From Iocasia fonsfrigidae (GTDB lineage: Bacteria; Bacillota; Halanaerobiia; Halanaerobiales; DTU029), in assembly GCF_017751145.1 (NCBI RefSeq), contig NZ_CP046640.1:910137-974136 (forward strand): a stretch of 64,000 nucleotides of DNA. The letters are read 5' to 3'. Both the position numbers and the translations under genes were made by a program. Every line of letters starts with the position of its first letter. Within the stretch, counting starts at the first letter, position 1. The notes under the pieces are model-generated. The model made no database searches. It was not told the origin of the DNA and worked only from the letters and a program-made list of their open reading frames with translations. Shown one piece after another: positions 1 to 64,000 of the stretch.

Positions 1-565
1 TACCGGAACTAAATTTAGCCCCGTATTGATTAACCCCACTGCCCTGCTGTATTGAGGGCTGGTAGTAATTGTTATTTTGGGCATACTGGCTCTGACCGGT
101 GTTATTGTTCAGACCATACTGCATGTTAGCAGGCTGATTACCGGTATACTGACTCCTGATATTATTCTGGGGAGCGTTTTGAGCAGGCTGGGATTGATAA
201 TAGGCAGAACCTATGTCCTCATCCCTTGTACCGGAACTAAATTTAGCTCCGTATTGATTAACCCCGCCGCCCTGCTTTATTGAGGGCTGGTAGTAATTGT
301 TATTTTGGGCATACTGGCTCTGACCGGTGTTATTGTTCAGACCATACTGCATGTTAGCAGGCTGATTACCGGTATACTGACTCCTGATATTATTCTGGGG
401 AGCGTTTTGAGCAGGCTGGGATTGATAATAGGCAGAGCCTATGTCTTCATCCCTTGCCCCGGAACTAAATTTAGCCCCGTACTGATTAACGCCACCGCCC
501 TGCTGTATGGAGGGCTGGTAGTAATTGTTATTCCGGGCATACTGGCTCTGACCAGGGCTTGTGTT
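1..565. repeat. 228-bp tandem repeat inside the Q/N-rich gene
   Basis: The sequence starting CCGGAACTAAATTTAG recurs with a period of 228 bp (positions 1, 229 and 457). The copies differ at only a few positions in the parts read. The third copy degenerates near 565, where it meets the unique N-terminal coding part. The unit is exactly 76 codons, so copy-number changes would keep the frame. Confidence 0.85.
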
Positions 566-724
566 TTGTAAGCCTTTATTTTGGGCAAGATTTTGTATAT
601 TAGGGTTACCCTGATTTCCCTGTTGCAATTGAGTATAAGCCTGTCCAAGGCCCGGCCCGGCATGCATCTGTTGATTTACGGCATTTTGTTGAAATGCTTG
701 ATTATTATTTTGATTCAAAAGCAT
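1..724 (-). CDS. Q/N/Y-rich tandem-repeat protein, N-terminal part (C-terminus beyond window)
   Basis: On the minus strand an uninterrupted frame runs from an ATG at 724 (RBS AAGGAG at 728-733, only 3 nt away) to the window edge, at least 241 codons. A TTG at 718 has better RBS spacing (9 nt) and may be the true start. After a head of about 55 residues rich in Gln and Asn, a 228-bp (76-residue) unit repeats in tandem: about 457-565 (partial), 229-456 and 1-228, with only a few base changes between copies. Each unit has NNNYYQPSI, GGVNQYGAKFSSG, RDEDIGSAYYQSQ and NIRSQYTGNQPANMQYG stretches. There is no signal peptide or membrane segment and almost no hydrophobic residues. I do not recognise the family; composition resembles low-complexity spore-coat or prion-like proteins, but that is only a resemblance. 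Because the period is a multiple of three, other frames are open too; the RBS and the biased composition favour this strand. Confidence 0.7.
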   Translation of the reverse strand, partial: MLLNQNNNQAFQQNAVNQQMHAGPGLGQAYTQLQQGNQGNPNIQNLAQNKGLQNTSPGQSQYARNNNYYQPSIQQGGGVNQYGAKFSSGARDEDIGSAYYQSQPAQNAPQNNIRSQYTGNQPANMQYGLNNNTGQSQYAQNNNYYQPSIKQGGGVNQYGAKFSSGTRDEDIGSAYYQSQPAQNAPQNNIRSQYTGNQPANMQYGLNNNTGQSQYAQNNNYYQPSIQQGSGVNQYGAKFSSG

Positions 725-982
725 CAACTCCTTAATTATATTGCAGTATACTGCATTTATATTATTAACATAATTACCATAAATATGATGTTATTTTTAA
801 CCAGAAAATAGATTTTATTTTTTTATAATTATAAAATGATAGAGAAATAATTATATATATACCAGGTATTCAGGCAGGTATTAAGATAGTTTTAGAGAAT
901 TATATAATATTAAGTAGGTAAGTTTATTTAGCTAATTTTTGATATATTTTTAATAACTTTAATACTGGAAAGGGGTGTTTTA

Positions 983-2164
983 GTGTCTTTAAGAAGGATT
1001 GACCGTGCAGTTATCATTATTCTGGATGGTGCAGGTATTGGTGAATCACCAGATGCCGCTGATTTTGGTGATATAGGTACAAGTACAATTCCACATGTTG
1101 CTGAAAAAGTTGGGGGATTGAATCTCCCTAATATGGAAGAATTGGGTCTTGGTGCGATAGCTCATGTTAAAGGTCTTAAACCAGTAGGAAAAAGAGGGGC
1201 TTACGGGAAAATGGCTGAAAAATCAGCTGGCAAAGATACTACTACCGGACATTGGGAGATAGCTGGCCTGATCACAGAACAGAAGTTCCCGACATATCCA
1301 CAGGGCTTTCCTGATGAGGTAATTAGACCTTTTAGTGATAAGATTGGCAGAGAAATTCTTGGTAATTACCCGGCTTCTGGTACAGCAATAATTGAAGACC
1401 TGGGTAAAGAACATATGGAGAGTGGGAAACCTATTGTTTATACTTCGGCTGATAGTGTTTTTCAGATTGCTGCCCATGAAGAGATTATTCCAGTTGAGAA
1501 ATTATATAAATACTGTAAGATAGCACGCAAAATATTAAGAGGTGAGCACGCTGTGGGCCGGGTTATTGCCAGACCTTTTATTGGCAGACCAGGCAATTTT
1601 ATCCGGACAGATAGGAGGCATGACTTTTCACTCAAACCAGTGGGTGATACCATTCTGGATATCCTCTCTAATAGTGGTTTAGATGTTATGGCAGTGGGTA
1701 AAACAGATGATATTTTTGCTAATAGAGGTATAACAAAGACGAATCATGTTATTGATAATATGGATACAGTTGACGGAACTCTGGAATTTATGGCAGCCCC
1801 TAAGAAGGGTTTAATTTTTGCTAATTTGGTGGAGTTTGATATGAACTATGGGCATCGTAATGACCCTGAGGGATTTGCCCGGGCCTTAAAGGACTTTGAT
1901 GACCGGCTCCCAGAGATAATAGAGCTGATGACTGAAAGAGACCTGTTCATAATTACAGCAGATCATGGGTGTGATCCTACTACAGCAGGGACAGACCATA
2001 CCCGTGAATATGTACCACTGCTGGTTTATCACCATGGCTTGACAGAGCCGGTAGACCTGGGAATACGCAAATCTTTTTCTGATATAGCTGCTACACTGGC
2101 GAAACTCTTTGCTGTAGAGGGAATAGATAATGGTGATGATTTTTCTGGACTATTAGGATTATAA
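983..2164 (+). CDS. deoB: phosphopentomutase DeoB
   Basis: Interconverts (deoxy)ribose-1-phosphate and (deoxy)ribose-5-phosphate, linking nucleoside phosphorolysis to the pentose phosphate pathway in the cytoplasm. The 393 residues match the usual length of the family. The N-terminal metal motif of the alkaline-phosphatase superfamily is present ([14 protein letters not shown], Asp14 region), as is the C-terminal cluster [11 protein letters not shown]...[10 protein letters not shown] that supplies further Asp and His manganese ligands. Start is GTG at 983 behind GGAAAGGGG. It heads a compact group with rbsK (27-33 nt downstream) and deoD, all feeding ribose phosphates into central metabolism. 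Function is a confident homology call. Confidence 0.95.
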
Positions 2165-2197
2165 TATAGCAATTTATGAGCTTGGGAGGGATTGATA

Positions 2198-3103
2198 ATG
2201 GATAATATATTGGTAGTAGGTAGTATGAATATGGATCTAGTTGTTAATACAAACAGGGTACCTGATAAAGGGGAGACAATAATCGGAAAATCTTTTGAGC
2301 AGGTACCTGGTGGTAAAGGTGCCAACCAGGCTGCAGCAGTTGGTAAACTCGGTGGCAGAGTATCATTTGTTAGTGCCTGTGGCAAAGATAGCTTTGGTGA
2401 TGATTTATTGAGTTCATTACAGGATAAAGGTGTAGATACTAGCTCGGTTTTTACTCTAGATGATAACACTGGAATAGCGGCTATTACTGTAGAGGAAGAT
2501 GGTGATAATAGAATTATTGTTGTCCAGGGAGCCAATGCCAGTTTATCCCCTGAAATGATTGATCAGGTTGAGGGGAAGATAAAAGAGGCTGCTTATCTGC
2601 TTTTACAGATGGAGATTCCCCTGGCTACTGTTATTCATACCATTGAACTGGCTGATTTTTATCAGACCAGGGTTATCCTGGACCCTGCTCCAGCACAGGG
2701 ATTACCCCGGGAGATATACAGTAAAATAGATTATTTACTTCCCAATAGTGGTGAATTAGCACTCCTGTTAGAGGAATATGATTTAAGGGATGAAGAAGAT
2801 AAAATTGAGCAGTTACTGGACTGGGGAGTAAAGAATATTTTAATAACAAAGGGTTCTGAAGGTGTGACATTGTATCATAAAGGTAGCCAGCAAGTATATC
2901 CTACCCTTAAAGTTAAGGCGGTTGATACAACTGCTGCCGGGGATACATTTGCAGGTGCATTGGCCTTTGGCCTACAAAAAGGTTGGGATATAGACAGGTG
3001 TATATCCTTTGGAAATAGGGCTGCGGCTATATCTGTAACAAGGCCAGGAGCACAGAGCTCAATCCCTTCTTTTGCAGAGGTTGAAAATATGAAGGGAATA
3101 TAG
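2198..3103 (+). CDS. rbsK: ribokinase (PfkB family)
   Basis: Phosphorylates D-ribose (possibly also deoxyribose) at O5 with ATP. The N-terminal substrate signature is clear (GSMNMDLVV, then GGKGANQAAAVGKLGG), and the C-terminal PfkB signature DTTAAGDTFAGALAFGL carries the catalytic Asp and the anion hole. I place the start at ATG 2198, 7 nt after GGGAGGG; a TTG at 2192 lies only 1 nt from that RBS and is unlikely. That gives 301 residues, typical for RbsK. Sitting between deoB and deoD, it probably salvages free ribose from nucleosides; no ribose transporter is adjacent, although a ribose-type ABC importer occurs near 12.5-16 kb. Confidence 0.92.
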   Translation: MDNILVVGSMNMDLVVNTNRVPDKGETIIGKSFEQVPGGKGANQAAAVGKLGGRVSFVSACGKDSFGDDLLSSLQDKGVDTSSVFTLDDNTGIAAITVEEDGDNRIIVVQGANASLSPEMIDQVEGKIKEAAYLLLQMEIPLATVIHTIELADFYQTRVILDPAPAQGLPREIYSKIDYLLPNSGELALLLEEYDLRDEEDKIEQLLDWGVKNILITKGSEGVTLYHKGSQQVYPTLKVKAVDTTAAGDTFAGALAFGLQKGWDIDRCISFGNRAAAISVTRPGAQSSIPSFAEVENMKGI

Positions 3104-3139
3104 TCGTTGTATAAATATTTGATTAAGGAGTGGTAGTTA

Positions 3140-3841
3140 ATGAGTACACATATTGCTGCAGAAAAAGGGGAGATTGCCAGGACAATTTTATTACCTGGTG
3201 ACCCAATGAGGGCTAAGTTTATAGCTGATAATTTTTTGGAAGATCCAGTATGTTATAATCAAGTTAGAGGGATGTATGGTTTTACTGGTACTTATCAGGG
3301 TAGGGAGATCTCTGTACAGGGTACTGGTATGGGTATGCCTTCAATTTCAATTTATGTTAATGAATTAATCAGGGATTTTGATGTTAAGAATTTAATCAGG
3401 GTAGGTTCCTGCGGTTCTTTTAGTGAAAAGGTTAAAATAAGGGATATTATTCTGGCAATTGGGGCCTGTACCAATTCCAGGAATAATCAGCTTCGTTTTA
3501 ATGGACAGGATTATGCCCCTACAGCAAATTTTACTTTATTAAGTAAGGCACATAACATTGCTAATGAAAAGGGTATTGAGGTTAAGGTAGGAAATGTTTT
3601 GAGTTCAGATTTGTTTTATGGTGATGATCCAGATGCCTGGCAGGTATGGAGTAGATATGGTGTGCTGGCAGTTGAGATGGAAACTGCTGAATTATATACC
3701 CTGGCGGCAAAATATGGTGTCAGGGCTCTATCAATTCTTACTGTTAGTGATTCGGTTGTTACAGGAGAGGCTACTACAGCAGAAGAAAGGGAGAAGACCT
3801 TTACTGATATGATTGAAATTGCCCTGGAAACGGCTGAATAA
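3140..3841 (+). CDS. deoD: purine-nucleoside phosphorylase, DeoD type
   Basis: Cleaves purine (deoxy)nucleosides with phosphate to base and (deoxy)ribose-1-phosphate, the substrate of DeoB upstream. The 233 residues fit the hexameric DeoD family. Visible motifs are the phosphate-binding [22 protein letters not shown], the ribose-binding VEMETAELY, and [11 protein letters not shown] carrying the catalytic Asp position that separates DeoD enzymes from trimeric PNPs. ATG at 3140 follows AAGGAGTGG. Last gene of the deoB-rbsK-deoD group, followed by a hairpin terminator. Confidence 0.95.
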
Positions 3842-3876
3842 GCCACTTAGAATTTTCTGTAAAACTAATATTTTTT

Positions 3877-3916
3877 AAAACTGCCATAGAATAAACATTT
3901 AGTGGCAGTTTTTTAT
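3877..3916 (+). terminator. rho-independent terminator after deoD
   Basis: Ten-bp stem AAAACTGCCA (3877-3886) pairs with TGGCAGTTTT (3903-3912), followed by more T residues. It ends the deoB-rbsK-deoD unit. Confidence 0.8.
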
Positions 3917-4024
3917 ACTTGGAAAAACAGGGTATAATTGATTAGAAATTAAGTAAAAATAAAAAGGAAATTAAATGAAGTTTAGAGAACTTAATAAATA
4001 AACAAATTATGGAGTGAATCAGAT

Positions 4025-4792
4025 ATGACAATAGGTTTTTTTGATTCTGGTATTGGGGGGCTCACAGTATTAAAGGAGGCCTTGCAGCTTTTGCCTCAAG
4101 AAGATTATGTCTATTATGCAGACACAGAAAATGTCCCCTATGGAACAAAATCCAGGGAAGAAGTAAGACAGCATATCTTTAATGCTGTTAATTTTATTAA
4201 TCAATATAATATAAATGCATTGGTAGTAGCCTGTAATACTGCCACAAGTATTGCGATACGAAGGCTGCGTCAGCTTTATGATTTTCCAATCATCGGTATG
4301 GAACCGGCAGTTAAACCAGCTGTAAATAAAACAGATGACAAAAGGGTCCTTGTCCTGGCGACACCTTTAACCATTCAGGAGGATAAGTATAAAAATCTGG
4401 TCAGCCGGATAGATGCCAGACACATTGTTGATTCTCTTGCACTCCCTGAATTAGTTAACTATGCTGAAAACTTTATTTTTAATGATAAACTGATATTAAC
4501 ATATTTGAAAAAAAAGTTAGCGCCTTTTGATTTAGATGACTACGGTACAATAGTTTTGGGTTGTACCCATTTTATATATTATAGAGAAATTTTTAAACAG
4601 TTAGCAGCAAATATTGATATTATAGATGGTAATTATGGGACAGTTATTCATTTAAGGGATGTATTAGCAGATAGTAAATTTGATTTGAAGCAGGGTAGTG
4701 GTGAAGTAAGGTTTTATTCTTCAGGGAAAGAAGAGATAGGGAAATATAAGAAGTATATGAAAGTTTTAAATCATTATAAGATTAATAAATAG
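4025..4792 (+). CDS. murI: glutamate racemase
   Basis: Makes D-glutamate for peptidoglycan by cofactor-independent racemisation. The N-terminal FFDSGIGGLTV holds the catalytic Asp8, and the two catalytic cysteines are seen in VVACNTATS (Cys70) and VLGCTHF (Cys180). The 255 residues are standard. ATG at 4025 follows ATGGAGTGAAT. The gene stands alone between two terminators, so it is probably transcribed from its own promoter in 3917-4010. Confidence 0.95.
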   Translation: MTIGFFDSGIGGLTVLKEALQLLPQEDYVYYADTENVPYGTKSREEVRQHIFNAVNFINQYNINALVVACNTATSIAIRRLRQLYDFPIIGMEPAVKPAVNKTDDKRVLVLATPLTIQEDKYKNLVSRIDARHIVDSLALPELVNYAENFIFNDKLILTYLKKKLAPFDLDDYGTIVLGCTHFIYYREIFKQLAANIDIIDGNYGTVIHLRDVLADSKFDLKQGSGEVRFYSSGKEEIGKYKKYMKVLNHYKINK

Positions 4793-4821
4793 AATGAATT
4801 TTTATACAACTAATTTTGAAC

Positions 4822-4851
4822 TCCTTCCTGAATTTAGGGAGGATTTTTTTA
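4822..4851 (+). terminator. terminator after murI
   Basis: Stem TCCTTCCT (4822-4829) pairs with AGGGAGGA (4836-4843) with one G-T pair, followed by seven or more T. Confidence 0.75.
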
Positions 4852-4861
4852 TAATTAGCAT

Positions 4862-4881
4862 TATCCCTGTATACAGGGATA
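4862..4881. promoter_or_regulatory. perfect 20-bp palindrome upstream of gltBD
   Basis: TATCCCTGTATACAGGGATA is a perfect palindrome, 130 bp upstream of the gltB start and after the murI terminator. Such symmetry in a leader suggests an operator for a dimeric regulator of gltBD. No regulator gene is adjacent, so the protein is unknown. Confidence 0.45.
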
Positions 4882-5011
4882 TATTCCTTAAAATAAGAGA
4901 CCTGTAGGCTAAAATGCTTTATTATATTATATAAGCCCATAATTTATGGTGTAATTATTATTAGGGAGATTAGAATAATGTAATATGAAATTAGATAGGG
5001 GATGATGCTAT

Positions 5012-8000
5012 ATGAAGTATAATGGAATACCAGAAAAACAGGGGCTTTATGACCCGCGTTTTGAACATGATGCCTGTGGGATGGGGTTTATTACCAACAT
5101 AAAAGGTAAGAAATCACACAGGATTGTTCATCAGGCATTAGAAATATTGGTGAACCTATCACATAGAGGGGCAACCGGTAGTGAAGCAAATACAGGTGAT
5201 GGTGCTGGTATTTTAATACAGTTGCCACATAATTTTTTTGCCAAGGAGACTGCTAAACTCGGTTTTTCCCTGCCGTCTGCTGGGGAATATGGTGTGGGGA
5301 TGGTTTTTTTACCCCGGAAGAAGGCTTATCGGAAAGAGTATCAAGCATTTTTTAATAAAATAATTGAAGAAGAGGGCCAGCAATTATTAGGTTGGCGTGA
5401 TGTACCAGTAGATGACAGTGGGATTGGTAATTCTGCCCGTGAATGTATGCCCCATATCTCTCAGGTCTTTATAGGGCGTAATGACAGCTTATCAGATGAT
5501 ATGGCTTTTGAGAGAAAGCTTTATGTGATCGGGAGGCGGGCTGAAAAAGAGATTAAGAGTTCTGATATAGCAGAAGGAATATATCTGGCTAGTATTTCTC
5601 ACAGGACAATTGTCTATAAAGGGATGTTAATGCCAGAACAGGTGGAAGATTTTTTTCTGGATCTAAGTGATCCCAATATAGAAACAGCAATTGCCCTGGT
5701 ACACTCTAGATTTAGTACCAATACCTTTCCCAGTTGGGAAAGGGCTCATCCCAATCGTTATATAATCCATAATGGTGAGATAAATACAATGCGTGGTAAT
5801 GTTAACTGGATGAATGCCCGTCAGTCTATGATGGAGAGTGAACTCTTTGGGAATGACCTTGCAAAAATATTTCCAGTAATTAATCCGGCTGGAAGTGATT
5901 CAGCAATGTTTGATAATAGTCTGGAGTTTCTAAGACTGACTGGCCGTTCCCTACCACATGCTGTCATGATGATGATTCCAGAACCATGGGAGAATAATGA
6001 TAGTATAGATGAAGAAAAAAAGTCATTTTATGAATACCATAGTTGTTTGATGGAACCATGGGATGGACCGGCTGCTATGGCCTTTACTGACGGTATACAG
6101 GTTGGGGCAGTACTGGATAGGAACGGTTTGAGGCCTTCCCGGTATTATGTTACCAGTGATGACCTGGTTGTGCTTGCCTCTGAGGTAGGGGTAGTTGATT
6201 TACCAGAAGAAAAAATCATAAGCAAACAGCGTTTAGAACCAGGGAAAATGCTGTTGATTGATACCAGTAAGGGTAAAATTATCAATGATCAAGAACTAAA
6301 AAAAGAGATTGCTGGGGAATATCCCTATGATAAATGGCTTGATGAAAACCTGCTGCATATAGATGCGCTGCCAGTTGGGGAGGTAAAGGAAAACTGTCTG
6401 GGACATGAGACATTAGTCCAAAAACAGAGGGCTTTTGACTATACCTATGAAGAAATACGAAAAATACTAATACCTATGGCTGAAAATGGGGTTGATCCTG
6501 TTGGGGCTATGGGGAATGATAGTTCTTTAGCGGTTTTATCTGATAAACCCCAGTTACTATATAATTATTTTAAGCAGTTATTTGCTCAGGTTACTAATCC
6601 CCCTATTGATTCAATTCGGGAGGCAATTATTACTGCCACCAGAACCAATCTAGGGTCAGAAGGGAATTTACTAAACCCTGGTCCAGAGAGCTGCCGACAA
6701 ATAACATTACCTGGACCAGTTCTTGATAATGGTCAATTAGCTAGATTGTTAAATTTAAAAATAGATGGTTTCAAAACAGAGAAGCTTTCAATTCTATTTA
6801 AGATAGAAGATAATGGTAGAGGGTTAGAAGAAGCGATGGAAAAGTTATTTGCTGAGGCAGATAGATTAATAGATGAGGGGGTAAATATACTGGTTCTCTC
6901 TGATAAGGAGATAGATAGGGATAAGGCCCCTATTCCAGCTTTGCTGGCTGTAGCCGGGCTGCATCACCATTTAATCAGAACAGGCAGGCGTACTTCTGTT
7001 AGTTTAGTTCTGGAGTCAGGGGAACCACGGGAAGTACATCATTTTTGTCTCCTCTTAGGTTATGGTTTGCAGGCCGTTAATCCCTATTTAGTTTTTGAAT
7101 CACTTGATGATTTAATAAAACAGGGTTTGTTAGAGACAAAGAGTTATGACAAGGCTGTTAAAAAATATATCAAGGCTGCTACCAAGGGAATTGTAAAGGT
7201 AATGGCCAAAATGGGTATCTCTACAGTACAGAGTTACCGGGGGGCACAGATATTTGAAGCCCTGGGTCTAAATGATTCAGTTATTGATAAATACTTCACC
7301 GGGACTCCTTCACGTATTGGCGGTATCGGTCTTGCTGAAATAGCTAGAGAAACTATTATCAGACATCAGAATGGTTTTAATAAAAAAGGTCCGGAGAGTA
7401 AAACCCTGGAATCTGGCAGTACATTTACCTGGAGAAAAGATGGTGAAAAACACCTATATAACCCAGAGACAATATATCTTTTGCAGAGGGCCTGTCGTGA
7501 GGGCAACTATGACTTATTTAAGGAATATACATCTTTAATAAATAATCAGGCTGAAGAGATGTCTACTTTGCGAGGTTTATTAGGTTTTAATTATGATGAG
7601 GTCGAATCAATTCCACTGGAAGAGGTAGAATCAGTAGAGTCGATCTGTAAAAGATTTAAGACAGGGGCCATGTCTTATGGTTCGATTAGTAAAGAGGCTC
7701 ATGAGACACTGGCTATTGCTATGAACCGTATTGGTGGGAAGAGTAATACTGGTGAGGGTGGTGAAGACCCTGAACGGTTTACGCCAGACCCTAATGGTGA
7801 TTCCAGGTGTAGTGCCATTAAACAGGTTGCTTCCGGTAGGTTTGGAGTTACTTCCCATTATCTCACAAATGCCAGAGAAATCCAGATAAAAATGGCCCAG
7901 GGGGCCAAACCAGGTGAAGGCGGACAACTACCTGGTAAAAAGGTATACCCCTGGATTGCTAAAGTCAGGGGAACAACACCTGGTGTTGGCTTAATCTCAC

Positions 8001-9610
8001 CACCACCCCATCATGATATTTATTCAATAGAAGACTTAGCAGAGTTAATCCATGACCTGAAAAATGCCAACCGGGATGCCAGGATAAATGTTAAGCTTGT
8101 TTCTGAAGTAGGGGTGGGCACTATTGCCGCTGGTGTTGCCAAGGGTAAGGCAGATGTTATTCTTATCAGTGGTTATGATGGTGGTACAGGTGCTTCACCG
8201 AGAACGAGTATTAAACATGCTGGACTCCCCTGGGAATTAGGTCTTGCTGAAACACATCAGACCCTGGTGTTAAATAAGCTGCGCAGCAGGGTTAAACTTG
8301 AGACAGATGGTAAACTGATGTCTGGTAAAGACCTGGCTGTGGCTGCATTACTGGGGGCAGAGGAATATGGTTTCGCTACTGCACCTTTGGTGGTAATGGG
8401 TTGTGTTATGATGAGGGTCTGCAACCTTGACACCTGCCCAGTAGGGGTAGCTACCCAGAATCCTGAACTAAGGAAGAGGTTTGCTGGCGAAGTAGAGCAT
8501 CTTGTTAATTTTATGCATTTTATTGCCCGGGAAATGCGTGAAGAAATGGCCAGACTTGGTTTCCGGACAGTAGATGAAATGATCGGCCGTGTTGATAAAC
8601 TTAAACGGGATAAGGCTTTTAAACACTGGAAGGCCAAGGGTTTAGACTACTCAAAGATACTCTATCAACCTGAAGAAAGTGCTCAGGCCGCTACTTTCTG
8701 TCAGATCAAACAGGACCATGGTATAGAGGAATCCATGGATATGAAAGAATTGCTTCAGCTAGCTAAACCAGCCTTAGATAAGGGTGAAAAAGTAGAATTT
8801 AACTTAAAAATCAAGAATATAGACCGGGTAGTTGGTACAGTTCTTGGTAATGAATTAACCAAAAAATATGGTGCAGCAGGTCTACCGGCCGATACCATCA
8901 AATTAAATTTTGCAGGTTCTGCCGGTCAGAGTTTTGGGGCATATATACCACAGGGTATTACCCTGACTTTACAGGGTGATTCTAATGACTATATCGGTAA
9001 GGGTTTATCAGGTGGCAAAATAATTGTTAAGGTTCCTGAGGATGCTGATTTTAGTTCTGAAGATAATATAGTAGTAGGTAATGTAGCCTTTTTTGGGGCA
9101 ACTTCAGGGGAGGCCTATATCCAGGGTGTTGCTGGAGAAAGGTTTTGTGTAAGAAATAGTGGTGTTCATGCTGTAGTTGAAGGTGTCGGTGACCATGGAT
9201 GTGAGTACATGACAGGAGGTCGTGTTGTTATATTAGGGAAAACTGGGCGAAACTTTGCAGCCGGAATGTCTGGTGGTGTAGCATATGTTTTTGACCGGAA
9301 AGGTAATTTAGCCGACCGGACAAATCAGGCCATGGTTGAACTGGAACCTTTACAGGAAGAGAATGATATTAACTTTGTTAAAGAAATGATTAAAAAACAT
9401 CTTAATTACACCGGGAGCAGCTATGCCAGAAAGATTCTTGATAACTGGTCTGACAATGCAGCTAAATTTGTCAGGGTTATGCCTCGGGATTACAAACGGA
9501 TGATTGAGGCGATAAATAGTTTTGAAGAAGAGGGGCTAAAAAAAGATGAAGCACTGATGGCTGCTTTTGAGCAAAATAATAGTGATGCAGCAAGGGTTAG
9601 TGGTAATTAA
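5012..9610 (+). CDS. gltB: glutamate synthase, large (alpha) subunit
   Basis: Transfers the amide of glutamine to 2-oxoglutarate, giving two glutamates. The 1532 residues show the standard order: an N-terminal class II glutamine amidotransferase domain whose nucleophile would be Cys22 after removal of a propeptide (EHDACGMGF); a central domain; the FMN-binding synthase barrel ([46 protein letters not shown]); the three-cysteine 3Fe-4S motif ([13 protein letters not shown]); and a C-terminal GXGXG beta-helix (SGGVAYVFD region). ATG at 5012 follows AGGGGATGATGC. It is 23 nt upstream of gltD, with which it forms the holoenzyme. No truncation or unusual residue was noticed. Confidence 0.97.
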
Positions 9611-9633
9611 GATTATGAAAGGAGATGAGGAAG

Positions 9634-11106
9634 ATGGGAAAAGCGACTGGTTTTATGGAATATACCCGTGAGATTCCTGCGGAATTGTCGCCTGCTGAAA
9701 GGGTAAAGAACTGGCAGGAGTTTAAACTTCCTTTTGCTGAGGAACTCTCCCGGAAACAGGGTGCCCGTTGTATGGAATGTGGAATTCCTTTTTGCCATAC
9801 AGGCATTGAACTAAACGGTATGACTGCAGGTTGTCCGCTTAATAATCTGATCCCTGAATGGAATGACCTGATATATAGGGGGATGTGGCAGGAGGCCTTA
9901 AATAGGCTGTTGAAAACCAATAACTTCCCTGAGTTTACAGGACGGGTCTGTCCGGCACCCTGTGAGGGTTCATGTACTTTAGGGATGAATCAACCAGCAG
10001 TTACGATTAAAACAAACGAATATCAGATTATAGAAAAGGCCTTTCAAGAGGGATGGATTAAGGCAGAACCCCCGACAGAGCGTAGTGGGAAAAAAGTGGC
10101 TGTTGTTGGTTCAGGTCCTGCCGGGCTGGCCTGTGCTGATCAACTTAACAAAGCAGGTCATCTGGTTACTGTCTATGAGAGGGCTGATAGAATTGGTGGT
10201 TTGTTGATGTATGGTATTCCTAATATGAAGTTAGATAAAGAAAAGGTAGTTCAGCGGCGGGTAAATATGATGATCGAAGAGGGAGTAGAATTTATTACTA
10301 ATATTGAGGTAGGACGGGATATTTTCGCTGATAAATTACAGCAGGATTATGATGCACTTGTCCTATGTGGTGGGTCTACTAAAGCGCGTGACCTGAAAGT
10401 GCCTGGCAGGGATCTTCCTGGTGTGTATTTTGCCCTAGAGTTTTTGTCAGCTAATACCAGTAGTCTACTTGATTCACAGCATAAAGATGGTAATTATATC
10501 TCTGCTGAGGGTAAAGATGTTATCGTAATAGGTGGTGGTGATACAGGAACTGATTGTGTTGCAACTTCAATACGGCAGGGATGTAATAGTGTGGTTCAGT
10601 TTGAAATCATGCCTCAGCCCCCCAGGGAAAGGCAGGCAGATAATCCCTGGCCTGAATGGCCTAAAACATTAAAACTAGATTATGGTCAGAAAGAAGCCCT
10701 TGAGCTTCACGGCAGGGACCCCCGTGAATACCTGATCATGACTAAGAGATTTCTTGCTGACCAAAAAGGTAAATTAACTGGGGTTGAGACAGTTAAGATT
10801 AAATGGGAGAAAGACAAAGATGGAAGGTTTAACCCTGTAGAAATTCCTGGGACAAAGAAAACCTGGCCGGTTCAATTAGTCTTACTGGCAATGGGTTTTT
10901 CTGGTCCTGAAGAAACACTGCTTGAAGAACTAGGTCTGGAACAGGATGAAAGGTCAAATGTTAAAGCAGGATATGGTGATTTTGCAACTAATGTTACAGG
11001 GGTATTTGCAGCTGGAGATATGCGTCGGGGACAGAGCCTGGTTGTCTGGGCTATCAAGGAAGGCCGTGAAGCAGCTGAAGAGGTGGATAAGTATTTAAAT
11101 GCTTAG
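9634..11106 (+). CDS. gltD: glutamate synthase, small (beta) subunit
   Basis: Oxidises NAD(P)H and passes electrons through FAD and iron-sulfur clusters to GltB. The N-terminal cysteine sets for 4Fe-4S clusters are seen ([29 protein letters not shown]), then the FAD site [13 protein letters not shown], the pyridine nucleotide site [11 protein letters not shown], and the C-terminal FAD segment [18 protein letters not shown] choose ATG 9634 ([10 protein letters not shown], 9 nt after AAAGGAG) because the earlier ATG at 9625 overlaps the Shine-Dalgarno; this gives 490 residues. Followed by a strong bidirectional terminator. Confidence 0.95.
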
Positions 11107-11154
11107 TAAAAAATGATTATAAACAATAAAAGTGTAGTTGAATAGTAATTATAT

Positions 11155-11190
11155 AAAAAAGGGCTGTCTCATTTGAGACAGCCCTTTTTT
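11155..11190. terminator. bidirectional terminator between gltD and the tRNA gene
   Basis: A 16-bp perfect stem, AAAAAAGGGCTGTCTC (11155-11170) with GAGACAGCCCTTTTTT (11175-11190), four-base loop. It has a T tract on both strands, so it can stop gltBD transcripts from the left and the tRNA transcript from the right. Confidence 0.9.
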
Positions 11191-11195
11191 ATAAA

Positions 11196-11270
11196 TGGTA
11201 CCCCTGGTAGGAATCGAACCTACGCTACTAGTTCCGGAGACTAGTGCTCTATCCACTGAGCTACAGGGGC
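11196..11270 (-). tRNA. tRNA-Arg (anticodon CCG)
   Basis: Read on the minus strand, an acceptor stem GCCCCTG/CAGGGGT (first pair G-T), D arm GCTC/GAGC, anticodon stem CTAGT/ACTAG with loop CTCCGGA, and a T arm with GGTTCGATTCC are all present. The loop gives anticodon CCG, reading the Arg codon CGG. The 3' CCA is encoded (11196-11198). It lies just beyond the shared terminator. Confidence 0.93.
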
Positions 11271-11362
11271 CTAAAGAACACTGCTTATTTATTGTAACAA
11301 AATAAGCAGGGGGTGTCAATAATAGTTAGTGTTTATTATCTTAGTTTATTTAAAAAAGATAG

Positions 11363-11449
11363 TATTTACTGGCTCTAAATGATGTAATTGAAGCAGCCCG
11401 GAGTTTCAGTGTAGTAGCTGAAGAATTCTGTACTGCAATAAATAAAATT
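11363..11449 (+). pseudogene. decayed fragment of a methyl-accepting chemotaxis protein signalling domain
   Basis: Translation of 11363-11449 gives YLLALNDVIEAAR followed by SFSVVAEEF, which matches the highly conserved hairpin tip of MCPs (LLALNAAIEAARAGE..GFAVVAEE). About six residues are missing between AAR and SF. There is no start codon, and in-frame stops lie just upstream. The rest of the 11271-11530 gap holds a short hairpin (about 11281-11308) and no gene, so this looks like the last recognisable remnant of a lost receptor gene. Confidence 0.6.
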
Positions 11450-11536
11450 GATTTTTGTATTTCAACAAATTTTATAGTGAGTCAACAATATCTGACAATT
11501 TATATTGACATCAGAATCTTCTTATTATATAATTAA

Positions 11537-11565
11537 AATGAACAAAATTTCAAATAATGAACAAA
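11537..11565. promoter_or_regulatory. direct repeat, possible operator of the SorC-type regulator
   Basis: AATGAACAAA occurs twice (11537-11546 and 11556-11565), 19 bp apart, 19 bp before the regulator start. SorC/DeoR-type proteins commonly bind repeated sites next to their own genes, so autoregulation is a reasonable inference. Confidence 0.4.
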
Positions 11566-11583
11566 TGTAATTGAGGTGATTTG

Positions 11584-12525
11584 GTGCTTGAAAAGGAACT
11601 GGAGTTAATGACCAAAGTAAGTTTACTCTATTATAAACAGGAATTTAGTCAACGGGAAATAGCCAAAAAATTGGATATTTCTAGACCTAAGGTTAGTAGA
11701 CTGCTGAATAAAGCTAAAGAAGAGGGGATAGTAAAAATTGAAATAGTTAGTCCGGTAAAAGATACCTCAAATTTGGAAAGTGAAATTGAATTAAGATACA
11801 ATCTAAAAGAGGTACTATTTATAGATAAAACAGATAATCAGCCAGATGAGCTAATTAAGATTAAAATAGCTAATAAGTGTAGTGAATATTTAGAAAGAAT
11901 TACAGAGGGAAAGGAATATCTTGGCTTAGCTGCTGGTACTACATTATATAAGTTTGCTGAAGAGGGTAATTTCAGTAATCGAAAGGATTATAGATATATT
12001 CCCTTAATTGGCTCACTTTCAGATATAGGGGAAAGCTATAATAGTAATGAAATCTGCAGTATTTTAAGTAAACGGGTGGGGGGGACTAACTATTTATTGA
12101 GTGCTCCTGCTCTTGTGAAAAGCCAGGAAATAGCAAATTCTTTCAGGGATGAAACAAGAATTAAAAGGATATTTAACCTCTACAAGAAGATAGATGTTGC
12201 GATTCTGGGTATTGGTGTTGCAAGTAAAAACCATCCTTTGTATAAAGGTCATTTAACACCCAGGGAAGAAAAAGAATTAGAAGCTCATCCATTATGTGGT
12301 AGTTTGGGTATAATTACTTATGATCAAAATGGAGAGATAATAGAGACAGCATTTTTAAAAAGATCTCTTGGTATCGATTTCAAAGAATTATTGAATATTC
12401 CTATAAGAATAGGACTGGCTTTCGGTGTAAAGAAAAGAGAGGCTATATTTGCTGCAATTAAAGGTGAATTTGTTAATGTATTAATTACTGACTTAAATAC
12501 TGGTCAGTGGTTGAATAAAATATAA
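11584..12525 (+). CDS. SorC/DeoR-family sugar-responsive transcriptional regulator
   Basis: An N-terminal helix-turn-helix (QREIAKKLDISRPKVSRLLNK, about residues 20-45) is followed by a SorC-type sugar-phosphate sensor domain with the AAGTTLY and GIGVAS stretches typical of the family. The length of 313 residues is normal. Two starts are possible: GTG 11584, 5 nt from GAGGTG, or TTG 11581; I use 11584. It is the first gene of a run with a binding protein, ABC ATPase, permease, TrpA-like protein and FGGY kinase, and so probably controls them in response to a phosphorylated sugar made by the kinase. The effector cannot be deduced. Confidence 0.85.
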   Translation: MLEKELELMTKVSLLYYKQEFSQREIAKKLDISRPKVSRLLNKAKEEGIVKIEIVSPVKDTSNLESEIELRYNLKEVLFIDKTDNQPDELIKIKIANKCSEYLERITEGKEYLGLAAGTTLYKFAEEGNFSNRKDYRYIPLIGSLSDIGESYNSNEICSILSKRVGGTNYLLSAPALVKSQEIANSFRDETRIKRIFNLYKKIDVAILGIGVASKNHPLYKGHLTPREEKELEAHPLCGSLGIITYDQNGEIIETAFLKRSLGIDFKELLNIPIRIGLAFGVKKREAIFAAIKGEFVNVLITDLNTGQWLNKI

Positions 12526-12544
12526 AAATAGGGGGAGTAAAGAG

Positions 12545-13465
12545 ATGAAAAAAATTATTATTTTACTTATGGCTGTTTGTTTAGTAGTAGTTTTTTCTTT
12601 GTCATTGCTGGCGGTTGGAAAAGATATTGCGGTTTTAACACCATATCTGTCATCTGTTACAACTAATACGATGATTGAATCTTTTAGAGAAGAAGCTGAA
12701 AAAGAGGGATGGGAAATTACTGTCTATGATACTAAAGGTGACTTTAATGAGTTAGCCAACCGTTATGAAGATATTATAGCACAGGGTGTTGATGCAATAG
12801 TAATGGGCATGGGCGACCCCAATCAATTAAAAAAACAGATAAAAATGGCCAATGAGGCTGGTATTCCAGTATTTGGTGGAGATGCTGGTTATATAGATGG
12901 TATCCAATGTAATGTAACCTCAAATAATTATATACTGGCTGCTCAAAACACATCATATCTTTTAGATAAAATTAATGGTGGTAAGGTTGTAAAATTTTAT
13001 CACTCGGCCCATCCTGGTGTCTTTAAAAGGGAGGTTGTTTTTGATGCTATAGTAGACTCAAGGGATGATATTGAGGTTGTGGCTGAACATTTTGTTCAGG
13101 TTCCTGGCCCGATTGAAGATGCCCGTCAGGCTATGCAGTCAATACTATTGGCTAACCCGGATATTGATGCGGTCTGGGCTGCCTGGGATGAGCCGGCTAT
13201 CGGGGCTTCTCTAGCAATACAGCAGGCTGGTCTTGAAGCTGACATCATAGTCTTTGGTATTGACGGTAATTCACAGGCACTGGAAATGATCAAGAAAGGT
13301 TCCCCAATTAAGGCTACTGTTAAACAGGACTTTGCCGCTATGGGTACAATTCTTGTCGAACAGATAAAGAGGGTATTTGCTGGGAAGGAAGTTTCGGATA
13401 AGATAATCTATGCACCGAGTATTCTTGTTACAGAAAGTAATGTAGAGCAATTTATAACAGATTAA
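12545..13465 (+). CDS. periplasmic sugar-binding protein (RbsB/type I fold)
   Basis: Substrate-binding component of a ribose-type ABC importer. A signal peptide with a long hydrophobic core (residues 5-23) and no lipobox cysteine suggests a soluble periplasmic protein. The mature part shows the type I periplasmic binding protein pattern: repeated Asp/Gly turns (IIAQGVDAIVMG, AWDEPAIGA, VFGIDGN). The 306 residues fit the family. It starts 19 nt after the SorC-type regulator gene, and a hairpin at 13479-13520 separates it from the ATPase gene, as is usual where the binding protein is made in excess. The sugar is unknown. Confidence 0.88.
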   Translation: MKKIIILLMAVCLVVVFSLSLLAVGKDIAVLTPYLSSVTTNTMIESFREEAEKEGWEITVYDTKGDFNELANRYEDIIAQGVDAIVMGMGDPNQLKKQIKMANEAGIPVFGGDAGYIDGIQCNVTSNNYILAAQNTSYLLDKINGGKVVKFYHSAHPGVFKREVVFDAIVDSRDDIEVVAEHFVQVPGPIEDARQAMQSILLANPDIDAVWAAWDEPAIGASLAIQQAGLEADIIVFGIDGNSQALEMIKKGSPIKATVKQDFAAMGTILVEQIKRVFAGKEVSDKIIYAPSILVTESNVEQFITD

Positions 13466-13478
13466 TGATCATAGATAA

Positions 13479-13520
13479 ATATAATTCTGCAGTGTAATTA
13501 ATATAACTGCAGAATTATAT
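13479..13520 (+). terminator. intercistronic hairpin (attenuator or processing site)
   Basis: A 14-bp perfect stem, ATATAATTCTGCAG (13479-13492) with CTGCAGAATTATAT (13507-13520), followed by TTCTTTT. It lies between the binding-protein and ATPase genes and probably lowers downstream expression rather than ending the operon. Confidence 0.6.
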
Positions 13521-13548
13521 TTCTTTTAAAAAGGTGGTGAGTTAATAA

Positions 13549-15051
13549 GTGTGTAGTAGACTACTTGAAATGAAAAAAATTAATAAATCTTTCCCTGGAG
13601 TAAAGGCCCTGGAAAATGTAGATTTAAGCCTTGAAAGTGGGCAAATCAGGGCATTGGTAGGAGAAAATGGGGCTGGAAAATCTACCCTCATTAAAATTTT
13701 GGCAGGTATCTATCAAGCAGATAGTGGTGAAATATATCTAGAAGGTAGCAGAGTATCTATTAAGGAACCGGAACAGGCTAAAGAATTAGGCTTGGCCTTC
13801 ATCCATCAGGATGTTAATTTAATACCTTATTTTAATGTCATTGAAAATATCTGGCTTGGTTATAAATACCCTAAAAAATGCATCTTTTTTTCCAAAAATA
13901 AAATGGAAGAAAAAGTGAAAGGGCTAGCAGATAATTTAAATTTTGAACTTGATCTATATTCACCTGTTAAAAGATTATCAACGGCAGATAAATGGTTAGT
14001 TGCTATCCTTAAAGCATTTATGATGAAGGCCAGAATACTTGTTCTTGATGAACCCACTGCAGCCCTTACAGATAAGGAAATTAAAGAGCTTTTTATTAAT
14101 CTAAAAAAAATTAAAGATAGAGGGATGGGGATTATCTATATATCCCATAGATTGGAAGAAATATTTGAAATAGCTGATTCGATTACAGTATTAAAAAATG
14201 GAGTCAACGCAGCTGATAGATTGATTGATGAGATAGATAAGGATGGTTTGATTTCTTTGATGACCGGGAAAGAATCTTTGACCAGGTTTCCAGAAAAAGA
14301 AGCTATTGAAGAGAGAAAGGGTCTAGAAATACTTAAAATTAAAAATCTTAATGGTGATGGATTTAATGATATAAACTTTAGTTTATATCAAGGGGAAGTG
14401 CTTGGTTTTTTTGGTTTGGTAGGGGCAGGTAGAACCGAATTAATGGAAGCAATATGTGGTCTTAATTATATAAATGATGGTGAAATAATATTAGAAAATA
14501 ATTTGCTGGAAGCTAAAAACCCTTATGAAGTAATAAATAAGGGTATTGTCTTGATACCTGAAGATAGAAGGGAAGAAGGACTGGTTTTAAATATGAGTGT
14601 TTTAGAGAATTTTTCGCTGCCAAATCTGCCTTTGATGCTTAAATCAAAGATACTAAAAAACATTGATAAGGCCAGAGAAAAGGACATTGCTCAAAAATAT
14701 GTTAATGAACTACAGGTAAAGACACCATCTTTAGGACAAAGAATAAAGTTTTTAAGTGGTGGAAATCAACAGAAAGTAGTAATAGGTAAATGGTTAATAA
14801 GAGATAATTCTGTTATTATTTTTGATGAACCAACTGTAGGAATTGATGTAGGTGCCAGGACTGAGGTATATAATCTTATAAATAATCTTACTAAAGAAAG
14901 TGGGATAATTGTAGTTTCCTCTGACCTACCAGAAATAGTGGGGATTTGTGACCGGGTTGCGGTTATGGCTAATGGTCAAATTACTGGTATTTTAGCAGGT
15001 GAAGATATTAGTGAAGCGAAAATATTAAATCTTAGTTATCAGGGGGTTTAG
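13549..15051 (+). CDS. sugar ABC transporter ATP-binding protein, RbsA/MglA type (double ATPase)
   Basis: Energises the importer. Two ATPase halves lie in one 500-residue chain, as in RbsA. The first half has Walker A GENGAGKST, a degenerate signature region (KRLSTADKW in place of LSxGQ), Walker B ILVLDEP and the switch ISHR. The second has GLVGAGRTE, LSGGNQQKV and VIIFDEPTVGID. Weak motifs in the first half are common in this subfamily. Start is GTG 13549, about 10 nt after AAAGGTGGTG. The permease gene follows after 3 nt. Confidence 0.92.
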   Translation: MCSRLLEMKKINKSFPGVKALENVDLSLESGQIRALVGENGAGKSTLIKILAGIYQADSGEIYLEGSRVSIKEPEQAKELGLAFIHQDVNLIPYFNVIENIWLGYKYPKKCIFFSKNKMEEKVKGLADNLNFELDLYSPVKRLSTADKWLVAILKAFMMKARILVLDEPTAALTDKEIKELFINLKKIKDRGMGIIYISHRLEEIFEIADSITVLKNGVNAADRLIDEIDKDGLISLMTGKESLTRFPEKEAIEERKGLEILKIKNLNGDGFNDINFSLYQGEVLGFFGLVGAGRTELMEAICGLNYINDGEIILENNLLEAKNPYEVINKGIVLIPEDRREEGLVLNMSVLENFSLPNLPLMLKSKILKNIDKAREKDIAQKYVNELQVKTPSLGQRIKFLSGGNQQKVVIGKWLIRDNSVIIFDEPTVGIDVGARTEVYNLINNLTKESGIIVVSSDLPEIVGICDRVAVMANGQITGILAGEDISEAKILNLSYQGV

Positions 15052-15054
15052 GAT

Positions 15055-15987
15055 ATGAAGAGTATTTTGAAAAGGTATGGCACACTAATTGGCCTGATTC
15101 TTATCTTCATTGTATTTACAATCTTAAGGCCTAGTGTATTTCCTACTTTACGAAATTTAGTAAATATATTAGAACAGATTTCTCTGCTTTCTATAATTGC
15201 TATGGGTGCTACTGTCATTATGGTAATTGGTGAATTTGATTTATCTTTAGCAAATATAAGCAGTTTTGCAGGTATAATTTCGGCAGGTTTACTGGTAGCT
15301 GGTTTACCAATATATCTGGTAATACCGGTAGTGCTTATTTTAGGTTTTGTATTTGGTCTAGTAAATGGTCTCTTGGTATCAAAACTTAATATATTATCCT
15401 TTATTACTACCCTGTCAACGGGGACTTTTCTCGCTGGGATTACTTTCTGGTATTCAGGAGGGACGATTATTTTTTCAGGAATACCAGATGATTTTCTAAT
15501 ATGGGGTCAGGGAGAGTTATTTGGATTACCTATACCAGCAATTATTATGATCGTGATATTTATTATTTTCTGGTATATTTTTAATCAGACGATGTTAGGG
15601 AGGAATTTATATGCAATAGGGGGTAATGAAAAAGCGGCTAAGTATTCAGGTATTAAAATAGAGAGAGATAAGACAATTGCCTTTGGATTGGCTGGACTAC
15701 TGGCTGCTATGACAGGGATTATCTTGACTTCAAAACTAGGTTCAGCACATCCGACAGCTGGTGGTGGATATCTATTAAAATCCTATGCAACTGTTTTTCT
15801 GGGTATGACACTCTTTAAGGAAGGGGAGCCCAATATCCCAGGTACTCTGGTAGGGGTTTTAATAATGGGGGTACTGGCCAATGGATTAACAATTTTGAGT
15901 GTACCCAACTATTTTCAGGATATGTTGACAGGGGCTATTATAGTTTCAGCTTTAGTATTTCAGGGAATGAAGGTGCAGAACAGATAA
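15055..15987 (+). CDS. sugar ABC transporter permease, RbsC type
   Basis: Inner-membrane channel of the same importer: 310 residues with eight to ten hydrophobic segments and the family signature GRNLYAIGGNEKAAKYSGI (about residues 182-200), plus GEFDLSLA near residue 60. It starts 3 nt after the ATPase stop and is followed 14 nt later by the TrpA-like gene. One permease gene implies a homodimer. Confidence 0.92.
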   Translation: MKSILKRYGTLIGLILIFIVFTILRPSVFPTLRNLVNILEQISLLSIIAMGATVIMVIGEFDLSLANISSFAGIISAGLLVAGLPIYLVIPVVLILGFVFGLVNGLLVSKLNILSFITTLSTGTFLAGITFWYSGGTIIFSGIPDDFLIWGQGELFGLPIPAIIMIVIFIIFWYIFNQTMLGRNLYAIGGNEKAAKYSGIKIERDKTIAFGLAGLLAAMTGIILTSKLGSAHPTAGGGYLLKSYATVFLGMTLFKEGEPNIPGTLVGVLIMGVLANGLTILSVPNYFQDMLTGAIIVSALVFQGMKVQNR

Positions 15988-16001
15988 GGGGTTGACGTAA
16001 T

Positions 16002-16793
16002 ATGTTGCAAACTAATATTTTAAAAAATAGTCTTATCAAAAAGAAAGAAGATAATAAGCCAGTGATGATTGCTTATTTACCTGCAGCTTATCCCGATATT
16101 GAGACCTCTAAAAAATGGATAGAGATTTTGTTTGATAATGGTATTGATGCAGTTGAACTGGGTTATCCGTCAAAATCTACTGATATGGACGGTAAAACTA
16201 TTAGTGATGCCCATCAGGAAGTAAAAAATGATGGTTTCAAAGAAAGTGATTATGAAATGATTGCTAGATATGTTTCCAGGAATAGTTCTGGCAGACTGAT
16301 TGCTATGGGTTACTGGAAGGAATTAAGGGAAAAGTTCTATAGCAAATTTGAGAATTCCTGGTTGAGAAGTGGTATTAAGTATTTACTTTTGCCTGATTTA
16401 AATCTAAGTAATAAAACAGAAGTAAAATATATACAGGATTGTGGGTATAAATTGATTCCGTTTATAAGCCGCTTGGATTTTAATTTGAATTATAGCTTAT
16501 TTAAAAATGCTCCATTTATCTACTGCCCTGCATATAAAGGTAAGACTGGTAATAGTGGTAAGATAGACAAACTTCATTTGACTAAATTAAAAGAAAAATT
16601 AAGGGAGACTGTTTTAAAGGACCTGCCGTTACTGGTGGGTTTTGGAATAAGTACTGGGGAAGATGCATTCCGTGTACGCAGTCTTGGTTATGATGGAATA
16701 ATTATAGGTACTGCAATGCTAAAGGCGTTTCAAAAGAGTGAGAATAGGGCTTTAACTTTAATAAAGGAGTTAAAAGCAGGTCTGGAGGGATAG
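16002..16793 (+). CDS. orphan TrpA-like TIM-barrel protein, candidate phospho-sugar aldolase
   Basis: A 263-residue homologue of the tryptophan synthase alpha subunit. The two catalytic residues of TrpA (Glu49 and Asp60 in E. coli) are kept with the same spacing: Glu52 in DAVELGYP and Asp63 in DMDGKTI. The phosphate-binding loops are also recognisable (YKGKTG near 179, GFGIS near 212, IIIGTAML near 230). There is no trpB or other trp gene nearby. The gene sits between a sugar permease and an FGGY kinase with 14-nt and 3-nt gaps. TrpA performs a retro-aldol cleavage releasing glyceraldehyde-3-phosphate, so I infer cleavage or isomerisation of the phosphorylated sugar made by the kinase. The fold is confident; the reaction is inference. 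Confidence 0.75.
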   Translation: MLQTNILKNSLIKKKEDNKPVMIAYLPAAYPDIETSKKWIEILFDNGIDAVELGYPSKSTDMDGKTISDAHQEVKNDGFKESDYEMIARYVSRNSSGRLIAMGYWKELREKFYSKFENSWLRSGIKYLLLPDLNLSNKTEVKYIQDCGYKLIPFISRLDFNLNYSLFKNAPFIYCPAYKGKTGNSGKIDKLHLTKLKEKLRETVLKDLPLLVGFGISTGEDAFRVRSLGYDGIIIGTAMLKAFQKSENRALTLIKELKAGLEG

Positions 16794-16796
16794 ATT

Positions 16797-18287
16797 ATGA
16801 CTGAAAAATATATACTTACTTATGATATGGGAACTACCATGATTAAATTAGTACTCTTTGACCAGGAAGGAAACATTGTATATGATGACAGTTTTAATCT
16901 TGATAACTATAATATAGATGGGCATCAGGTTCAGCAGGCTGAAAATTGGTGGGATGGTATTACTACATTGACCCATAGACTAGCTGATTCTGGTATTGAT
17001 TTAAATAGTATTTCAGCTATAGTTTCTACTGGTCAGATGGAAGACTGTCTGCTCCTTGATTCAAAAGGAGATATTTTAACAGAGGTATTATTATATTCTG
17101 ATGGTAGGGCCACTGAAGAGCAAAAATATATTATTGATAGAATAGGTGAAGAGGATTTATACTATATATTAGCTAATAATTTTGATTCTTTAATGTCAGT
17201 TAATAAGTATCTCTGGCTTAAGAAACATAGGAAAGAGGTCTTTAAAGAACATGCCTATCTTATATTAGGAGCAAAGGATTATTTAAATTTTAAACTAACA
17301 GGATATAATGTAACTGATTATACTAATGCTTCTACAACTGGATTTATGGATTTGAAAAAACGAAAATGGAGTTCCAGAATAATAGATGAATTAGAGATTG
17401 ATATCAGTAAGCTGCCACAGATAAATAAATCAACCTCTATTATAGGTGAAGTAAAGAAAGAGGCTGCTGAAGAATTAAAAATCCCGTCAGGGATACCGGT
17501 TATAAATGGTTCTGGTGATGTAGGTGCTTCAACATTAGGTGCAGGGGCATGGAGAGAAGGGGATATTTACTGCTATCTCGGTACAACAGGTTGGCTGGCC
17601 GCCCCTCTAGAGAGACTGACTGATAATCCCAATGTTTTTACCTTAAGTAATATTGATGGTGAGGGTTATATCTTAGCTGGTGCAATTCTGAATGCTGGTA
17701 AACCTTATGACTGGTATCTGGCTAATTTTTTAAATAAACATATAGATAAGGGCCTTAAAGAAGAAGATTACTTAAATAATGAGGAGAAAATAAAAGACCT
17801 TAATGCAGCTGAGAAAGGGGTTTTCTTTTTACCATTTATTAACGGGGAAAGGAGCCCGATAAAAGTAAAGGAGAACAATGGTGTATTTCTGGGCCTTGGA
17901 CCTGAGACAGATAAGTACCTATTATTAAGGGCTGTTCTGGAAGGTGTTTCTTTTTCATTAAAGCATAATCTAAATGAACTCAAGGGTTTAGGTGCTTCTA
18001 TAAGAAAGCTGAACTTAATTGGTGGGGGTGGTAAGAGTAAGGTGTGGCCCCAGATTTTAGTCAATGTTTTAAATCTGGAGGTTAATGTATTAGACCTGGG
18101 GATAGGTGCCCCATCAATGGGAACAGCATTAATGGCCTATAAGGCACTGGGATTACTCAATAATTATAGTGAATTTATTGAACAGTTTAGTGTTAAAAAG
18201 AAATTCAAACCTAAAAAAGAAGATGCAGCCATTTATTCACAGTCTTTTAAATACTATTTAGCTTATATTGATAAATTATATAATTAA
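16797..18287 (+). CDS. FGGY-family carbohydrate kinase
   Basis: ATP-dependent kinase of the xylulokinase/glycerol kinase family, 496 residues. The N-terminal phosphate loop YDMGTTMIKLVLFD, the substrate segment VSTGQMEDCLL, the middle GAKDYLNFKLTG, and the C-terminal GGGGKSKVWPQI and LGIGAPSMGTALMA are typical. The usual SAIVSTGQMH-type substrate loop carries an Asp in place of the common His. It starts 3 nt after the TrpA-like gene, so the two products are probably made together. Substrate may be a ketose or polyol; sequence alone cannot say which. Confidence 0.9.
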   Translation: MTEKYILTYDMGTTMIKLVLFDQEGNIVYDDSFNLDNYNIDGHQVQQAENWWDGITTLTHRLADSGIDLNSISAIVSTGQMEDCLLLDSKGDILTEVLLYSDGRATEEQKYIIDRIGEEDLYYILANNFDSLMSVNKYLWLKKHRKEVFKEHAYLILGAKDYLNFKLTGYNVTDYTNASTTGFMDLKKRKWSSRIIDELEIDISKLPQINKSTSIIGEVKKEAAEELKIPSGIPVINGSGDVGASTLGAGAWREGDIYCYLGTTGWLAAPLERLTDNPNVFTLSNIDGEGYILAGAILNAGKPYDWYLANFLNKHIDKGLKEEDYLNNEEKIKDLNAAEKGVFFLPFINGERSPIKVKENNGVFLGLGPETDKYLLLRAVLEGVSFSLKHNLNELKGLGASIRKLNLIGGGGKSKVWPQILVNVLNLEVNVLDLGIGAPSMGTALMAYKALGLLNNYSEFIEQFSVKKKFKPKKEDAAIYSQSFKYYLAYIDKLYN

Positions 18288-18312
18288 TGAAATTTCAAAG
18301 ATGCGCAAGTGA

Positions 18313-18353
18313 TAAACTACCCACCTTATTGTAAAAAGGTGGGTAGTTTATTT
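18313..18353 (+). terminator. terminator after the kinase gene
   Basis: Stem TAAACTACCCACCTT (about 18313-18327) pairs with AAGGTGGGTAGTTTA (18336-18350), then TTTAACTT. It closes the SorC/ABC/TrpA-like/kinase group. Confidence 0.75.
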
Positions 18354-18457
18354 AACTTGTGAAATAATTTAGTATATAATATATATTGTATGAAAGTGGA
18401 AAATAATTATAAGTAAGTGGATTGAGGATAGCTGGTAAAGCAGGGTGGTGTAGTATT

Positions 18458-20257
18458 ATGTTTGAGAGATTTAAAAAGATACATAGAAAATACAAATTAA
18501 GGTATAAGATGATCTTTGTTAACTTACTGATATCTATTTTGCCGATCATATTAATTGCCCTGATATTTTACAATATATTTTTAAATAATATTGAAAAGTA
18601 TGTTTCCAGTTCTGTTGATTTATATTTTAACCAGGTTAACCATAGGTTAGAGGAATATTTAGATACAGTAAATATAATTGCTGATTCTGTTTTCTTTGAT
18701 AAGAAATTGCAGGAGCTAATAACCAGCAAAGATAAGAACTACTGGGATAAATATAATGAAATAGACCTTTTATTTCAATCTTTTTTAAAATTTTATGAAT
18801 CTGTTGAGGATATCTATATAATTGATAATAATCATGATATCTATCATTCTAAATCCATAGTTTTCAGAGATGAGTTTAAGAATTTTATTATTAATATTGA
18901 TTCAGCTAAAATAAATGATGGTAGGCTTTATTTTGCTGATCCGGTTAAGACCAAGGGTGGTGATTCATATTTCATTGCCTATCGAGTAATCAAATCTATG
19001 TTTTTTAAAAATTTCATGGCGAATATAGCAAGAGGAGCAGTTATCTTAGATGCTAAGAAGATAGAAAATATTATTGAGGAAAATAATCTCCCTGAGGGTT
19101 CTCATGTCTTTATTCAAAATAATGCTGGAGAAGTAATTACAGTTACCAGGGATGAGACAGTGGATATTTATCGCAGTTCACAGGCTGATCTTAATTCAAA
19201 TAAGAAATATATTAATGTAAATGGTGTAAGTTATATGCAGAGAACAAGTGAGCTTAATAAGGTAGGCTGGACTATCAAGGCACTGATCAATAGGGATAGG
19301 CTGATTGAAGAGGGGCGGGTTGTACAATATACCATAATTCTAATAGCCTTAATAGTCTTTATTTTTGTGGTGATAACTACTCTTATTTTTAATTATCGTC
19401 TAACATTTCCCTTAAAGAAAATGGCTGATGCCTTTGACCGGGTAGCGATAGGTGATTTTAATTATCAGCTTAAGTTTAAGTATAAAAATGAAATTACTAA
19501 TATAGAAGATAACTTTAATAACATGATCAGAGAGCTGGAGGGTTTGACCAAGAATCTTTTAGAAACACAGGAAAAGGCTCACCTGATAGAGCTGGAAAAA
19601 AAACAATTTCAATTAGATAGCTTACAGGCCCAGATAAATGCCCATTTTCTGTATAATACCTTAAATACGATCAGGGTGATGGCCCTTACTGGTGCTAAAA
19701 AAGAAATGGATAGAATGATCAGTAATCTGGTAGATTATCTGCGCTATATAAGTAAAGTACATGAATTTGTAAGCCTGGAAGAGGAACTTGCACAGCTTAA
19801 TAAATATAAAAATATTGAAAACCTACGTTTTGCCAATAAGTTTAAATTGAAATATAAGATTGAATCAGGTCTAGAGAAACTTAAAATTCTGAAACTTACT
19901 GTTCAGCCTGTTCTGGAGAACTCTATTTTTCACGGTTTGAGACAGATACCAGGAAATGGTGTTATTCAGATATCGGCTTTTCAAAAAGGAAATAAGGTTT
20001 TAATCAGAATTATGGATAATGGTACAGGAATAAAAAAAAGGGAGTTAAAGGAAATCAAACAGAGTATACAAAAACCGGAGATTATAACTGATAATAGTAA
20101 GGGGAGTGATATAGGGATCGGATTGGCCAATATCCATAAAAGAATTCAGTTATATTATGGCAAGGATTTTGGACTGGAAGTAAAGAGCTGGGAAAATATT
20201 GGAACGGTGGTTACAATTTCTTATCCATATAGAAAGGGGAAAAAGGAAGATGTATAA
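18458..20257 (+). CDS. sensor histidine kinase, YesM type
   Basis: Membrane sensor of a two-component system. A first membrane helix (residues about 18-40), a large extracytoplasmic sensor part, a second helix near 290-312, a HAMP linker, the His_kinase domain with His396 in QINAHFLYNT (the usual Pro before His is Ala), and an ATPase domain with ENSIFHGL and NGTGI are seen. The chosen ATG at 18458 follows GGGTGGTG by 7 nt and gives 599 residues; a TTG at 18422 is also in frame. It overlaps the response regulator gene by 8 nt. Its place before a porin and an oligosaccharide importer suggests it senses pectin fragments in the periplasm. Confidence 0.9.
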   Translation: MFERFKKIHRKYKLRYKMIFVNLLISILPIILIALIFYNIFLNNIEKYVSSSVDLYFNQVNHRLEEYLDTVNIIADSVFFDKKLQELITSKDKNYWDKYNEIDLLFQSFLKFYESVEDIYIIDNNHDIYHSKSIVFRDEFKNFIINIDSAKINDGRLYFADPVKTKGGDSYFIAYRVIKSMFFKNFMANIARGAVILDAKKIENIIEENNLPEGSHVFIQNNAGEVITVTRDETVDIYRSSQADLNSNKKYINVNGVSYMQRTSELNKVGWTIKALINRDRLIEEGRVVQYTIILIALIVFIFVVITTLIFNYRLTFPLKKMADAFDRVAIGDFNYQLKFKYKNEITNIEDNFNNMIRELEGLTKNLLETQEKAHLIELEKKQFQLDSLQAQINAHFLYNTLNTIRVMALTGAKKEMDRMISNLVDYLRYISKVHEFVSLEEELAQLNKYKNIENLRFANKFKLKYKIESGLEKLKILKLTVQPVLENSIFHGLRQIPGNGVIQISAFQKGNKVLIRIMDNGTGIKKRELKEIKQSIQKPEIITDNSKGSDIGIGLANIHKRIQLYYGKDFGLEVKSWENIGTVVTISYPYRKGKKEDV

Positions 20258-21710
20258 GGCTTTATTAATTGATGATGAACCCTGGATCTTAAAAGACCTT
20301 GAACTCCTGGTAGATTGGAATAAACTAGGGTTTGAAGTGATTACAAAAATAAGTAATAGTAAGGAGGCTGTTCAGGTAATAAAAAAACAGCTGCCGGACT
20401 TGATTGTTTGTGATATAAAAATGCCGGGATTAAATGGGATTGAATTGATGAAGCTGGTTAAAAGGGATTTCCCCGGTATTTATGTTGTTTTTGTAAGTGC
20501 CTACAGTGAATTTACTTATGCTAAAGAAGCAATCGAATTAGGGGCCTTTGATTATATCTTAAAACCGACAAAGGATAAGGAGTTAAGAACTGTCCTCAAG
20601 AGGGTATCTTCACACCTGGGTAAAGATAATGAGGAAAAGAAGAAATTAGAGAAATATAGGAAGACAGAGTTATTTCTAGAGCTGTTAGAAAACAATCTGG
20701 AAGAGCAGATAATTATAAAGAAATTAAATAATATAGGGTATAATATAGCTTATGATAGGTTTTGTGTTGTAATAGTAAATTGTCTTGCTAATAATTTAAC
20801 TAATGAATACTGGCAGAGTCAGTTAAAGGATTGTTTTTCTTCATATAAATTATTATTTATTCAATTTGGTGAGAAGAAATGGTTGATATTATGTAATTTT
20901 AGCTCAGCTGTTTTAATAGATAGTAGGTGTTTTAATGAAGTTGGTTTGGTTGCAGATAAATTTAAGCTGTCAGTAGGTGTTAGTGACAGTTTTGATAATC
21001 TAGTTGATTTAAAACATTACTATAAAGAGGCAGAACTGATTGCGTATAATTATTTTATTTATAAAAAGGGCGGTATATATAAATATTCATTATATAATAA
21101 TAATTATATAGAGCTGTCAACAAAAATTAAGGGCCTGACTTCTTGTAGCGATTTAAAAAGATTTGTTGGTAAATTACCTGAATTATTACCTGAGGAAAGG
21201 ATTAATCTGGAGGAAATCGCTTATTTATATAACTGTTTGCAGGAAAAAGCCAATGCCCTGTGTAATCTTAGGTTTGAAATAGAACTGTTGGCTCCATTAG
21301 ATATAATATATTCGTTTAATAATCTACAGGAACTATTCGAACAGTTATTAAGTTCTTTAAATGAATATAAGGGTAGTGATAAATCCAGGGTATCACATGA
21401 TATTGTCGAAAAGATTATCAAAGAAATAAAGCAAAAATATAATCAAAACATAAGTTTACAGGATTTAGCTGTAAAACATCATCTTAATTATAATTATTTA
21501 AGCCAATTATTTAAAAAAGAAACAGGACAAACATTCACCAATTATTTAATTGAACTCCGTATAAAAAAGGCAATTAAATTGTTTTCAAAAGACCTATTAT
21601 TTTACCAGATAGCCAGAAAAGTGGGTTATGATGATTATTATCATTTTTGTAAAATATTCAAAAAACATAAGGGTCTAAGTCCAAGTGAATTTAAAAAGAA
21701 ATATATCTAA
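20250..21710 (+). CDS. response regulator with AraC-type DNA-binding domain, YesN type
   Basis: An N-terminal receiver domain (acidic DDEP, phospho-acceptor Asp55 in VCDIKMPG, conserved Lys in LKPTKD) is joined to a long linker and a C-terminal AraC helix-turn-helix pair (YNYLSQLFKKETGQTF, ARKVGYDDYYHFCKIF). It has 486 residues from ATG 20250, which lies inside the last codons of the kinase gene (ATGTATAA overlap), so translation is probably coupled. It likely activates the porin and ABC genes that follow, but the binding site is not established. Confidence 0.92.
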   Translation: MYKALLIDDEPWILKDLELLVDWNKLGFEVITKISNSKEAVQVIKKQLPDLIVCDIKMPGLNGIELMKLVKRDFPGIYVVFVSAYSEFTYAKEAIELGAFDYILKPTKDKELRTVLKRVSSHLGKDNEEKKKLEKYRKTELFLELLENNLEEQIIIKKLNNIGYNIAYDRFCVVIVNCLANNLTNEYWQSQLKDCFSSYKLLFIQFGEKKWLILCNFSSAVLIDSRCFNEVGLVADKFKLSVGVSDSFDNLVDLKHYYKEAELIAYNYFIYKKGGIYKYSLYNNNYIELSTKIKGLTSCSDLKRFVGKLPELLPEERINLEEIAYLYNCLQEKANALCNLRFEIELLAPLDIIYSFNNLQELFEQLLSSLNEYKGSDKSRVSHDIVEKIIKEIKQKYNQNISLQDLAVKHHLNYNYLSQLFKKETGQTFTNYLIELRIKKAIKLFSKDLLFYQIARKVGYDDYYHFCKIFKKHKGLSPSEFKKKYI

Positions 21711-21716
21711 AATACA

Positions 21717-21754
21717 CTATAAAACCACTCTTAACTTAAAGAGTGGTTTTATAG
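21717..21754 (+). terminator. terminator after yesN-like gene
   Basis: Stem CTATAAAACCACTCTT (21717-21732) pairs with AAGAGTGGTTTTATAG (21739-21754), six-base loop. The T tract is within the stem, so strength is uncertain. Confidence 0.65.
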
Positions 21755-22312
21755 TACCCTAATAGCTTCTAATATAAACACAAATATTACTAAGAAAAGT
21801 ACATTTTAACTATCTAAGTAATTATATATAATTTATGTAAAATAGTAAGTAAAAATTTTCGTGGGCACTGGAGACTATATTCAAATGGTAATATTGTAAT
21901 TAAAAAAGGAGAGATAGGTTTTTGTTTGACAAATAATTACATAGTGAAAAAAAGCGACAAAATAATTACCTGTATTTAAGACTGTATTATAGTTAATATG
22001 TCCCAAAGATAGAGCAAAGAGGAGATTTAAAATAGCAACTTTTTTGCATTATGTAATTAAGAATATGTTTGACAGTAAACATAATAATTACAACTGAAAG
22101 GGGTGATTTTTAGAAAGATAAGAAGAGGAGGGTTAAGGCAAAACCTTAAAGGGGGGGGATAATAGTATTGTAGAGGGAATGGTAATTAAGTAAAACCAAA
22201 TAGTCAGATTTTTATGCTAATTAAAACAAACAAGCCTAATTTTAAAATCTGAGAAGTATTATTAGTATTTTAGACTCAATTAACTAAGTTCTAAAAGGGA
22301 GGAAATATCTAA
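21755..22312 (+). promoter_or_regulatory. long leader region before the porin gene
   Basis: No gene is seen in these 558 bases. It holds a 43-bp element also found before the ABC operon (21767-21809), two ATAATTAC boxes around 21935-21970, one next to a TAGTGAAAAA that recurs in inverted form before the ABC operon, a tract of eight G at 22151-22158 behind a small hairpin (TTAAGG/CCTTAA), and the porin RBS GGGAGGAAA. A long 5' untranslated leader or several promoters are likely; I see no known riboswitch. Confidence 0.5.
21767..21809 (+). repeat. 43-bp leader element, copy 1
   Basis: Begins TTCTAATATAAACACAAA and ends AAAGTACATTTTAA. Matches 23404-23446 at 39 of 43 positions by eye. Lies in the leader of the porin gene. 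Confidence 0.6.
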
Positions 22313-23296
22313 ATGAAAAAGATCTTTGTTTTGTTAATTAGTACATTACTGGTTTTTTCCATAACACTAGTCTCGATGGGGGCACCTACTATTAAAGGGG
22401 ATTTTAGGTATGATATGTATGATGATGAAAGTCAAGATGAAAGTAAAGGTAAAGATCAGTCCTATGCGACAGCTGATTTAAGGATTAGTGTTCAAGATAA
22501 GCTTAGTGATTCACTTACTGCCTTTGCCAAATTCAGGGCGCGGCATCAAAAAAATGATGATGATACAGATTTTGATATAAACGAATATTATGTAAACTAT
22601 AAAGAATCCTGGGGTTCTGTAAAAGCCGGTTACTATGAATATAAATTTACCCCAAGCCGTGTTTTATTGAAATCTGGGTATTACCATGTCTGGCCGAAGG
22701 TTGACGTAATGGCTGCCACTACCTTTAATACACCGGTAAATGGTCTGGCCTTTGATCTAATGTTCCAACCCTATGCCCAAGAAGAGATGGATGATGGTGC
22801 TTATGGGTTATCTACTAGTTATAATGCTGATAAATGGGGAATTAAACTGACCTATGCTGATTTGAAAAAAGCAGATGAAGCAGTTGCTGAGTATAATAAG
22901 ATATATAATAAGGGTAGTGCTGATGATGCCGATGTTTTTGCCTTTGATATTTATTATACACCGATTAAAGGGATGAAGTTCTTTGTTGATGCAGTTGATT
23001 ATAGTAGTAATGATGAATCAAATGCTGCTATCGCTGATTCTGTTTTTGATGATAATGGTATTGATGGTTTAGATCCAGTTCTTGGGTTTCAATGGAAGGC
23101 GATTGGTGGTTCTAAATTAGATTTTAGTCTAGAGCGTGCCCTTAACCCGCGTTTTGAAGACACTGACAAAGAGTATGATGGGTCTGCTATTGGGGCTAAG
23201 TATCATCTTAGTAAACAAACTAGCATAGAGTTTGAACACTATGTTATTGGTGATGACCAAACCAAGAATATGCTCCGTCTGCGGTATAAGTTTTAA
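22313..23296 (+). CDS. outer-membrane beta-barrel porin-like protein
   Basis: A 327-residue protein with a signal peptide (residues 1-22) and then alternating polar/hydrophobic strands rich in Tyr, Phe and Asp, ending in Phe (RLRYKF), the usual C-terminal signature for outer-membrane barrel insertion. Acidic loops such as DDESQDESKG separate the strands. There is no long hydrophobic helix after the signal. Between a YesM/YesN pair and an oligosaccharide ABC importer, it probably lets oligogalacturonides cross the outer membrane, the role that KdgM porins play in proteobacteria. Homology to KdgM itself is not claimed. Its presence implies a diderm envelope. Confidence 0.75.
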   Translation: MKKIFVLLISTLLVFSITLVSMGAPTIKGDFRYDMYDDESQDESKGKDQSYATADLRISVQDKLSDSLTAFAKFRARHQKNDDDTDFDINEYYVNYKESWGSVKAGYYEYKFTPSRVLLKSGYYHVWPKVDVMAATTFNTPVNGLAFDLMFQPYAQEEMDDGAYGLSTSYNADKWGIKLTYADLKKADEAVAEYNKIYNKGSADDADVFAFDIYYTPIKGMKFFVDAVDYSSNDESNAAIADSVFDDNGIDGLDPVLGFQWKAIGGSKLDFSLERALNPRFEDTDKEYDGSAIGAKYHLSKQTSIEFEHYVIGDDQTKNMLRLRYKF

Positions 23297-23690
23297 GGAT
23301 TAAGTTAGCAGTTAAGTGGGCGGAATTCCCTTCCGCTGCTTAACTGTTAATTGAGGATATTGGTACTAAAAACTCTTTTTATTTGATTTTGTATTGTTTT
23401 ACTTTCTAATATAAGCACAAAGATTAATAAGGAAAGTACATTTTAATATAACAAACCATAAAATATAATAATCTTATGAACATTATGTTAATTGTTTTTG
23501 ATAATTTATAAAACAAAGAATATTATTGTAGTAACGTAGTAATTATATTTTTCACTAGATAATTACTTAATGAAAAATACATTTCTTTTTTTAAATATCT
23601 TAAGTATTAGAAATTTGAAAAGAGGTGATATTATATTAACTAAAAAGCTATATTTATTTTAGAAAGAAAAAAATACTAAGGGGGAGAAAA
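23297..23690 (+). promoter_or_regulatory. leader region before the oligosaccharide ABC operon
   Basis: No gene is seen. An imperfect hairpin follows the porin gene (about 23306-23350, arms near AGCAGTTAAG and CTTAACTG) without a T tract, so it may attenuate rather than stop transcription. Next come the second copy of the 43-bp element and, near 23550-23580, an imperfect inverted motif TTTTTCACTAG...ATGAAAAA. The end carries AAGGGGGAG before the binding-protein ATG. Confidence 0.45.
23404..23446 (+). repeat. 43-bp leader element, copy 2
   Basis: Second copy of the element at 21767-21809, in the leader of the ABC operon. Four mismatches by eye. Confidence 0.6.
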
Positions 23691-24974
23691 ATGACAAAAA
23701 AGATTTTAGTTAGTTGTTTGGTGTTATTATTAGTTCTTTCATGTACCATTGGTGTTGCTGCTGAGAAGGTTACTTTAAGATTTTCATGGTGGGGTTCACA
23801 GGATAGACATGATCGGACAATGAAAGTTATAGAGTTGTTTGAAGAAAAATATCCTGATATAGATATTCAACCTGAATTTACTGGTTGGAGTGGTTATTGG
23901 GATAGAATTAATACCCAGATGGCTGGAGGAAATCTGCCAGATATAGTACAGCATGTCCGTAAATATATTAGTGGCTATGTTAAGAATGAAAATTTATTAA
24001 ATTTAACTCCTTATTTAAAAGATGGTACATTAGATACCAGTAATATTCCGGATTCTCTTGTTGCTATGGGCAATATTAATGGCAGGCAATATGGGGTGGC
24101 TACTGGAGTAAATGCACCAGCAGTTTATTATGATAAGGGATTATTTAAGAAGGCAGGGATTTCTTATCCAAGTCCAGATCGGACCTGGCAGGATGAGGTA
24201 GCTTTAATTAAAAAGCTACATGATAAATTGGGTATTTTAGGTTCTGCTAATCTAACATCACAGACAGATGTTGGTGGTTTTACTGTCTGGGTAAGGCAAC
24301 ATGGTGGTGCTTTATATAATGAAGATGGAACTGCCTTGGGTTATGATGATGACCAGATATATATTGACTTTATGGAAATGACTTTAGATGTCCTTGATTC
24401 AGGTGCTGTCTGGTCAGCCCCAGAACGGGCTGAAAATGCTGATACAGGGGTTGAACAGGATCCCATTACCAGACAGGAAGCAGCTATGGCGACAATATAT
24501 TGGAGTAATCAGCTTGGTGCTTTAGTTAACTCCTCAGGTAAAATGTTAGGAATTACTACTATGCCTAAACTTGATAATCAGCTAGCAGAGGGGCGATTCT
24601 TGAAACCTGCTATGCTCCTTACTGTTAGTGCTAATACTGAACACCCTAAAGAAGCCATTACCTTCCTTAATTTCTGGTTACATGACATTGAGGCTGGTAA
24701 GATACTGGGTACTGATAGGGGTGTACCTACTGAAAGCAAGGTAAAGGCAGTACTAAAAGAAGATGCAAGTGAAATAGATCAGGCTGTCTTTGATTATATT
24801 GATTTAGCTGCTGCTAATGCTGGAGAAGCTCTGGCAGCTCAACCACCTGCCTATCAGGAAGTAGTTGCAGCATATGAAGATGTTTACTGGAAAGTAATCT
24901 ATAAGCAAATTACTCCTGAGGAGGGAGCCAAAGAATTTAGGGAAAAAGCCAACAGCATTTTGGCTAATCAATAA
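23691..24974 (+). CDS. extracellular solute-binding protein, family 1 (oligosaccharide)
   Basis: Substrate-binding protein of a sugar ABC importer, 427 residues. The signal peptide (1-24) contains a Cys in its core but no lipobox at the cleavage site (GVAAEKV), so a soluble periplasmic protein is expected. The mature start LRFSWWGSQDRHDRT and the later GGNLPDI are typical of family 1 binding proteins for acidic or pectic oligosaccharides. ATG follows AAGGGGGAG. A close relative of equal length lies at 30884-32158. It precedes two permease genes; no ATPase gene is present, so a shared MsmX-like ATPase from elsewhere is probably used. Confidence 0.9.
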   Translation: MTKKILVSCLVLLLVLSCTIGVAAEKVTLRFSWWGSQDRHDRTMKVIELFEEKYPDIDIQPEFTGWSGYWDRINTQMAGGNLPDIVQHVRKYISGYVKNENLLNLTPYLKDGTLDTSNIPDSLVAMGNINGRQYGVATGVNAPAVYYDKGLFKKAGISYPSPDRTWQDEVALIKKLHDKLGILGSANLTSQTDVGGFTVWVRQHGGALYNEDGTALGYDDDQIYIDFMEMTLDVLDSGAVWSAPERAENADTGVEQDPITRQEAAMATIYWSNQLGALVNSSGKMLGITTMPKLDNQLAEGRFLKPAMLLTVSANTEHPKEAITFLNFWLHDIEAGKILGTDRGVPTESKVKAVLKEDASEIDQAVFDYIDLAAANAGEALAAQPPAYQEVVAAYEDVYWKVIYKQITPEEGAKEFREKANSILANQ

Positions 24975-25059
24975 ACAGGTAAAATATAATAATGGGTATA
25001 GGTTAGTGAAGATTATTTTGCTGGCTTATACCCCTATTTCAAAAGGGGAGGGATAAGAC

Positions 25060-26001
25060 TTGAATAATAGATTTGAAGCACTAAAAGATGTGTCACGGAT
25101 AGATCACAGGATTGGAATTAAGAAGATCATAAAAATGAATCTGGAGGGATATGCTTTTATTCTCCCGTGGTTGATAGGTTTCTTAGCTTTCATGTTATAT
25201 CCTTTATTAATGTCTTTATATTATTCATTTACGAAGTATAGTATTGTGGGCAATCCAGAATGGATCGGTTTACAGAATTATCTAACTATATTTTTGACAG
25301 ATGAAAAATTTTGGATGTCCTTAAAGGTTACCTTTTTTTATGTAGTTTTTGCAGTTCCATTAAGATTGGCTGCTGCCCTGGCTCTGGCGATGTTATTTAA
25401 AAAGGCCAGACCATTAACTAATTTTTATAGGGCAGCTTATTATGTCCCTTCAATCTTAGGTGGAAGTGTGGCTATTTCAGTGGTTTGGCGTCAATTATTT
25501 GGTTCTAAGGGGGCTTTTAATGATATTTTACTATCATTAGGTCTTATTAATCAGCGCATCTCCTGGATTGGGACCCCTGATACAGCTATCTGGACTTTGA
25601 TACTATTAGCGGCATGGCAGTTTGGTTCTCCCATGATTGTCTTTTTAGCTGGTCTGAAACAAATTCCGAAGAGTCTCTATGAAGCTGCTAAAATAGACGG
25701 TGCCAGCAAGTGGCAGCAATTTACACGGATAACAATACCGTTGTTAACTCCGGTTATTTTCTTTAATTTACTGATGCAGATGGTCAGGTTATTTTTGATG
25801 TTTACCCAGGCCTTTATTATTACTGATGGTGGTCCTTTAGACAGAACCTTGGTTTATGCACTATATTTGTATAGAAAGGGTATTAGTTTTGGACATTTGG
25901 GATATGGATCAGCTCTGGCCTGGATTATATTGGTAATACTAACTGTAGCTACAATTATTATCTTTAAAACATCAAATAAATGGGTCTATTATGAATCCTA
26001 A
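25060..26001 (+). CDS. sugar ABC transporter permease (MalF/UgpA type)
   Basis: First inner-membrane permease of the oligosaccharide importer, 313 residues. About six hydrophobic segments and the ATPase-contact EAA loop (YEAAKIDGASKWQQFTRITI, about residues 207-226) are seen. The start is TTG at 25060, 7 nt after GGGGAGGG. The partner permease follows closely; the binding protein is upstream. Confidence 0.92.
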   Translation: MNNRFEALKDVSRIDHRIGIKKIIKMNLEGYAFILPWLIGFLAFMLYPLLMSLYYSFTKYSIVGNPEWIGLQNYLTIFLTDEKFWMSLKVTFFYVVFAVPLRLAAALALAMLFKKARPLTNFYRAAYYVPSILGGSVAISVVWRQLFGSKGAFNDILLSLGLINQRISWIGTPDTAIWTLILLAAWQFGSPMIVFLAGLKQIPKSLYEAAKIDGASKWQQFTRITIPLLTPVIFFNLLMQMVRLFLMFTQAFIITDGGPLDRTLVYALYLYRKGISFGHLGYGSALAWIILVILTVATIIIFKTSNKWVYYES

Positions 26002-26028
26002 TAAATGTTGTTTAAAGGGGGGAAAATA

Positions 26029-26877
26029 ATGAGTTTATCATTTACCAAAAAAGAACGGCTTAATAATATTTTATTTCAGGTTTTTGTTGCTCTCTTTTGT
26101 TTTGTAATGATCTATCCCTTACTCTGGATGTTAGCAGGTTCCTTAAAAACTTCGGGAAATGCTTTGACTGCTACACTAATACCAGATGGGTTGAATTTTA
26201 GTAATTATCTACAGGGTTGGAAAGGATTTGGTGGACATAGTTTCTCTATTTTTTTCAGAAATTCTTTTTTTATAGCTGGGATGGCTACATTGGGACAGCT
26301 TTTTACTTCTTCTTTTGCTGCTTTTGGTTTTGCCAGGACCAGGTTTATTGGTCAAAAGGTGTTTTTTGCCGTAATGATTGCTACTGTCCTGTTACCAGCT
26401 CAGGTTTTACGTATTCCGCAGTATATTATGTTTAATAACTGGGGTTGGATGGATTCGTATCTACCAGTCTTACTTCCTCAGATGCTTCCAGTACCATTTT
26501 TCACCTTTTTGATGGTTCAATTTATCCGGGGGATCCCCTCAGAGTTAGATGAGGCTGCCCTGATTGATGGCTGTAACAAGTTCGGCATTTATTTTAGAAT
26601 TATCTTACCAAATTTGAAACCAGTTATGGTTACAGCAGGTATATTCAGGTTTTACTGGACCTGGAATGATTTTATGACACCATTACTCTATCTGCAAACT
26701 GTAACTAAGTATCCTATATCTATAGCCTTACGGATGTTTTCTGATCCTAATGCTATTACTAATTGGGGTGCTATGTTTGGTATGACTGTTTTATCTATTG
26801 TACCAACTTTAGTAATCTTTATTTTCTTCCAGAAATACCTAGTAGAGGGTGTAGCTTCATCTGGATTAAAGGGATAA
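26029..26877 (+). CDS. sugar ABC transporter permease (MalG/UgpE type)
   Basis: Second permease of the importer, 282 residues from ATG 26029 (6 nt after AAAGGGGGGA; an ATG at 26005 precedes that RBS and is unlikely). Six membrane segments and the EAA loop (DEAALIDGCNKFGIYFRIIL) are visible. It pairs with 25060-26001. The secreted pectate lyase gene follows after 51 nt and is probably co-transcribed. Confidence 0.92.
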   Translation: MSLSFTKKERLNNILFQVFVALFCFVMIYPLLWMLAGSLKTSGNALTATLIPDGLNFSNYLQGWKGFGGHSFSIFFRNSFFIAGMATLGQLFTSSFAAFGFARTRFIGQKVFFAVMIATVLLPAQVLRIPQYIMFNNWGWMDSYLPVLLPQMLPVPFFTFLMVQFIRGIPSELDEAALIDGCNKFGIYFRIILPNLKPVMVTAGIFRFYWTWNDFMTPLLYLQTVTKYPISIALRMFSDPNAITNWGAMFGMTVLSIVPTLVIFIFFQKYLVEGVASSGLKG

Positions 26878-26928
26878 ATGCTATAAAATATAATATGTTA
26901 AGAAGAAAACAAAAAAGGAGGGTTTTTT

Positions 26929-29900
26929 TTGAAGTATAATTTAAAAGGTGGATTATGGTTTATATTAACATCGGTTTTATTAGTATCATTCATAATATCA
27001 GCAGTTATTCTGGCTGAAGATGAAATGATAAGTGTTTCCAGTGATTGGCAGGGGAGTATCTTTGGTAATCTTGGTGGTCAAAATAAGATCACAAAAGAAA
27101 ACTTTGAAATTAACGAAAATACTGATGGAACTGTTAGGCTTAGGAGTTCTAATAATAGGGGTAAGATTGAAAGTAAATCAGAGGGAATAGCCTACTACTT
27201 TAAAGAAGTACCTGCTGATGCTAACTTTGAATTAAGTGCTACAGCTACTGTCGAATCTTTTGAGATGCATAATCAGGTATCTTTTGGTTTAATGGTTAGG
27301 GATAAGGTGCTCATTAATGAGAGTAATAAAGAAGATATTGGTTATACTCTGGCTGCTGGAATTCTTAATGCCAAAAAAGATGTTCCTAAAATAGGTTTTT
27401 ATAGAACAGCTGAGGGGCAGACAAAGCTAGGGGAGTTGGTAAATGATGCTGTCCCTAGTGCTGGTAATACCTATGATTTAAGTATTAAGAAATCTGGTGA
27501 TGTATATATATTAAAGTTTGGTAATGAAGAACCTGTTATAATTGAAAATTTTAGTGGATTTGAAACTGGAAAATTATTTGCCGGTCTCTATACTGCCAGA
27601 AATACAACAGTTATCTTTAGTGATATTAATTTCAGTTTGGATACCAGGAAGGTCAAGGACTTACATGTAGATACAACTGCAATGCCGACCGATTATCTTT
27701 TAGAAGAAGAGTTAGATTTAACAGGATTGAAAGTCACAGCAGAATTTTCTGATGGATCAAAAGAGATACTGTCAGAGGATGATTATATTGTAACCGGTTT
27801 TGATAGTAACACAGTAGGGACTAACCCCATTAGCATAAATTATAATGGAGTAAGTAGAACGGTTAATTTAGAGATAAATTCTTTGACCTGTACAGGTTTG
27901 AAAATAAAGTACTATCCGGCAAAAACAGATTATTATCTAGGAGATAGATTTGACCCTGAGGGTTTTGCTGTAATGGCAGAATATAATGAAGGATATAAAA
28001 GTGAAGAACTAACAGTTGATAAATATACCTTTTCTATTGCAGGAGAATCTATGCCAGGAAGTGACTATGTATTTGATAGTGCAGGAGAAAAAATAGTTAC
28101 TGTAAGCTCAATGGAGAATCCCGCTATATCTATAAGCTTTGCTGTAAATGTTAAAACTGCTGAAATTACTGGCTTAGAAATTAGTAAAGTACCAGAAAAG
28201 GAATTATATTTTCTTAGTGATAAATTAAACCTTACAGGTATGACTGTCTATGCTAAATATAGTGATGGTTCTAGAATTAGACTGATGAAAGATGAATTCT
28301 CAGTATCTTCTTTAGATACTACGAGTCCTGGTGAAAAAAAGGTTATAATTTCCCACAAAGGAAAAGAGGCAGTATTAAATTTAACTGTTAAAATGAAGGA
28401 GTTAACAGGTCTTGAAGTCACAGAATACCCACAGACAACATTTTATCTTGGTGATGATTTTACAAGTAGAGGGTTAGAGGTATCTTTAGTATATGACAAT
28501 GGTGATAAAGAGGTATTAGCAGGAAGTAATTATACAGTTGATTTTTCGAATTTTGATAATACTAAGATGGGAGTATATGATGTTAAGATTATTCCTACTG
28601 ATAGTTTAATCACAGCTATTACTTATCCAGTAACTGTACGAGAAAAGACTGAATATGAATGGAAATATACTAGATTTGGTCAATCTACTAGTGAAGAGGA
28701 TAATTTTATCGATATAAAAGAAGATGGTACAATAGAGCTTGCTTCTATTAATGGTGGTGGAAAAGTTGCCACAGACCATGATGGCATCAGTTTTTATTAT
28801 ACAGTGATTGATGCCTCCAAAGATAATTTTGTATTATCGGCTGATATTAAAGTGATTGAATATGCTAAAAGTCCACATGATGGTCAGGAAGCCTTTGGTA
28901 TTATGGCCAGAGATGCCATCGGAGAATTTGGTGATACCGGGGTATTTGCTTCTAATATGGTAGGTCTAGGTGGTTATAGTGGAGGAACCAAGGAGCCTAA
29001 TGGAACACAGTTATTTATGAGAACTGGTGTTGAATCTTCAGATGGTGCAGGAAGTAATGGGACCTCAAGTATGATGATCAAGGAAGAGAAACCTAAAACC
29101 AGTAATACCTATCCTGCTAAGGAATATAGGTTGACTTTAGCGAAAACAAATAGTGGTTATACAGGAAGACTTAATGGTGGTAAAGAGGTAATGTTATTTG
29201 AACCTAATTTTCTAAATGTTCAAGATTCAAAGGTTTATTTAGGTTTCTTTGCTGGTCGTGTTGGGCATATTGAAGTAAGTAATGTAGACTTTAAAGTCTC
29301 AGCAGCAAAAACTGATGCACCAAAGGTGGGGCCTTCTGAAGAGGCTGTAACACCGACCTTGGATTTCTTATCATTAGATAAGACTTCTAAGACTGATTAT
29401 AATTTCTTATTAAAATCTAATGTTAAGGGGATAGTTATTGTTAAACAAGGGAGAAAAGTAATAGCTAGAGACCAGGTAGTTAAAGCTAAGCAGGAATACT
29501 TAATAGAAACAGAACTTGCTGAGAATACTAAGACTAATTTTAGTGTCAGCTTTTTACCTGATGATACTCAGTATTTAACATCATGCGATAAATTAGTTAA
29601 GAACTTTACTGTTGAGATGAAAAGCTATGTAGAAGATGGTGATATCTATGTTTCACCAACTGCCATTAGTGGTGGTGCAGGTACTTTAGAAGATCCACTA
29701 GATCTTGATACAGCAATTTCCTTTGTACGTGAAGGTCAGAAGATCATCTTACTTGAGGGTAGATATGTACGTGATTCCAAATTGGAGATTAAAAAATATA
29801 ATGATGGTACTGCTGAGGCAAGGAAGTATCTGATAGCGGCAGCAAACACAAATCCAATCATAGATTTTGATAAAAAAACTGAGGGTGTTCTCTTAAGTGG

Positions 29901-30756
29901 TGATTACTGGCAGGTGAAAGGGATTGAATTTACTCGTTCAGCAGCAAATGAGAAAGGCTTTGTTGTTGGTGGGAACCATAACATAATTGAGGAATGTCTA
30001 TTCTATGAGAATGGTAATACAGGTTTACAGATAAGCCGTACCGACATAAATGAAGATGATAAGTCTAAATGGCCGTCTTATAATTTAATCCTTAACTGTA
30101 CATCTTTTGATAATCGTGATCCATCTGATAATAATGCTGATGGGTTTGCTGCTAAGCTTACATCAGGTGTAGGTAATGTATTTAGGGGATGTATTGCCCA
30201 TCATAATATTGATGATGGGTGGGATTTATATACTAAGGTAGGAACAGGTGCTATCGGTCCAGTTGTGATAGAGGACTCTATTGCCTATAGTAATGGTACC
30301 TTAACAGATGGTACAGTAGGTAATGGTGATAAGAATGGGTTCAAACTTGGTGGTGAAGGTGTTCATGTACCCCATATTATTAAAAACTGCCTAGCCTTTG
30401 ACAATGGGGCTGTTGGTTTTACAAGTAATAGTAATCCAGCTGTTATTGCTATCAATAATATTGCTTTGAATAATATTGGGAGAAATCTGGAATTTACTAC
30501 TTATAAAGAAATTGCTGTTGATTTTGAAATTGATGGTTTTATGTCTATTGCTACCAAAGATATTCCAGCAGATAATTTTCCTGTAGAATTGGAATCAGCT
30601 AAAAATTATATGTTTAATGGTAGTGTATCAGAAAACCAGCTGGACAATAGAATAAACAAAAATGATTTTGTGACTTTAATACCACAACTCCCTTTTGAAA
30701 GGGATGATAACGGAAGGATAATGATAGGTGATTTTCTAAAGTTAACTACTAAGTAA
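26929..30756 (+). CDS. secreted modular pectate lyase, polysaccharide lyase family 9
   Basis: Extracellular enzyme that cleaves polygalacturonate by beta-elimination. It has 1275 residues from TTG 26929 (after AAAGGAGGG). Order of parts: signal peptide (1-28); a beta-sandwich-like domain (about 30-240); four Ig-like domains of the bacterial group 3/4 type, each with an LxVT..DGS..L pattern (about 245-575); a second copy of the first domain type (about 580-790); an Ig/Fn-like linker (about 795-895); and a C-terminal parallel beta-helix from about 905. The helix carries the PL9 signatures NNADGFAAKL (Asp near 1067-1071) and NGFKLGG with Lys1139, the likely catalytic base by analogy with Pel9A. 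There is no SLH or LPXTG anchor. Family call is firm; exact product size is not known. Confidence 0.88.
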   Translation: MKYNLKGGLWFILTSVLLVSFIISAVILAEDEMISVSSDWQGSIFGNLGGQNKITKENFEINENTDGTVRLRSSNNRGKIESKSEGIAYYFKEVPADANFELSATATVESFEMHNQVSFGLMVRDKVLINESNKEDIGYTLAAGILNAKKDVPKIGFYRTAEGQTKLGELVNDAVPSAGNTYDLSIKKSGDVYILKFGNEEPVIIENFSGFETGKLFAGLYTARNTTVIFSDINFSLDTRKVKDLHVDTTAMPTDYLLEEELDLTGLKVTAEFSDGSKEILSEDDYIVTGFDSNTVGTNPISINYNGVSRTVNLEINSLTCTGLKIKYYPAKTDYYLGDRFDPEGFAVMAEYNEGYKSEELTVDKYTFSIAGESMPGSDYVFDSAGEKIVTVSSMENPAISISFAVNVKTAEITGLEISKVPEKELYFLSDKLNLTGMTVYAKYSDGSRIRLMKDEFSVSSLDTTSPGEKKVIISHKGKEAVLNLTVKMKELTGLEVTEYPQTTFYLGDDFTSRGLEVSLVYDNGDKEVLAGSNYTVDFSNFDNTKMGVYDVKIIPTDSLITAITYPVTVREKTEYEWKYTRFGQSTSEEDNFIDIKEDGTIELASINGGGKVATDHDGISFYYTVIDASKDNFVLSADIKVIEYAKSPHDGQEAFGIMARDAIGEFGDTGVFASNMVGLGGYSGGTKEPNGTQLFMRTGVESSDGAGSNGTSSMMIKEEKPKTSNTYPAKEYRLTLAKTNSGYTGRLNGGKEVMLFEPNFLNVQDSKVYLGFFAGRVGHIEVSNVDFKVSAAKTDAPKVGPSEEAVTPTLDFLSLDKTSKTDYNFLLKSNVKGIVIVKQGRKVIARDQVVKAKQEYLIETELAENTKTNFSVSFLPDDTQYLTSCDKLVKNFTVEMKSYVEDGDIYVSPTAISGGAGTLEDPLDLDTAISFVREGQKIILLEGRYVRDSKLEIKKYNDGTAEARKYLIAAANTNPIIDFDKKTEGVLLSGDYWQVKGIEFTRSAANEKGFVVGGNHNIIEECLFYENGNTGLQISRTDINEDDKSKWPSYNLILNCTSFDNRDPSDNNADGFAAKLTSGVGNVFRGCIAHHNIDDGWDLYTKVGTGAIGPVVIEDSIAYSNGTLTDGTVGNGDKNGFKLGGEGVHVPHIIKNCLAFDNGAVGFTSNSNPAVIAINNIALNNIGRNLEFTTYKEIAVDFEIDGFMSIATKDIPADNFPVELESAKNYMFNGSVSENQLDNRINKNDFVTLIPQLPFERDDNGRIMIGDFLKLTTK

Positions 30757-30835
30757 GAAGAAAGGATAGTCAGAAAACAACTCCTTTCATTTATTTTGTA
30801 AATGATTATTTCTATTCTTTATTTTCTGATAAATC

Positions 30836-30846
30836 TGGTATATAAT
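30836..30846 (+). promoter_or_regulatory. possible extended -10 promoter before the second binding-protein gene
   Basis: TGGTATATAAT lies 38 bp before the start at 30884, after a weak hairpin (GAAAGGA 30760-30766 with TCCTTTC 30782-30788). It suggests separate transcription of 30884-36212. No good -35 is seen. Confidence 0.4.
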
Positions 30847-30883
30847 GTAATTAGTCAGGTCAATAAAGAAGGGGTTGTTTTCT

Positions 30884-32158
30884 ATGTCCAGAAAGGTTTT
30901 ATTATATTTTTTGATAATATTATTATTGCTTATTGTTAAAACAGAAGTAGCTGTTGTTTCCAATAATAATATAACTATTAGTATATCATGGTGGGGCTCA
31001 CAGGTTAGACATAATAAGACTTTAGCGGTGATAGAACTATTTGAAAGAAAAAACCCGGATATAAAAATACAGCCTGTTTATACAGGATGGAGGGAGTACT
31101 GGGATAGAATAGCTGCCTATGCTGTAGGAGGTAATTTGCCTGATATTATGCAGCAGGATTATAAGTATTTTAATTCCTATGTTGACTATAATATTTTAAG
31201 GGACATGGATGATTACATAGATAGTATTATCAAGGTTGCAGAGGTTGATGAGGCTTTATTGGAATCTGCCAGGTTTGATGGTAAGTTATATGGTATTCCT
31301 GCTGGACTTAATACCTATACTATATTATATGATCCGAAAAAGTTTGCAGAGGCTGGACTAACAGAACCTTCTTATGATTGGACATGGAATGAATATAAGG
31401 AAATATGTAGAAAACTCCATGAGAGACTGGGTATATATGCAGCGACCAGTCTTCCGATGGCAACCAGAAATATTACAGGCCTTGAGCATTATGTCAGGCA
31501 GCATGGCCAGTCTTTATTTGACATGTCAGCTCATAAACTGGGATTTACGGAGGATTTGTTTGTTGATTTTTATAAAATGGATTTAGAGTTAAGCAGGGAA
31601 GGGGTCTTTGCCCCTGGAGAACTCCGTCTGGAAAATCACACTATAGAAAACGATTTAATTGTTAAAGATGCTGCAGTTATGGCTGCCTATTGGACCAATC
31701 AGATTGTTGCTATTTCTAAAGCTGCTGGTAAACCATTAAAAATGTTACCCTTTCCTCAGGCTAAAGATGAAACCAGGTCTGGTTATTACTTAAAGCCCTC
31801 CATGTACTGGACTATAACCAAAAATAGTAAACACCCTGAGATAGCAGCAAGATTCATTAATTTTTTGATTAATGATTTAGAAGCTAATAAACTTTTAAAC
31901 GGTGACCGTGGTGTGCCGATTTCTTTTGATATCAGGCAAAAATTACAGCCTATGCTTGATGATCCGGAAAGGAAGATGTTTAATTTTATAAAATACATTT
32001 CCAATAACTCAAGTATTATTGAACCACCACCACCTGCCCAGTATGATCAGGTGATAGAAATTTTGGAAGAAGTACATTATAAAATACTGGAGGGGAGTCA
32101 AACACCATCTGAGGCATACCAGGAATTGAGGATGCGTACAGATAGGGTTCTAAAATGA
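30884..32158 (+). CDS. second extracellular solute-binding protein, family 1
   Basis: A 424-residue paralogue of 23691-24974: the same ISWWGSQVRHNKT start, the GGNLPDIMQ segment, and the end part with GDRGVPIS and EPPPPAQYDQV. The signal anchor is hydrophobic (residues 4-20). I use ATG 30884 (9 nt after AAGGGG) rather than the in-frame TTG at 30875. No permease genes adjoin it; it probably shares the permeases at 25060-26877 and widens the range of oligomers taken up. A strong hairpin follows. Confidence 0.85.
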   Translation: MSRKVLLYFLIILLLLIVKTEVAVVSNNNITISISWWGSQVRHNKTLAVIELFERKNPDIKIQPVYTGWREYWDRIAAYAVGGNLPDIMQQDYKYFNSYVDYNILRDMDDYIDSIIKVAEVDEALLESARFDGKLYGIPAGLNTYTILYDPKKFAEAGLTEPSYDWTWNEYKEICRKLHERLGIYAATSLPMATRNITGLEHYVRQHGQSLFDMSAHKLGFTEDLFVDFYKMDLELSREGVFAPGELRLENHTIENDLIVKDAAVMAAYWTNQIVAISKAAGKPLKMLPFPQAKDETRSGYYLKPSMYWTITKNSKHPEIAARFINFLINDLEANKLLNGDRGVPISFDIRQKLQPMLDDPERKMFNFIKYISNNSSIIEPPPPAQYDQVIEILEEVHYKILEGSQTPSEAYQELRMRTDRVLK

Positions 32159-32182
32159 TTAAAAAATACTTACTACTATAAT

Positions 32183-32226
32183 AAATAAAGCTATTGAAGG
32201 ATAAAATTCAATAGCTTTATTTTAAT
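32183..32226 (+). terminator. terminator after the second binding protein
   Basis: A 16-bp stem, AAATAAAGCTATTGAA (32183-32198) with TTCAATAGCTTTATTT (32207-32222), then TTAAT. Symmetric T/A tracts mean it could act in either direction. Confidence 0.75.
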
Positions 32227-32371
32227 CATATCATATTATTATAACACCACAAAAAATGTATAAAATAACCCATTAAGAACAATATATGTCTTGTTATTAT
32301 CCATTTCTTTTTATAAAATACCCTTAAGATTCGAAGATTAAATAAGATTTTAAGGGAGTGTGAAAAGGAAA

Positions 32372-33643
32372 ATGAGGTATGCATTAATTGGTACAGGTTC
32401 ACGTTCATCGATGTATTATAAGGCTATCCAGGACTTAGACGGAGTAAAAGGAAAAAATGAATTAGTGGCACTACTGGATTTAAATGAAAGCAGAATGCAA
32501 TATGTCAATAAGTGTTTAGATTTAAATCTACCTGTATATAAACCACACCAATTTAATGAAATGTTAGAAAAAGAAAATGTTGAAGGCATTATTGTTACTA
32601 CTAAGGATTCTCATCATCATTATTATATAATAGAGGGATTAAAACGGGATTTAAAGGTTATTAGTGAAAAGCCGATGACTACTGATGAAGAAAAATGCCA
32701 GGAAATATTGAATACTATGGAACAGACAGGTAATGACCTTATTGTTACCTTTAATTACCGTTATTCACCATACCGTTCTAAAGTAAAAGAATTACTTGAG
32801 CAGGGGACTATAGGGGAGTTAACAATGGTGGAGTTCCACTGGTTTTTAGATACAACCCATGGTGCAGATTATTACAGAAGGTGGCATCGTAATATAAATA
32901 ATTCAGGGTCTTTATTAGTACATAAGTCGACACATCATTTTGACCTGGTAAATTGGTGGATAGATAGCTTTCCAGTTGAGGTTTTTGCTCTGGGGAAGAA
33001 AAGATTTTACCAGGCAGAGACCTTTCCCTATCACCTGCGCTGTAGTACATGTGATTTGAGTAGTGAATGCAAATTTTATCTTGATTTATCAGAATCGGAA
33101 GAATTAACTGCTTTATATACTAAAGCTGAACATGAAGATGGATATTTCAGAGATGCCTGTGTTTTTTCCCCGGAAATCAATATCTGGGATACCAGAGCAG
33201 TTACAGTGGGTTATAAGAATGATGTTCTCTTAAGCTACTCACTTAATAATTATGCCCCCTATGAGGGATATAAGGTAGCTTTTATTGGTACTAAAGGTAG
33301 GATTGAGCAGGATGTGGTCGAGGCTTCATATATCAGTGGCCATGATGGCCAGGTAGAGAGAAGGACAAGGGAAAATAATGTTCGTCTGGAAGTATTTCCT
33401 CTCTTTGATGAACCATATAAAGTTGAGGTTGAAGTAGAAGAGAGCGGCCATGGTGGGGGAGATATTCGTTTACTAAAAGATATTTTCCTGGATGAGAATA
33501 CAGCAGACCCTTTAAAAAGAAAAGCAGGGGGTAGGGATGGTGTTATGTCTATTCTAACAGGTATTGCTGCCAGACGCTCTATTGAATGGGGGAGAAAAGT
33601 TAATATCGAAGAACTGGTAAAATTCCCCACATCAATTAAATAA
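32372..33643 (+). CDS. Gfo/Idh/MocA-family oxidoreductase with a cysteine cluster
   Basis: NAD(P)-dependent sugar or sugar-acid dehydrogenase-like protein, 423 residues from ATG 32372 (GTG 32360 is also in frame but lies 1 nt from GGGAG). The Rossmann motif ALIGTGSRSSMYY, the conserved SEKPMTT loop containing the active-site Lys of the family, and the VHKSTHHFDLVNWW segment are seen. An insert with CSTCDLSSEC plus a further Cys about 40 residues on suggests a bound metal; such inserts occur in one branch of the family. It sits 28 nt before the GH28 gene, so a galacturonate-derived substrate is likely. Reaction unknown. Confidence 0.8.
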   Translation: MRYALIGTGSRSSMYYKAIQDLDGVKGKNELVALLDLNESRMQYVNKCLDLNLPVYKPHQFNEMLEKENVEGIIVTTKDSHHHYYIIEGLKRDLKVISEKPMTTDEEKCQEILNTMEQTGNDLIVTFNYRYSPYRSKVKELLEQGTIGELTMVEFHWFLDTTHGADYYRRWHRNINNSGSLLVHKSTHHFDLVNWWIDSFPVEVFALGKKRFYQAETFPYHLRCSTCDLSSECKFYLDLSESEELTALYTKAEHEDGYFRDACVFSPEINIWDTRAVTVGYKNDVLLSYSLNNYAPYEGYKVAFIGTKGRIEQDVVEASYISGHDGQVERRTRENNVRLEVFPLFDEPYKVEVEVEESGHGGGDIRLLKDIFLDENTADPLKRKAGGRDGVMSILTGIAARRSIEWGRKVNIEELVKFPTSIK

Positions 33644-33671
33644 ATATGATTAATTTTCAGGGGGGTTCTTA

Positions 33672-35090
33672 ATGAATAAAAATTTTTATAATATTACTGA
33701 TTATGGGGCAGTTGGTGATGGAAAAACAATTAATACCGCTGCCTTTGACAGGGCAATTCAGGAATGTGCTGAAAATGGTGGTGGTACAGTTTATGTGCCT
33801 GCTGGTATTTTTTTGACTGCTTCCATTACTTTAAAAAGTAATATAACCTTATATTTTGAAATAGGTTCTATTGTAAAATTTGTTCAGGATGTAGCTCAAT
33901 ATAAATTAGTACAAGGTAGGTGGGAGGGTAGTGAACAGGAACTATATACCTCACTAATTCATGGTAAAGACCTTGAGAATATTACTATAAGCGGCCGGGG
34001 TTTCCTGGATGGCCAGGGTGAATACTGGTGGCAGTTATTTAAAAACAATGAATTAAAACACCCCAGACCGCGTTTTATTGCTTTTAGAAACTGTGATAAT
34101 GTCTTGATTGAAGGGATTAGATTGGTAAATTCCCCAGCTTGGACAATTAATCCTGTTGAATGTCACAATGTTACAGTCAATAAGGTAACGATTAAAAATC
34201 CAGCTAATTCCCCCAATACTGATGGAATAAATCCCAGTTCATCTAAGAATGTACAGATTGCTAATTGTCATATTGATGTAGGTGATGATTGTATTGCCCT
34301 TAAATCAGGTACAGAAGATTGTCCTAAATTTGTATCCTGTGAAAATATCACCATCATTAACTGTACAATGGTTCATGGACATGGTGGTGTTGTTATTGGC
34401 AGTGAAATGAGTGGTGATATAAGAAATGTAGTGATCAGTAACTGTATTTTTGAGGGGACAGATCGTGGTATCAGATTAAAATCCAGAAGGGGTCGGGGTG
34501 GTCTTGTTGAGGATATCAGGGTAAATAATATAATCATGAAAGATGTTTTTTGCACGATTATAATGAATTTATACTATTTCTGTGGTAAAGGTGGTAAAGA
34601 TAAAAGGGTATGGGATAAAGAAATATACCCTGTAGATAAAAGTACACCTTCTTTTAGAAGGATTCATTTTAGTGATATTACTGCCAGAGAGGTTCGTAAT
34701 GCAGCTGTTTTCCTTTATGGTTTACCAGAAATGCCGCTAGAAGAAATAACTTTTGATAATATAAGTATTGAACTGGCGGAAGATGCCAGACCAGCTGTAC
34801 CTGCAATGGCTGATAAAATAGAGCCGGTGGTTCAGCAGGGTTTTTATTGTAATAATGTTCGAGATATAAAATTTATTAATGTTAGGGTAAGCGGTCATTT
34901 GGGACCTGGTTTTGAGATTGTAAATGCTGAGGGAATTGATTTTAATGGGTGTAAAATAGATAAGATTGATGAAAATGACCCCTGTATTCTTTTTGACGGG
35001 GTAAGGGATACTTATTTTAGTGGGAACCGGCAGGAAAAAATAAAGGGTTTCTTAAAACTAAGGGATTCTAAGGATAATGGTAGAATGTAA
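33672..35090 (+). CDS. glycoside hydrolase family 28 (polygalacturonase-like), cytoplasmic
   Basis: Hydrolyses alpha-1,4 galacturonosyl or related rhamnogalacturonan links. A right-handed beta-helix of 472 residues with the GH28 catalytic signatures: NTDG (Asp184), GDDC (Asp205, Asp206), HGHGG (His237 region) and RLKS (Arg268, Lys270). There is no signal peptide, so it acts on imported oligomers, probably in an exo manner. ATG follows GGGGGGTT. It is flanked by the oxidoreductase and esterase genes, the usual company for pectin side-chain and backbone breakdown. The exact linkage is not known. Confidence 0.9.
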   Translation: MNKNFYNITDYGAVGDGKTINTAAFDRAIQECAENGGGTVYVPAGIFLTASITLKSNITLYFEIGSIVKFVQDVAQYKLVQGRWEGSEQELYTSLIHGKDLENITISGRGFLDGQGEYWWQLFKNNELKHPRPRFIAFRNCDNVLIEGIRLVNSPAWTINPVECHNVTVNKVTIKNPANSPNTDGINPSSSKNVQIANCHIDVGDDCIALKSGTEDCPKFVSCENITIINCTMVHGHGGVVIGSEMSGDIRNVVISNCIFEGTDRGIRLKSRRGRGGLVEDIRVNNIIMKDVFCTIIMNLYYFCGKGGKDKRVWDKEIYPVDKSTPSFRRIHFSDITAREVRNAAVFLYGLPEMPLEEITFDNISIELAEDARPAVPAMADKIEPVVQQGFYCNNVRDIKFINVRVSGHLGPGFEIVNAEGIDFNGCKIDKIDENDPCILFDGVRDTYFSGNRQEKIKGFLKLRDSKDNGRM

Positions 35091-35156
35091 GGTTTTTTTT
35101 TAAAGTAGTAGATGCTTTGTTTATGAGTATTATGTTTCAGCTAAGGGGGGGTTATA

Positions 35157-36212
35157 TTGAGCCGTTATACCAGTTTTCAACATTTATTACAGGTTTATGA
35201 TAATATATCTGCTAGATATGCTTTTAAAGCAGAGTATCTATCACAATATAGATTGTGGAAGAAAAAACTTAGGGTAAAACTTGCTGATATTACAGGATTA
35301 AATCAGATGACCTTCTCTGAATTAAAACCGGAAGTCCTTGAGACAGAGAAGATGGATGATTATAAAAGAATTAAGATGATAATTCAAACTGAACCTGCTG
35401 TATTAATGCCGTTTTATATATTACTCCCTGATGATTTACAGGAAGGGGAAGAAAGGGCAGCTGTAATTGCACCACATGGACATGATAGTGGTGGAAAATA
35501 TGCAGTTGCTGGTAGAAGTGATATACCAGGGGTTAACAGGGTGATAGAGAAGTATAATTATGATTATGGGATCCAGTTAGTAAAAAAGGGTTATATAGTT
35601 TTCTGCCCTGATGCCCGGGGTTTTGGTGAAAGAAGGGAAATAATAAAGCAGGGGGATGAGGGCGAAGACATCTTAAGTAGCAGCTGTCATGAACTTAATA
35701 ATCTGGCTATAGCACTGGGCCAGTCTCTTACAGGAATGTTTGTCTGGGATTTAATGCGTTTGCTGGATTATGCTGAAACCTGTCAATATGTAGATAGTAC
35801 TAGAATTGCTGTATGTGGTTTTTCTGGAGGGGGCTTACAGGCTCTCTGGCTGGCGGTAATGGATCAGAGAGTAAAGGCAGCTATTGTTGCCGGGTATTTT
35901 CATGGTTTTAAAGATACTATTTTTCAATCAAATATGTGTAGCTGTAATTTTGTGCCTCAATTATGGCGTTATTGTGATATGGGAGACCTGGGGGCTATGA
36001 TTGCACCAAGGCCTTTAATGATAAAATCCGGTAGTAAGGATAAGCTTAATGGCAATAGCGGCCTTGCCAATGTTTATAGTCAACTTGAAATTGTTCGTAG
36101 TGCTTATAAACTAATGAATGCAGAGGGAAATCTTTACCATCATGTCTTTAATGGTGGTCATATCTGGAATGGAGATAGGGTTGATGAATTTCTTAAAAGC
36201 GCTTTCTCTTAA
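35157..36212 (+). CDS. alpha/beta-hydrolase, acetylesterase-like
   Basis: A 351-residue cytoplasmic hydrolase. The nucleophile elbow is CGFSGGG (Ser near residue 224), the oxyanion region is IAPHGHDSGGK, the acid is probably in the IKSGSKDKLNG segment, and the catalytic His in FNGGHIW. A CSCNFVPQLWRY stretch before MIAPRPLMI resembles the Abhydrolase_7 acetylesterase group. Start is TTG 35157, about 7 nt after AAGGGGGGG. Next to GH28 it probably removes acetyl groups from imported pectic oligomers. Its stop lies 5 nt from the stop of the convergent AraC regulator gene. Confidence 0.7.
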   Translation: MSRYTSFQHLLQVYDNISARYAFKAEYLSQYRLWKKKLRVKLADITGLNQMTFSELKPEVLETEKMDDYKRIKMIIQTEPAVLMPFYILLPDDLQEGEERAAVIAPHGHDSGGKYAVAGRSDIPGVNRVIEKYNYDYGIQLVKKGYIVFCPDARGFGERREIIKQGDEGEDILSSSCHELNNLAIALGQSLTGMFVWDLMRLLDYAETCQYVDSTRIAVCGFSGGGLQALWLAVMDQRVKAAIVAGYFHGFKDTIFQSNMCSCNFVPQLWRYCDMGDLGAMIAPRPLMIKSGSKDKLNGNSGLANVYSQLEIVRSAYKLMNAEGNLYHHVFNGGHIWNGDRVDEFLKSAFS

Positions 36213-36217
36213 GAATA

Positions 36218-37063
36218 TTAATTAATCTTTTTTCTTGAATTTTCCTTTATTTTTCTATATTTCAGGGGGGAGTGACCGGTTATATTTTTAAATATGCGCC
36301 CAAAATGGGTTAGATTGTTATAACCTACCTGACAGGCGATTTCAGTAATATTTAGACTGCTTTGCTGTAGTAATTTACTGGCCTCTTTAATTCTCACATT
36401 ATTTTTATACTCGACAAATGAGAAACCAGTTACTTTCTTAAAGGTCTTGCTTAAATAAGTGGGACTGTAATTAAATTGTTCTGCCAGCTCAGTCAGAGAT
36501 AGTTTATTATTAAAATTATTATTTATAAAACCTGCTATCTCAGATATTTTTTTATGGGTTTCATTGGGATAATTTGCTGAACAAGAAGTTGTTGACTTGA
36601 TAAATCTATTAAGAAAAATAAGTAATTCTGTAATTAAAATAGTAACATAAGTGAAGTAACCTGCCTGTTTTTTCTTTTTTTCCTGTAAGATATTGAATAA
36701 GTGATTTTCCATCCATAATTGTTCTTCAGGGTTTAAAGAGTATACATTTTGTTTTAAATGAAAACAGTGATATAAATCAATGTCTTTAGTTATTTTATCA
36801 GTTATGTCAGTACTGAATTGTATTAAGATTCTTTCATGGGGGTACTCCCTGGTTGTATTGGTCTTATGCAAAATATTCTTATCTATCAGAACAATGTCAC
36901 CTTTTTTTATGTGATATGTCCTATTATCTATAAAGTAATAACGTTCACCATTAAGGAGATAATATATTTCATATTGATCATGATAATGTCTGGCCGCCAT
37001 ATTAAAAGGAGCTCCTTTTCTACTAATGTGTTCTACTATCAAATCTGACTTTTCCGGGGTCAT
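36218..37063 (-). CDS. AraC-family regulator with N-terminal cupin sensor
   Basis: A 281-residue one-component regulator. The N-terminal cupin (HYHDQYEIYYLLNGE, KKGDIVLI, about residues 20-65) should bind a sugar. The C-terminal AraC pair of helix-turn-helix motifs is clear (YSPTYLSKTFKKVTGFSF, ACQVGYNNLTHFGRIF). RBS GGAGGA lies about 11 nt before ATG 37063. It converges on the GH28/esterase genes and is divergent from gntR, with a 208-bp shared upstream region. A role in pectin gene control is likely by position. Confidence 0.88.
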   Translation of the reverse strand: MTPEKSDLIVEHISRKGAPFNMAARHYHDQYEIYYLLNGERYYFIDNRTYHIKKGDIVLIDKNILHKTNTTREYPHERILIQFSTDITDKITKDIDLYHCFHLKQNVYSLNPEEQLWMENHLFNILQEKKKKQAGYFTYVTILITELLIFLNRFIKSTTSCSANYPNETHKKISEIAGFINNNFNNKLSLTELAEQFNYSPTYLSKTFKKVTGFSFVEYKNNVRIKEASKLLQQSSLNITEIACQVGYNNLTHFGRIFKNITGHSPLKYRKIKENSRKKIN

Positions 37064-37182
37064 TGCTGGAAACTCCTCCTTTATGTACTCTTAATTAATT
37101 ATAGCAATTTTCTATATAGACAGCAAATAAGTATAGGTAGGTATTTTTGAAAAAGAAAAAGTTAAAATCATTAAATTACCAC

Positions 37183-37238
37183 TTGACAGTAGTAAAAAAA
37201 CATGCTATTATTTTAAATAAACCAGTTGTAACACAACT
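37183..37238 (+). promoter_or_regulatory. gntR promoter and operator
   Basis: TTGACA (37183-37188), 17-bp spacer, TATTAT (37206-37211), then the palindrome AGTTGTAACACAACT (37224-37238). The operator lies at or just after the expected transcription start, so binding should repress. The same arrangement recurs at 37946-37997. Confidence 0.8.
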
Positions 37239-37271
37239 AACAATTACATTGATGTGTTGAGGGAGTTAAAG

Positions 37272-37949
37272 ATGAAACCGATTAAAAAGCGTGAGAGTTT
37301 AAGTCGTCAGGTTTTTGAACAATTAAAACAGCAAATTATCACAGGCAAATGGGAGCCTGGGGAGAAAATCCCCTCTGAGAATGAATTATCTGAAATGTTA
37401 AATGTCAGCCGGGTGACTATAAGAGAGGCCTTGCAGACATTGGTAGCCCTGGATTTACTTGAAAAAAAACAGGGTGAGGGTACTTTTGTCAAGGAATTAT
37501 CTGGTGAGACATATATTGATGCCCTGCTGCCGACTTTTGTAAATCTAAAACGTTCCAAATCATTTTCTGTTCATGAATATAGAAAAATAATAGAAGTTGG
37601 AGCAATTGAATTAGTAGTAGAAAGGGTTACTGATGAAGACATAGTAGAGTTAAAAAAAATATTGAATAATATGAAAAAATATAAAGATGACTTAGAGAGA
37701 TTTGCTTTAGAGGATTTGAATTTTCATTTAACACTATGTCAGATCACTAAAAATCCTATCATTGAAAAGGCAAATTTTCTGATGAAAGATTATTTAAAAG
37801 AAACTATGTCAGAAATTATTAAAACTATGGGTTCAGAAGATGGAATCCGTTACCATGGTGAAATTATTGAGGCTATTGAGAATAAGGATAAAGAAGCTGC
37901 CAAAGAGTTAATGGAAAAACACTTAGATAATAATTTAAATTATATTTGA
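37272..37949 (+). CDS. GntR-family regulator, FCD (FadR-type) subfamily
   Basis: A winged helix-turn-helix (EKIPSENELSEMLNVSRVTI) followed by an all-helical FCD domain with the Asp and three His of the metal site (LNFHLTL, RYHGEI, EKHLDN). FCD proteins usually sense carboxylic acids, which fits the TRAP transporter in the operon it precedes. ATG 37272 lies 6 nt after GAGGGAG, giving 225 residues; an in-frame GTG at 37254 overlaps no RBS. The promoter of the next operon overlaps its own stop codon, and both promoters carry the same 15-bp palindrome. Confidence 0.9.
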   Translation: MKPIKKRESLSRQVFEQLKQQIITGKWEPGEKIPSENELSEMLNVSRVTIREALQTLVALDLLEKKQGEGTFVKELSGETYIDALLPTFVNLKRSKSFSVHEYRKIIEVGAIELVVERVTDEDIVELKKILNNMKKYKDDLERFALEDLNFHLTLCQITKNPIIEKANFLMKDYLKETMSEIIKTMGSEDGIRYHGEIIEAIENKDKEAAKELMEKHLDNNLNYI

Positions 37950-37997
37950 CAGAATATTATTTAAGTGTTATTATTTAAATATAGTTGTAATACAACT
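37946..37997 (+). promoter_or_regulatory. promoter and GntR operator of the transketolase/TRAP operon
   Basis: TTGACA (37946-37951) overlaps the gntR stop codon; after 17 bp comes TATTAT (37969-37974), then AGTTGTAATACAACT (37983-37997). Both boxes and the operator match those before gntR, with one operator base changed in the centre. Confidence 0.8.
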
Positions 37998-38040
37998 AAC
38001 AACAAACAACACACAACAAACAACACACAACAAACAACCA
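37998..38040 (+). repeat. short tandem repeat of ACAAC half-sites
   Basis: AACAACAAACAACACACAAC units repeat with a 14-bp period right after the operator at 37983-37997. ACAAC is the right half of that operator, and it recurs six or more times on the same strand. The remainder of the leader up to 38196 shows no gene. Confidence 0.7.
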
Positions 38041-38196
38041 TAATAATTATATCTTAAATAGATTACGAGTAATGAAGGGAGACTTAGTGATCAAGGTTAT
38101 GCTCTGACTGGGAGGTGAGAAAAGAAGGGCAAAATATTATTATAGATTAAGAATTTATTCATAAATATATCAAACAAATTATAGGAGGGGATTAAT

Positions 38197-39015
38197 TTGG
38201 GGAATACAGTTGCTGAATTAAAGAAAAAAGCTGTAGTAATAAGGGAAAATATATTAGAGACTATTGGAGTAGGCAAAAAGGGGCATGTAGGGGGTTCGAT
38301 GTCATCAGCTGATCTAGTAACAGCTCTCTATTTTTATAAGATGAATCATGATGCTAATAATCCTGAAGACCCTGACCGTGACCGGTTTATTTTTAGTAAG
38401 GGGCATTCAGTTTTGGCTCAGTATGCTGCCCTGGCTGAAACAGGTTATTTCTCAAAAGATGAACTTAAGAAAACTAAAACCTTTGGTTCTATCTTACAGG
38501 GACACCCTGAAAAAGACACACCAGGAATTGAAGCTAATACAGGGTCATTAGGACAAGGACTGTCATTAGGCTTAGGGATGGCCCTGGGTGGTAAACTGGA
38601 TAAACGTGCTTATAATGTTTATGTAATTGTTGGGGATGGTGAACTGGCTGAGGGACAGATATGGGAAGCAATTATTGCCGCTAATAATTTTAAAGTAGAT
38701 AATCTAGTGGCTATAGTAGATAGCAATAAAGTCCAGGCTACTGGCCCAATAGCTGAGAGATATGATTTAGGTGATATTAAGGCTAAATTTGAGGCTTCAG
38801 GCTGGGAAACTTTCGAAATAGATGGTCATAATATGGAAGAGATCGTTGAAGCTTTAGATGCTACAGATAATGTCAAAGGTAGACCTTCAGTGATAATAGC
38901 CAATACAGTTAAAGGTAAAGGTGTATCTTTTGCAGAAAACAAGGCGAGTTATCACAATGCTAAACTTACTGAAGAACAATATAGACAGGCCAAAGAAGAT
39001 ATAGCAAATTTATAA
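38197..39015 (+). CDS. transketolase, N-terminal (thiamine diphosphate) subunit
   Basis: A 272-residue half-transketolase. GHSVLAQYAAL, TGSLGQGLSLGLGMA and the ThDP/Mg motif GDGELAEGQIWEA ending in DSN are all present. Start is TTG 38197 after AGGAGGGG. Its partner subunit follows 18 nt later. In bacteria and archaea, split transketolases serve the pentose phosphate pathway or special routes such as apulose-4-phosphate or sulfo-sugar cleavage. The GntR control, the TRAP transporter and the reductase gene in this operon favour a dedicated catabolic role, with the substrate unknown. Confidence 0.9.
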   Translation: MGNTVAELKKKAVVIRENILETIGVGKKGHVGGSMSSADLVTALYFYKMNHDANNPEDPDRDRFIFSKGHSVLAQYAALAETGYFSKDELKKTKTFGSILQGHPEKDTPGIEANTGSLGQGLSLGLGMALGGKLDKRAYNVYVIVGDGELAEGQIWEAIIAANNFKVDNLVAIVDSNKVQATGPIAERYDLGDIKAKFEASGWETFEIDGHNMEEIVEALDATDNVKGRPSVIIANTVKGKGVSFAENKASYHNAKLTEEQYRQAKEDIANL

Positions 39016-39033
39016 TACTGGGGTGAAATATAA

Positions 39034-39960
39034 ATGAAAACAGCAAGTTTAAGAGAGGCTTATGGAAAAGAATTGTTAAATCAGGCCAGAAAAAATAAAA
39101 ACATAGTGGCGCTGGATGCAGATTTGAGTGGTTCTACAATGTCCTGTTACTTAGGTGAGGAATACCCGGATAGATTTTTTGAAATGGGAATAGCAGAACA
39201 AAATATGGTTACTACAGCAGCTGGGCTATCATTAACCGGTAAAATACCATTTGTTAATTCATTTGCTGTATTTGCAACAGGTAGGCCTTATGACCAGATA
39301 AGACAAGGGGTGGCTCTCCCTAATCTTAATGTCAAAATAGCTGGTTCAAGTTGTGGTTTATCTGATGCTGGAGATGGAGCTACCCATCAAGCCATAGAAG
39401 ATATGTCAATCATGCGTTCGATACCCAATATGACAGTAATATCTCCAGTAGATGCTTTGGAGACCAGGAAAGCTGTCAGGGCCATGGTAGAATATGAGGG
39501 TCCGGTTTATTTAAGGGTTAGCCGTGCTGATTTACCGATAATAACCACAGAAGAGGAGTCATTTGAAATAGGAAAAGTAAGTAAAATAGCAGATGGAAAT
39601 GATATAACAATATTTGCTAACGGACTAATGGTTCATAAATCCTTGCAAGCCAGGGAAGAGTTAGCTAAAATAGATATATCGGTTAGAATAATTAATGTTA
39701 GTACAATAAAACCGCTGGATGTAGAGAAGATTAAAGAATATGCCAGTGATGTAAAAGGTATTATTACTGCAGAGGAACATAGTATGATAGGTGGACTTGG
39801 TGGGGCTATTGCAGAGGCTTTAAGTGATGAATTAATACGTATAAAGAGGGTTGGGGTTCAGGACAGATTTGGACAATCTTCCTGTGATTATGATAAACTC
39901 CTGGAACATTATGGTTTAACCACTGATGAGATAGTAAGAAAAGCTCAAGAACTTATTTAA
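39034..39960 (+). CDS. transketolase, C-terminal subunit
   Basis: A 308-residue partner carrying the pyrimidine-binding domain (RFFEMGIAEQNMVTTAAGLS with the catalytic Glu that activates the cofactor, and YDQIRQGVALPNLNVK) and the C-terminal transketolase domain (SAEEHSMIGGLG-type segment, here TAEEHSMIGGLGGAIAEAL). ATG at 39034 follows TGGGGTGAA. Forms a heterotetramer with 38197-39015. Confidence 0.9.
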   Translation: MKTASLREAYGKELLNQARKNKNIVALDADLSGSTMSCYLGEEYPDRFFEMGIAEQNMVTTAAGLSLTGKIPFVNSFAVFATGRPYDQIRQGVALPNLNVKIAGSSCGLSDAGDGATHQAIEDMSIMRSIPNMTVISPVDALETRKAVRAMVEYEGPVYLRVSRADLPIITTEEESFEIGKVSKIADGNDITIFANGLMVHKSLQAREELAKIDISVRIINVSTIKPLDVEKIKEYASDVKGIITAEEHSMIGGLGGAIAEALSDELIRIKRVGVQDRFGQSSCDYDKLLEHYGLTTDEIVRKAQELI

Positions 39961-40019
39961 GGTTTGTCCTGGATAAGTTAATGTAAATACAAAATATTCT
40001 TTATTAGGAGATGATAACG

Positions 40020-40910
40020 ATGAAAAAAATAGGTTTTATTGGATTAGGAATCATGGGTAAACCCATGGCCAAGAATTTAATCGATGCTGGCTATGACCTG
40101 ATAGCTTATGACATTAACGAAGATGCAGTCAATGAAATGGTAGACTATGGTGCAGAAAAAGCTAGTTCTCCCAAAAACATAGCAGAAAATAGTGAGGTTA
40201 TTATCACCATGCTGCCTAATTCACCACATGTTAAAGCAGTAGTCTTAGGTAAAAATGGGGTAATAGAAGGGGTTAAAAAAGGACAGGTATTAATAGATAT
40301 GAGTTCCATAGCCCCGCTAGTTTCCCAGGAAGTGGCTGCAGAGTTGGAGAAAAAAGGAGTCGAGATGTTAGATGCCCCAGTTAGTGGTGGCCAGGAAGGT
40401 GCGGAAGCTGGAACAGTAGCTTTTATGGTAGGAGGCAAAGAAGAGGTATTTGAAGCAAACAAAGCAATTTTAGAAGTAATGGGTGCTAGTGTTACCCTGG
40501 TAGGTGGTATAGGTGCTGGAGAGACAACTAAATTAGCCAATCAGGTAATTGTTGGTATCAATATAGCAGCAGTAGCAGAGGCTTTAAGTCTGGGTAAAAA
40601 AGCAGGAGTTGACCCTGAAAATATCTTTAATGCCATTAGAGGGGGACTGGCCGGGAGTAAATGTATGGAAGATAAGGCACCCCGGATGTTAAAAGGTGAA
40701 TATGACCCAGGATTCAAGATGAAATTACATGTTAAAGACCTGACAAATGCCTTTGAAACTAGTAGAGAATTGCATTCATATATGCCTTTAACAGCACAGG
40801 TTATGGAAATGATGCAGAAATTATTAAATGACGGCCATACAGAGGTAGATCATGGTGGTTTAGGATTGTTCTATGAGCAGCTAAATAATATTTCTTTGAA
40901 AAAGGGTTAA
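40020..40910 (+). CDS. beta-hydroxyacid dehydrogenase (GarR/3-hydroxyisobutyrate dehydrogenase family)
   Basis: Reduces a semialdehyde or oxidises a beta-hydroxyacid with NAD(P). The Rossmann start IGFIGLGIMGKPMAKN, the substrate loop DAPVSGGQEGAEAGT, and the catalytic Lys in GETTKLANQ are seen. ATG 40020 is 9 nt after AGGAG; an earlier ATG 40011 abuts that RBS. The 296 residues match the family. Closest named relatives by motif are tartronate-semialdehyde reductases, but sulfolactaldehyde reductases have the same fold. In an operon with split transketolase and TRAP genes it probably disposes of the small aldehyde acid left by transketolase cleavage (inference). Confidence 0.88.
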   Translation: MKKIGFIGLGIMGKPMAKNLIDAGYDLIAYDINEDAVNEMVDYGAEKASSPKNIAENSEVIITMLPNSPHVKAVVLGKNGVIEGVKKGQVLIDMSSIAPLVSQEVAAELEKKGVEMLDAPVSGGQEGAEAGTVAFMVGGKEEVFEANKAILEVMGASVTLVGGIGAGETTKLANQVIVGINIAAVAEALSLGKKAGVDPENIFNAIRGGLAGSKCMEDKAPRMLKGEYDPGFKMKLHVKDLTNAFETSRELHSYMPLTAQVMEMMQKLLNDGHTEVDHGGLGLFYEQLNNISLKKG

Positions 40911-41052
40911 AAATTTAATATTCAATGCAAAATAGTGGTAATTTTTGAATAAATTCATTTTAAAAGGGGGGATTAATGAAATAATTATATTAAGAATTTT
41001 TAATAAATTGTTAGAAGTATGTATTTAAAATTTAAAGGAGGATGTAAAAAGA

Positions 41053-42111
41053 ATGAAAAAACTTTATCTATTAGCAATATTAACATTAGCAGTTGTTATA
41101 TTACTGGCAGGAAGCGTTTTGGCAGCAGAATTAAATCCAACCCCAGATAATCCAGTTACAATTAGGATCGGTACCACTGATCAAAAAGATGATCTTGCTG
41201 TTGGTCTAGAATATACCATGTGTAAAGTCTTTGAGTCTATGGTTGAAACCAATACTGGTGGAGCTATACAAGTAGAGGTTTTTCCATCAGGTCAGTTGGG
41301 TGGTTTAATGAGTATGTTAGAAGCTACCCAGGGTGGTCAAATGGAAGCTGTTACTGGAACTGCTGCAATACCTTCATTTTATCCAGCATGGCAGGTTTTC
41401 TCAATACCATATCTGTTCCAGAATTCAGATATTGCAATGGCAGTTATGAATGAAAGTGATTTCATGTTAGACCTGTATGAAGATATGAGAAAAGAAACTG
41501 GCTTGAGGGTTCTTGGAGTTGCCCAGAATGGTTTTAGACATTTCACAAATAGTGAAAGAGAAATTCGCAGCCCAGAAGACCTTAAGGGATTGAAATTTAG
41601 AGTAATGCAGGGCCCAATCTACCAAAAAGTTGTAGAGGCTGCTGGAGGAACAGCAGTTCCAATTGCCTGGTCAGAGTTATATACAGCTTTAAAAACTGGT
41701 GTAGTTGATGGAGAAGAAAACCCAATATCTTCTGTTGTACTTGGTAGTTTATATGAAGTGCAGGATTATATAACCCTTGATGGTCACCTCTGGAGTGAAA
41801 ACTTTTTGGTAATTAATGATGACTTTTTCAATAGTTTACCTAATAAATATCAGGTTGTAATTAAAGAAGCTGGTAAAGCAGCTGCTACTGCAGGTACAAC
41901 TAGTGAAACTATTAAATCCTATATTACTGGAGTTAAAATTCTTCAGGATAATAATATGAAAATATATAAACCAACTCCTGAAGAATTAGAAGTATTTAGG
42001 AACACTGCACAGCCACCCGTTATTAAATGGTTAAAAGATGAAATTGGAGCTGAACTAGTTGATGGTATGATAGAAACTGTTGAAGAATATACAGAAAAAC
42101 TAGGTTACTAA
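41053..42111 (+). CDS. TRAP transporter substrate-binding protein, DctP type
   Basis: Periplasmic acid-binding protein, 352 residues, with a cleavable signal peptide (LAGSVLAAEL). The DctP pattern is clear: EVFPSGQLGG, LKGLKFRVMQGPIYQKV with the Arg that normally grips the ligand carboxylate, and AWSELYTALKTGVVDGEENP. ATG follows AAAGGAGG. A hairpin (42126-42159) separates it from the membrane genes. Expected ligand: a sugar acid or other organic acid. Confidence 0.93.
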   Translation: MKKLYLLAILTLAVVILLAGSVLAAELNPTPDNPVTIRIGTTDQKDDLAVGLEYTMCKVFESMVETNTGGAIQVEVFPSGQLGGLMSMLEATQGGQMEAVTGTAAIPSFYPAWQVFSIPYLFQNSDIAMAVMNESDFMLDLYEDMRKETGLRVLGVAQNGFRHFTNSEREIRSPEDLKGLKFRVMQGPIYQKVVEAAGGTAVPIAWSELYTALKTGVVDGEENPISSVVLGSLYEVQDYITLDGHLWSENFLVINDDFFNSLPNKYQVVIKEAGKAAATAGTTSETIKSYITGVKILQDNNMKIYKPTPEELEVFRNTAQPPVIKWLKDEIGAELVDGMIETVEEYTEKLGY

Positions 42112-42125
42112 TCAAAAGTCCTGAT

Positions 42126-42164
42126 AAAGGAGAATATTCCTACTGGGATATTCTCCTTTATTTA
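42126..42164 (+). terminator. attenuating hairpin between TRAP dctP and dctQ
   Basis: Stem AAAGGAGAATATTCC (42126-42140) pairs with GGGATATTCTCCTTT (42145-42159), followed by ATTTAT. Probably partial termination that keeps the binding protein in excess. Confidence 0.65.
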
Positions 42165-42190
42165 TAAAAAAATTATAAGGGGGATTTTTT

Positions 42191-42718
42191 GTGTTCGGGC
42201 ATCTAAAATATTTTATCGAAAACCTGAGTGATAGAATTAATGATATTGCTAAAATTGTAGTAATAGGGTTAGTGGCAGTGTTAACATCAATAGTTTTATT
42301 ACAGGTAATTTTTCGTTATATTTTAAATATTGGTTTACCATGGGTTGATGAGCTTTCTCGCTATTTGAATATCTGGGTAGCTTTTTTAGGAGCTAGTGTT
42401 GGGCTTAAATATGGAGATCATGTCGGGGTTAGTTTTTTTGTAAATTTACTGCCTGAAAAGCTGTCAGAAGCATTCAAATTATTCACAGATATTATTATTT
42501 TTATCTTCCTTTGTGTAGTAATATATTATGCTTATGATTATATAATTACTTCGCGTTCAGTAACCCCTACAATGCAAATTTCATTTAAATTACCTAAATC
42601 TGCAATATTTGCTGGCACTAGTATTATGGTAGTTCATATTCTAAATTTTATTTTTAATGATTTGAGTTTATTGTTTAATAACAAAGTTGAAACTAAAACT
42701 GATGTAAGGGCGGGATAA
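42191..42718 (+). CDS. TRAP transporter small membrane subunit, DctQ type
   Basis: A 175-residue membrane protein with four hydrophobic segments (about 18-40, 52-72, 92-112, 130-152) and the DctQ signature PWVDELSRYLNIWVAFLGAS. Start is GTG 42191 behind AAGGGGGA. Two codons' space separates it from the large subunit. Confidence 0.9.
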   Translation: MFGHLKYFIENLSDRINDIAKIVVIGLVAVLTSIVLLQVIFRYILNIGLPWVDELSRYLNIWVAFLGASVGLKYGDHVGVSFFVNLLPEKLSEAFKLFTDIIIFIFLCVVIYYAYDYIITSRSVTPTMQISFKLPKSAIFAGTSIMVVHILNFIFNDLSLLFNNKVETKTDVRAG

Positions 42719-42721
42719 TAA

Positions 42722-44002
42722 ATGAGTATATGGTTGTTAGTGCCATTTGTATTAATGTTGTTCGCTAATATTCCTATTGCTTTTTGTTTGTTATTTGCTG
42801 TTATAATTTTTATGAGTCAATGGGGTATGATACCTTTAAATATTATTCCCAATAAGATGTTTAGTGGTATAAATAGTTTCCCTCAATTAGCAATTCCCTT
42901 TTTTGTGCTCGCTGGCCAATTAATGAATAAATGTGGTATTACTAAAAGATTAGTTCAATTTGCTGATGTTATAATTGGTAAAGTATATGGTGGCTTGGCA
43001 CAGGTAAACATTTTAGCAAGCATTATATTTGCAGGGTTAACTGGTTCTGGTGTTGCAGATACTTCAGCTGTAGGGTCTATTTTAATACCGGCTATGGAAG
43101 AACAGGGTTTTGAAAGGGATTACAGTGCAGCAGTAACTGCAGCTTCATCGGTTATAGGTCCAATCATTCCACCCAGTGTATTAATGGTTATCTATGCAAA
43201 TGTTGTAGGAATATCAGTAGGAGAATTATTTGCTGGTGGTATTGTACCAGGTGTATTAGTGGGTATCGGTTTAATGGCACTGTGTTTTTTCTATGCTAAA
43301 AAGTATGATCATCCCAGAAGGACAGAAAGTATCAGTGTTAAACATGCCTTATCAGTAACAAAAGATGGTATTTTAGCTTTAATAATGCCTATCATAATTA
43401 TTGGTGGTATAACACTTGGTGTTTTTACCCCTACTGAAGCTGCGGCTGTAGCAGTTGCCTATGCATTATTTGTTGGCTTTTTTATTTTCCGTACACTTAA
43501 ATTAAAAGATTTACCATCAGCTTTACTGGAAAGTGCTAGAACAACAGGTGTAATATTGTTGATAATGTCTAGTGCTACTGCTTTCGGTTGGGCTTTAACA
43601 GTTTTACATTTACCTGAAATGTTGGCTGACTGGGTTTTATCTATAACAACTAATCCATTTATTATATTGCTATTTATCAATATCTTCCTATTATTTATGG
43701 GTATGATAATGGAAGTAGGAGCAAATGTTATTATTCTTGCCCCAATTTTAGCACCTTTAGCGATGAATTTGGGAGTAGACCCCTTGCACTTTGCAATTAT
43801 TATGATAGTTAATTTGAATATTGGTTTAGCAACACCTCCATTAGGTGTCTGCTTGTTTGTGGCGGCTCCGATTGCTAAAATAACACTTGAAGATATTACC
43901 AAAGCGATTTTGCCATTTTTAGCAGTAGAAATATCAGTCTTGCTTTTATTAACATATTGGCCTTCACTTGTGTTATTTGTACCTAAATTATTAGGTTTTT
44001 AA
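42722..44002 (+). CDS. TRAP transporter large membrane subunit, DctM type
   Basis: A 426-residue permease with about twelve membrane segments. The DctM motifs SGSGVADTSAVGSILIPAM-like (here LTGSGVADTSAVGS) and AASSVIGPIIPPSVLMVIYA are present. Starts 3 nt after dctQ. Completes a sodium-driven TRAP importer with 41053-42718. Confidence 0.94.
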   Translation: MSIWLLVPFVLMLFANIPIAFCLLFAVIIFMSQWGMIPLNIIPNKMFSGINSFPQLAIPFFVLAGQLMNKCGITKRLVQFADVIIGKVYGGLAQVNILASIIFAGLTGSGVADTSAVGSILIPAMEEQGFERDYSAAVTAASSVIGPIIPPSVLMVIYANVVGISVGELFAGGIVPGVLVGIGLMALCFFYAKKYDHPRRTESISVKHALSVTKDGILALIMPIIIIGGITLGVFTPTEAAAVAVAYALFVGFFIFRTLKLKDLPSALLESARTTGVILLIMSSATAFGWALTVLHLPEMLADWVLSITTNPFIILLFINIFLLFMGMIMEVGANVIILAPILAPLAMNLGVDPLHFAIIMIVNLNIGLATPPLGVCLFVAAPIAKITLEDITKAILPFLAVEISVLLLLTYWPSLVLFVPKLLGF

Positions 44003-44125
44003 CATAGATTTTAAGAAATCAAAGTGGTAATTAAAGATGAAGATTTTGATAGTCTAAGGTAGGAGTTAGACAAAAGGTATAAAAATGATAATTAAATAAT
44101 AAAATTAAAATCAGGAGGGAAAGAC

Positions 44126-45160
44126 ATGAAAGCAGTTGTGAAATATGCTTTAGAAGATGGGAGTACTGAGGTTAGAGATGTTCCGATACCTAAAATTGGA
44201 CCTACAGATGTTTTGGTTAAGGTTGATAGTATAGGAATTTGTGGGAGTGATCCCCATATGCATCATAATAATGTTAGTTATCCTGTGGAAGTTCCTTTAA
44301 TTTTAGGACATGAATTTTCTGGTATTATTGATAAGGTTGGAGAGAAAGTAGAAAAGTTTAGTAAAGGTGATAGGGTTACTGCTGAAACACATGCTGAATA
44401 TTGTGGAAAATGTGTAATGTGCAGGACAAATAATTATCACCTTTGTCAAGAAAGAAAGGGTTATGGTTTTGGTGTTGATGGAGCCTATGCTAGCTATGTT
44501 AAAGTTCCTGAAAGAATTTTACATCGTGTGCCTGATAATGTGAGCCTGGAAGAGGCTTCTTTAACTGAACCATTATGTGTAGCTTATAACCTTGTTGTAA
44601 ATAATATGACTGTTAACCCAGGTGATGTCGTTGTAGTAATAGGACCTGGACCGATAGGAATATTATCTTGCAATATGGCTGCGATTGCAGGTGCAAGTGA
44701 AATTATTATGATTGGTACTAATGGGGATGAAAAAAGGCTTGAAAAATCTAAGGAATATGGTGCAACAACGACAATAAACAGTGGTAAAACTGAGCCTCTG
44801 CCTATAATTAAGGAAAAAAATGAAGGATATGGCGCTGATGTAGTTATAGACGCTGCTGGTCCTGCAGTCACCTTGAAATTGGCATTAGAAGCAGTCAGGC
44901 CTGAAGGAACAGTGAATAAGATTGCCTGGGGTCCTAAACCAATCAATTATAGTTTAGATAAGATAATAGAAAAAGCTATAACTTTAAGGGGATCTTTTAG
45001 CCATACCTGGGATGTATGGGAAAAAAGTTTAAAATTACTTGAAAAGGGTCAGGTGGATTTATCAGGTTTAATAACTCATCAACTTAGTATCGAAGAATGG
45101 GAAAGAGGATTTGAATTAGTAGAATCAAAAGAGGGTATAAAAGTAGTTCTTAAACCTTAG
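44126..45160 (+). CDS. zinc-dependent alcohol/polyol dehydrogenase
   Basis: Medium-chain dehydrogenase of 344 residues. Catalytic zinc ligands lie in GICGSDPH (Cys) and GHEFSG (His, Glu); the structural zinc has four Cys in YCGKCVMCRTNNYHLC; the NAD site is IGPGPIG. It resembles sorbitol/threonine dehydrogenases. AGGAGGG precedes ATG 44126. Last gene of the GntR-controlled operon, so it probably oxidises a hydroxyl of the imported acid or its precursor. Substrate not known. Confidence 0.88.
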   Translation: MKAVVKYALEDGSTEVRDVPIPKIGPTDVLVKVDSIGICGSDPHMHHNNVSYPVEVPLILGHEFSGIIDKVGEKVEKFSKGDRVTAETHAEYCGKCVMCRTNNYHLCQERKGYGFGVDGAYASYVKVPERILHRVPDNVSLEEASLTEPLCVAYNLVVNNMTVNPGDVVVVIGPGPIGILSCNMAAIAGASEIIMIGTNGDEKRLEKSKEYGATTTINSGKTEPLPIIKEKNEGYGADVVIDAAGPAVTLKLALEAVRPEGTVNKIAWGPKPINYSLDKIIEKAITLRGSFSHTWDVWEKSLKLLEKGQVDLSGLITHQLSIEEWERGFELVESKEGIKVVLKP

Positions 45161-45196
45161 GGCATCTTAATAGAAATAAAGCTAATAAATAATAAA

Positions 45197-45247
45197 AAAA
45201 TATCATCAAGATAAAACAGGAAGTTTATTTTATCTTGATGATATTTT
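45197..45247. terminator. bidirectional terminator between convergent genes
   Basis: A 20-bp perfect stem, 45197-45216 with 45228-45247 (core ATATCATCAAG / CTTGATGATAT), flanked by A and T tracts. Ends the dehydrogenase operon and the minus-strand histidine kinase gene. Confidence 0.85.
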
Positions 45248-45259
45248 ATTTACATTTTG

Positions 45260-48109
45260 TTATTTTTCCTGAAAAATAACAGGCATTGAAAATTTAACTA
45301 TTGTACCTTGTTTTTCTTTGCTTTTTATTTCTAAATTTCCCTTACTGTCAAAATATAACTTTAATCTTTTATATACATTTTTTACCCCGATACCACAATC
45401 AGAGGATTTCTCTGTTTCCTCAGATTGAAGATTATCTCTAATCTTCTTTAGATTTTCAGCTTTAATTCCTATTCCATTGTCTTTAATTGTAAAATGCATT
45501 ATATTATTTCTAATAAAACCACTGATAGAGATAATACCTCCTTCTTCTAATTCTCCTAAACCATGTTCGATGGCATTTTCTACTATTGGCTGGAGTATAA
45601 GTTTGGGTATTTTACATTTTTTAACTTCTTCCTTTACATCAATAATAACCCTGAATTTATCCTGATATCTTAAATTTTGAATATAGATATAGTTATTTAA
45701 GTGTTGTAGTTCCTCCTTAACAGTAATAAATTTATTATCTTTGGAAATAGTTCCGCGAAAGAAGTTGCCCAGGGCTGTAGTCATATCACAGATTTCCAGG
45801 GCCCCCTTTGTATAAGCCATCCATTTTATAGATTCTAAGGTATTATAGAGAAAATGGGGGTTTATTTGTTGTTGTAGTGCATTTAATTGGGCCTCTTTTT
45901 CTAAAAACATTAATTTGCTTTCATGTAATTTGACCTGATAGTTTTCTTTAATTAGTTCATTTATTCGTTTAATCATACTATTGAACTGCTTGGTTAAAAT
46001 GGCAATTTCATCATTACCCTGGTTAGCTACCTGTATGCTTAGGTCATTGTTTTTAGTTATTCTTTTCATAGCATTTTCTAATGTGTTTAAACGCCTGGTT
46101 ATACTCAATGAAATTAGTGATGATATTCCCAATAATATAATAAAACAGGAGGTAATGAATAATATATTTATTTTACTTAATGGTATTAATTTGTTGTTTA
46201 TTTGACTATATGGGACTAAACCGATTAATTTAAAATTATGGCTGTCAGTAGTCTCCTGGCTTACCAAATATTTATTGCCTTGATAACTAAGTGATGTATC
46301 TTCACTTTTAAGGAGGCTTAGTATATTAGCATCTGATTTAAATAAAAGACCATTGTCATTACGGTTAATAATCTGGCCGTCCTGGGTAGATATAAGAAAA
46401 TATGACTTGTCTTCTAAATTAGAAAAGCTGTATAAGTTAAAAAAATCCTTTTTTAAATAAAAAACCGCGTAAGCAATTATCTCCTGAAAATTATGGTTTT
46501 GTATACTACGGATAGTCCTGGAAAATGTAATAAGTGAATCTGTATAGTAATTATTGTTAGTTTTAAGAAATTGCAGTTGGCCTTTACTATTCTCCATTTC
46601 TGCAAAAAAGTTTTTATTAACTCTTTCTACAGGAAAGGTATTAAAGTAAATTGAGGAATAAAGGTTATCTCCCTGGGTATTATATAGACTTAAGGCCAGT
46701 AAATCTGGTTTGTCCATTTTAATATATGAGAAAAATTTATCAATAGGGATATTGTCTTTATTGTTTTTATTTACAAAGGACTGAACCTGGGAAGAATAGG
46801 CAATTCGTTTAGTAAACTCGTCTATTTTTTGCAGGTTATAATCCAGGTTTTCTTTTACCATTTTTATATTATTGGTTGATAATTTTTTGACTTCATCTCT
46901 GTAGATATTATAATATGTGGAAAAGAGTATGGAAATAAAAATAAGATTTGGTATAATGATTGTTATAAAAAAATATATAATAATTTTACTTTTGATACTC
47001 AATCTATTATAAAAACTACTATTAATATTTTCATCCTGGTAGTTTATATTTGGTAGGGATAGTTCTTCAGAGAATTTATCAGTGAGCTTGTGAAAGGGTT
47101 CAGCAATTTTTTTAGAAAATATATAGGAAGATATAGTAACTAATAATACACAGATAATACTATATGTGATAGAATATTTTTTAATATTATATAGTTCCTT
47201 CAAAATGTTTTTAATTGGAGTATAGGCTATAAGATTAAAGCCGTAGGGGTTTAGTTTTTCCTGAACCACCAATTGCTGTTCATTATTTATACTGCTTATC
47301 TTATAACCGGTATTATTTAAAGCTATTTTGTCATGATTATTAGAGTTGGACCAGATTAATTCATGTTTATAATCATATAATACCAGGTTTTTTTGGGGAT
47401 CACTAGCTGTCAAAGATGATATAAAATCTGGATAAAATGATACAATAATTGCACCTTTAATTGTATTTTCCTGGTCCCTGATTTTTCTAAGATAAACGAG
47501 ACGGTTGTTTAATAAATTATATATTTTACCCTCAGTCTTATTTGTGCCAGTAAATAATGTTTTTTCTTGAAAGTAAAAGGGGAGTCCTTCTTCTTTATTA
47601 TTTAAGATGTCTCCTTTATCATTGAATTCTGAAAAGTTAAAATTATTACCCAGGTAATGTCCAGAGCTGCCCCAGTTATAGTAATAAGCAAAGTCGTTTA
47701 TACCTAATAAGATCACACTATCTATATAGTTTTGTTGAAATAAAATACTATCTAATTCCCTGGTGATTATGTTTGTAGTAATACTGATATTACTGAAATC
47801 GTCAGTAAGCCTGCTGTTAGTTAAGGATTTACGTATAGCTTCATTATTGTATATCTGACGTATGTTTCCTTCTATAGTTTCAAAAAATGTCTCTATATAT
47901 GAAGCGCTTATATGAAGATACCTGTATTCGTAGTCAACATTTTCACGGATGATTAAACTATAGACAATGTGTTGGGAAAAAAAATAAAGAACAGGTACAG
48001 ATATCAGGGTTATAAGCAGGGAATAGAATAGTAGCTTTTTCCGTATGTCAAAGCTTTTAAATATCTTAAGTATTTTAAAGATTGTTGTCATCATTGCACC
48101 TACTATCAT
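45260..48109 (-). CDS. large sensor histidine kinase, YesM type, with two sensor modules
   Basis: A 949-residue kinase, about 350 longer than usual. Four membrane helices are visible (about 25-45, 308-330, 378-402, 640-665). They enclose two separate extracytoplasmic sensor parts (about 46-307 and 403-639), and a HAMP (RRLNTLENAMKRI) follows only the last. Phospho-acceptor His752 is in QINPHFLYNT; the ATPase part has ENAIEHGL and NGIGI. Its ATG at 48109 overlaps the stop of the response regulator gene (TAATG); a later ATG at 48091 behind TAGGTG is also possible. It is divergent from an ABC operon it likely controls. Confidence 0.9.
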   Translation of the reverse strand: MIVGAMMTTIFKILKIFKSFDIRKKLLFYSLLITLISVPVLYFFSQHIVYSLIIRENVDYEYRYLHISASYIETFFETIEGNIRQIYNNEAIRKSLTNSRLTDDFSNISITTNIITRELDSILFQQNYIDSVILLGINDFAYYYNWGSSGHYLGNNFNFSEFNDKGDILNNKEEGLPFYFQEKTLFTGTNKTEGKIYNLLNNRLVYLRKIRDQENTIKGAIIVSFYPDFISSLTASDPQKNLVLYDYKHELIWSNSNNHDKIALNNTGYKISSINNEQQLVVQEKLNPYGFNLIAYTPIKNILKELYNIKKYSITYSIICVLLVTISSYIFSKKIAEPFHKLTDKFSEELSLPNINYQDENINSSFYNRLSIKSKIIIYFFITIIIPNLIFISILFSTYYNIYRDEVKKLSTNNIKMVKENLDYNLQKIDEFTKRIAYSSQVQSFVNKNNKDNIPIDKFFSYIKMDKPDLLALSLYNTQGDNLYSSIYFNTFPVERVNKNFFAEMENSKGQLQFLKTNNNYYTDSLITFSRTIRSIQNHNFQEIIAYAVFYLKKDFFNLYSFSNLEDKSYFLISTQDGQIINRNDNGLLFKSDANILSLLKSEDTSLSYQGNKYLVSQETTDSHNFKLIGLVPYSQINNKLIPLSKINILFITSCFIILLGISSLISLSITRRLNTLENAMKRITKNNDLSIQVANQGNDEIAILTKQFNSMIKRINELIKENYQVKLHESKLMFLEKEAQLNALQQQINPHFLYNTLESIKWMAYTKGALEICDMTTALGNFFRGTISKDNKFITVKEELQHLNNYIYIQNLRYQDKFRVIIDVKEEVKKCKIPKLILQPIVENAIEHGLGELEEGGIISISGFIRNNIMHFTIKDNGIGIKAENLKKIRDNLQSEETEKSSDCGIGVKNVYKRLKLYFDSKGNLEIKSKEKQGTIVKFSMPVIFQEK

Positions 48110-49704
48110 TATAAATTCGATTTACGGTATTCATTAGGGGTAAGACCAGTGTTTTTTTTGAAGATTTCAGTAAAATATTTGGGATTTTTATAACCAACCA
48201 GGTCACCTACCTGATATATTTTAAGATCCAACCTTTTTAATAATTCCTTGGCCTTTGCTAAACGATAATTGCTTAGATAATCTATAAAATTTTGGCCGGT
48301 TTCCTGTTTGAATAATACACTCAAGTAACTGGGATTTAAATATACATTGTCAGCTACTTCTTTTAGAGTTATTTTTTTATTATAATTATCTCTGATATAT
48401 TTTATTGCTTTGTGAATTGCTGGATAGGATGACTGGGCGGTATTATTATTAACTTTTGCAGTTAATTTAACCACCTTGATAATTAAATCCCTGAGTTTAT
48501 TTTCAAGCTCGGTAAGTGTTTCCAGATTCCTTATAAAAGTAGTAAATGGTGGTGTTATATTATAGCTTTTCTCCAGGGATATATCATGGTTTATCAGGCG
48601 GTGTTCTAATATATTTAAGAACTGAACTATATTTTTTTTAATTGCTGTAATACTGTATTTCTTGCTTTTGCTAATTGACTGCCAGTAAGTTAGGAAATTT
48701 TTCAGGCTTTCTTTTTTATTACCCTCCATAATTGAATTTAAGAGGCTGTTTTCCTGGCTATAAGGATAGTTATTAGTAGATTCTGTTATGTTTTCTTCAT
48801 TATAGATATAATTAACCCTTTTAGCTTGATGGTAGAGATATTTTTGGACTAATGATAGGGCATCCTGGTAACTCTCTGCTAGTGACAATATATTTTTGCA
48901 AATACGGCCCACTGCCATAGTAAAATTATTAGTATTGTCTCCAGATAGATGACCATCAAGTATATCGATAATGTGGTTTATTTGCTTTTCTAATAAACTT
49001 CGTGAGTTTTTTGTAGGTGTTAAGATAAGTAAAAACTGCTGTTCGGATTGTATTAATAATTCTCCGAGGTTATTACTTAATAAATAATCAGAGAGCTTAA
49101 TAGTGATTTTTAGATCAAATATTTTATGGAAATTTATAATTGTACAATTAAGGTAATCTTTATTTAGGTTTAATTCCAGTAGGTCTGTTTTTTCCTTGAC
49201 TTCTTCATAGTCGGTAATTTTACCTTCGACTAAATCCTTTAAAAATTGGTTTCTGGCAATGGGTAGGGTTTCTTGGATCTGTTTTTTATAGGTCTTTAAC
49301 TTTTGTAATTCTTTTCTTTTACTATTTAATTCTTTTTTGATTTTTTTAAATAGTTTTTGTAAATCTTTAAAGTTAAAGGGTTTTAATAAATAGTCATAGA
49401 CCTGATTCTTGACTGCTTCCCTGGCATAGTTAAATTCCTTGTAACCAGACAGAATGATTACTATTATATGGGGATATTTTTCCCTTACAATTCTACTCAT
49501 TTCTAAACCGTTCATTACAGGCATTTTTATGTCAGCTATGATAAGATCTATATCCTTATCCTCCAGGTGTTCAAGGGCCTTTTTTCCATTTTTAGCTGAA
49601 CATACGGCCTGAAAACCAAGTTTTTCCCACTCATAAGACATAAGTCCTTCTCGGATAAAGAATTCATCATCTACTACCATGATATTATAATAGTGCTCAG
49701 CCAT
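48109..49704 (-). CDS. response regulator with AraC-type domain, YesN type
   Basis: 531 residues: receiver domain with VDDE, phospho-acceptor Asp58 in IADIKMPV and Lys in LLKPFNF; a long middle part; and a C-terminal AraC domain (LNPSYLSVLFKQETGQNF, LVGYKNPKYFTEIFKKNTG). RBS AAAGGGGA lies 7 nt before ATG 49704. Partner of the kinase at 45260-48109 and divergent from the importer genes at 50073-53035. Confidence 0.92.
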   Translation of the reverse strand: MAEHYYNIMVVDDEFFIREGLMSYEWEKLGFQAVCSAKNGKKALEHLEDKDIDLIIADIKMPVMNGLEMSRIVREKYPHIIVIILSGYKEFNYAREAVKNQVYDYLLKPFNFKDLQKLFKKIKKELNSKRKELQKLKTYKKQIQETLPIARNQFLKDLVEGKITDYEEVKEKTDLLELNLNKDYLNCTIINFHKIFDLKITIKLSDYLLSNNLGELLIQSEQQFLLILTPTKNSRSLLEKQINHIIDILDGHLSGDNTNNFTMAVGRICKNILSLAESYQDALSLVQKYLYHQAKRVNYIYNEENITESTNNYPYSQENSLLNSIMEGNKKESLKNFLTYWQSISKSKKYSITAIKKNIVQFLNILEHRLINHDISLEKSYNITPPFTTFIRNLETLTELENKLRDLIIKVVKLTAKVNNNTAQSSYPAIHKAIKYIRDNYNKKITLKEVADNVYLNPSYLSVLFKQETGQNFIDYLSNYRLAKAKELLKRLDLKIYQVGDLVGYKNPKYFTEIFKKNTGLTPNEYRKSNL

Positions 49705-49770
49705 ATAGATTCCCCTTTATCGAATTTTAACTAAATATAATTAATTATGCAAAAAGCTATTATGAGTGTG

Positions 49771-49824
49771 TGTTCGAAAAGATATATAATCCCCGGCGGG
49801 GCATATACTGATACTTTTCGAACA
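49771..49824. repeat. isolated inverted repeat with a GC-rich centre
   Basis: TGTTCGAAAAGATA (49771-49784) is matched by TATCAGT-side ATACTTTTCGAACA (49811-49824), around an inner CCCC/GGGG hairpin (49791-49801). GC-rich and unlike its AT-rich surroundings; no T tract. It lies in the 368-bp gap between two divergent operons, which otherwise holds only promoter-like sequence. Confidence 0.6.
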
Positions 49825-49918
49825 GACTCTATGATTAAAAAAAATTGAATTTTACTACTTTTATTTTACTATAAAACCTACCCAATATGCAAAATTATTT
49901 GAAAATACCAAAAAATAC

Positions 49919-50000
49919 AGGTATAAAACTAAAATATACCTCCTTATAAATTAGCTGAAAATTTGTTATTATTGATTATAGTGTAAAATAAAATTATATT
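49919..50000 (+). promoter_or_regulatory. possible promoter and operator of the second ABC operon
   Basis: TTGATT (49972-49977), 17 bp, TATATT (49995-50000). Upstream is the inverted repeat AGGTATA (49919-49925) / TATACCT (49935-49941), a candidate site for the divergent YesN-like regulator. Confidence 0.35.
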
Positions 50001-50072
50001 TTGTAGAAAGGGGGGTATACCAGTTAAAAACCTGGATTCAAATCATTAAAAAAAATTTAAGGGGGATTTTTA

Positions 50073-51296
50073 ATGAGAAAGGTTTTATTTGTGCTAACAT
50101 TTACTTTATTATTGGTTTTGACTGCTGTTAATGTATTGGCTCAGACTGATATTACTTACTGGTTATGGCTGGATGACCCAACAGACCCGACAATTAAAAA
50201 TTTAGTTGAAGAATATAATAAAACACATCCAGATATTAATGTGAATATGGAAATGATCCCGATGTCACAGTATCATGATAGGCTTGCTACAGCCCTGGCA
50301 ACCAATTCTGGACCAGATGTGGCCAGGTTTAAGATATGGTGGCTTGGGGAATTTGAAAAGGCTGGATTATTAGAGGGGCTGGATAATTATATAAATTCTT
50401 GGGATATGAAGAATGATGTTATTGATAACCTGTGGGATACCGGTAAGGTTCCCGGTAAGGATGAAGTTTACATGATGCCACACCAGTTTATTAGTTTTTA
50501 TATGTATTACCGCCAGGACTGGTTTGAAGAAAATGGTTTAAGTGAACCAGTAAGCTTTGCAGATATGCTTGAGGCGGGGAAGGCTTTTACAGACCCGGAT
50601 GAGCAGCGCTATGGTTTTGCACTACGTGGTGGCGCAGGCGGTGGTGACCAGTGGCTGGCCTTTATGTTAGCAGGTGGAGCCAGGGTGATAGATGAAGATG
50701 GGAATGTTATTATTAATAATGATACGGCTGTTGAGGTAAATCAATTGTATATTGATCTTTTCCGCAAACATCATATTGCACCACCTACCTGTCCTACAGA
50801 TGGCTTTGCCCAAATAATGGGTGGTTTCCAGTCAGGTAATACTGCTATGGCTATGCATCATGTAGGTTCTTCTAAAACTATGCAAGAGGCTCTAGGGGAC
50901 AATGTTGCGGTAACAGCTATACCTCAAAAAGACCCTGATAATCCTGCAACAATTGCTGCTATGAGTGGACATGTAATGTTTAAAACCTCTGCTAAAAAAG
51001 ACGCAGCCTTTAAATTTATGTCCTGGATGACTGAAAAACGTGCTATGGAGAAATGGACTAATTCGGCAGATGGCCAGTTACCTGTCCTGAAATCAGTTGC
51101 CCGGATGCCTAAATTCCAGGATGACCCATTTTATAAGGTATCAATGGAGGCTGCAGATTATGCTAAAACCTGGCCACCATTACCAGGTGTAGGCTATATA
51201 ACCTCTTCATTATGGCAGGAATTAATGCAAAAAGCACTTCTAGGTGAAATTAGTAGTCAGGAAATGCTTGATCAAATTGCAGAAAATATACAATAG
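50073..51296 (+). CDS. extracellular solute-binding protein, family 1
   Basis: Binding protein of a second sugar ABC importer, 407 residues. Signal peptide (1-23) cleaved near VLAQ, no lipobox. The mature part has the family 1 pattern (YWLWLDDPTDPTIKNLVEEY, GPDVARFKIWW, FKFMSWMTEKRAMEKW). AAGGGGGA precedes ATG 50073. The stop codon is TAG at 51294-51296, and the following permease frame continues in the same phase. Confidence 0.92.
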   Translation: MRKVLFVLTFTLLLVLTAVNVLAQTDITYWLWLDDPTDPTIKNLVEEYNKTHPDINVNMEMIPMSQYHDRLATALATNSGPDVARFKIWWLGEFEKAGLLEGLDNYINSWDMKNDVIDNLWDTGKVPGKDEVYMMPHQFISFYMYYRQDWFEENGLSEPVSFADMLEAGKAFTDPDEQRYGFALRGGAGGGDQWLAFMLAGGARVIDEDGNVIINNDTAVEVNQLYIDLFRKHHIAPPTCPTDGFAQIMGGFQSGNTAMAMHHVGSSKTMQEALGDNVAVTAIPQKDPDNPATIAAMSGHVMFKTSAKKDAAFKFMSWMTEKRAMEKWTNSADGQLPVLKSVARMPKFQDDPFYKVSMEAADYAKTWPPLPGVGYITSSLWQELMQKALLGEISSQEMLDQIAENIQ

Positions 51297-51311
51297 AAGG
51301 GGGTTGTTATT

Positions 51312-52205
51312 ATTAAACTATATGATAAAAGGGCGCAGTTCTGGCTGCGCTCTATCCTCTTAGGTCCAAGTCTGTTTTTGCTGGTTTGTATTATAGCATA
51401 TCCAGTTTATTATGCTATTGTTTTAAGTCTAACAAATACACATCTTTTAATGCCAAATGCTTCTGAGTTTATTGGTCTTAAGAATTATATTGAACTTTTT
51501 TTAAATAAGGATTTTTATACTGCATTGTATCGTTCTATTGTCTGGGTGATTTCCTGTGTATCCTTTCAATTGATTGCCGGCTTAATCGGGGCGCTGATAA
51601 TGGATCAGAATTTTAAAGGTCGAGGTCTTGTCAGGGGTATTTCCTTAGTACCCTGGGCTACTCCTAGTGTTTTGGTGGCTTTAATGTGGGCCTGGTTACT
51701 TGATGGTAACTATGGGGTTATCAATGATTTGCTGCAAAAATTAGGACTGATTAGACATTATATTCCCTGGTTAGCCCAGGGCAGTACTGCCTTGCCCAGT
51801 GTTATTCTGGCTAACATATGGCAGGGAACACCATTTTTTGCGGTTATGTTGCTGGCTTCACTGCAGTCAATACCTGAAGAATTGTATGAAGCTGCCAAGA
51901 TAGATTCAGCTAATTCATGGCAGATATTCTGGTATATTAAATTGCCCTTTCTGCTGCCGACTATTTTGATTACTAGTATGTTAAGAATCATGTGGACAGC
52001 AAATTATATGGATTTAATATATATTATGACAGGTGGAGGGCCGGGTAGTAGTAGTATGATTCTACCTGTTTATTCATATATAAAGGCCTACAAAAAATTG
52101 GAAATGGGGCAGGGTGCTGCAGTGGCTATCATTCAGGTTGTTTTATTATTAATAGTAGTTTTATGGTATTTACGTTTACTAAAGAAAAGGGGGCGTGATT
52201 TTTAA
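51312..52205 (+). CDS. sugar ABC transporter permease (MalF/UgpA type) with an apparent ATT start
   Basis: Membrane permease with the EAA loop YEAAKIDSANSWQIFWYIKL. The first NTG codon in frame is TTG 51378, but that lies inside the first membrane helix and would drop the conserved head KLYDKRAQFWLRSILLGPS, which is encoded in frame just upstream. Between the previous gene's TAG and that head there is no ATG, GTG or TTG in frame; two ATT codons (51309, 51312) lie 5 and 8 nt after AAGGGGG. I use 51312, giving 297 residues, the normal family length. An ATT start, or a 1-nt sequence error (a TTG at 51304 and ATG at 51322 are out of frame), are the alternatives. Confidence 0.75.
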   Translation: MKLYDKRAQFWLRSILLGPSLFLLVCIIAYPVYYAIVLSLTNTHLLMPNASEFIGLKNYIELFLNKDFYTALYRSIVWVISCVSFQLIAGLIGALIMDQNFKGRGLVRGISLVPWATPSVLVALMWAWLLDGNYGVINDLLQKLGLIRHYIPWLAQGSTALPSVILANIWQGTPFFAVMLLASLQSIPEELYEAAKIDSANSWQIFWYIKLPFLLPTILITSMLRIMWTANYMDLIYIMTGGGPGSSSMILPVYSYIKAYKKLEMGQGAAVAIIQVVLLLIVVLWYLRLLKKRGRDF

Positions 52206-53035
52206 TGAACAAGACAAAAATAACGTCTAGGCTGAAATACTTGGTTATATTTGGCTGGTTATTTTTTATTATTGCACCATACCTATGGATGTTTATAACA
52301 TCACTGAAACCACCGGCAGAAATATACACCAAAACAATAAATTACTGGCCCAATAACCCTAGCATAGAATCTTATCTAAGCCTATTAAAAACCACGCCAT
52401 TTATCAGGTATTTTTTAAATAGCTTGCTTGTTGCTGTTGGTACAACAGTTATAGCCTTAATTGCTTCAGTAACTGCGGCTTTTGTTTTTTCAAGGTTACC
52501 TTTTCGCGGCAGCAGGGGTTTGTTATCTGGTATGTTAGTATCACAGATGGTTCCAGCCATACTGCTGGCGATACCATTGTTTTTGATATTTAATAAACTA
52601 AGCTTTGTAAATTCTATTGTCAAACTAATTCTGGCCCACAGCACATATGCGATTCCCTTTGCAACCTGGACAATGACCGGGTTTATAAATGAGATACCAA
52701 GGAGTATTGATGAAGCTGCTGCTATTGATGGTGCCAGTCCACTGCAGATATTCTGGCATGTTTTATTACCACTGATTATACCTGGTGTAGTTGGTGTTGC
52801 CACCTATATATTTATTTTTTCCTGGAAAGAATTTTTATATGCTTTAACACTAACCTCCAGGACAGTTGATAGGACATTACCTATCGGACTGCATACATTT
52901 ATGGGTGAATACACTATTCGTTGGGATCTTTTAACTTCAGCCGGGGTTATTACTGTAATACCTGTTATTTTGATCTTTGTGTTAGGTCAGAAATATTTGA
53001 TTGCCGGTTTGACTGCCGGTTCTACAAAAGGATAG
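52205..53035 (+). CDS. sugar ABC transporter permease (MalG type)
   Basis: Second permease of the importer, 276 residues, six membrane segments and EAA loop (DEAAAIDGASPLQIFWHVLL). ATG overlaps the previous stop (TAATG), so the two permeases are translationally coupled. No ATPase gene adjoins; a shared multi-importer ATPase is probably used. The split transketolase genes follow after 24 nt in the same run. Confidence 0.93.
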   Translation: MNKTKITSRLKYLVIFGWLFFIIAPYLWMFITSLKPPAEIYTKTINYWPNNPSIESYLSLLKTTPFIRYFLNSLLVAVGTTVIALIASVTAAFVFSRLPFRGSRGLLSGMLVSQMVPAILLAIPLFLIFNKLSFVNSIVKLILAHSTYAIPFATWTMTGFINEIPRSIDEAAAIDGASPLQIFWHVLLPLIIPGVVGVATYIFIFSWKEFLYALTLTSRTVDRTLPIGLHTFMGEYTIRWDLLTSAGVITVIPVILIFVLGQKYLIAGLTAGSTKG

Positions 53036-53059
53036 TTATATCAAGAGGGGGTTAAGGGT

Positions 53060-53857
53060 ATGAGTAAAGAATTAGAATATTTTAAGTCAAAAACCGATAT
53101 GATTAGAAGGGATATTATTACTATGTTAGGGGAGGCTGGTTCTGGCCATCCGGGTGGTTCTTTATCAGCTGTAGAAATATTGAGTAGTTTGTATTATGAA
53201 TTAATGGAAAAAGGGGATAAGTTTGTTCTTTCCAAAGGACATTCTGCCCCAGCATTATATTCAATTTTAGCTGATAAAGGGTATTTTGCTAAAAAAGAAT
53301 TAATGACATTACGTAAATTAGGTAGTATTCTTCAGGGACATCCAGATATGAAAAAGACTCCAGGTGTTCATTTTTCAACAGGGTCTTTAGGACAGGGACT
53401 GTCGGCAGCAAATGGGATGGCTATTGCCGCAAAATATGATAAAAGTGATCAAAGAATATATGTTTTACTGGGGGATGGGGAATTACAGGAAGGACAGATC
53501 TGGGAGGCTGTTATGACTGCCAGGCATAGACGCTTAGATAATCTTATTGCCTATGTGGACCATAATAATTTGCAAATTGATGGAAGCTGTGTAGAGGTTA
53601 AATCATTAGATAAGATAAAGGAAAAATTTCTATCCTTTGGTTGGGGTGTTTTTACTATTGATGGTCATGATATAAAAAGTATTATTGAAACCACCAGAAA
53701 AGCATGGCAGGTCAAGGGGAAACCTGTCTGTATAATTTCCAATACTATTAAAGGTAAAGGGATATCTTTTATGGAAGATGAAGTGGGCTGGCATGGTAAA
53801 GCGCCATCTAAGGAAGAGGTTGAACTGGCCTTAAAAGAATTAAAGGGGGTTGAATAA
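53060..53857 (+). CDS. transketolase, N-terminal subunit (second copy)
   Basis: 265 residues, paralogous to 38197-39015. It has SGHPGGSLSAVE (His-Pro-Gly-Gly, where the first copy has HVGG), KGHSAPALY, TGSLGQGLSAANGMA and the ThDP motif GDGELQEGQIWEA ending in DHN. ATG follows AGAGGGGGT. Placed directly after ABC permease genes, so it probably acts on a sugar brought in by that importer. Confidence 0.9.
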   Translation: MSKELEYFKSKTDMIRRDIITMLGEAGSGHPGGSLSAVEILSSLYYELMEKGDKFVLSKGHSAPALYSILADKGYFAKKELMTLRKLGSILQGHPDMKKTPGVHFSTGSLGQGLSAANGMAIAAKYDKSDQRIYVLLGDGELQEGQIWEAVMTARHRRLDNLIAYVDHNNLQIDGSCVEVKSLDKIKEKFLSFGWGVFTIDGHDIKSIIETTRKAWQVKGKPVCIISNTIKGKGISFMEDEVGWHGKAPSKEEVELALKELKGVE

Positions 53858-53858
53858 A

Positions 53859-54788
53859 ATGAATGAGTTAATTGCTACTAGAGATGCATATGGTGAGGCT
53901 CTGGTTGCTCTAGGGGAAAGTGAAGAGATCTTTGTTTTTGATGCTGATTTATCCTGTGCAACCAAAACAGAGCACTTTGCTGCCAAATACCCGGAACGAT
54001 TTTTTCAGATGGGTATTGCTGAACAGGATATGATGGGGACGGCTGCTGGTACAGCAGTTATGGGTAAAACCCCTTTTGTTAGTACCTTTGCCTTGTTTGC
54101 AACTGGCCGGGCCTATGAACAGGTAAGGAATAGTATTGCTTATCCTAATCTTAATGTTAAAATTGCAGCCAGCCATTCAGGCATAACTGTAGGACCAGAT
54201 GGGGGTTCACACCAGTCTGTAGAGGATATTGGCTTGATGAGATTGGTCCCTAATATGAAGGTTGTTGTTCCAGCAGATGCTTATGAAACCAGGAAGGTAT
54301 TAGAGGCTGCCCTGGAGATTGAAGGCCCGTTTTATATACGGCTCGGTAGGAATCCTGTCCCTGTTCTTTTTAATGATGATTATGAATATGAGTTTGGGAA
54401 GATTTCTACCTTAACTGATGGTTCAGACCTTACTATTGCTGCTACTGGTATAATGGTAACAGAGGCTTTACAGGCAGCAAAATTATTAAAAAAAGATGGT
54501 ATTAATGTACGCGTATTAAATGTACATACCATTAAACCCCTGGACAAAGAGACAATTATCAAGGCCGCTGAAGAAACCAAATTAATTGTTAGTGTAGAAG
54601 AACATTCAATTATTGGAGGTCTTGGTGCAGCGATATGTGAACTCCTATGTGAACAAAGACCTACCCCTGTGGTAAGAATGGGGCTAAATGATACCTTTGG
54701 TCAGTCTGGTTCTCCAGAAGAATTATTAGAGTATTATGGTCTTACTGCTGATAATATTGTTAAAAGAGTGAAGACTGTGTTAGCTTAG
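53859..54788 (+). CDS. transketolase, C-terminal subunit (second copy)
   Basis: 309 residues from ATG 53859 (8 nt after AAAGGGGGT; an in-frame TTG at 53850 lies inside that RBS). It carries RFFQMGIAEQDMMGTAAG with the catalytic Glu, then YEQVRNSIAYPNLNVK and VSVEEHSIIGGLG. One base lies between the partner's stop codon and this ATG. Paralogue of 39034-39960. Confidence 0.9.
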   Translation: MNELIATRDAYGEALVALGESEEIFVFDADLSCATKTEHFAAKYPERFFQMGIAEQDMMGTAAGTAVMGKTPFVSTFALFATGRAYEQVRNSIAYPNLNVKIAASHSGITVGPDGGSHQSVEDIGLMRLVPNMKVVVPADAYETRKVLEAALEIEGPFYIRLGRNPVPVLFNDDYEYEFGKISTLTDGSDLTIAATGIMVTEALQAAKLLKKDGINVRVLNVHTIKPLDKETIIKAAEETKLIVSVEEHSIIGGLGAAICELLCEQRPTPVVRMGLNDTFGQSGSPEELLEYYGLTADNIVKRVKTVLA

Positions 54789-54844
54789 AAATAATATTTT
54801 TTATTTTTCATATTAGGTAAATTAAAAAAAAGAATAAGAATTAA

Positions 54845-54879
54845 TAATAGGGCAGTTTAAAATTTAAACTGCCCTATTA
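54845..54879. terminator. hairpin after the second transketolase pair
   Basis: Stem TAATAGGGCAGTTTAA (54845-54860) with TTAAACTGCCCTATTA (54864-54879), three-base loop; weak T tract. Confidence 0.6.
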
Positions 54880-54900
54880 CTATTAATTACAAAAAATAGT

Positions 54901-54929
54901 TTGAACTTATAATGCATATGTGGTATTAT
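54901..54929 (+). promoter_or_regulatory. probable promoter of the ROK-uxaBAC operon
   Basis: TTGAAC (54901-54906), 17 bp, TATTAT (54924-54929), 126 bp before the ROK gene start. Confidence 0.5.
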
Positions 54930-55055
54930 TATAACATACTTATTTACACAAAGAAAAAAACAAGTTATTATAATTCCTCGATACAGGTAAATGACTAAAT
55001 GTTTGCTTATATTAAAGGGAACTTTATTACAAATAGAAAAAAAGGCGGTGAAGAG

Positions 55056-56285
55056 ATGAATTACTTATCAGGTAATCTTGAATTAATGCATGAATTAAAT
55101 ACCAAGCAAATTCTAAGAGTGATCAGGCAGTTCAATCCAATATCCCGTTCAGAAATTGTGGAAAAGACAAATCTTACTGCTGCTACTGTATCGAGAATTG
55201 TCAGTAAACTGATTGAATTTAATCTGGTTACAGAAACAGGTTACGGAGAATCCAGCGGTGGTAGGAAACCAATTCTGCTGGAATTGAACCCTGGTGCTGT
55301 TTTAACAGTGGGTATAGATCTAGAAATAGATGAGATAAAGGGATTGATCATAGACTTAAACGGTAGAGTTCTGCTTGAGGATAATTTAAGTATTAAAGGG
55401 GAAAGGGAGCAGGATCACATAATAAATAGGGTTATAGAAATAATAAAAAAACTTCTGTCTAAAAAAGATTATCGCTCAAGGGTTACTGGTATTGGGATAG
55501 GTATGCATGGATTGGTTGATTATGCCAGAGGTATATCCATTTTCCCACCTGCATTTGGATGGCGGGATATACCGGTGGCTGACATGATTAAAAAGGAGTT
55601 TGATCTACCTGTAATAATAGAGAATAACGTCAGGGCTTTAACCCTGGCGGAGAACTGGTTTGGGATGGCTAAAGACCTGAATAATTTTATCTGCCTTAAG
55701 GTGGGTAGTGGTATAGGTTCAGGTATTTTTACAGATGGTAAGCTCTACCGGGGGGCCAGTAATTCAGCCGGTGAGATCGGTCACACCATGGTAGATGAAG
55801 ATGGTCCCTTATGTAGTTGTGGGAATTACGGTTGTCTGGAGAGTATGGCTTCAATTCCTGCAATAGTTAAACGGACAGTTAAGGCGTTAAAACAGGGGGC
55901 AGATAGTAAGATTAATAGTATGGTTAATAATCTGAAGGAAATAAATGAAGAAACTGTTTTCCTGGCTGCTAAACAGGGTGATCAACTGGCTGGACAGGTA
56001 TTACAGGATACAGGACGTTATCTGGGTATTGGTATTGCTAACTTAATAAATATACTCAACCCGGAAGTAGTTATTATTGGTGGGGATATTGTTTTGGCCG
56101 GAGATATTATCCTGGAAAGCATGCGTTCTACAGTTCATAACAGGGCATTATCATATCCGGCAGAACATGTAAAAATTATAAACTCCAGGATGGGTAAAGA
56201 GGGGGTGGCGATTGGAGCAGCAGCATTGATTTTGGAATCTGTTTTCAATATAGGTCATAATATAAATGTTGATATAGGTTTATAA
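55056..56285 (+). CDS. ROK-family transcriptional regulator (NagC/XylR type)
   Basis: An N-terminal winged helix-turn-helix (SRSEIVEKTNLTAATVSRIV) is joined to a ROK sugar-binding domain with the phosphate loop GIDLEIDEIKG, the GIGSGIFTDGKLYRGASNSAGEIGH segment and the zinc motif CSCGNYGCLE. ATG 55056 lies 5 nt after AAGGCGGTG, giving 409 residues; an ATG at 54999 would add a lysine-rich stretch not usual in the family. It precedes uxaBAC and probably represses them until a uronate or related sugar binds. Confidence 0.88.
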   Translation: MNYLSGNLELMHELNTKQILRVIRQFNPISRSEIVEKTNLTAATVSRIVSKLIEFNLVTETGYGESSGGRKPILLELNPGAVLTVGIDLEIDEIKGLIIDLNGRVLLEDNLSIKGEREQDHIINRVIEIIKKLLSKKDYRSRVTGIGIGMHGLVDYARGISIFPPAFGWRDIPVADMIKKEFDLPVIIENNVRALTLAENWFGMAKDLNNFICLKVGSGIGSGIFTDGKLYRGASNSAGEIGHTMVDEDGPLCSCGNYGCLESMASIPAIVKRTVKALKQGADSKINSMVNNLKEINEETVFLAAKQGDQLAGQVLQDTGRYLGIGIANLINILNPEVVIIGGDIVLAGDIILESMRSTVHNRALSYPAEHVKIINSRMGKEGVAIGAAALILESVFNIGHNINVDIGL

Positions 56286-56335
56286 TTTTCATGATATAAG
56301 ATTAATTAATACTATATAAAAAAAGGAGTGAAAGC

Positions 56336-57874
56336 ATGTCTAAAAATCTACCGAAATTAAATAAAGAATATTTAAAGGATAATTTACTTGGAACAGAATT
56401 AGCTGATTATTCAGCTGATATTTTGGAATACCCTGAAAGGGTTATTCAGTTTGGTGAGGGAAATTTTTTGCGGGCCTTTGTAGACTGGATGTTTCACCAG
56501 ATGAATAAAGAGGGTGTTTTTAAAGGTAGGACAGTAGTTGTACAGCCGATTCCGCAGGGGCGGGTCAGTAATTTAAACAAACAGGATGGGCTTTATACTT
56601 TACTATTAAGGGGGAGACAGGATGGTAAGGTAGTTGATCAACGTGAGGTTATGACAGCTGTTAGTAGGGGTCTAGAGGCCTATACTCAGTGGGATGAGGT
56701 TCTAAAACTGGCTGAGAACCCGGAGATAGAATTTATTGTTTCCAATACCACTGAGGCAGGTATTGTTTATTCACCTGATGATAAATTGAATGACACACCA
56801 CCTGATAGTTATCCCGGGAAGTTGACTGCTTACTTATATCGCCGTTATCAATTTTTTAATGGGGTTAGTGATAAGGGGATGTTAATTATTCCTGTAGAAC
56901 TAATCGAACGTAATGGGGATATATTAAGAGAAGTTGTTCTTAAACTGGCTGATAATTGGAAACTACCTGAAGGTTTTAAGGACTGGATAAGAGAGCATAA
57001 TACTTTTGTCAACACATTGGTTGACCGTATAGTAACCGGTTATCCCTTCAAAGAGAAAGATAAACTGGAAGAAGAGTTGGGTTATTGTGATGAAAACCTG
57101 GATACAGGGGAAATTTTTCACCTCTGGATTATTGAAGGGGACGAGAGTTTAAAAGAAAAACTCCCCTTCCATAAAGCCGGTTTGAATGTTAAGTGGGTTG
57201 ATGATGTAACACCATACCGTTCCAGAAAGGTAAAGATATTAAATGGGGCTCATACATCTACTGTCCCTGTCTCTTACCTGGCAGGAATTGACCTGGTAAG
57301 AGATGCGGTAGATGACCAGCTTCTAAGTGATTTTATAAAAAAGGTAATCTTTGAAAATATAATTCCAACTATGAGTCTGTCCGCTGAAGAATTAGATGAT
57401 TTTGCCAAAAAAATATTGGAGAGGTTTGCTAATCCTTTTATTGATCACAAGTGGCTTGATATTTCTTTGAATTCAACCTCCAAATTTAAGACCCGGGTTT
57501 TGCCCTCATTGGTGGAATTTATAGAACAAAAGGAAGAATTACCTGATAAACTGGTTTTCTCGCTGGCAGCACTAATTACTTTTTATAAAGGGACTGAAAT
57601 CAGGGATAAATACCTGGTAGCTTACCGTCAGCAGGAGGAATACCTGATTAAAGATGATATCTCAGCACTGGAGTTTTTTGCAGACCTCTGGGGTAGGTAC
57701 GAGAATAATGAGCTAGGAATTGAAAAACTGGCTGAAGATGTTTTAGGACATCAGGAGTTCTGGCAGCAGGATTTAAATGAACTGCCTGGTCTGACAGCTG
57801 CTCTAACAGATTATCTTAAACAAATTGAAGAACAGGGTGTCAAAAAAAGTCTTACTGTTTTGTTGGATAAATAA
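56336..57874 (+). CDS. uxaB: tagaturonate reductase (altronate oxidoreductase)
   Basis: Reduces D-tagaturonate to D-altronate with NADH, the second step of galacturonate breakdown. The N-terminal part VIQFGEGNFLRAFVDWM is the nucleotide-binding signature of the mannitol dehydrogenase/UxaB group, and KILNGAHTS is the catalytic-Lys segment. 512 residues, typical length. ATG after AAAAGGAGTG. First gene of uxaB-uxaA-uxaC. Confidence 0.93.
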   Translation: MSKNLPKLNKEYLKDNLLGTELADYSADILEYPERVIQFGEGNFLRAFVDWMFHQMNKEGVFKGRTVVVQPIPQGRVSNLNKQDGLYTLLLRGRQDGKVVDQREVMTAVSRGLEAYTQWDEVLKLAENPEIEFIVSNTTEAGIVYSPDDKLNDTPPDSYPGKLTAYLYRRYQFFNGVSDKGMLIIPVELIERNGDILREVVLKLADNWKLPEGFKDWIREHNTFVNTLVDRIVTGYPFKEKDKLEEELGYCDENLDTGEIFHLWIIEGDESLKEKLPFHKAGLNVKWVDDVTPYRSRKVKILNGAHTSTVPVSYLAGIDLVRDAVDDQLLSDFIKKVIFENIIPTMSLSAEELDDFAKKILERFANPFIDHKWLDISLNSTSKFKTRVLPSLVEFIEQKEELPDKLVFSLAALITFYKGTEIRDKYLVAYRQQEEYLIKDDISALEFFADLWGRYENNELGIEKLAEDVLGHQEFWQQDLNELPGLTAALTDYLKQIEEQGVKKSLTVLLDK

Positions 57875-57906
57875 TTAAGAAAATTACTCATAAAGAAGGT
57901 GATATT

Positions 57907-59421
57907 TTGCAGAAACAATTGTTGAAGATAGATGCCGCTGATAATGTGGCGGTCTCTTTAAAAGAGTTGGATATGGGTGCAGAAATTGAGCTTGATACTG
58001 ACGTCCTGGTACTTAATAATGATATACCACTGGGTCATAAGCTTGCCCTAGAAGATATTGCTGAAGGTGAGAAAATAGTGAAATATGGCTTCCCAATTGG
58101 TAAGGCTGTTAAAAATATTAAAAAGGGTGATTGGGTACATTCCCATAATATGAAGACAGCTCTAGGTGGTAAAGAGGAATATAAATACAACCCTGATTTT
58201 GAGGGGGAGATTAGCAGTACTGATAAAGGCGATATCCCTCAATTTAAGGGATATCGGCGTAATGACGGCCAGGTGGGAATCAGGAATGAAATTTGGTTGA
58301 TACCTACAGTTGGTTGTATTAATAAACCGGTTGAAAAGATGGCCTTATTAGCTGAAGAAAAATTCAGCAAGGAGATAGCCGAAGGAAAACTGGATGGTAT
58401 CCATGCCTTTCCACATCCCTATGGTTGTTCTCAGTTAGGTGGTGACTTATTAAATACCCAGAAGATACTGGCTGGATTAGTAAAACACCCTAATGCAGCT
58501 GCTGTTCTGGTAGTAGGACTTGGCTGTGAGAATAATATTCTGGAGGATTTCCAGGAGATTATTGGTGGTTATGACCATAAGCGGGTCAGGTTTTTAAAAT
58601 TACAGGATGTGGGAGATGACCTGGAAACAGGTTTAAGGGAGATTGCTGAGCTGGTAGATTTTGCTGCTGGTTTTAAACAGGAAGCAGTACCTGCCTCTTC
58701 CCTGAAAATTGGACTTAAATGTGGTGGTTCTGATGGATTTTCAGGTATTACAGCGAATCCCTTACTGGGAAGAATCAGTGATAAGCTGGTGGGAATTGGT
58801 GGTACTACAATTCTAACTGAGGTACCTGAGATGTTCGGGGCAGAAACTATTTTGATGAATCGGGCCAGGGATGAAGATACCTTTAAGGAGATCGTTAAAT
58901 TGGTCAATGGTTTTAAGGATTATTTTATTAGCAATAAGCAGCCTGTTTATGAAAACCCTTCTCCTGGTAATAAAGAAGGGGGTATTACTACCCTGGAAGA
59001 GAAATCCCTGGGTTGTACACAAAAGGGTGGGAGCAGTATTGTCAATGGTGTTAATTTTTATGGTGAACAGGTTATAGGTAAAGGACTACAGCTATTGGAG
59101 GGCCCGGGTAATGACCTTGTCTCAACTACTGTTTTAACAGCAGCTGGTGCTCATTTAATTCTATTTACTACAGGCCGGGGGACCCCCTTTGGGGCGCCGG
59201 TTCCTACTGTGAAGATTTCTACAAATACTGATCTCTATGAGCAAAAAACAGGTTGGATAGATTTTAATGCCGGTAGTTTATTAACAGGGGTCAGTATGGA
59301 AAAATTAGCTGATGAATTATTTGATTATATTCTTGAACTTGCTTCAAAGGATATTAAGACTAAAAATGAGGAAAATGGTTATAAAGAGATAGCCATTTTA
59401 AAAACAGGTGTTACCCTGTAA
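57907..59421 (+). CDS. uxaA: altronate dehydratase
   Basis: Removes water from D-altronate to give 2-keto-3-deoxygluconate, an iron-dependent reaction. The N-terminal SAF domain (about 1-95, ending near DWVHSHN) is followed by the UxaA catalytic part with HPYGCSQLGGD, GLGCENN, CGGSDGFSGITANP and SLGCTQKGG. Start TTG 57907 lies 7 nt after AAGGTGA. 504 residues. Confidence 0.93.
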   Translation: MQKQLLKIDAADNVAVSLKELDMGAEIELDTDVLVLNNDIPLGHKLALEDIAEGEKIVKYGFPIGKAVKNIKKGDWVHSHNMKTALGGKEEYKYNPDFEGEISSTDKGDIPQFKGYRRNDGQVGIRNEIWLIPTVGCINKPVEKMALLAEEKFSKEIAEGKLDGIHAFPHPYGCSQLGGDLLNTQKILAGLVKHPNAAAVLVVGLGCENNILEDFQEIIGGYDHKRVRFLKLQDVGDDLETGLREIAELVDFAAGFKQEAVPASSLKIGLKCGGSDGFSGITANPLLGRISDKLVGIGGTTILTEVPEMFGAETILMNRARDEDTFKEIVKLVNGFKDYFISNKQPVYENPSPGNKEGGITTLEEKSLGCTQKGGSSIVNGVNFYGEQVIGKGLQLLEGPGNDLVSTTVLTAAGAHLILFTTGRGTPFGAPVPTVKISTNTDLYEQKTGWIDFNAGSLLTGVSMEKLADELFDYILELASKDIKTKNEENGYKEIAILKTGVTL

Positions 59422-59461
59422 TGATAAAACCTAAGTGCTAATATAAAAAAAGGAGAGATTT

Positions 59462-60835
59462 ATGATGGCTTTTTTGGATGAGAATTATTTGGTAGAAAAT
59501 GAGACTGGTAAAAGACTCTACCAGCAGGTTAAGGATCTGCCGATTGTAGATGCCCATAACCATGGTGATGTAGAAGAGATTGTCAAAAATGACGGATGGA
59601 CAGATATCTGGGAGGTCGAAGCTGCTACTGATCATTATGTCTGGGAGCTGATGAGAAAAAGGGGTGTCCCTGAGGAAAAAATAACAGGCAAAGCCTCAAA
59701 TAAGGAGAAATGGCTGGCCCTGGCTAGAATCTTCCCTGAAATTGCTGGTAATCCGACATATGAATGGATTCATCTTGATTTAAAACGCAGATTCGGGATT
59801 GAACAAAATATAAATGAACACACTGCTGAGATGATTTGGGAAAAAACCAGGGTAAGTCTGGGCAGTGAAGAGATGAAACCACAGAGATTGCTTAAAGATA
59901 TGAATGTTAAGATTATGTGTACTACAGATGATCCGACTTCTACCCTGGAATTTCACCAGCAGGCAGCCTCTGAGATAGAAGGTGTATCCATTCTTCCTAC
60001 CTGGCGGCCTGATAAAGCTATGAATATTGAACAAAAGGCCTGGCATGATTTTGTAGTAGATATGGGTAAAAGGTATAATGAGGACACAGCTGTTTTTAGT
60101 GGATTTATAAAGGCCTTACAGAAATCACATGATTTCTTTAATGAAAATGGTTGTAAAGCCAGTGATCATGGAATTTTTGAACCTATCACTTATCAGGTGA
60201 AGCAAGAAGATGCTGCTAATATTCATCAAAAGGCCTTTCAGGGTGAAGAACTGACAGTAGGGGAAATAAAGGATTATAAGGCCTTTCTTTTATGTAAATT
60301 TGGTGAGATGAATAAGGAAACAGATTGGGTAACCCAACTGCATATAGGTGCTGTTCGTGATTATCGTGATAGTCTATTTGAGGAACTGGGACCTGACAGT
60401 GGTGGTGATCTCTCTAACCAGCATATTGAGATAGTGAATAATTTAAATTATTTCATGAATAAATTTGACCAGGAATTAAAGATAGTACTTTATTCTTTAG
60501 ACCCTACTCACTGGTCCAATCTTGCCACTCTTAGCAGGGCTTTCTCTAATGTTAGTCTGGGGGCAGCATGGTGGTATAATGATAGCCCTTATGGTATGGA
60601 AGAGCAGTTAAAACTTATCTCTACAATTGATTTATTAGCTAATTTTGCCGGTATGGTTACTGATTCCCGGAAATTAATCTCCTATGGTTCCAGAACAGAG
60701 ATGTTCAGAAGGGTTATGTCCAGTACCCTGGGGAAAATGGTTGAGAAGGGACAGATGCCGTATAATGTTGCTGCAGAACTGGCTGTAGGATTAAGTTATA
60801 AACAACAGGAGGAGTTGTTTTTTAGCAGTAATTAA
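59462..60835 (+). CDS. uxaC: uronate isomerase
   Basis: Converts D-galacturonate to D-tagaturonate (and glucuronate to fructuronate). Amidohydrolase-fold protein with the metal motif PIVDAHNHGD near the N-terminus and TDDPTSTLEFH, GAVRD and the C-terminal SYGSRTEMFRRV of the family. 457 residues; ATG 59462 or 59465 after AAAGGAGAG. Ends at a strong terminator. Confidence 0.94.
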   Translation: MMAFLDENYLVENETGKRLYQQVKDLPIVDAHNHGDVEEIVKNDGWTDIWEVEAATDHYVWELMRKRGVPEEKITGKASNKEKWLALARIFPEIAGNPTYEWIHLDLKRRFGIEQNINEHTAEMIWEKTRVSLGSEEMKPQRLLKDMNVKIMCTTDDPTSTLEFHQQAASEIEGVSILPTWRPDKAMNIEQKAWHDFVVDMGKRYNEDTAVFSGFIKALQKSHDFFNENGCKASDHGIFEPITYQVKQEDAANIHQKAFQGEELTVGEIKDYKAFLLCKFGEMNKETDWVTQLHIGAVRDYRDSLFEELGPDSGGDLSNQHIEIVNNLNYFMNKFDQELKIVLYSLDPTHWSNLATLSRAFSNVSLGAAWWYNDSPYGMEEQLKLISTIDLLANFAGMVTDSRKLISYGSRTEMFRRVMSSTLGKMVEKGQMPYNVAAELAVGLSYKQQEELFFSSN

Positions 60836-60857
60836 TATAATAATTTAGTTCTAACCT

Positions 60858-60904
60858 ATGGTACTAATCATTAGAATATCTAATGATTAGTACCATATTT
60901 TTTT
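60858..60904 (+). terminator. strong terminator after uxaC
   Basis: An 18-19 bp stem, 60858-60876 with 60879-60897 (arms TATGGTACTAATCATTAG and CTAATGATTAGTACCATA), then seven T. Confidence 0.9.
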
Positions 60905-60959
60905 GTGGTATAAATAAATTATGTAATTTTGATATTGTGTGTGTAACTTTGAATCGATG

Positions 60960-61065
60960 GATAGATTGTAATAATTATTTAACATTCAATGGTGCCTTTG
61001 CTTAAAATGAGAGTAAGGTCTGGTGTTACCTTAACTTCACTTATAAATAATTATTACAATCTATC
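60960..61065. repeat. 105-bp inverted-repeat element, copy A
   Basis: Perfect 22-bp terminal arms (60960-60981 and 61044-61065; arm begins GATAGATTGTAATAATT) around a 62-bp centre with TTCAATGGTGCCTTTGC and GGTCTGGTGTTACC. No coding potential for a transposase. Three more copies follow. Confidence 0.85.
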
Positions 61066-61239
61066 AATAATAGGACTTTAGCAGGAAATTTATTAAAACG
61101 ATTTACAGTTAAAGGAAATATAAAAATTATCAAGAATAAATTGTTATATGGTAATAAAATAGCAAAAAAAGTATTTGGCTATGAATTAAAAGTGATAGAT
61201 TGTAATAATTATTTAACGTTCAATGATGCCTTTGCTTAG
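61051..61239 (+). pseudogene. open-frame remnant, C-terminal end of an unknown protein
   Basis: Sixty-two codons without a start, from inside element A to a stop inside element B. The frame gives LLKRFTVKGN, LLYGNKIAKKVFGYELK, then VIDCNNYLTFNDAFA and stop. The same peptide recurs at 62951-63139, and its last 14 residues recur at the end of the 62456 gene. It looks like the tail of a once longer gene copied with the cassette. Confidence 0.4.
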
Positions 61240-61298
61240 AATGAAAGTGAGGTCTGGTGTTTCTTAACTTCTCTTATAAATAATTATTACAATCTATC
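61194..61298. repeat. 105-bp inverted-repeat element, copy B
   Basis: Arms 61194-61215 and 61277-61298, identical to those of copy A; the centre differs at several positions. Confidence 0.85.
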
Positions 61299-61398
61299 AA
61301 TACTATAATTTTAGTGGTATTTTTTTAAACTATAGTTTAGAATCACAAGATAGTTATTTTAGAGGCTTAAACTAAAGTAGAGGGAGTAGATAGTAAAG

Positions 61399-62451
61399 AT
61401 GACTCAGACAGATAAAAGTAAGCAGAAACAGGTTATTATCATAGCAGCGGTTGTGTTAATTGCTCCTGTGATTATTGGTCTTTTAGTAAATCTTGGTAGT
61501 CATGATATTGAAGATGTCAGGATAAAGATGGAGGAGTATTTATATGATAGGTATGGAGAGGAGTTTGTTGTTGACAGGATAGGAACGAGGAGTGGATATT
61601 ATGAGGCTAGGATATATCCGAAATCAATAATTGGAACTAGTAAAGAAGATGACTCTTATTATTACTCACAGGCAGGTATAAAAATAGAAAGGAAGTTAGG
61701 AAATGTAGGAGATGGTTATGATATAGTATTGCTAAATATTGAGGGTGAAGAATATTTGAAACCTAAAGCAAGAGAAATGTTTGGAGATAAGATAAAATTA
61801 AAAACAAAAATTAGATATAAGAAGAAAAAAGAAGGTAATGATTATTTTTCGTGGCAAATTCGGTCAGGATTTAAAGAACTATTAAAAAAATCTGTAAATA
61901 ATTCTGAGACCCATCGAATAGAACTACAACTATTCATTTATATCTTCGACCGGATAGAAACGGAAGAAGAAAAGGAGGAGAGGAGGAGGGAGATATTTGA
62001 GTTTGTGCAGTATCTAAAGGAAGAAGGCCTATATAAATACCTGGAACTGGGGGTCATCTTTATAGATGAAAGGGTGCTGGCCCCGGGGTATGGAGAATAT
62101 AGCCTGGAAGTAAGGTTTTCAGATAAGGAAAAGGTAGAGATAGGAGGGAAGAAAGTATATCTACCACCGCTGGAATTGAGGAAAGAGATGACAGTAAAGC
62201 TACAGGAAGAGATAGATAAGATGAGTGAGGAAGAACTGCTGGAGAGGATGGGGAGGATAAAGAAGAGTAGGTTAGATGATTTAAGGGGATATAATACCCA
62301 ATGTGGTACTTTTATTTATTCATGGGGAATGCTTGAAGAGAATTATTCATCATCTTTAAGTAGAAGAGACAAGAGTAGAAATTATAGCAAATTAGAACAT
62401 GTTGAATTAGATAATGGTTTAAAGTATATGTATCTGAGTAGAAAGGAGTAG
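61399..62451 (+). CDS. membrane-anchored protein of unknown function, cassette copy 1
   Basis: 350 residues. A short basic head (TDKSKQKQ) and one hydrophobic helix (about 12-30) anchor a large hydrophilic part; the Lys-rich side should be cytoplasmic. The exposed part begins with MEEYLYDRYGEEFVVDRIG, a pattern often seen in Firmicutes membrane proteins of unknown role. A charged helical stretch (about 188-215, EEEKEERRREIFEF) and a Glu-rich end follow. AGGGAG lies 12 nt before ATG 61399, rather far. A paralogue starts at 63298. I do not recognise the family; tandem copies resemble immunity-gene arrays, but no toxin is seen. Confidence 0.75.
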   Translation: MTQTDKSKQKQVIIIAAVVLIAPVIIGLLVNLGSHDIEDVRIKMEEYLYDRYGEEFVVDRIGTRSGYYEARIYPKSIIGTSKEDDSYYYSQAGIKIERKLGNVGDGYDIVLLNIEGEEYLKPKAREMFGDKIKLKTKIRYKKKKEGNDYFSWQIRSGFKELLKKSVNNSETHRIELQLFIYIFDRIETEEEKEERRREIFEFVQYLKEEGLYKYLELGVIFIDERVLAPGYGEYSLEVRFSDKEKVEIGGKKVYLPPLELRKEMTVKLQEEIDKMSEEELLERMGRIKKSRLDDLRGYNTQCGTFIYSWGMLEENYSSSLSRRDKSRNYSKLEHVELDNGLKYMYLSRKE

Positions 62452-62455
62452 GATA

Positions 62456-62905
62456 ATGGGGAGTAATAAGGAAAAAGAATCAGATTTTGCTTTTAAAAAA
62501 CTGCCTATTGATAGTGAAAGGGCAGTAAGTGATAAGGAGTTATTAACCTTCACTAATTTAACCAATCTTAAGTGGGAGTTTTTGGATTATGGTAATAAAA
62601 AAGGTGATTTGCCAAGTGAAGCAAGTTTAAGACTAAGTGAAGTTTTGAAAGACCCGGAAAGGTTTGCTATAAGAGATGCAGAAGGAAAAATACAGGATTA
62701 TGTATATATTAAAAATGCAAAGAAAGAGGAAGATATAGACCAAGAAAAAAAAGAGGAAGGTATAAGAGAACTTCGTCAAGAAGCAGGGATTGCTATGGAG
62801 TATTTGGAGAAGGATGAGGGGGAGTTTTTGAATAATCCTATAGCCTATGATTTAGAAGTGATAGATTGCAATAATTATTTAACACTCAATGGTGCCTTTG
62901 TTTAA
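62456..62905 (+). CDS. small hydrophilic protein of unknown function ending inside a repeat element
   Basis: 149 residues, very rich in Glu and Lys, with no signal or membrane helix. ATG 62456 follows AAAGGAGTAGG, 4 nt after the stop of the membrane-protein gene, so the two are probably translated together. The last 14-15 residues (VIDCNNYLTLNGAFV) are encoded by repeat element C; the same tail occurs in the open frames at 61051-61239 and 62951-63139. The frame may be a fusion of an older gene with the element. Function unknown. Confidence 0.6.
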   Translation: MGSNKEKESDFAFKKLPIDSERAVSDKELLTFTNLTNLKWEFLDYGNKKGDLPSEASLRLSEVLKDPERFAIRDAEGKIQDYVYIKNAKKEEDIDQEKKEEGIRELRQEAGIAMEYLEKDEGEFLNNPIAYDLEVIDCNNYLTLNGAFV

Positions 62906-62965
62906 AACGAGAGTGAGGTCTGGTGTTACCTTAACTTCACTTATAAATAATTATTACAATTTATC
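62860..62965. repeat. 105-bp inverted-repeat element, copy C
   Basis: Arms 62860-62881 and 62944-62965, each with one base changed (GATTGCAAT, AATTTATC). Contains the end of the 62456-62905 gene. Confidence 0.85.
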
Positions 62966-63139
62966 AATAATAGGACTTTAGCAGGAAATTTATTAAAGCG
63001 ATTTACAGTTAAAGGAAGTATTAATTTTATCAAGAATATCCTCTTATATGGTAATAAAATAGCAAAAAAAGTATTTGGCTATGACTTAGAAGTGATAGAT
63101 TGTAATAATTATTTAACGTTCAATGGTGCCTTTGTTTAA
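62951..63139 (+). pseudogene. second copy of the open-frame remnant
   Basis: Same length (62 codons) and frame as 61051-61239, with changes such as KGSINFIKNILLYGN; the ending is VIDCNNYLTFNGAFV. No start codon. Retention of an open frame in both copies is notable for so short a piece. Confidence 0.4.
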
Positions 63140-63198
63140 ATGAGAGTAAGGTCTGGTGTTATCTTAACTTCCCTTATAAATAATTATTACAATCTATC
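63094..63198. repeat. 105-bp inverted-repeat element, copy D
   Basis: Arms 63094-63115 and 63177-63198, identical to copy A; centre closest to copy B in spacing. Confidence 0.85.
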
Positions 63199-63297
63199 AA
63201 TACTATAATTTTAGTGGTAATTTTTAAACTATAGTTTAGAATCACAATATAGTTATTCTAGAGGCTTAAACTAAAGTAGAGGGAGTAGATAGTAAAG

Positions 63298-64000
63298 ATG
63301 ACTCAGACAGATAAAAGTAAGCAGAAACAGGTTATTATTATAGCAGTGATTGTGTTAATTGCCCCTGTGATTATTGGGCTTTTAGTAAACCTTGGGGGTC
63401 ATGATATTGAGGATGTCAGGACAAAGATGGAGGAGTATTTATATGAAAAGTATGGAGAGGAGTTTGTTGTTGATAGGATAGGAACGAGGAGTGGTCGTAA
63501 TGACAAAAAATTTTATCAAGCGAGGATATATCCAAAATCAATAGTAGGTACCAGTAAAGAGGGTGATGATTTTTATTATGCCAGTGCTTCTGTTAGTATA
63601 GAAGGATATGGAAGATTAGGTGGGGTAGGGGATAGTTATAGTTTTGTTACTAGAAATATAGATATGGAAAAATATTTGTTATCTAGTGTAAAAAAAATAT
63701 TTGGAGAAAGAGTTCTTTTAAAAGTTGATGTTGAACATAAGGTGACAGGAGATGGTAGTTGGTGGGCAGGATATAAATCAACAAGTTTAGAGGAGATGAG
63801 AAATAAAATAAAAGACAGTCCTGAAAAAAATCGAATAGAATTGAAACTATTCATTTATATCTTCGACCGGATAGAAACGGAAGAAGAAAAGGAGGAGAGG
63901 AGGAGGGAGATATTTGAGTTTGTGCAGTATCTAAAGGAAGAAGGCCTATATAAATACCTGGAACTGGGGGTCATCTTTATAGATGAAAGGGTGCTGGCCC
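63298..64000 (+). CDS. membrane-anchored protein of unknown function, cassette copy 2 (3' end beyond window)
   Basis: At least 234 codons, open at the window edge. Residues 1-66 nearly match those of 61399-62451 (same head, helix and YGEEFVVDRIGTRSG). The middle (about 67-180) is clearly different, with an insert RNDKKF and an unrelated strand pattern. From 63847 on, the DNA is identical to 61930-62083 for all 154 readable bases. Same leader and RBS arrangement as the first copy. Confidence 0.75.
   Translation, partial: MTQTDKSKQKQVIIIAVIVLIAPVIIGLLVNLGGHDIEDVRTKMEEYLYEKYGEEFVVDRIGTRSGRNDKKFYQARIYPKSIVGTSKEGDDFYYASASVSIEGYGRLGGVGDSYSFVTRNIDMEKYLLSSVKKIFGERVLLKVDVEHKVTGDGSWWAGYKSTSLEEMRNKIKDSPEKNRIELKLFIYIFDRIETEEEKEERRREIFEFVQYLKEEGLYKYLELGVIFIDERVLA

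Follow-up and report, generated by a model that had tools for sequence, protein, structure and literature searches.

The operon lies in a 64,000-nt window (the whole stretch of DNA analysed here, G000:C1:910137-974136) of genome G000, which is a single contig of 3.93 Mb. As assigned by Pfam and NCBIfam, it encodes, in this order, a SorC-family regulator, a binding protein (hereafter SBP), an ABC ATPase, a permease, a homolog of TrpA, the tryptophan synthase alpha subunit (hereafter TrpAL), and an FGGY carbohydrate kinase (Table 1); an earlier note on this DNA had read the same order and the same families. The successive intergenic gaps are 19, 83, 3, 14 and 3 nt. The regulator contains both the SorC sugar-binding domain and the N-terminal HTH that characterize the SorC family, and its best PDB matches are the sorbitol operon regulator (2w48) and DeoR (8r7y); the GTG at 11584 is a better match to the ribosome-binding site GAGGTG than the TTG listed as the start (11581). 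For the SBP (AlphaFold pLDDT 91), the nearest solved folds are those of proteins that bind ribose and other sugars, and the evidence on its pocket is ambiguous, the WAxWD motif being also present in the related 3l49. A tRNA gene (window 11199-11270, minus strand) is located between glutamate synthase genes and the cassette; this tRNA and a lysine riboswitch in locus L102 are the only elements identified by an Rfam scan. Immediately 3' of the operon, window positions 18422-21710 encode a histidine kinase and an AraC-type response regulator, and no match to either gene was found next to the cassette in the other loci from Halanaerobiales.

Table 1. Features of the operon and of a related cassette (window positions unless a locus is named)
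Feature	Position	Strand	Details
Sigma-70-type promoter	11505-11533	+	TTGACA-17-TATAAT, 12/12 match
Putative SorC operator	11539-11566	+	TGAACAAAATTTCA (11539-11552) and second half TGAACAAAT (11558-11566)
SorC-family regulator	11581/11584-12525	+	PF04198, 173.5 bits
Periplasmic SBP, ribose (CUT2) type, distinctive conserved pocket	12545-13465	+	PF13407, alignment A2
ABC sugar ATPase, two ABC domains	13549-15051	+	Pfam, NCBIfam
ABC sugar permease	15055-15987	+	PF02653
TrpAL, TrpA-family TIM barrel, candidate stand-alone lyase	16002-16793	+	PF00290, 101.6 bits
FGGY carbohydrate kinase, GQMED at XylB GQMHG position	16797-18287	+	PF00370/PF02782
TrpAL-less transporter-kinase cassette of G007, after trpD-C-F-B-A	L102 4925-10962		

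A -35/-10 pair comparable to that of the window precedes the SorC gene in L033-L037, as judged by eye. The first half of the putative operator, TGAACAAAATTTCA, consists of the same letters as the core of the left half-operator of Bacillus subtilis DeoR, ATTGAACAAAATTTCAAT (sequence from PMC11229326), and the word TGAACAAA occurs at the equivalent place in L033, L034, L035, L037 and L104 and is not recognisable there in L036. The B. subtilis DeoR regulon is similar to the window operon in the SorC subfamily of its regulator and in this operator core, but the window operon contains no deoxynucleoside genes; the window regulator scores below the DeoR equivalog cut-off (NF053881, 206.9 versus 420). 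By analogy with the SorC family, the regulator would repress its own operon, and a phosphorylated pathway intermediate would lift this repression.

The same genome encodes a canonical trpA at G000:C1:3175288, 2.2 Mb from TrpAL, within a trpEGDCFA cluster, whose genes were named from their sequences. Because this separate gene in a trp operon scores much higher (286 bits versus 101), TrpAL is a paralog, neither linked to trp genes nor the sole copy in the genome. The earlier note had pointed to the lack of trp genes around TrpAL, had suggested a search for a trp operon elsewhere, and had named a TrpAL that is the only trpA of the genome as an outcome that would count against its proposal; the first is borne out, the second located the trpEGDCFA cluster with trpB apart at G000:C1:2882611, and the third does not hold. 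Separation of trpB from trpA is common in these genomes (also L143 and L151), and in G026 trpB and TrpAL are present and no canonical trpA was found. The nearest folds of TrpAL (AlphaFold pLDDT 93) are those of tryptophan synthase alpha; its score against the TrpA equivalog model TIGR00262 is 95.2, under the cut-off of 102.35, which is passed by the TrpALs of L033, L103 and L105 and not by that of L104. When plasmids were searched with TrpAL, most of the records retrieved bore the annotation of a canonical trpA, and no relatives were found among viral contigs.

Among the 38 genomes of the order, the salt-loving Halanaerobiales, that were searched, five besides that of the window encode a close TrpAL (37-47% identity in the search, 36-47% in the alignment), and in all five the full order SorC-SBP-ATPase-permease-TrpAL-FGGY is preserved. 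With a family profile, these TrpALs score above 380 bits versus 133 for the best canonical TrpA. The same six-gene unit is carried by the MAG contigs L041 (titled Limnochordia) and L134, and a search started with the SBP led to diverged TrpAL units in Bacillota (L103, L104, L105, L125 and L136); L105 and L125 have the order ATPase-permease-TrpAL-FGGY-SBP, and L104 has a stop inside the SBP reading frame and ends, as a contig, after TrpAL. Altogether, the FGGY kinase gene adjoins TrpAL in 12 of the 13 TrpAL loci, the contig of the remaining one ending at that point. This linkage is not a matter of chance, since five further Halanaerobiales and Bacillota at a greater distance share the gene order. 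The TrpAL cassette is therefore a real, conserved pathway unit, as the earlier note had supposed, and a lack of conserved linkage to the kinase, which it had listed among the grounds for abandoning the idea, is not what these loci present. In two genomes with the cassette (G021 and G204, 93-96% complete), no trpB above the cut-off was found.

A maximum-likelihood tree splits the 11 cassette TrpALs from 55 canonical TrpAs with support 99/94; because of the long branches and the unsettled bootstrap, the tree is firm for this split only. The phylogeny that had been called for thus puts TrpAL on a branch of its own, tied to one clade of FGGY kinases. Residues were compared between the 11 cassette TrpALs and 54 canonical TrpAs, with numbering after the Escherichia coli TrpA sequence. 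Glu52 and Asp63, previously proposed as the catalytic acids, align with E49 and D60 of TrpA, the distance of 11 between the two being unchanged, and the phosphate loops are preserved as well. All 11 TrpALs retain E49, D60, Y175, T183, G184, G211-F212-G213 and G234 and have S or T at the position of S235, so that the catalytic pair and the phosphate site typical of TrpA are present in every cassette protein. By contrast, canonical F/Y54, S55, A59 and P132 are found in none of the 11 and N104 in one, versus 47-54 of the 54 canonical TrpAs. These five positions touch TrpB or shape loop 2 in TrpA; TrpALs have lost most of the TrpB-contact and loop-2 residues. The positions I64, M100, P129 and F212 of the hydrophobic pocket are retained, and two pocket positions are altered (A59 to M, R, K, H, L or N; L177 to P, T, Q or R). 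With regard to the conserved active-site lysine of class I (Schiff-base) aldolases, K181, just past strand 6, does not vary within the Halanaerobiales/Limnochordia branch, and the diverged branch has R, C or P at this position. In TrpA, cleavage of indole-3-glycerol phosphate depends on the E49-D60 pair, and stand-alone activity is controlled by loops 2 and 6 (PMC12930369).

Thus, TrpAL resembles TrpA in its fold, the catalytic Glu and Asp, the phosphate loops, Tyr175 and Thr183, but differs in lacking most of the TrpB-contact and loop-2 residues and adjacent trp genes, in its separate branch, and in the presence of a canonical copy elsewhere. That TrpAL is a mere second tryptophan synthase alpha subunit, moved by chance into a sugar operon, is highly improbable: it is TrpA according to both Pfam and NCBIfam, and several of the cassette proteins exceed the TIGR00262 cut-off, but the separate canonical trpA, the 13 linked loci, the separate branch, the loss of most TrpB contacts and the occurrence of cassettes in genomes without detected trpB all speak against it. 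Chance insertion of a spare trpA was accordingly ruled out by the linkage, the tree and the residue table.

The cassette kinases, including those of two TrpAL-less cassettes described below, form one clade (support 98/97). When the Chromobacterium violaceum kinase 3hz6 is added, it falls inside this clade (support 97/94), and therefore a solved relative of the cassette kinases exists. At the position of GQMHG in E. coli XylB, the kinases of the clade share the motif G(Q/S)M(E/Q)(D/N), which is absent from all of the related kinases from aldolase-type cassettes. The window kinase, with GQMED and no GQMH motif, scores below the XylB cut-off (TIGR01312, 307.9 versus 380.25) and far below that of the AI-2 kinase LsrK (NF008187, 163.7 versus 528). 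The FGGY fold is common to the cassette kinases, XylB and C. violaceum 3hz6/3kzb, and 3hz6 has the signature GQMQN, but His78 and Asn234 of XylB become E/Q and V/L/A, respectively, in the cassette kinases. These sequence features suggest that the substrate of the cassette kinase is likely to be other than D-xylulose.

The interpretation that we favor, and consider somewhat probable, is that the operon serves the uptake of a small polyhydroxy compound, which is phosphorylated by the kinase and cleaved at a C-C bond by a stand-alone TrpAL with release of glyceraldehyde-3-phosphate. The compound would be brought in by the transporter, and the FGGY kinase would phosphorylate its terminal hydroxyl, yielding R-CHOH-CHOH-CH2-O-phosphate. 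TrpAL would then split a C-C bond without TrpB, by TrpA-type acid-base chemistry (Glu52, Asp63), into R-H and glyceraldehyde-3-phosphate, which would enter glycolysis, and SorC would repress the promoter until a phosphate ester of the pathway binds. Whereas the gene order and its conservation, the paralog status of TrpAL, the retention and loss of residues, the kinase clade and the putative operator are computed, we infer the direction of the reaction, the bond cleaved, the substrate and the SorC effector.

Cassettes that lack TrpAL bear on the nature of this compound. The SBP of G007 is 79% identical to that of the window, and both TrpAL and SorC are missing; here, the SBP-ATPase-permease-FGGY genes begin 132 nt past the trpA of a trpD-C-F-B-A operon (names read from the sequence), with no terminator or promoter found in the gap, and this trpA is the only one found in the G007 genome. 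Because the transporter and the kinase persist without TrpAL, the latter either is dispensable or can be replaced, the adjacent trpA being a possible substitute. On three Nitratireductor plasmids (L107, L115/L137 and L114/L138), an AraC-FGGY-SBP-ATPase-permease-GntR cassette with a related SBP (44% in the aligned copy) is divergent from trpBA; in N. kimnyeongensis, the record is linear, with trpBA and the cassette at opposite ends. The region adjoins inositol genes in two of these species. The kinases of G007 and Nitratireductor both fall within the TrpAL-linked clade. By a rough reckoning, a cassette would come to lie beside trpA by chance about once in a thousand cases or less, and thus its presence there in two lineages is suggestive and supports the notion that canonical TrpA stands in for TrpAL in these cassettes.

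The same arrangement supports an indolyl- or arylglycerol as the imported compound. The kinase would convert it to indole-3-glycerol phosphate or an analog, and TrpAL would be a bacterial stand-alone lyase similar to maize BX1 that releases the arene and glyceraldehyde-3-phosphate and that canonical TrpA can replace. This would be a special case of the polyhydroxy-compound lyase explanation, so that the confidence in the two overlaps; on its own, we regard it as unlikely. The location of the G007 cassette downstream of trpA without an intervening terminator or promoter, the divergent trpBA of Nitratireductor, the placement of both kinases in the clade, and the retained I64, M100, P129 and F212 are all compatible with it. 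The changes of A59 and L177, the ribose and other sugars bound by the nearest solved SBPs, and the cassettes of G021 and G204 point in the opposite direction. In these two genomes without detected trpB, the released arene could not become tryptophan, which disfavors tryptophan salvage as the general function. The plant enzyme BX1, the indole-3-glycerol phosphate lyase, is comparable to TrpAL as a TrpA paralog apparently active without TrpB, but TrpAL is bacterial, belongs to a transporter-kinase operon and has changed pocket positions. BX1 likewise departs from Ala59, having Ile59 (PMC12930369).

A second group of related SorC/ABC/FGGY cassettes carries a Schiff-base aldolase of the DeoC/LacD type and no TrpAL. 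In L127, the aldolase gene adjoins that of SorC and its product scores above the LsrF cut-off (310.8 versus 297); in L129 and L130, it is flanked by the kinase gene on one side and by the SBP or permease region on the other. Across L127, L128, L129 and L130, an LsrF- or DhnA-type aldolase and/or a zinc alcohol dehydrogenase is present. These cassettes are more distant (SBP scores of 208-224 bits with profile A2, kinases outside the TrpAL-linked clade), and therefore their substrate probably differs. By analogy, these aldolases are the best functional clue that TrpAL may catalyze the cleavage of a C-C bond. A further related cassette, on a Tritonibacter plasmid (L109, 8-17 kb), encodes a SorC regulator, a related SBP with ABC genes and an FGGY kinase along with a thiamine-diphosphate E1 pair, an alpha/beta hydrolase and a carboxymuconolactone decarboxylase-like protein.

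The imported compound might alternatively be a ketose such as a hexulose, phosphorylated at position 6 and cleaved by TrpAL to dihydroxyacetone and glyceraldehyde-3-phosphate, in the manner of fructose-6-phosphate aldolase and with neither Schiff base nor metal. This, too, is a special case of the lyase explanation, and a doubtful one. The ribose-type SBP, a kinase closest to the xylulokinase models, the class I aldolase or LsrF of related cassettes and the cassettes of G021 and G204, which do without detected trpB, agree with a ketose, and, by our own reasoning, a distance of three carbons between the phosphate and the bond to be cleaved fits the geometry of TrpA; however, the TrpAL-less cassettes beside trpA and trpBA are left unexplained, and no dihydroxyacetone kinase was recognised within the cassette neighborhoods.

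The earlier note had allowed for isomerisation as well as cleavage. TrpA is a ribulose-phosphate-binding barrel, a class that includes epimerases, and hence the residues of TrpAL could also serve an isomerase or epimerase that feeds the kinase product into the pentose phosphate pathway. We consider this quite improbable: TrpA shares its barrel type with phosphate-sugar epimerases, a pair of carboxylates can shuttle protons and cassettes without TrpAL can exist, but the catalytic pair is exactly that of the retro-aldolase, and it is aldolases that take the place of TrpAL in related cassettes. Retro-aldol chemistry is plausible, given the complete retention of the catalytic pair and the phosphate site and the presence of a true aldolase in related cassettes. 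Of the kinase-then-TrpAL pathway as originally put forward, the conserved unit, its distinctness from the trpA of the cell, the separate branch and the single kinase clade stand, and the cleavage step is plausible. No published description of such a pathway was found in open-access full text, in line with what had been claimed.

The lsr (autoinducer-2) operon is similar in combining a SorC regulator, a CUT2-type ABC transporter, an FGGY kinase and a TIM-barrel enzyme acting on C-C bonds, but the window operon has a TrpA-type enzyme in place of LsrF, a single permease gene and a kinase far under the LsrK cut-off, and no LsrG was seen adjoining the cassette.

TrpA is the textbook single-purpose enzyme, and, to our knowledge, only the cleavage of indole-3-glycerol phosphate has so far been assigned to its family. 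With somewhat less than even confidence, we propose that the family has been recruited to catabolism, as a stand-alone lyase using neither Schiff base nor metal that acts on the product of an FGGY kinase of new specificity, the transported substrate not being known yet as a bacterial nutrient. The question is directly testable, given the self-contained six-gene unit, the solved relative of the kinase, and the opportunity to compare TrpAL cassettes with their natural counterpart next to trpA in G007. If the proposal is true, automatic trpA annotations in these genomes would be corrected, sugar-phosphate metabolism would gain a new type of lyase, and this conserved side branch would show that the retro-aldol chemistry of TrpA has been reused in sugar-type operons.

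Follow-up and report, generated by a model that had tools for sequence, protein, structure and literature searches.

A predicted AUU start codon in a sugar ABC transporter permease gene and a possible wider use of AUU, AUA and AUC starts in its order

Described non-NTG starts and the permease locus

Bacteria guard the choice of start codon through initiation factor 3 (IF3) and the three G:C pairs in the anticodon stem of the initiator tRNA. How this stem and IF3 set start fidelity has so far been examined mostly in E. coli mutants and in mycoplasmas. A non-NTG start is a known habit of infC, and an ATT start is seen in the sequence of E. coli infC. E. coli pcnB also has an AUU start, as cited in PMC13009471. 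In S. aureus, initiation profiling showed four AUA/AUU starts in the whole genome, those of infC, cvfC1, ccpN and citZ, which lie behind extended Shine-Dalgarno (SD) sequences, and the three that were tested gave about 10% of the AUG output in poor medium (PMC13009471). In Mycoplasma pneumoniae, an unconventional initiator tRNA goes together with changes in IF3 to which a reduced fidelity has been linked (PMC10568206, citing Ayyub et al. 2018).

The window, i.e. the whole 64,000-nucleotide stretch of DNA that was analysed, carries on its plus strand an operon (50073-54788) of a solute-binding protein gene (SBP_bac_1, 50073-51296), two permease genes and two transketolase halves. The first permease is of the MalF/UgpA sugar ABC transporter type (BPD_transp_1, PF00528, 81.2 bits against a gathering cut-off of 26.4, 9.9e-23). 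Behind the TAG that ends the binding-protein gene (51294-51296), the sequence runs on in the same frame as AAG GGG GTT GTT ATT ATT AAA CTA TAT GAT AAA AGG, with no other in-frame stop between the two genes, and this open frame spans 51297-52205 (302 codons, stop 52203-52205). The permease stop overlaps the ATG start of the second permease gene (MalG type, 52205-53035, from the reading-frame list and the family assignment). The first in-frame NTG (ATG, GTG or TTG) of the first permease is TTG 51378-51380, which is residue 23 counted from ATT 51312 and lies inside TM1. An earlier note on this DNA had described a permease without NTG at its natural start, in frame with the upstream gene, and this was confirmed; TTG 51304 and ATG 51322, which it had placed outside the permease frame, both belong to the +1 frame.

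The permease with its predicted AUU start resembles the S. aureus cases in having an AUU/AUA start, a strong extended SD at a set spacing and no NTG at the natural start. Unlike the four S. aureus cases, such starts would make up about 1-1.6% of the genes here and are known from sequence alone, and the start of the permease is not conserved. The likeness to E. coli infC and pcnB lies in an AUU start behind an SD and in the weak initiation expected from it, but those are isolated regulatory genes, whereas the permease has no known feedback link. A start codon conserved in orthologues, which is not strictly a defining feature, is found for infC and ccpN and also for dpaA (see below), but not for the permease.

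The earlier note had also drawn the parallel to infC and its feedback control. The parallel itself stands, since infC of the window's genome likewise has no NTG start, with ATC behind AGGAGG; ATC behind AGGAGG or GGAGG was found in 27/27 infC genes read in genomes of the order (G000-G037, probably Halanaerobiales; loci L064, L216-L242), and this known infC habit served as an internal control. The feedback part did not hold up: nothing ties the permease to such control, its product is a sugar permease that does not act on start-codon discrimination, and its six closest orthologues use ATG.

Start codon of the permease

To the SD of the permease, AGAAGGGGG (51296-51304, plus strand, AAGGGGG core), we assigned a duplex with the 16S tail that reaches 51304 and for which simple stacking energies add up to about -17 kcal/mol. 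As a reference for SD spacing, 207 genes of the window's genome for which only one NTG start is plausible were measured for the distance to their best duplex with the 16S tail, and this spacing peaked at 7-8. ATT 51312-51314 lies at the modal spacing of 8 and ATT 51309-51311 at 5, a spacing found in 8/201 genes, suggesting that 51312 is the better of the two ATT candidates. The earlier note had fitted the ribosome-binding site to either codon; the site is real, and 51312 is now preferred. From ATT 51312 to the GPS of TM1, the head would have 17 residues (12-23 in homologues), and the protein (51312-52205) would have 297 residues. The permease has a near-cognate ATT correctly spaced from a strong SD and no NTG at its homology-defined N-terminus, and it very probably starts at ATT (AUU) 51312. 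RNA structure at this start showed nothing unusual (z -1.05), and a genome search for the pattern AGGGGG-N9-ATTAAA was uninformative.

A shorter permease starting at TTG 51378 is very unlikely. An automatic annotator would choose this codon as the first NTG in frame, but such a start cuts TM1, loses the cytoplasmic head present in orthologues, has an SD of only -7.6 at spacing 13 and leaves the strong upstream SD without use. The reading through of TAG 51294 into a binding-protein/permease fusion, which the earlier note had considered formally possible, is most unlikely. While the shared frame without a further stop would allow it, the C-terminus of the binding protein matches orthologues that stop at the same point, a dedicated SD follows the TAG, and a fusion would be expected from MalF-type topology to misorient the first permease helix. 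Pyrrolysine read-through of the TAG was rejected, as the best PylS match in the genome scored 26 bits against a cut-off of 178.

The nearest permease orthologues (L039-L042, L069 and L070), which are 48-51% identical, come from other families of the phylum. All six start with ATG, and the comparison of orthologous start codons called for by the earlier note therefore returned an ATT that is not shared. No closer permease copy was found in the window's genome or in the sampled genomes of its order, and a search of the genome contigs for close relatives gave one distant match only. The SDs of the six orthologues are weaker (-10.7 to -11.6) than that of the permease (-17), as if a strong SD offset the weak ATT codon, in this one case only. 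Among other permease homologues, those at G023:C1:1032360-1033181 (L034) and G028:C22:46201-47022 contain one in-frame TAG each.

In the alignment, the ATG of the orthologues falls on the TAT codon at 51321, with ATG 51322-51324 only one base away. This fits a further explanation, a one-base error as raised by the earlier note: a sequencing error of one base, or a real frameshift, would hide an ordinary ATG. Most simply, a base would be missing after ATG 51322, or an ATG would have been misread as ATT 51312. With one base added, the distance from ATG 51322 to TM1 becomes 14 residues, equal to that of most of the closest orthologues, and the adjoining A and G runs are typical indel sites. However, ATG 51322 lies 18 nt from the SD, a spacing used by none of the reference genes (one uses 17), which makes the indel reading less likely. 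Moreover, the frame-0 residues KLYDK...FW resemble the start of the homologue L012, MLKKLFDKHFHYW, in an alignment that needs a gap. Considering also that the same pattern occurs at many other genes and in independently assembled genomes (see below), we regard such an error as unlikely.

Candidate AUU, AUA and AUC starts in the genome and its order

The recurrence of non-NTG starts across the genome and the order was missed by the earlier note. From the window's genome, 1.26 Mb were sampled (60 stretches plus the window), with genes called by hexamer bias. A first scan without requirements for modal spacing and a weak NTG gave a diluted signal (17 ATT in 199 matches, 9.7 expected). In the orphan-SD test, the codon 7-8 nt from a strong SD was read wherever no in-frame NTG has an acceptable SD; its thresholds were set after looking at the window's genome, and the other genomes were then tested unchanged. 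In the window's genome, 12/25 orphan-SD codons were ATT, ATA or ATC (5, 5 and 2, respectively), compared to 2.3 expected from codon use (P 6e-7). The other genomes of the order gave 8/12 (G012), 6/10 (G023), 5/7 (G004), 3/5 (G003) and 0/1 (G001), so that the six genomes together reached 34/60 against a codon expectation of about 9%. Decoy (permuted) anti-SD sequences yielded only 11-15 of 58-97 codons (16% pooled; P about 1e-12), the excess over the decoy rate persisted when the discovery genome was left out (22/35, P 7e-10), and other thresholds gave the same picture of enrichment. Of the 37 orphan-SD codons that are one base removed from ATG, 34 carry the change at the third position (P 5e-10 compared with random change), a spectrum that random error or decay would not give. 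This preference, 34 to 3, also speaks against a random error at the permease locus.

Counted by gene, ATT, ATA or ATC starts were assigned mechanically to 34/2087 genes of the six genomes (1.6%), and manual reading for clean cases only left about 11/1099 genes (1%) in the window's genome. In several of the listed cases an NTG lies a few codons off, and the start may be an ordinary one. For example, purA of G004 and G023, with a strong SD above a non-NTG codon, was rejected as a clean case, its nearby ATG probably being the true start; the G023 gene is still among the 34. Roughly 1-1.6% of the genes of the order thus appear to start with AUU, AUA or AUC, and rarely with CUG, behind strong SDs.

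As controls, E. coli K-12, Niallia taxi and Acetoanaerobium noterae gave 0/9, 0/2 and 3/6 orphan-SD codons, corresponding to 0/305, 0/381 and 3/446 genes. The order exceeded the pooled controls (3/1132, Fisher 1.5e-4) and the Bacillota controls alone (P 0.0025), while its difference from Acetoanaerobium alone was not significant (P 0.09). Together with the three candidate starts in Acetoanaerobium, the latter value indicates that the trait may reach beyond the order. The enrichment could even be a general property of AT-rich Bacillota, a view compatible with an ATT start at 51312: Acetoanaerobium belongs to the Clostridia, and S. aureus has its four experimentally shown cases (PMC13009471). 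But Niallia, with 36.5% GC and strong SDs, has none in its 381 genes, and the order as a whole lies above the Bacillota controls; we therefore consider a property of all AT-rich Bacillota doubtful, though a serious alternative to a trait of the order. The three possible ATT/ATA/ATC starts of Acetoanaerobium noterae (NZ_CP154629) are at L252 + 47837, L250 + 26400 and L257 - 48474.

In seven proteins of the window's genome, the family profile begins on the proposed non-NTG start or only a few residues from it. They are DpaA (ATT, with no NTG until 58 codons downstream), YqeY (ATA), a Gfo/Idh oxidoreductase (ATT), an ECF-type ATPase whose ATT ATT AAG is nearly the same start as that of the window's permease, an amino-acid permease (ATA), a PocR kinase (ATA) and a TolQ homologue (ATT). 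In relatives, reading of the sequences pointed to further cases in PurN (ATT), MinE (ATC), SMC (ATT) and ZupT (ATA).

The gene dpaA was found in ten genomes of the order, where it starts with ATT (4), ATA (2), ATC (1), CTG (2) or TTG (1), always at an SD spacing of 7-8. The start is thus non-NTG in 9/10 genomes, over three families (loci L283, L284 and L286-L292). As these nine genomes were assembled independently and have different codons, a shared sequencing error is ruled out there. Outgroup dpaA genes from other families of the class mostly have ATG, TTG or GTG further upstream, with a head 7-9 residues longer. As part of the reading given below, and for dpaA above all, selection may keep some genes on non-NTG starts while the codon turns over among AUU, AUA, AUC and CUG. 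Were the dpaA start found to remain weak through these codon changes, this would directly show that weak initiation is selected for.

Initiator tRNA, IF3 and a possible mechanism

The initiator tRNA was read in one genome of the order, G023 (L209, complement 8968-9044). Its anticodon stem is AGG/CCT instead of GGG/CCC, i.e. AU/GC/GC, a departure from what is a hallmark of initiator tRNAs in bacteria. A pattern search for the canonical GGG/CCC stem gave 0 matches in the window's genome. In IF3 of the order, the residue equivalent to E. coli R99 is G and that equivalent to R112 is mostly K; these residues were seen in 28/30 and 26/30 of the sequences compared, respectively, and R131 is kept in 30/30; Ayyub et al. 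are said to have found R131 replaced in mycoplasmas with relaxed initiation. The literature search turned up no paper linking IF3 R99 or R112 to non-NTG starts.

The order resembles the mycoplasmas in an initiator tRNA without the full GC/GC/GC stem (in G023 only), in IF3 substitutions and in unusual start codons. It differs from them in the AU/GC/GC form of the stem (G023), in the place of the IF3 changes (E. coli 99 and 112, with R131 kept), and in its larger genomes, spore genes and strong SDs. From these features we infer that AUU, AUA and AUC would be tolerated in the order owing to the changes in its initiator tRNA and IF3. Tentatively, and with somewhat less than even confidence, we propose a relaxed start-codon rule throughout this order of free-living bacteria, under which these codons would be ordinary minor starts (about 1-1.6% of genes), enabled by an initiator tRNA that lacks the first G:C pair and by an altered IF3, with selection holding some genes such as dpaA on non-NTG starts.

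For the permease, the unusually strong SD, which begins at the upstream stop codon, would place the 30S subunit for ATT 51312, and this start could also receive ribosomes that have just finished the binding-protein gene, which ends 15 nt upstream. The formyl-methionyl initiator tRNA would then be accepted on AUU despite the third-position mismatch. The likeliest account is the same physics as at the S. aureus AUA/AUU starts with a more permissive apparatus, the permease AUU being one case of an order-wide habit. Transporters of this kind need fewer copies of the permease than of the binding protein. Compared with the abundant binding protein, less permease may be made because of the AUU; this effect is probably modest, giving fewer copies of the permease than of the binding protein from one mRNA. 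Since the orthologues use ATG, the ATT could have arisen either by drift tolerated in a permissive system or by tuning.

Such genes would be truncated or dropped by gene finders restricted to ATG, GTG and TTG. In the window's genome, dpaA would be shortened by 58 residues, with its Rossmann motif gone, and the permease by half of TM1. If AUU, AUA and AUC are used routinely, the order would offer a natural system for how the initiator-tRNA stem and IF3 set start fidelity.

The order binding protein-permease-permease is kept in the distant families of the phylum that hold the nearest orthologues, and L042 also has a transketolase-like reading frame, which suggests that the operon has been transferred. 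Downstream of the permeases, a split transketolase is joined to the sugar transporter genes, its N-terminal half at 53060-53857 (by sequence reading) and its C-terminal half at 53850-54788. The latter more likely starts at ATG 53859, which has the better SD spacing, than at the mechanically listed TTG 53850.
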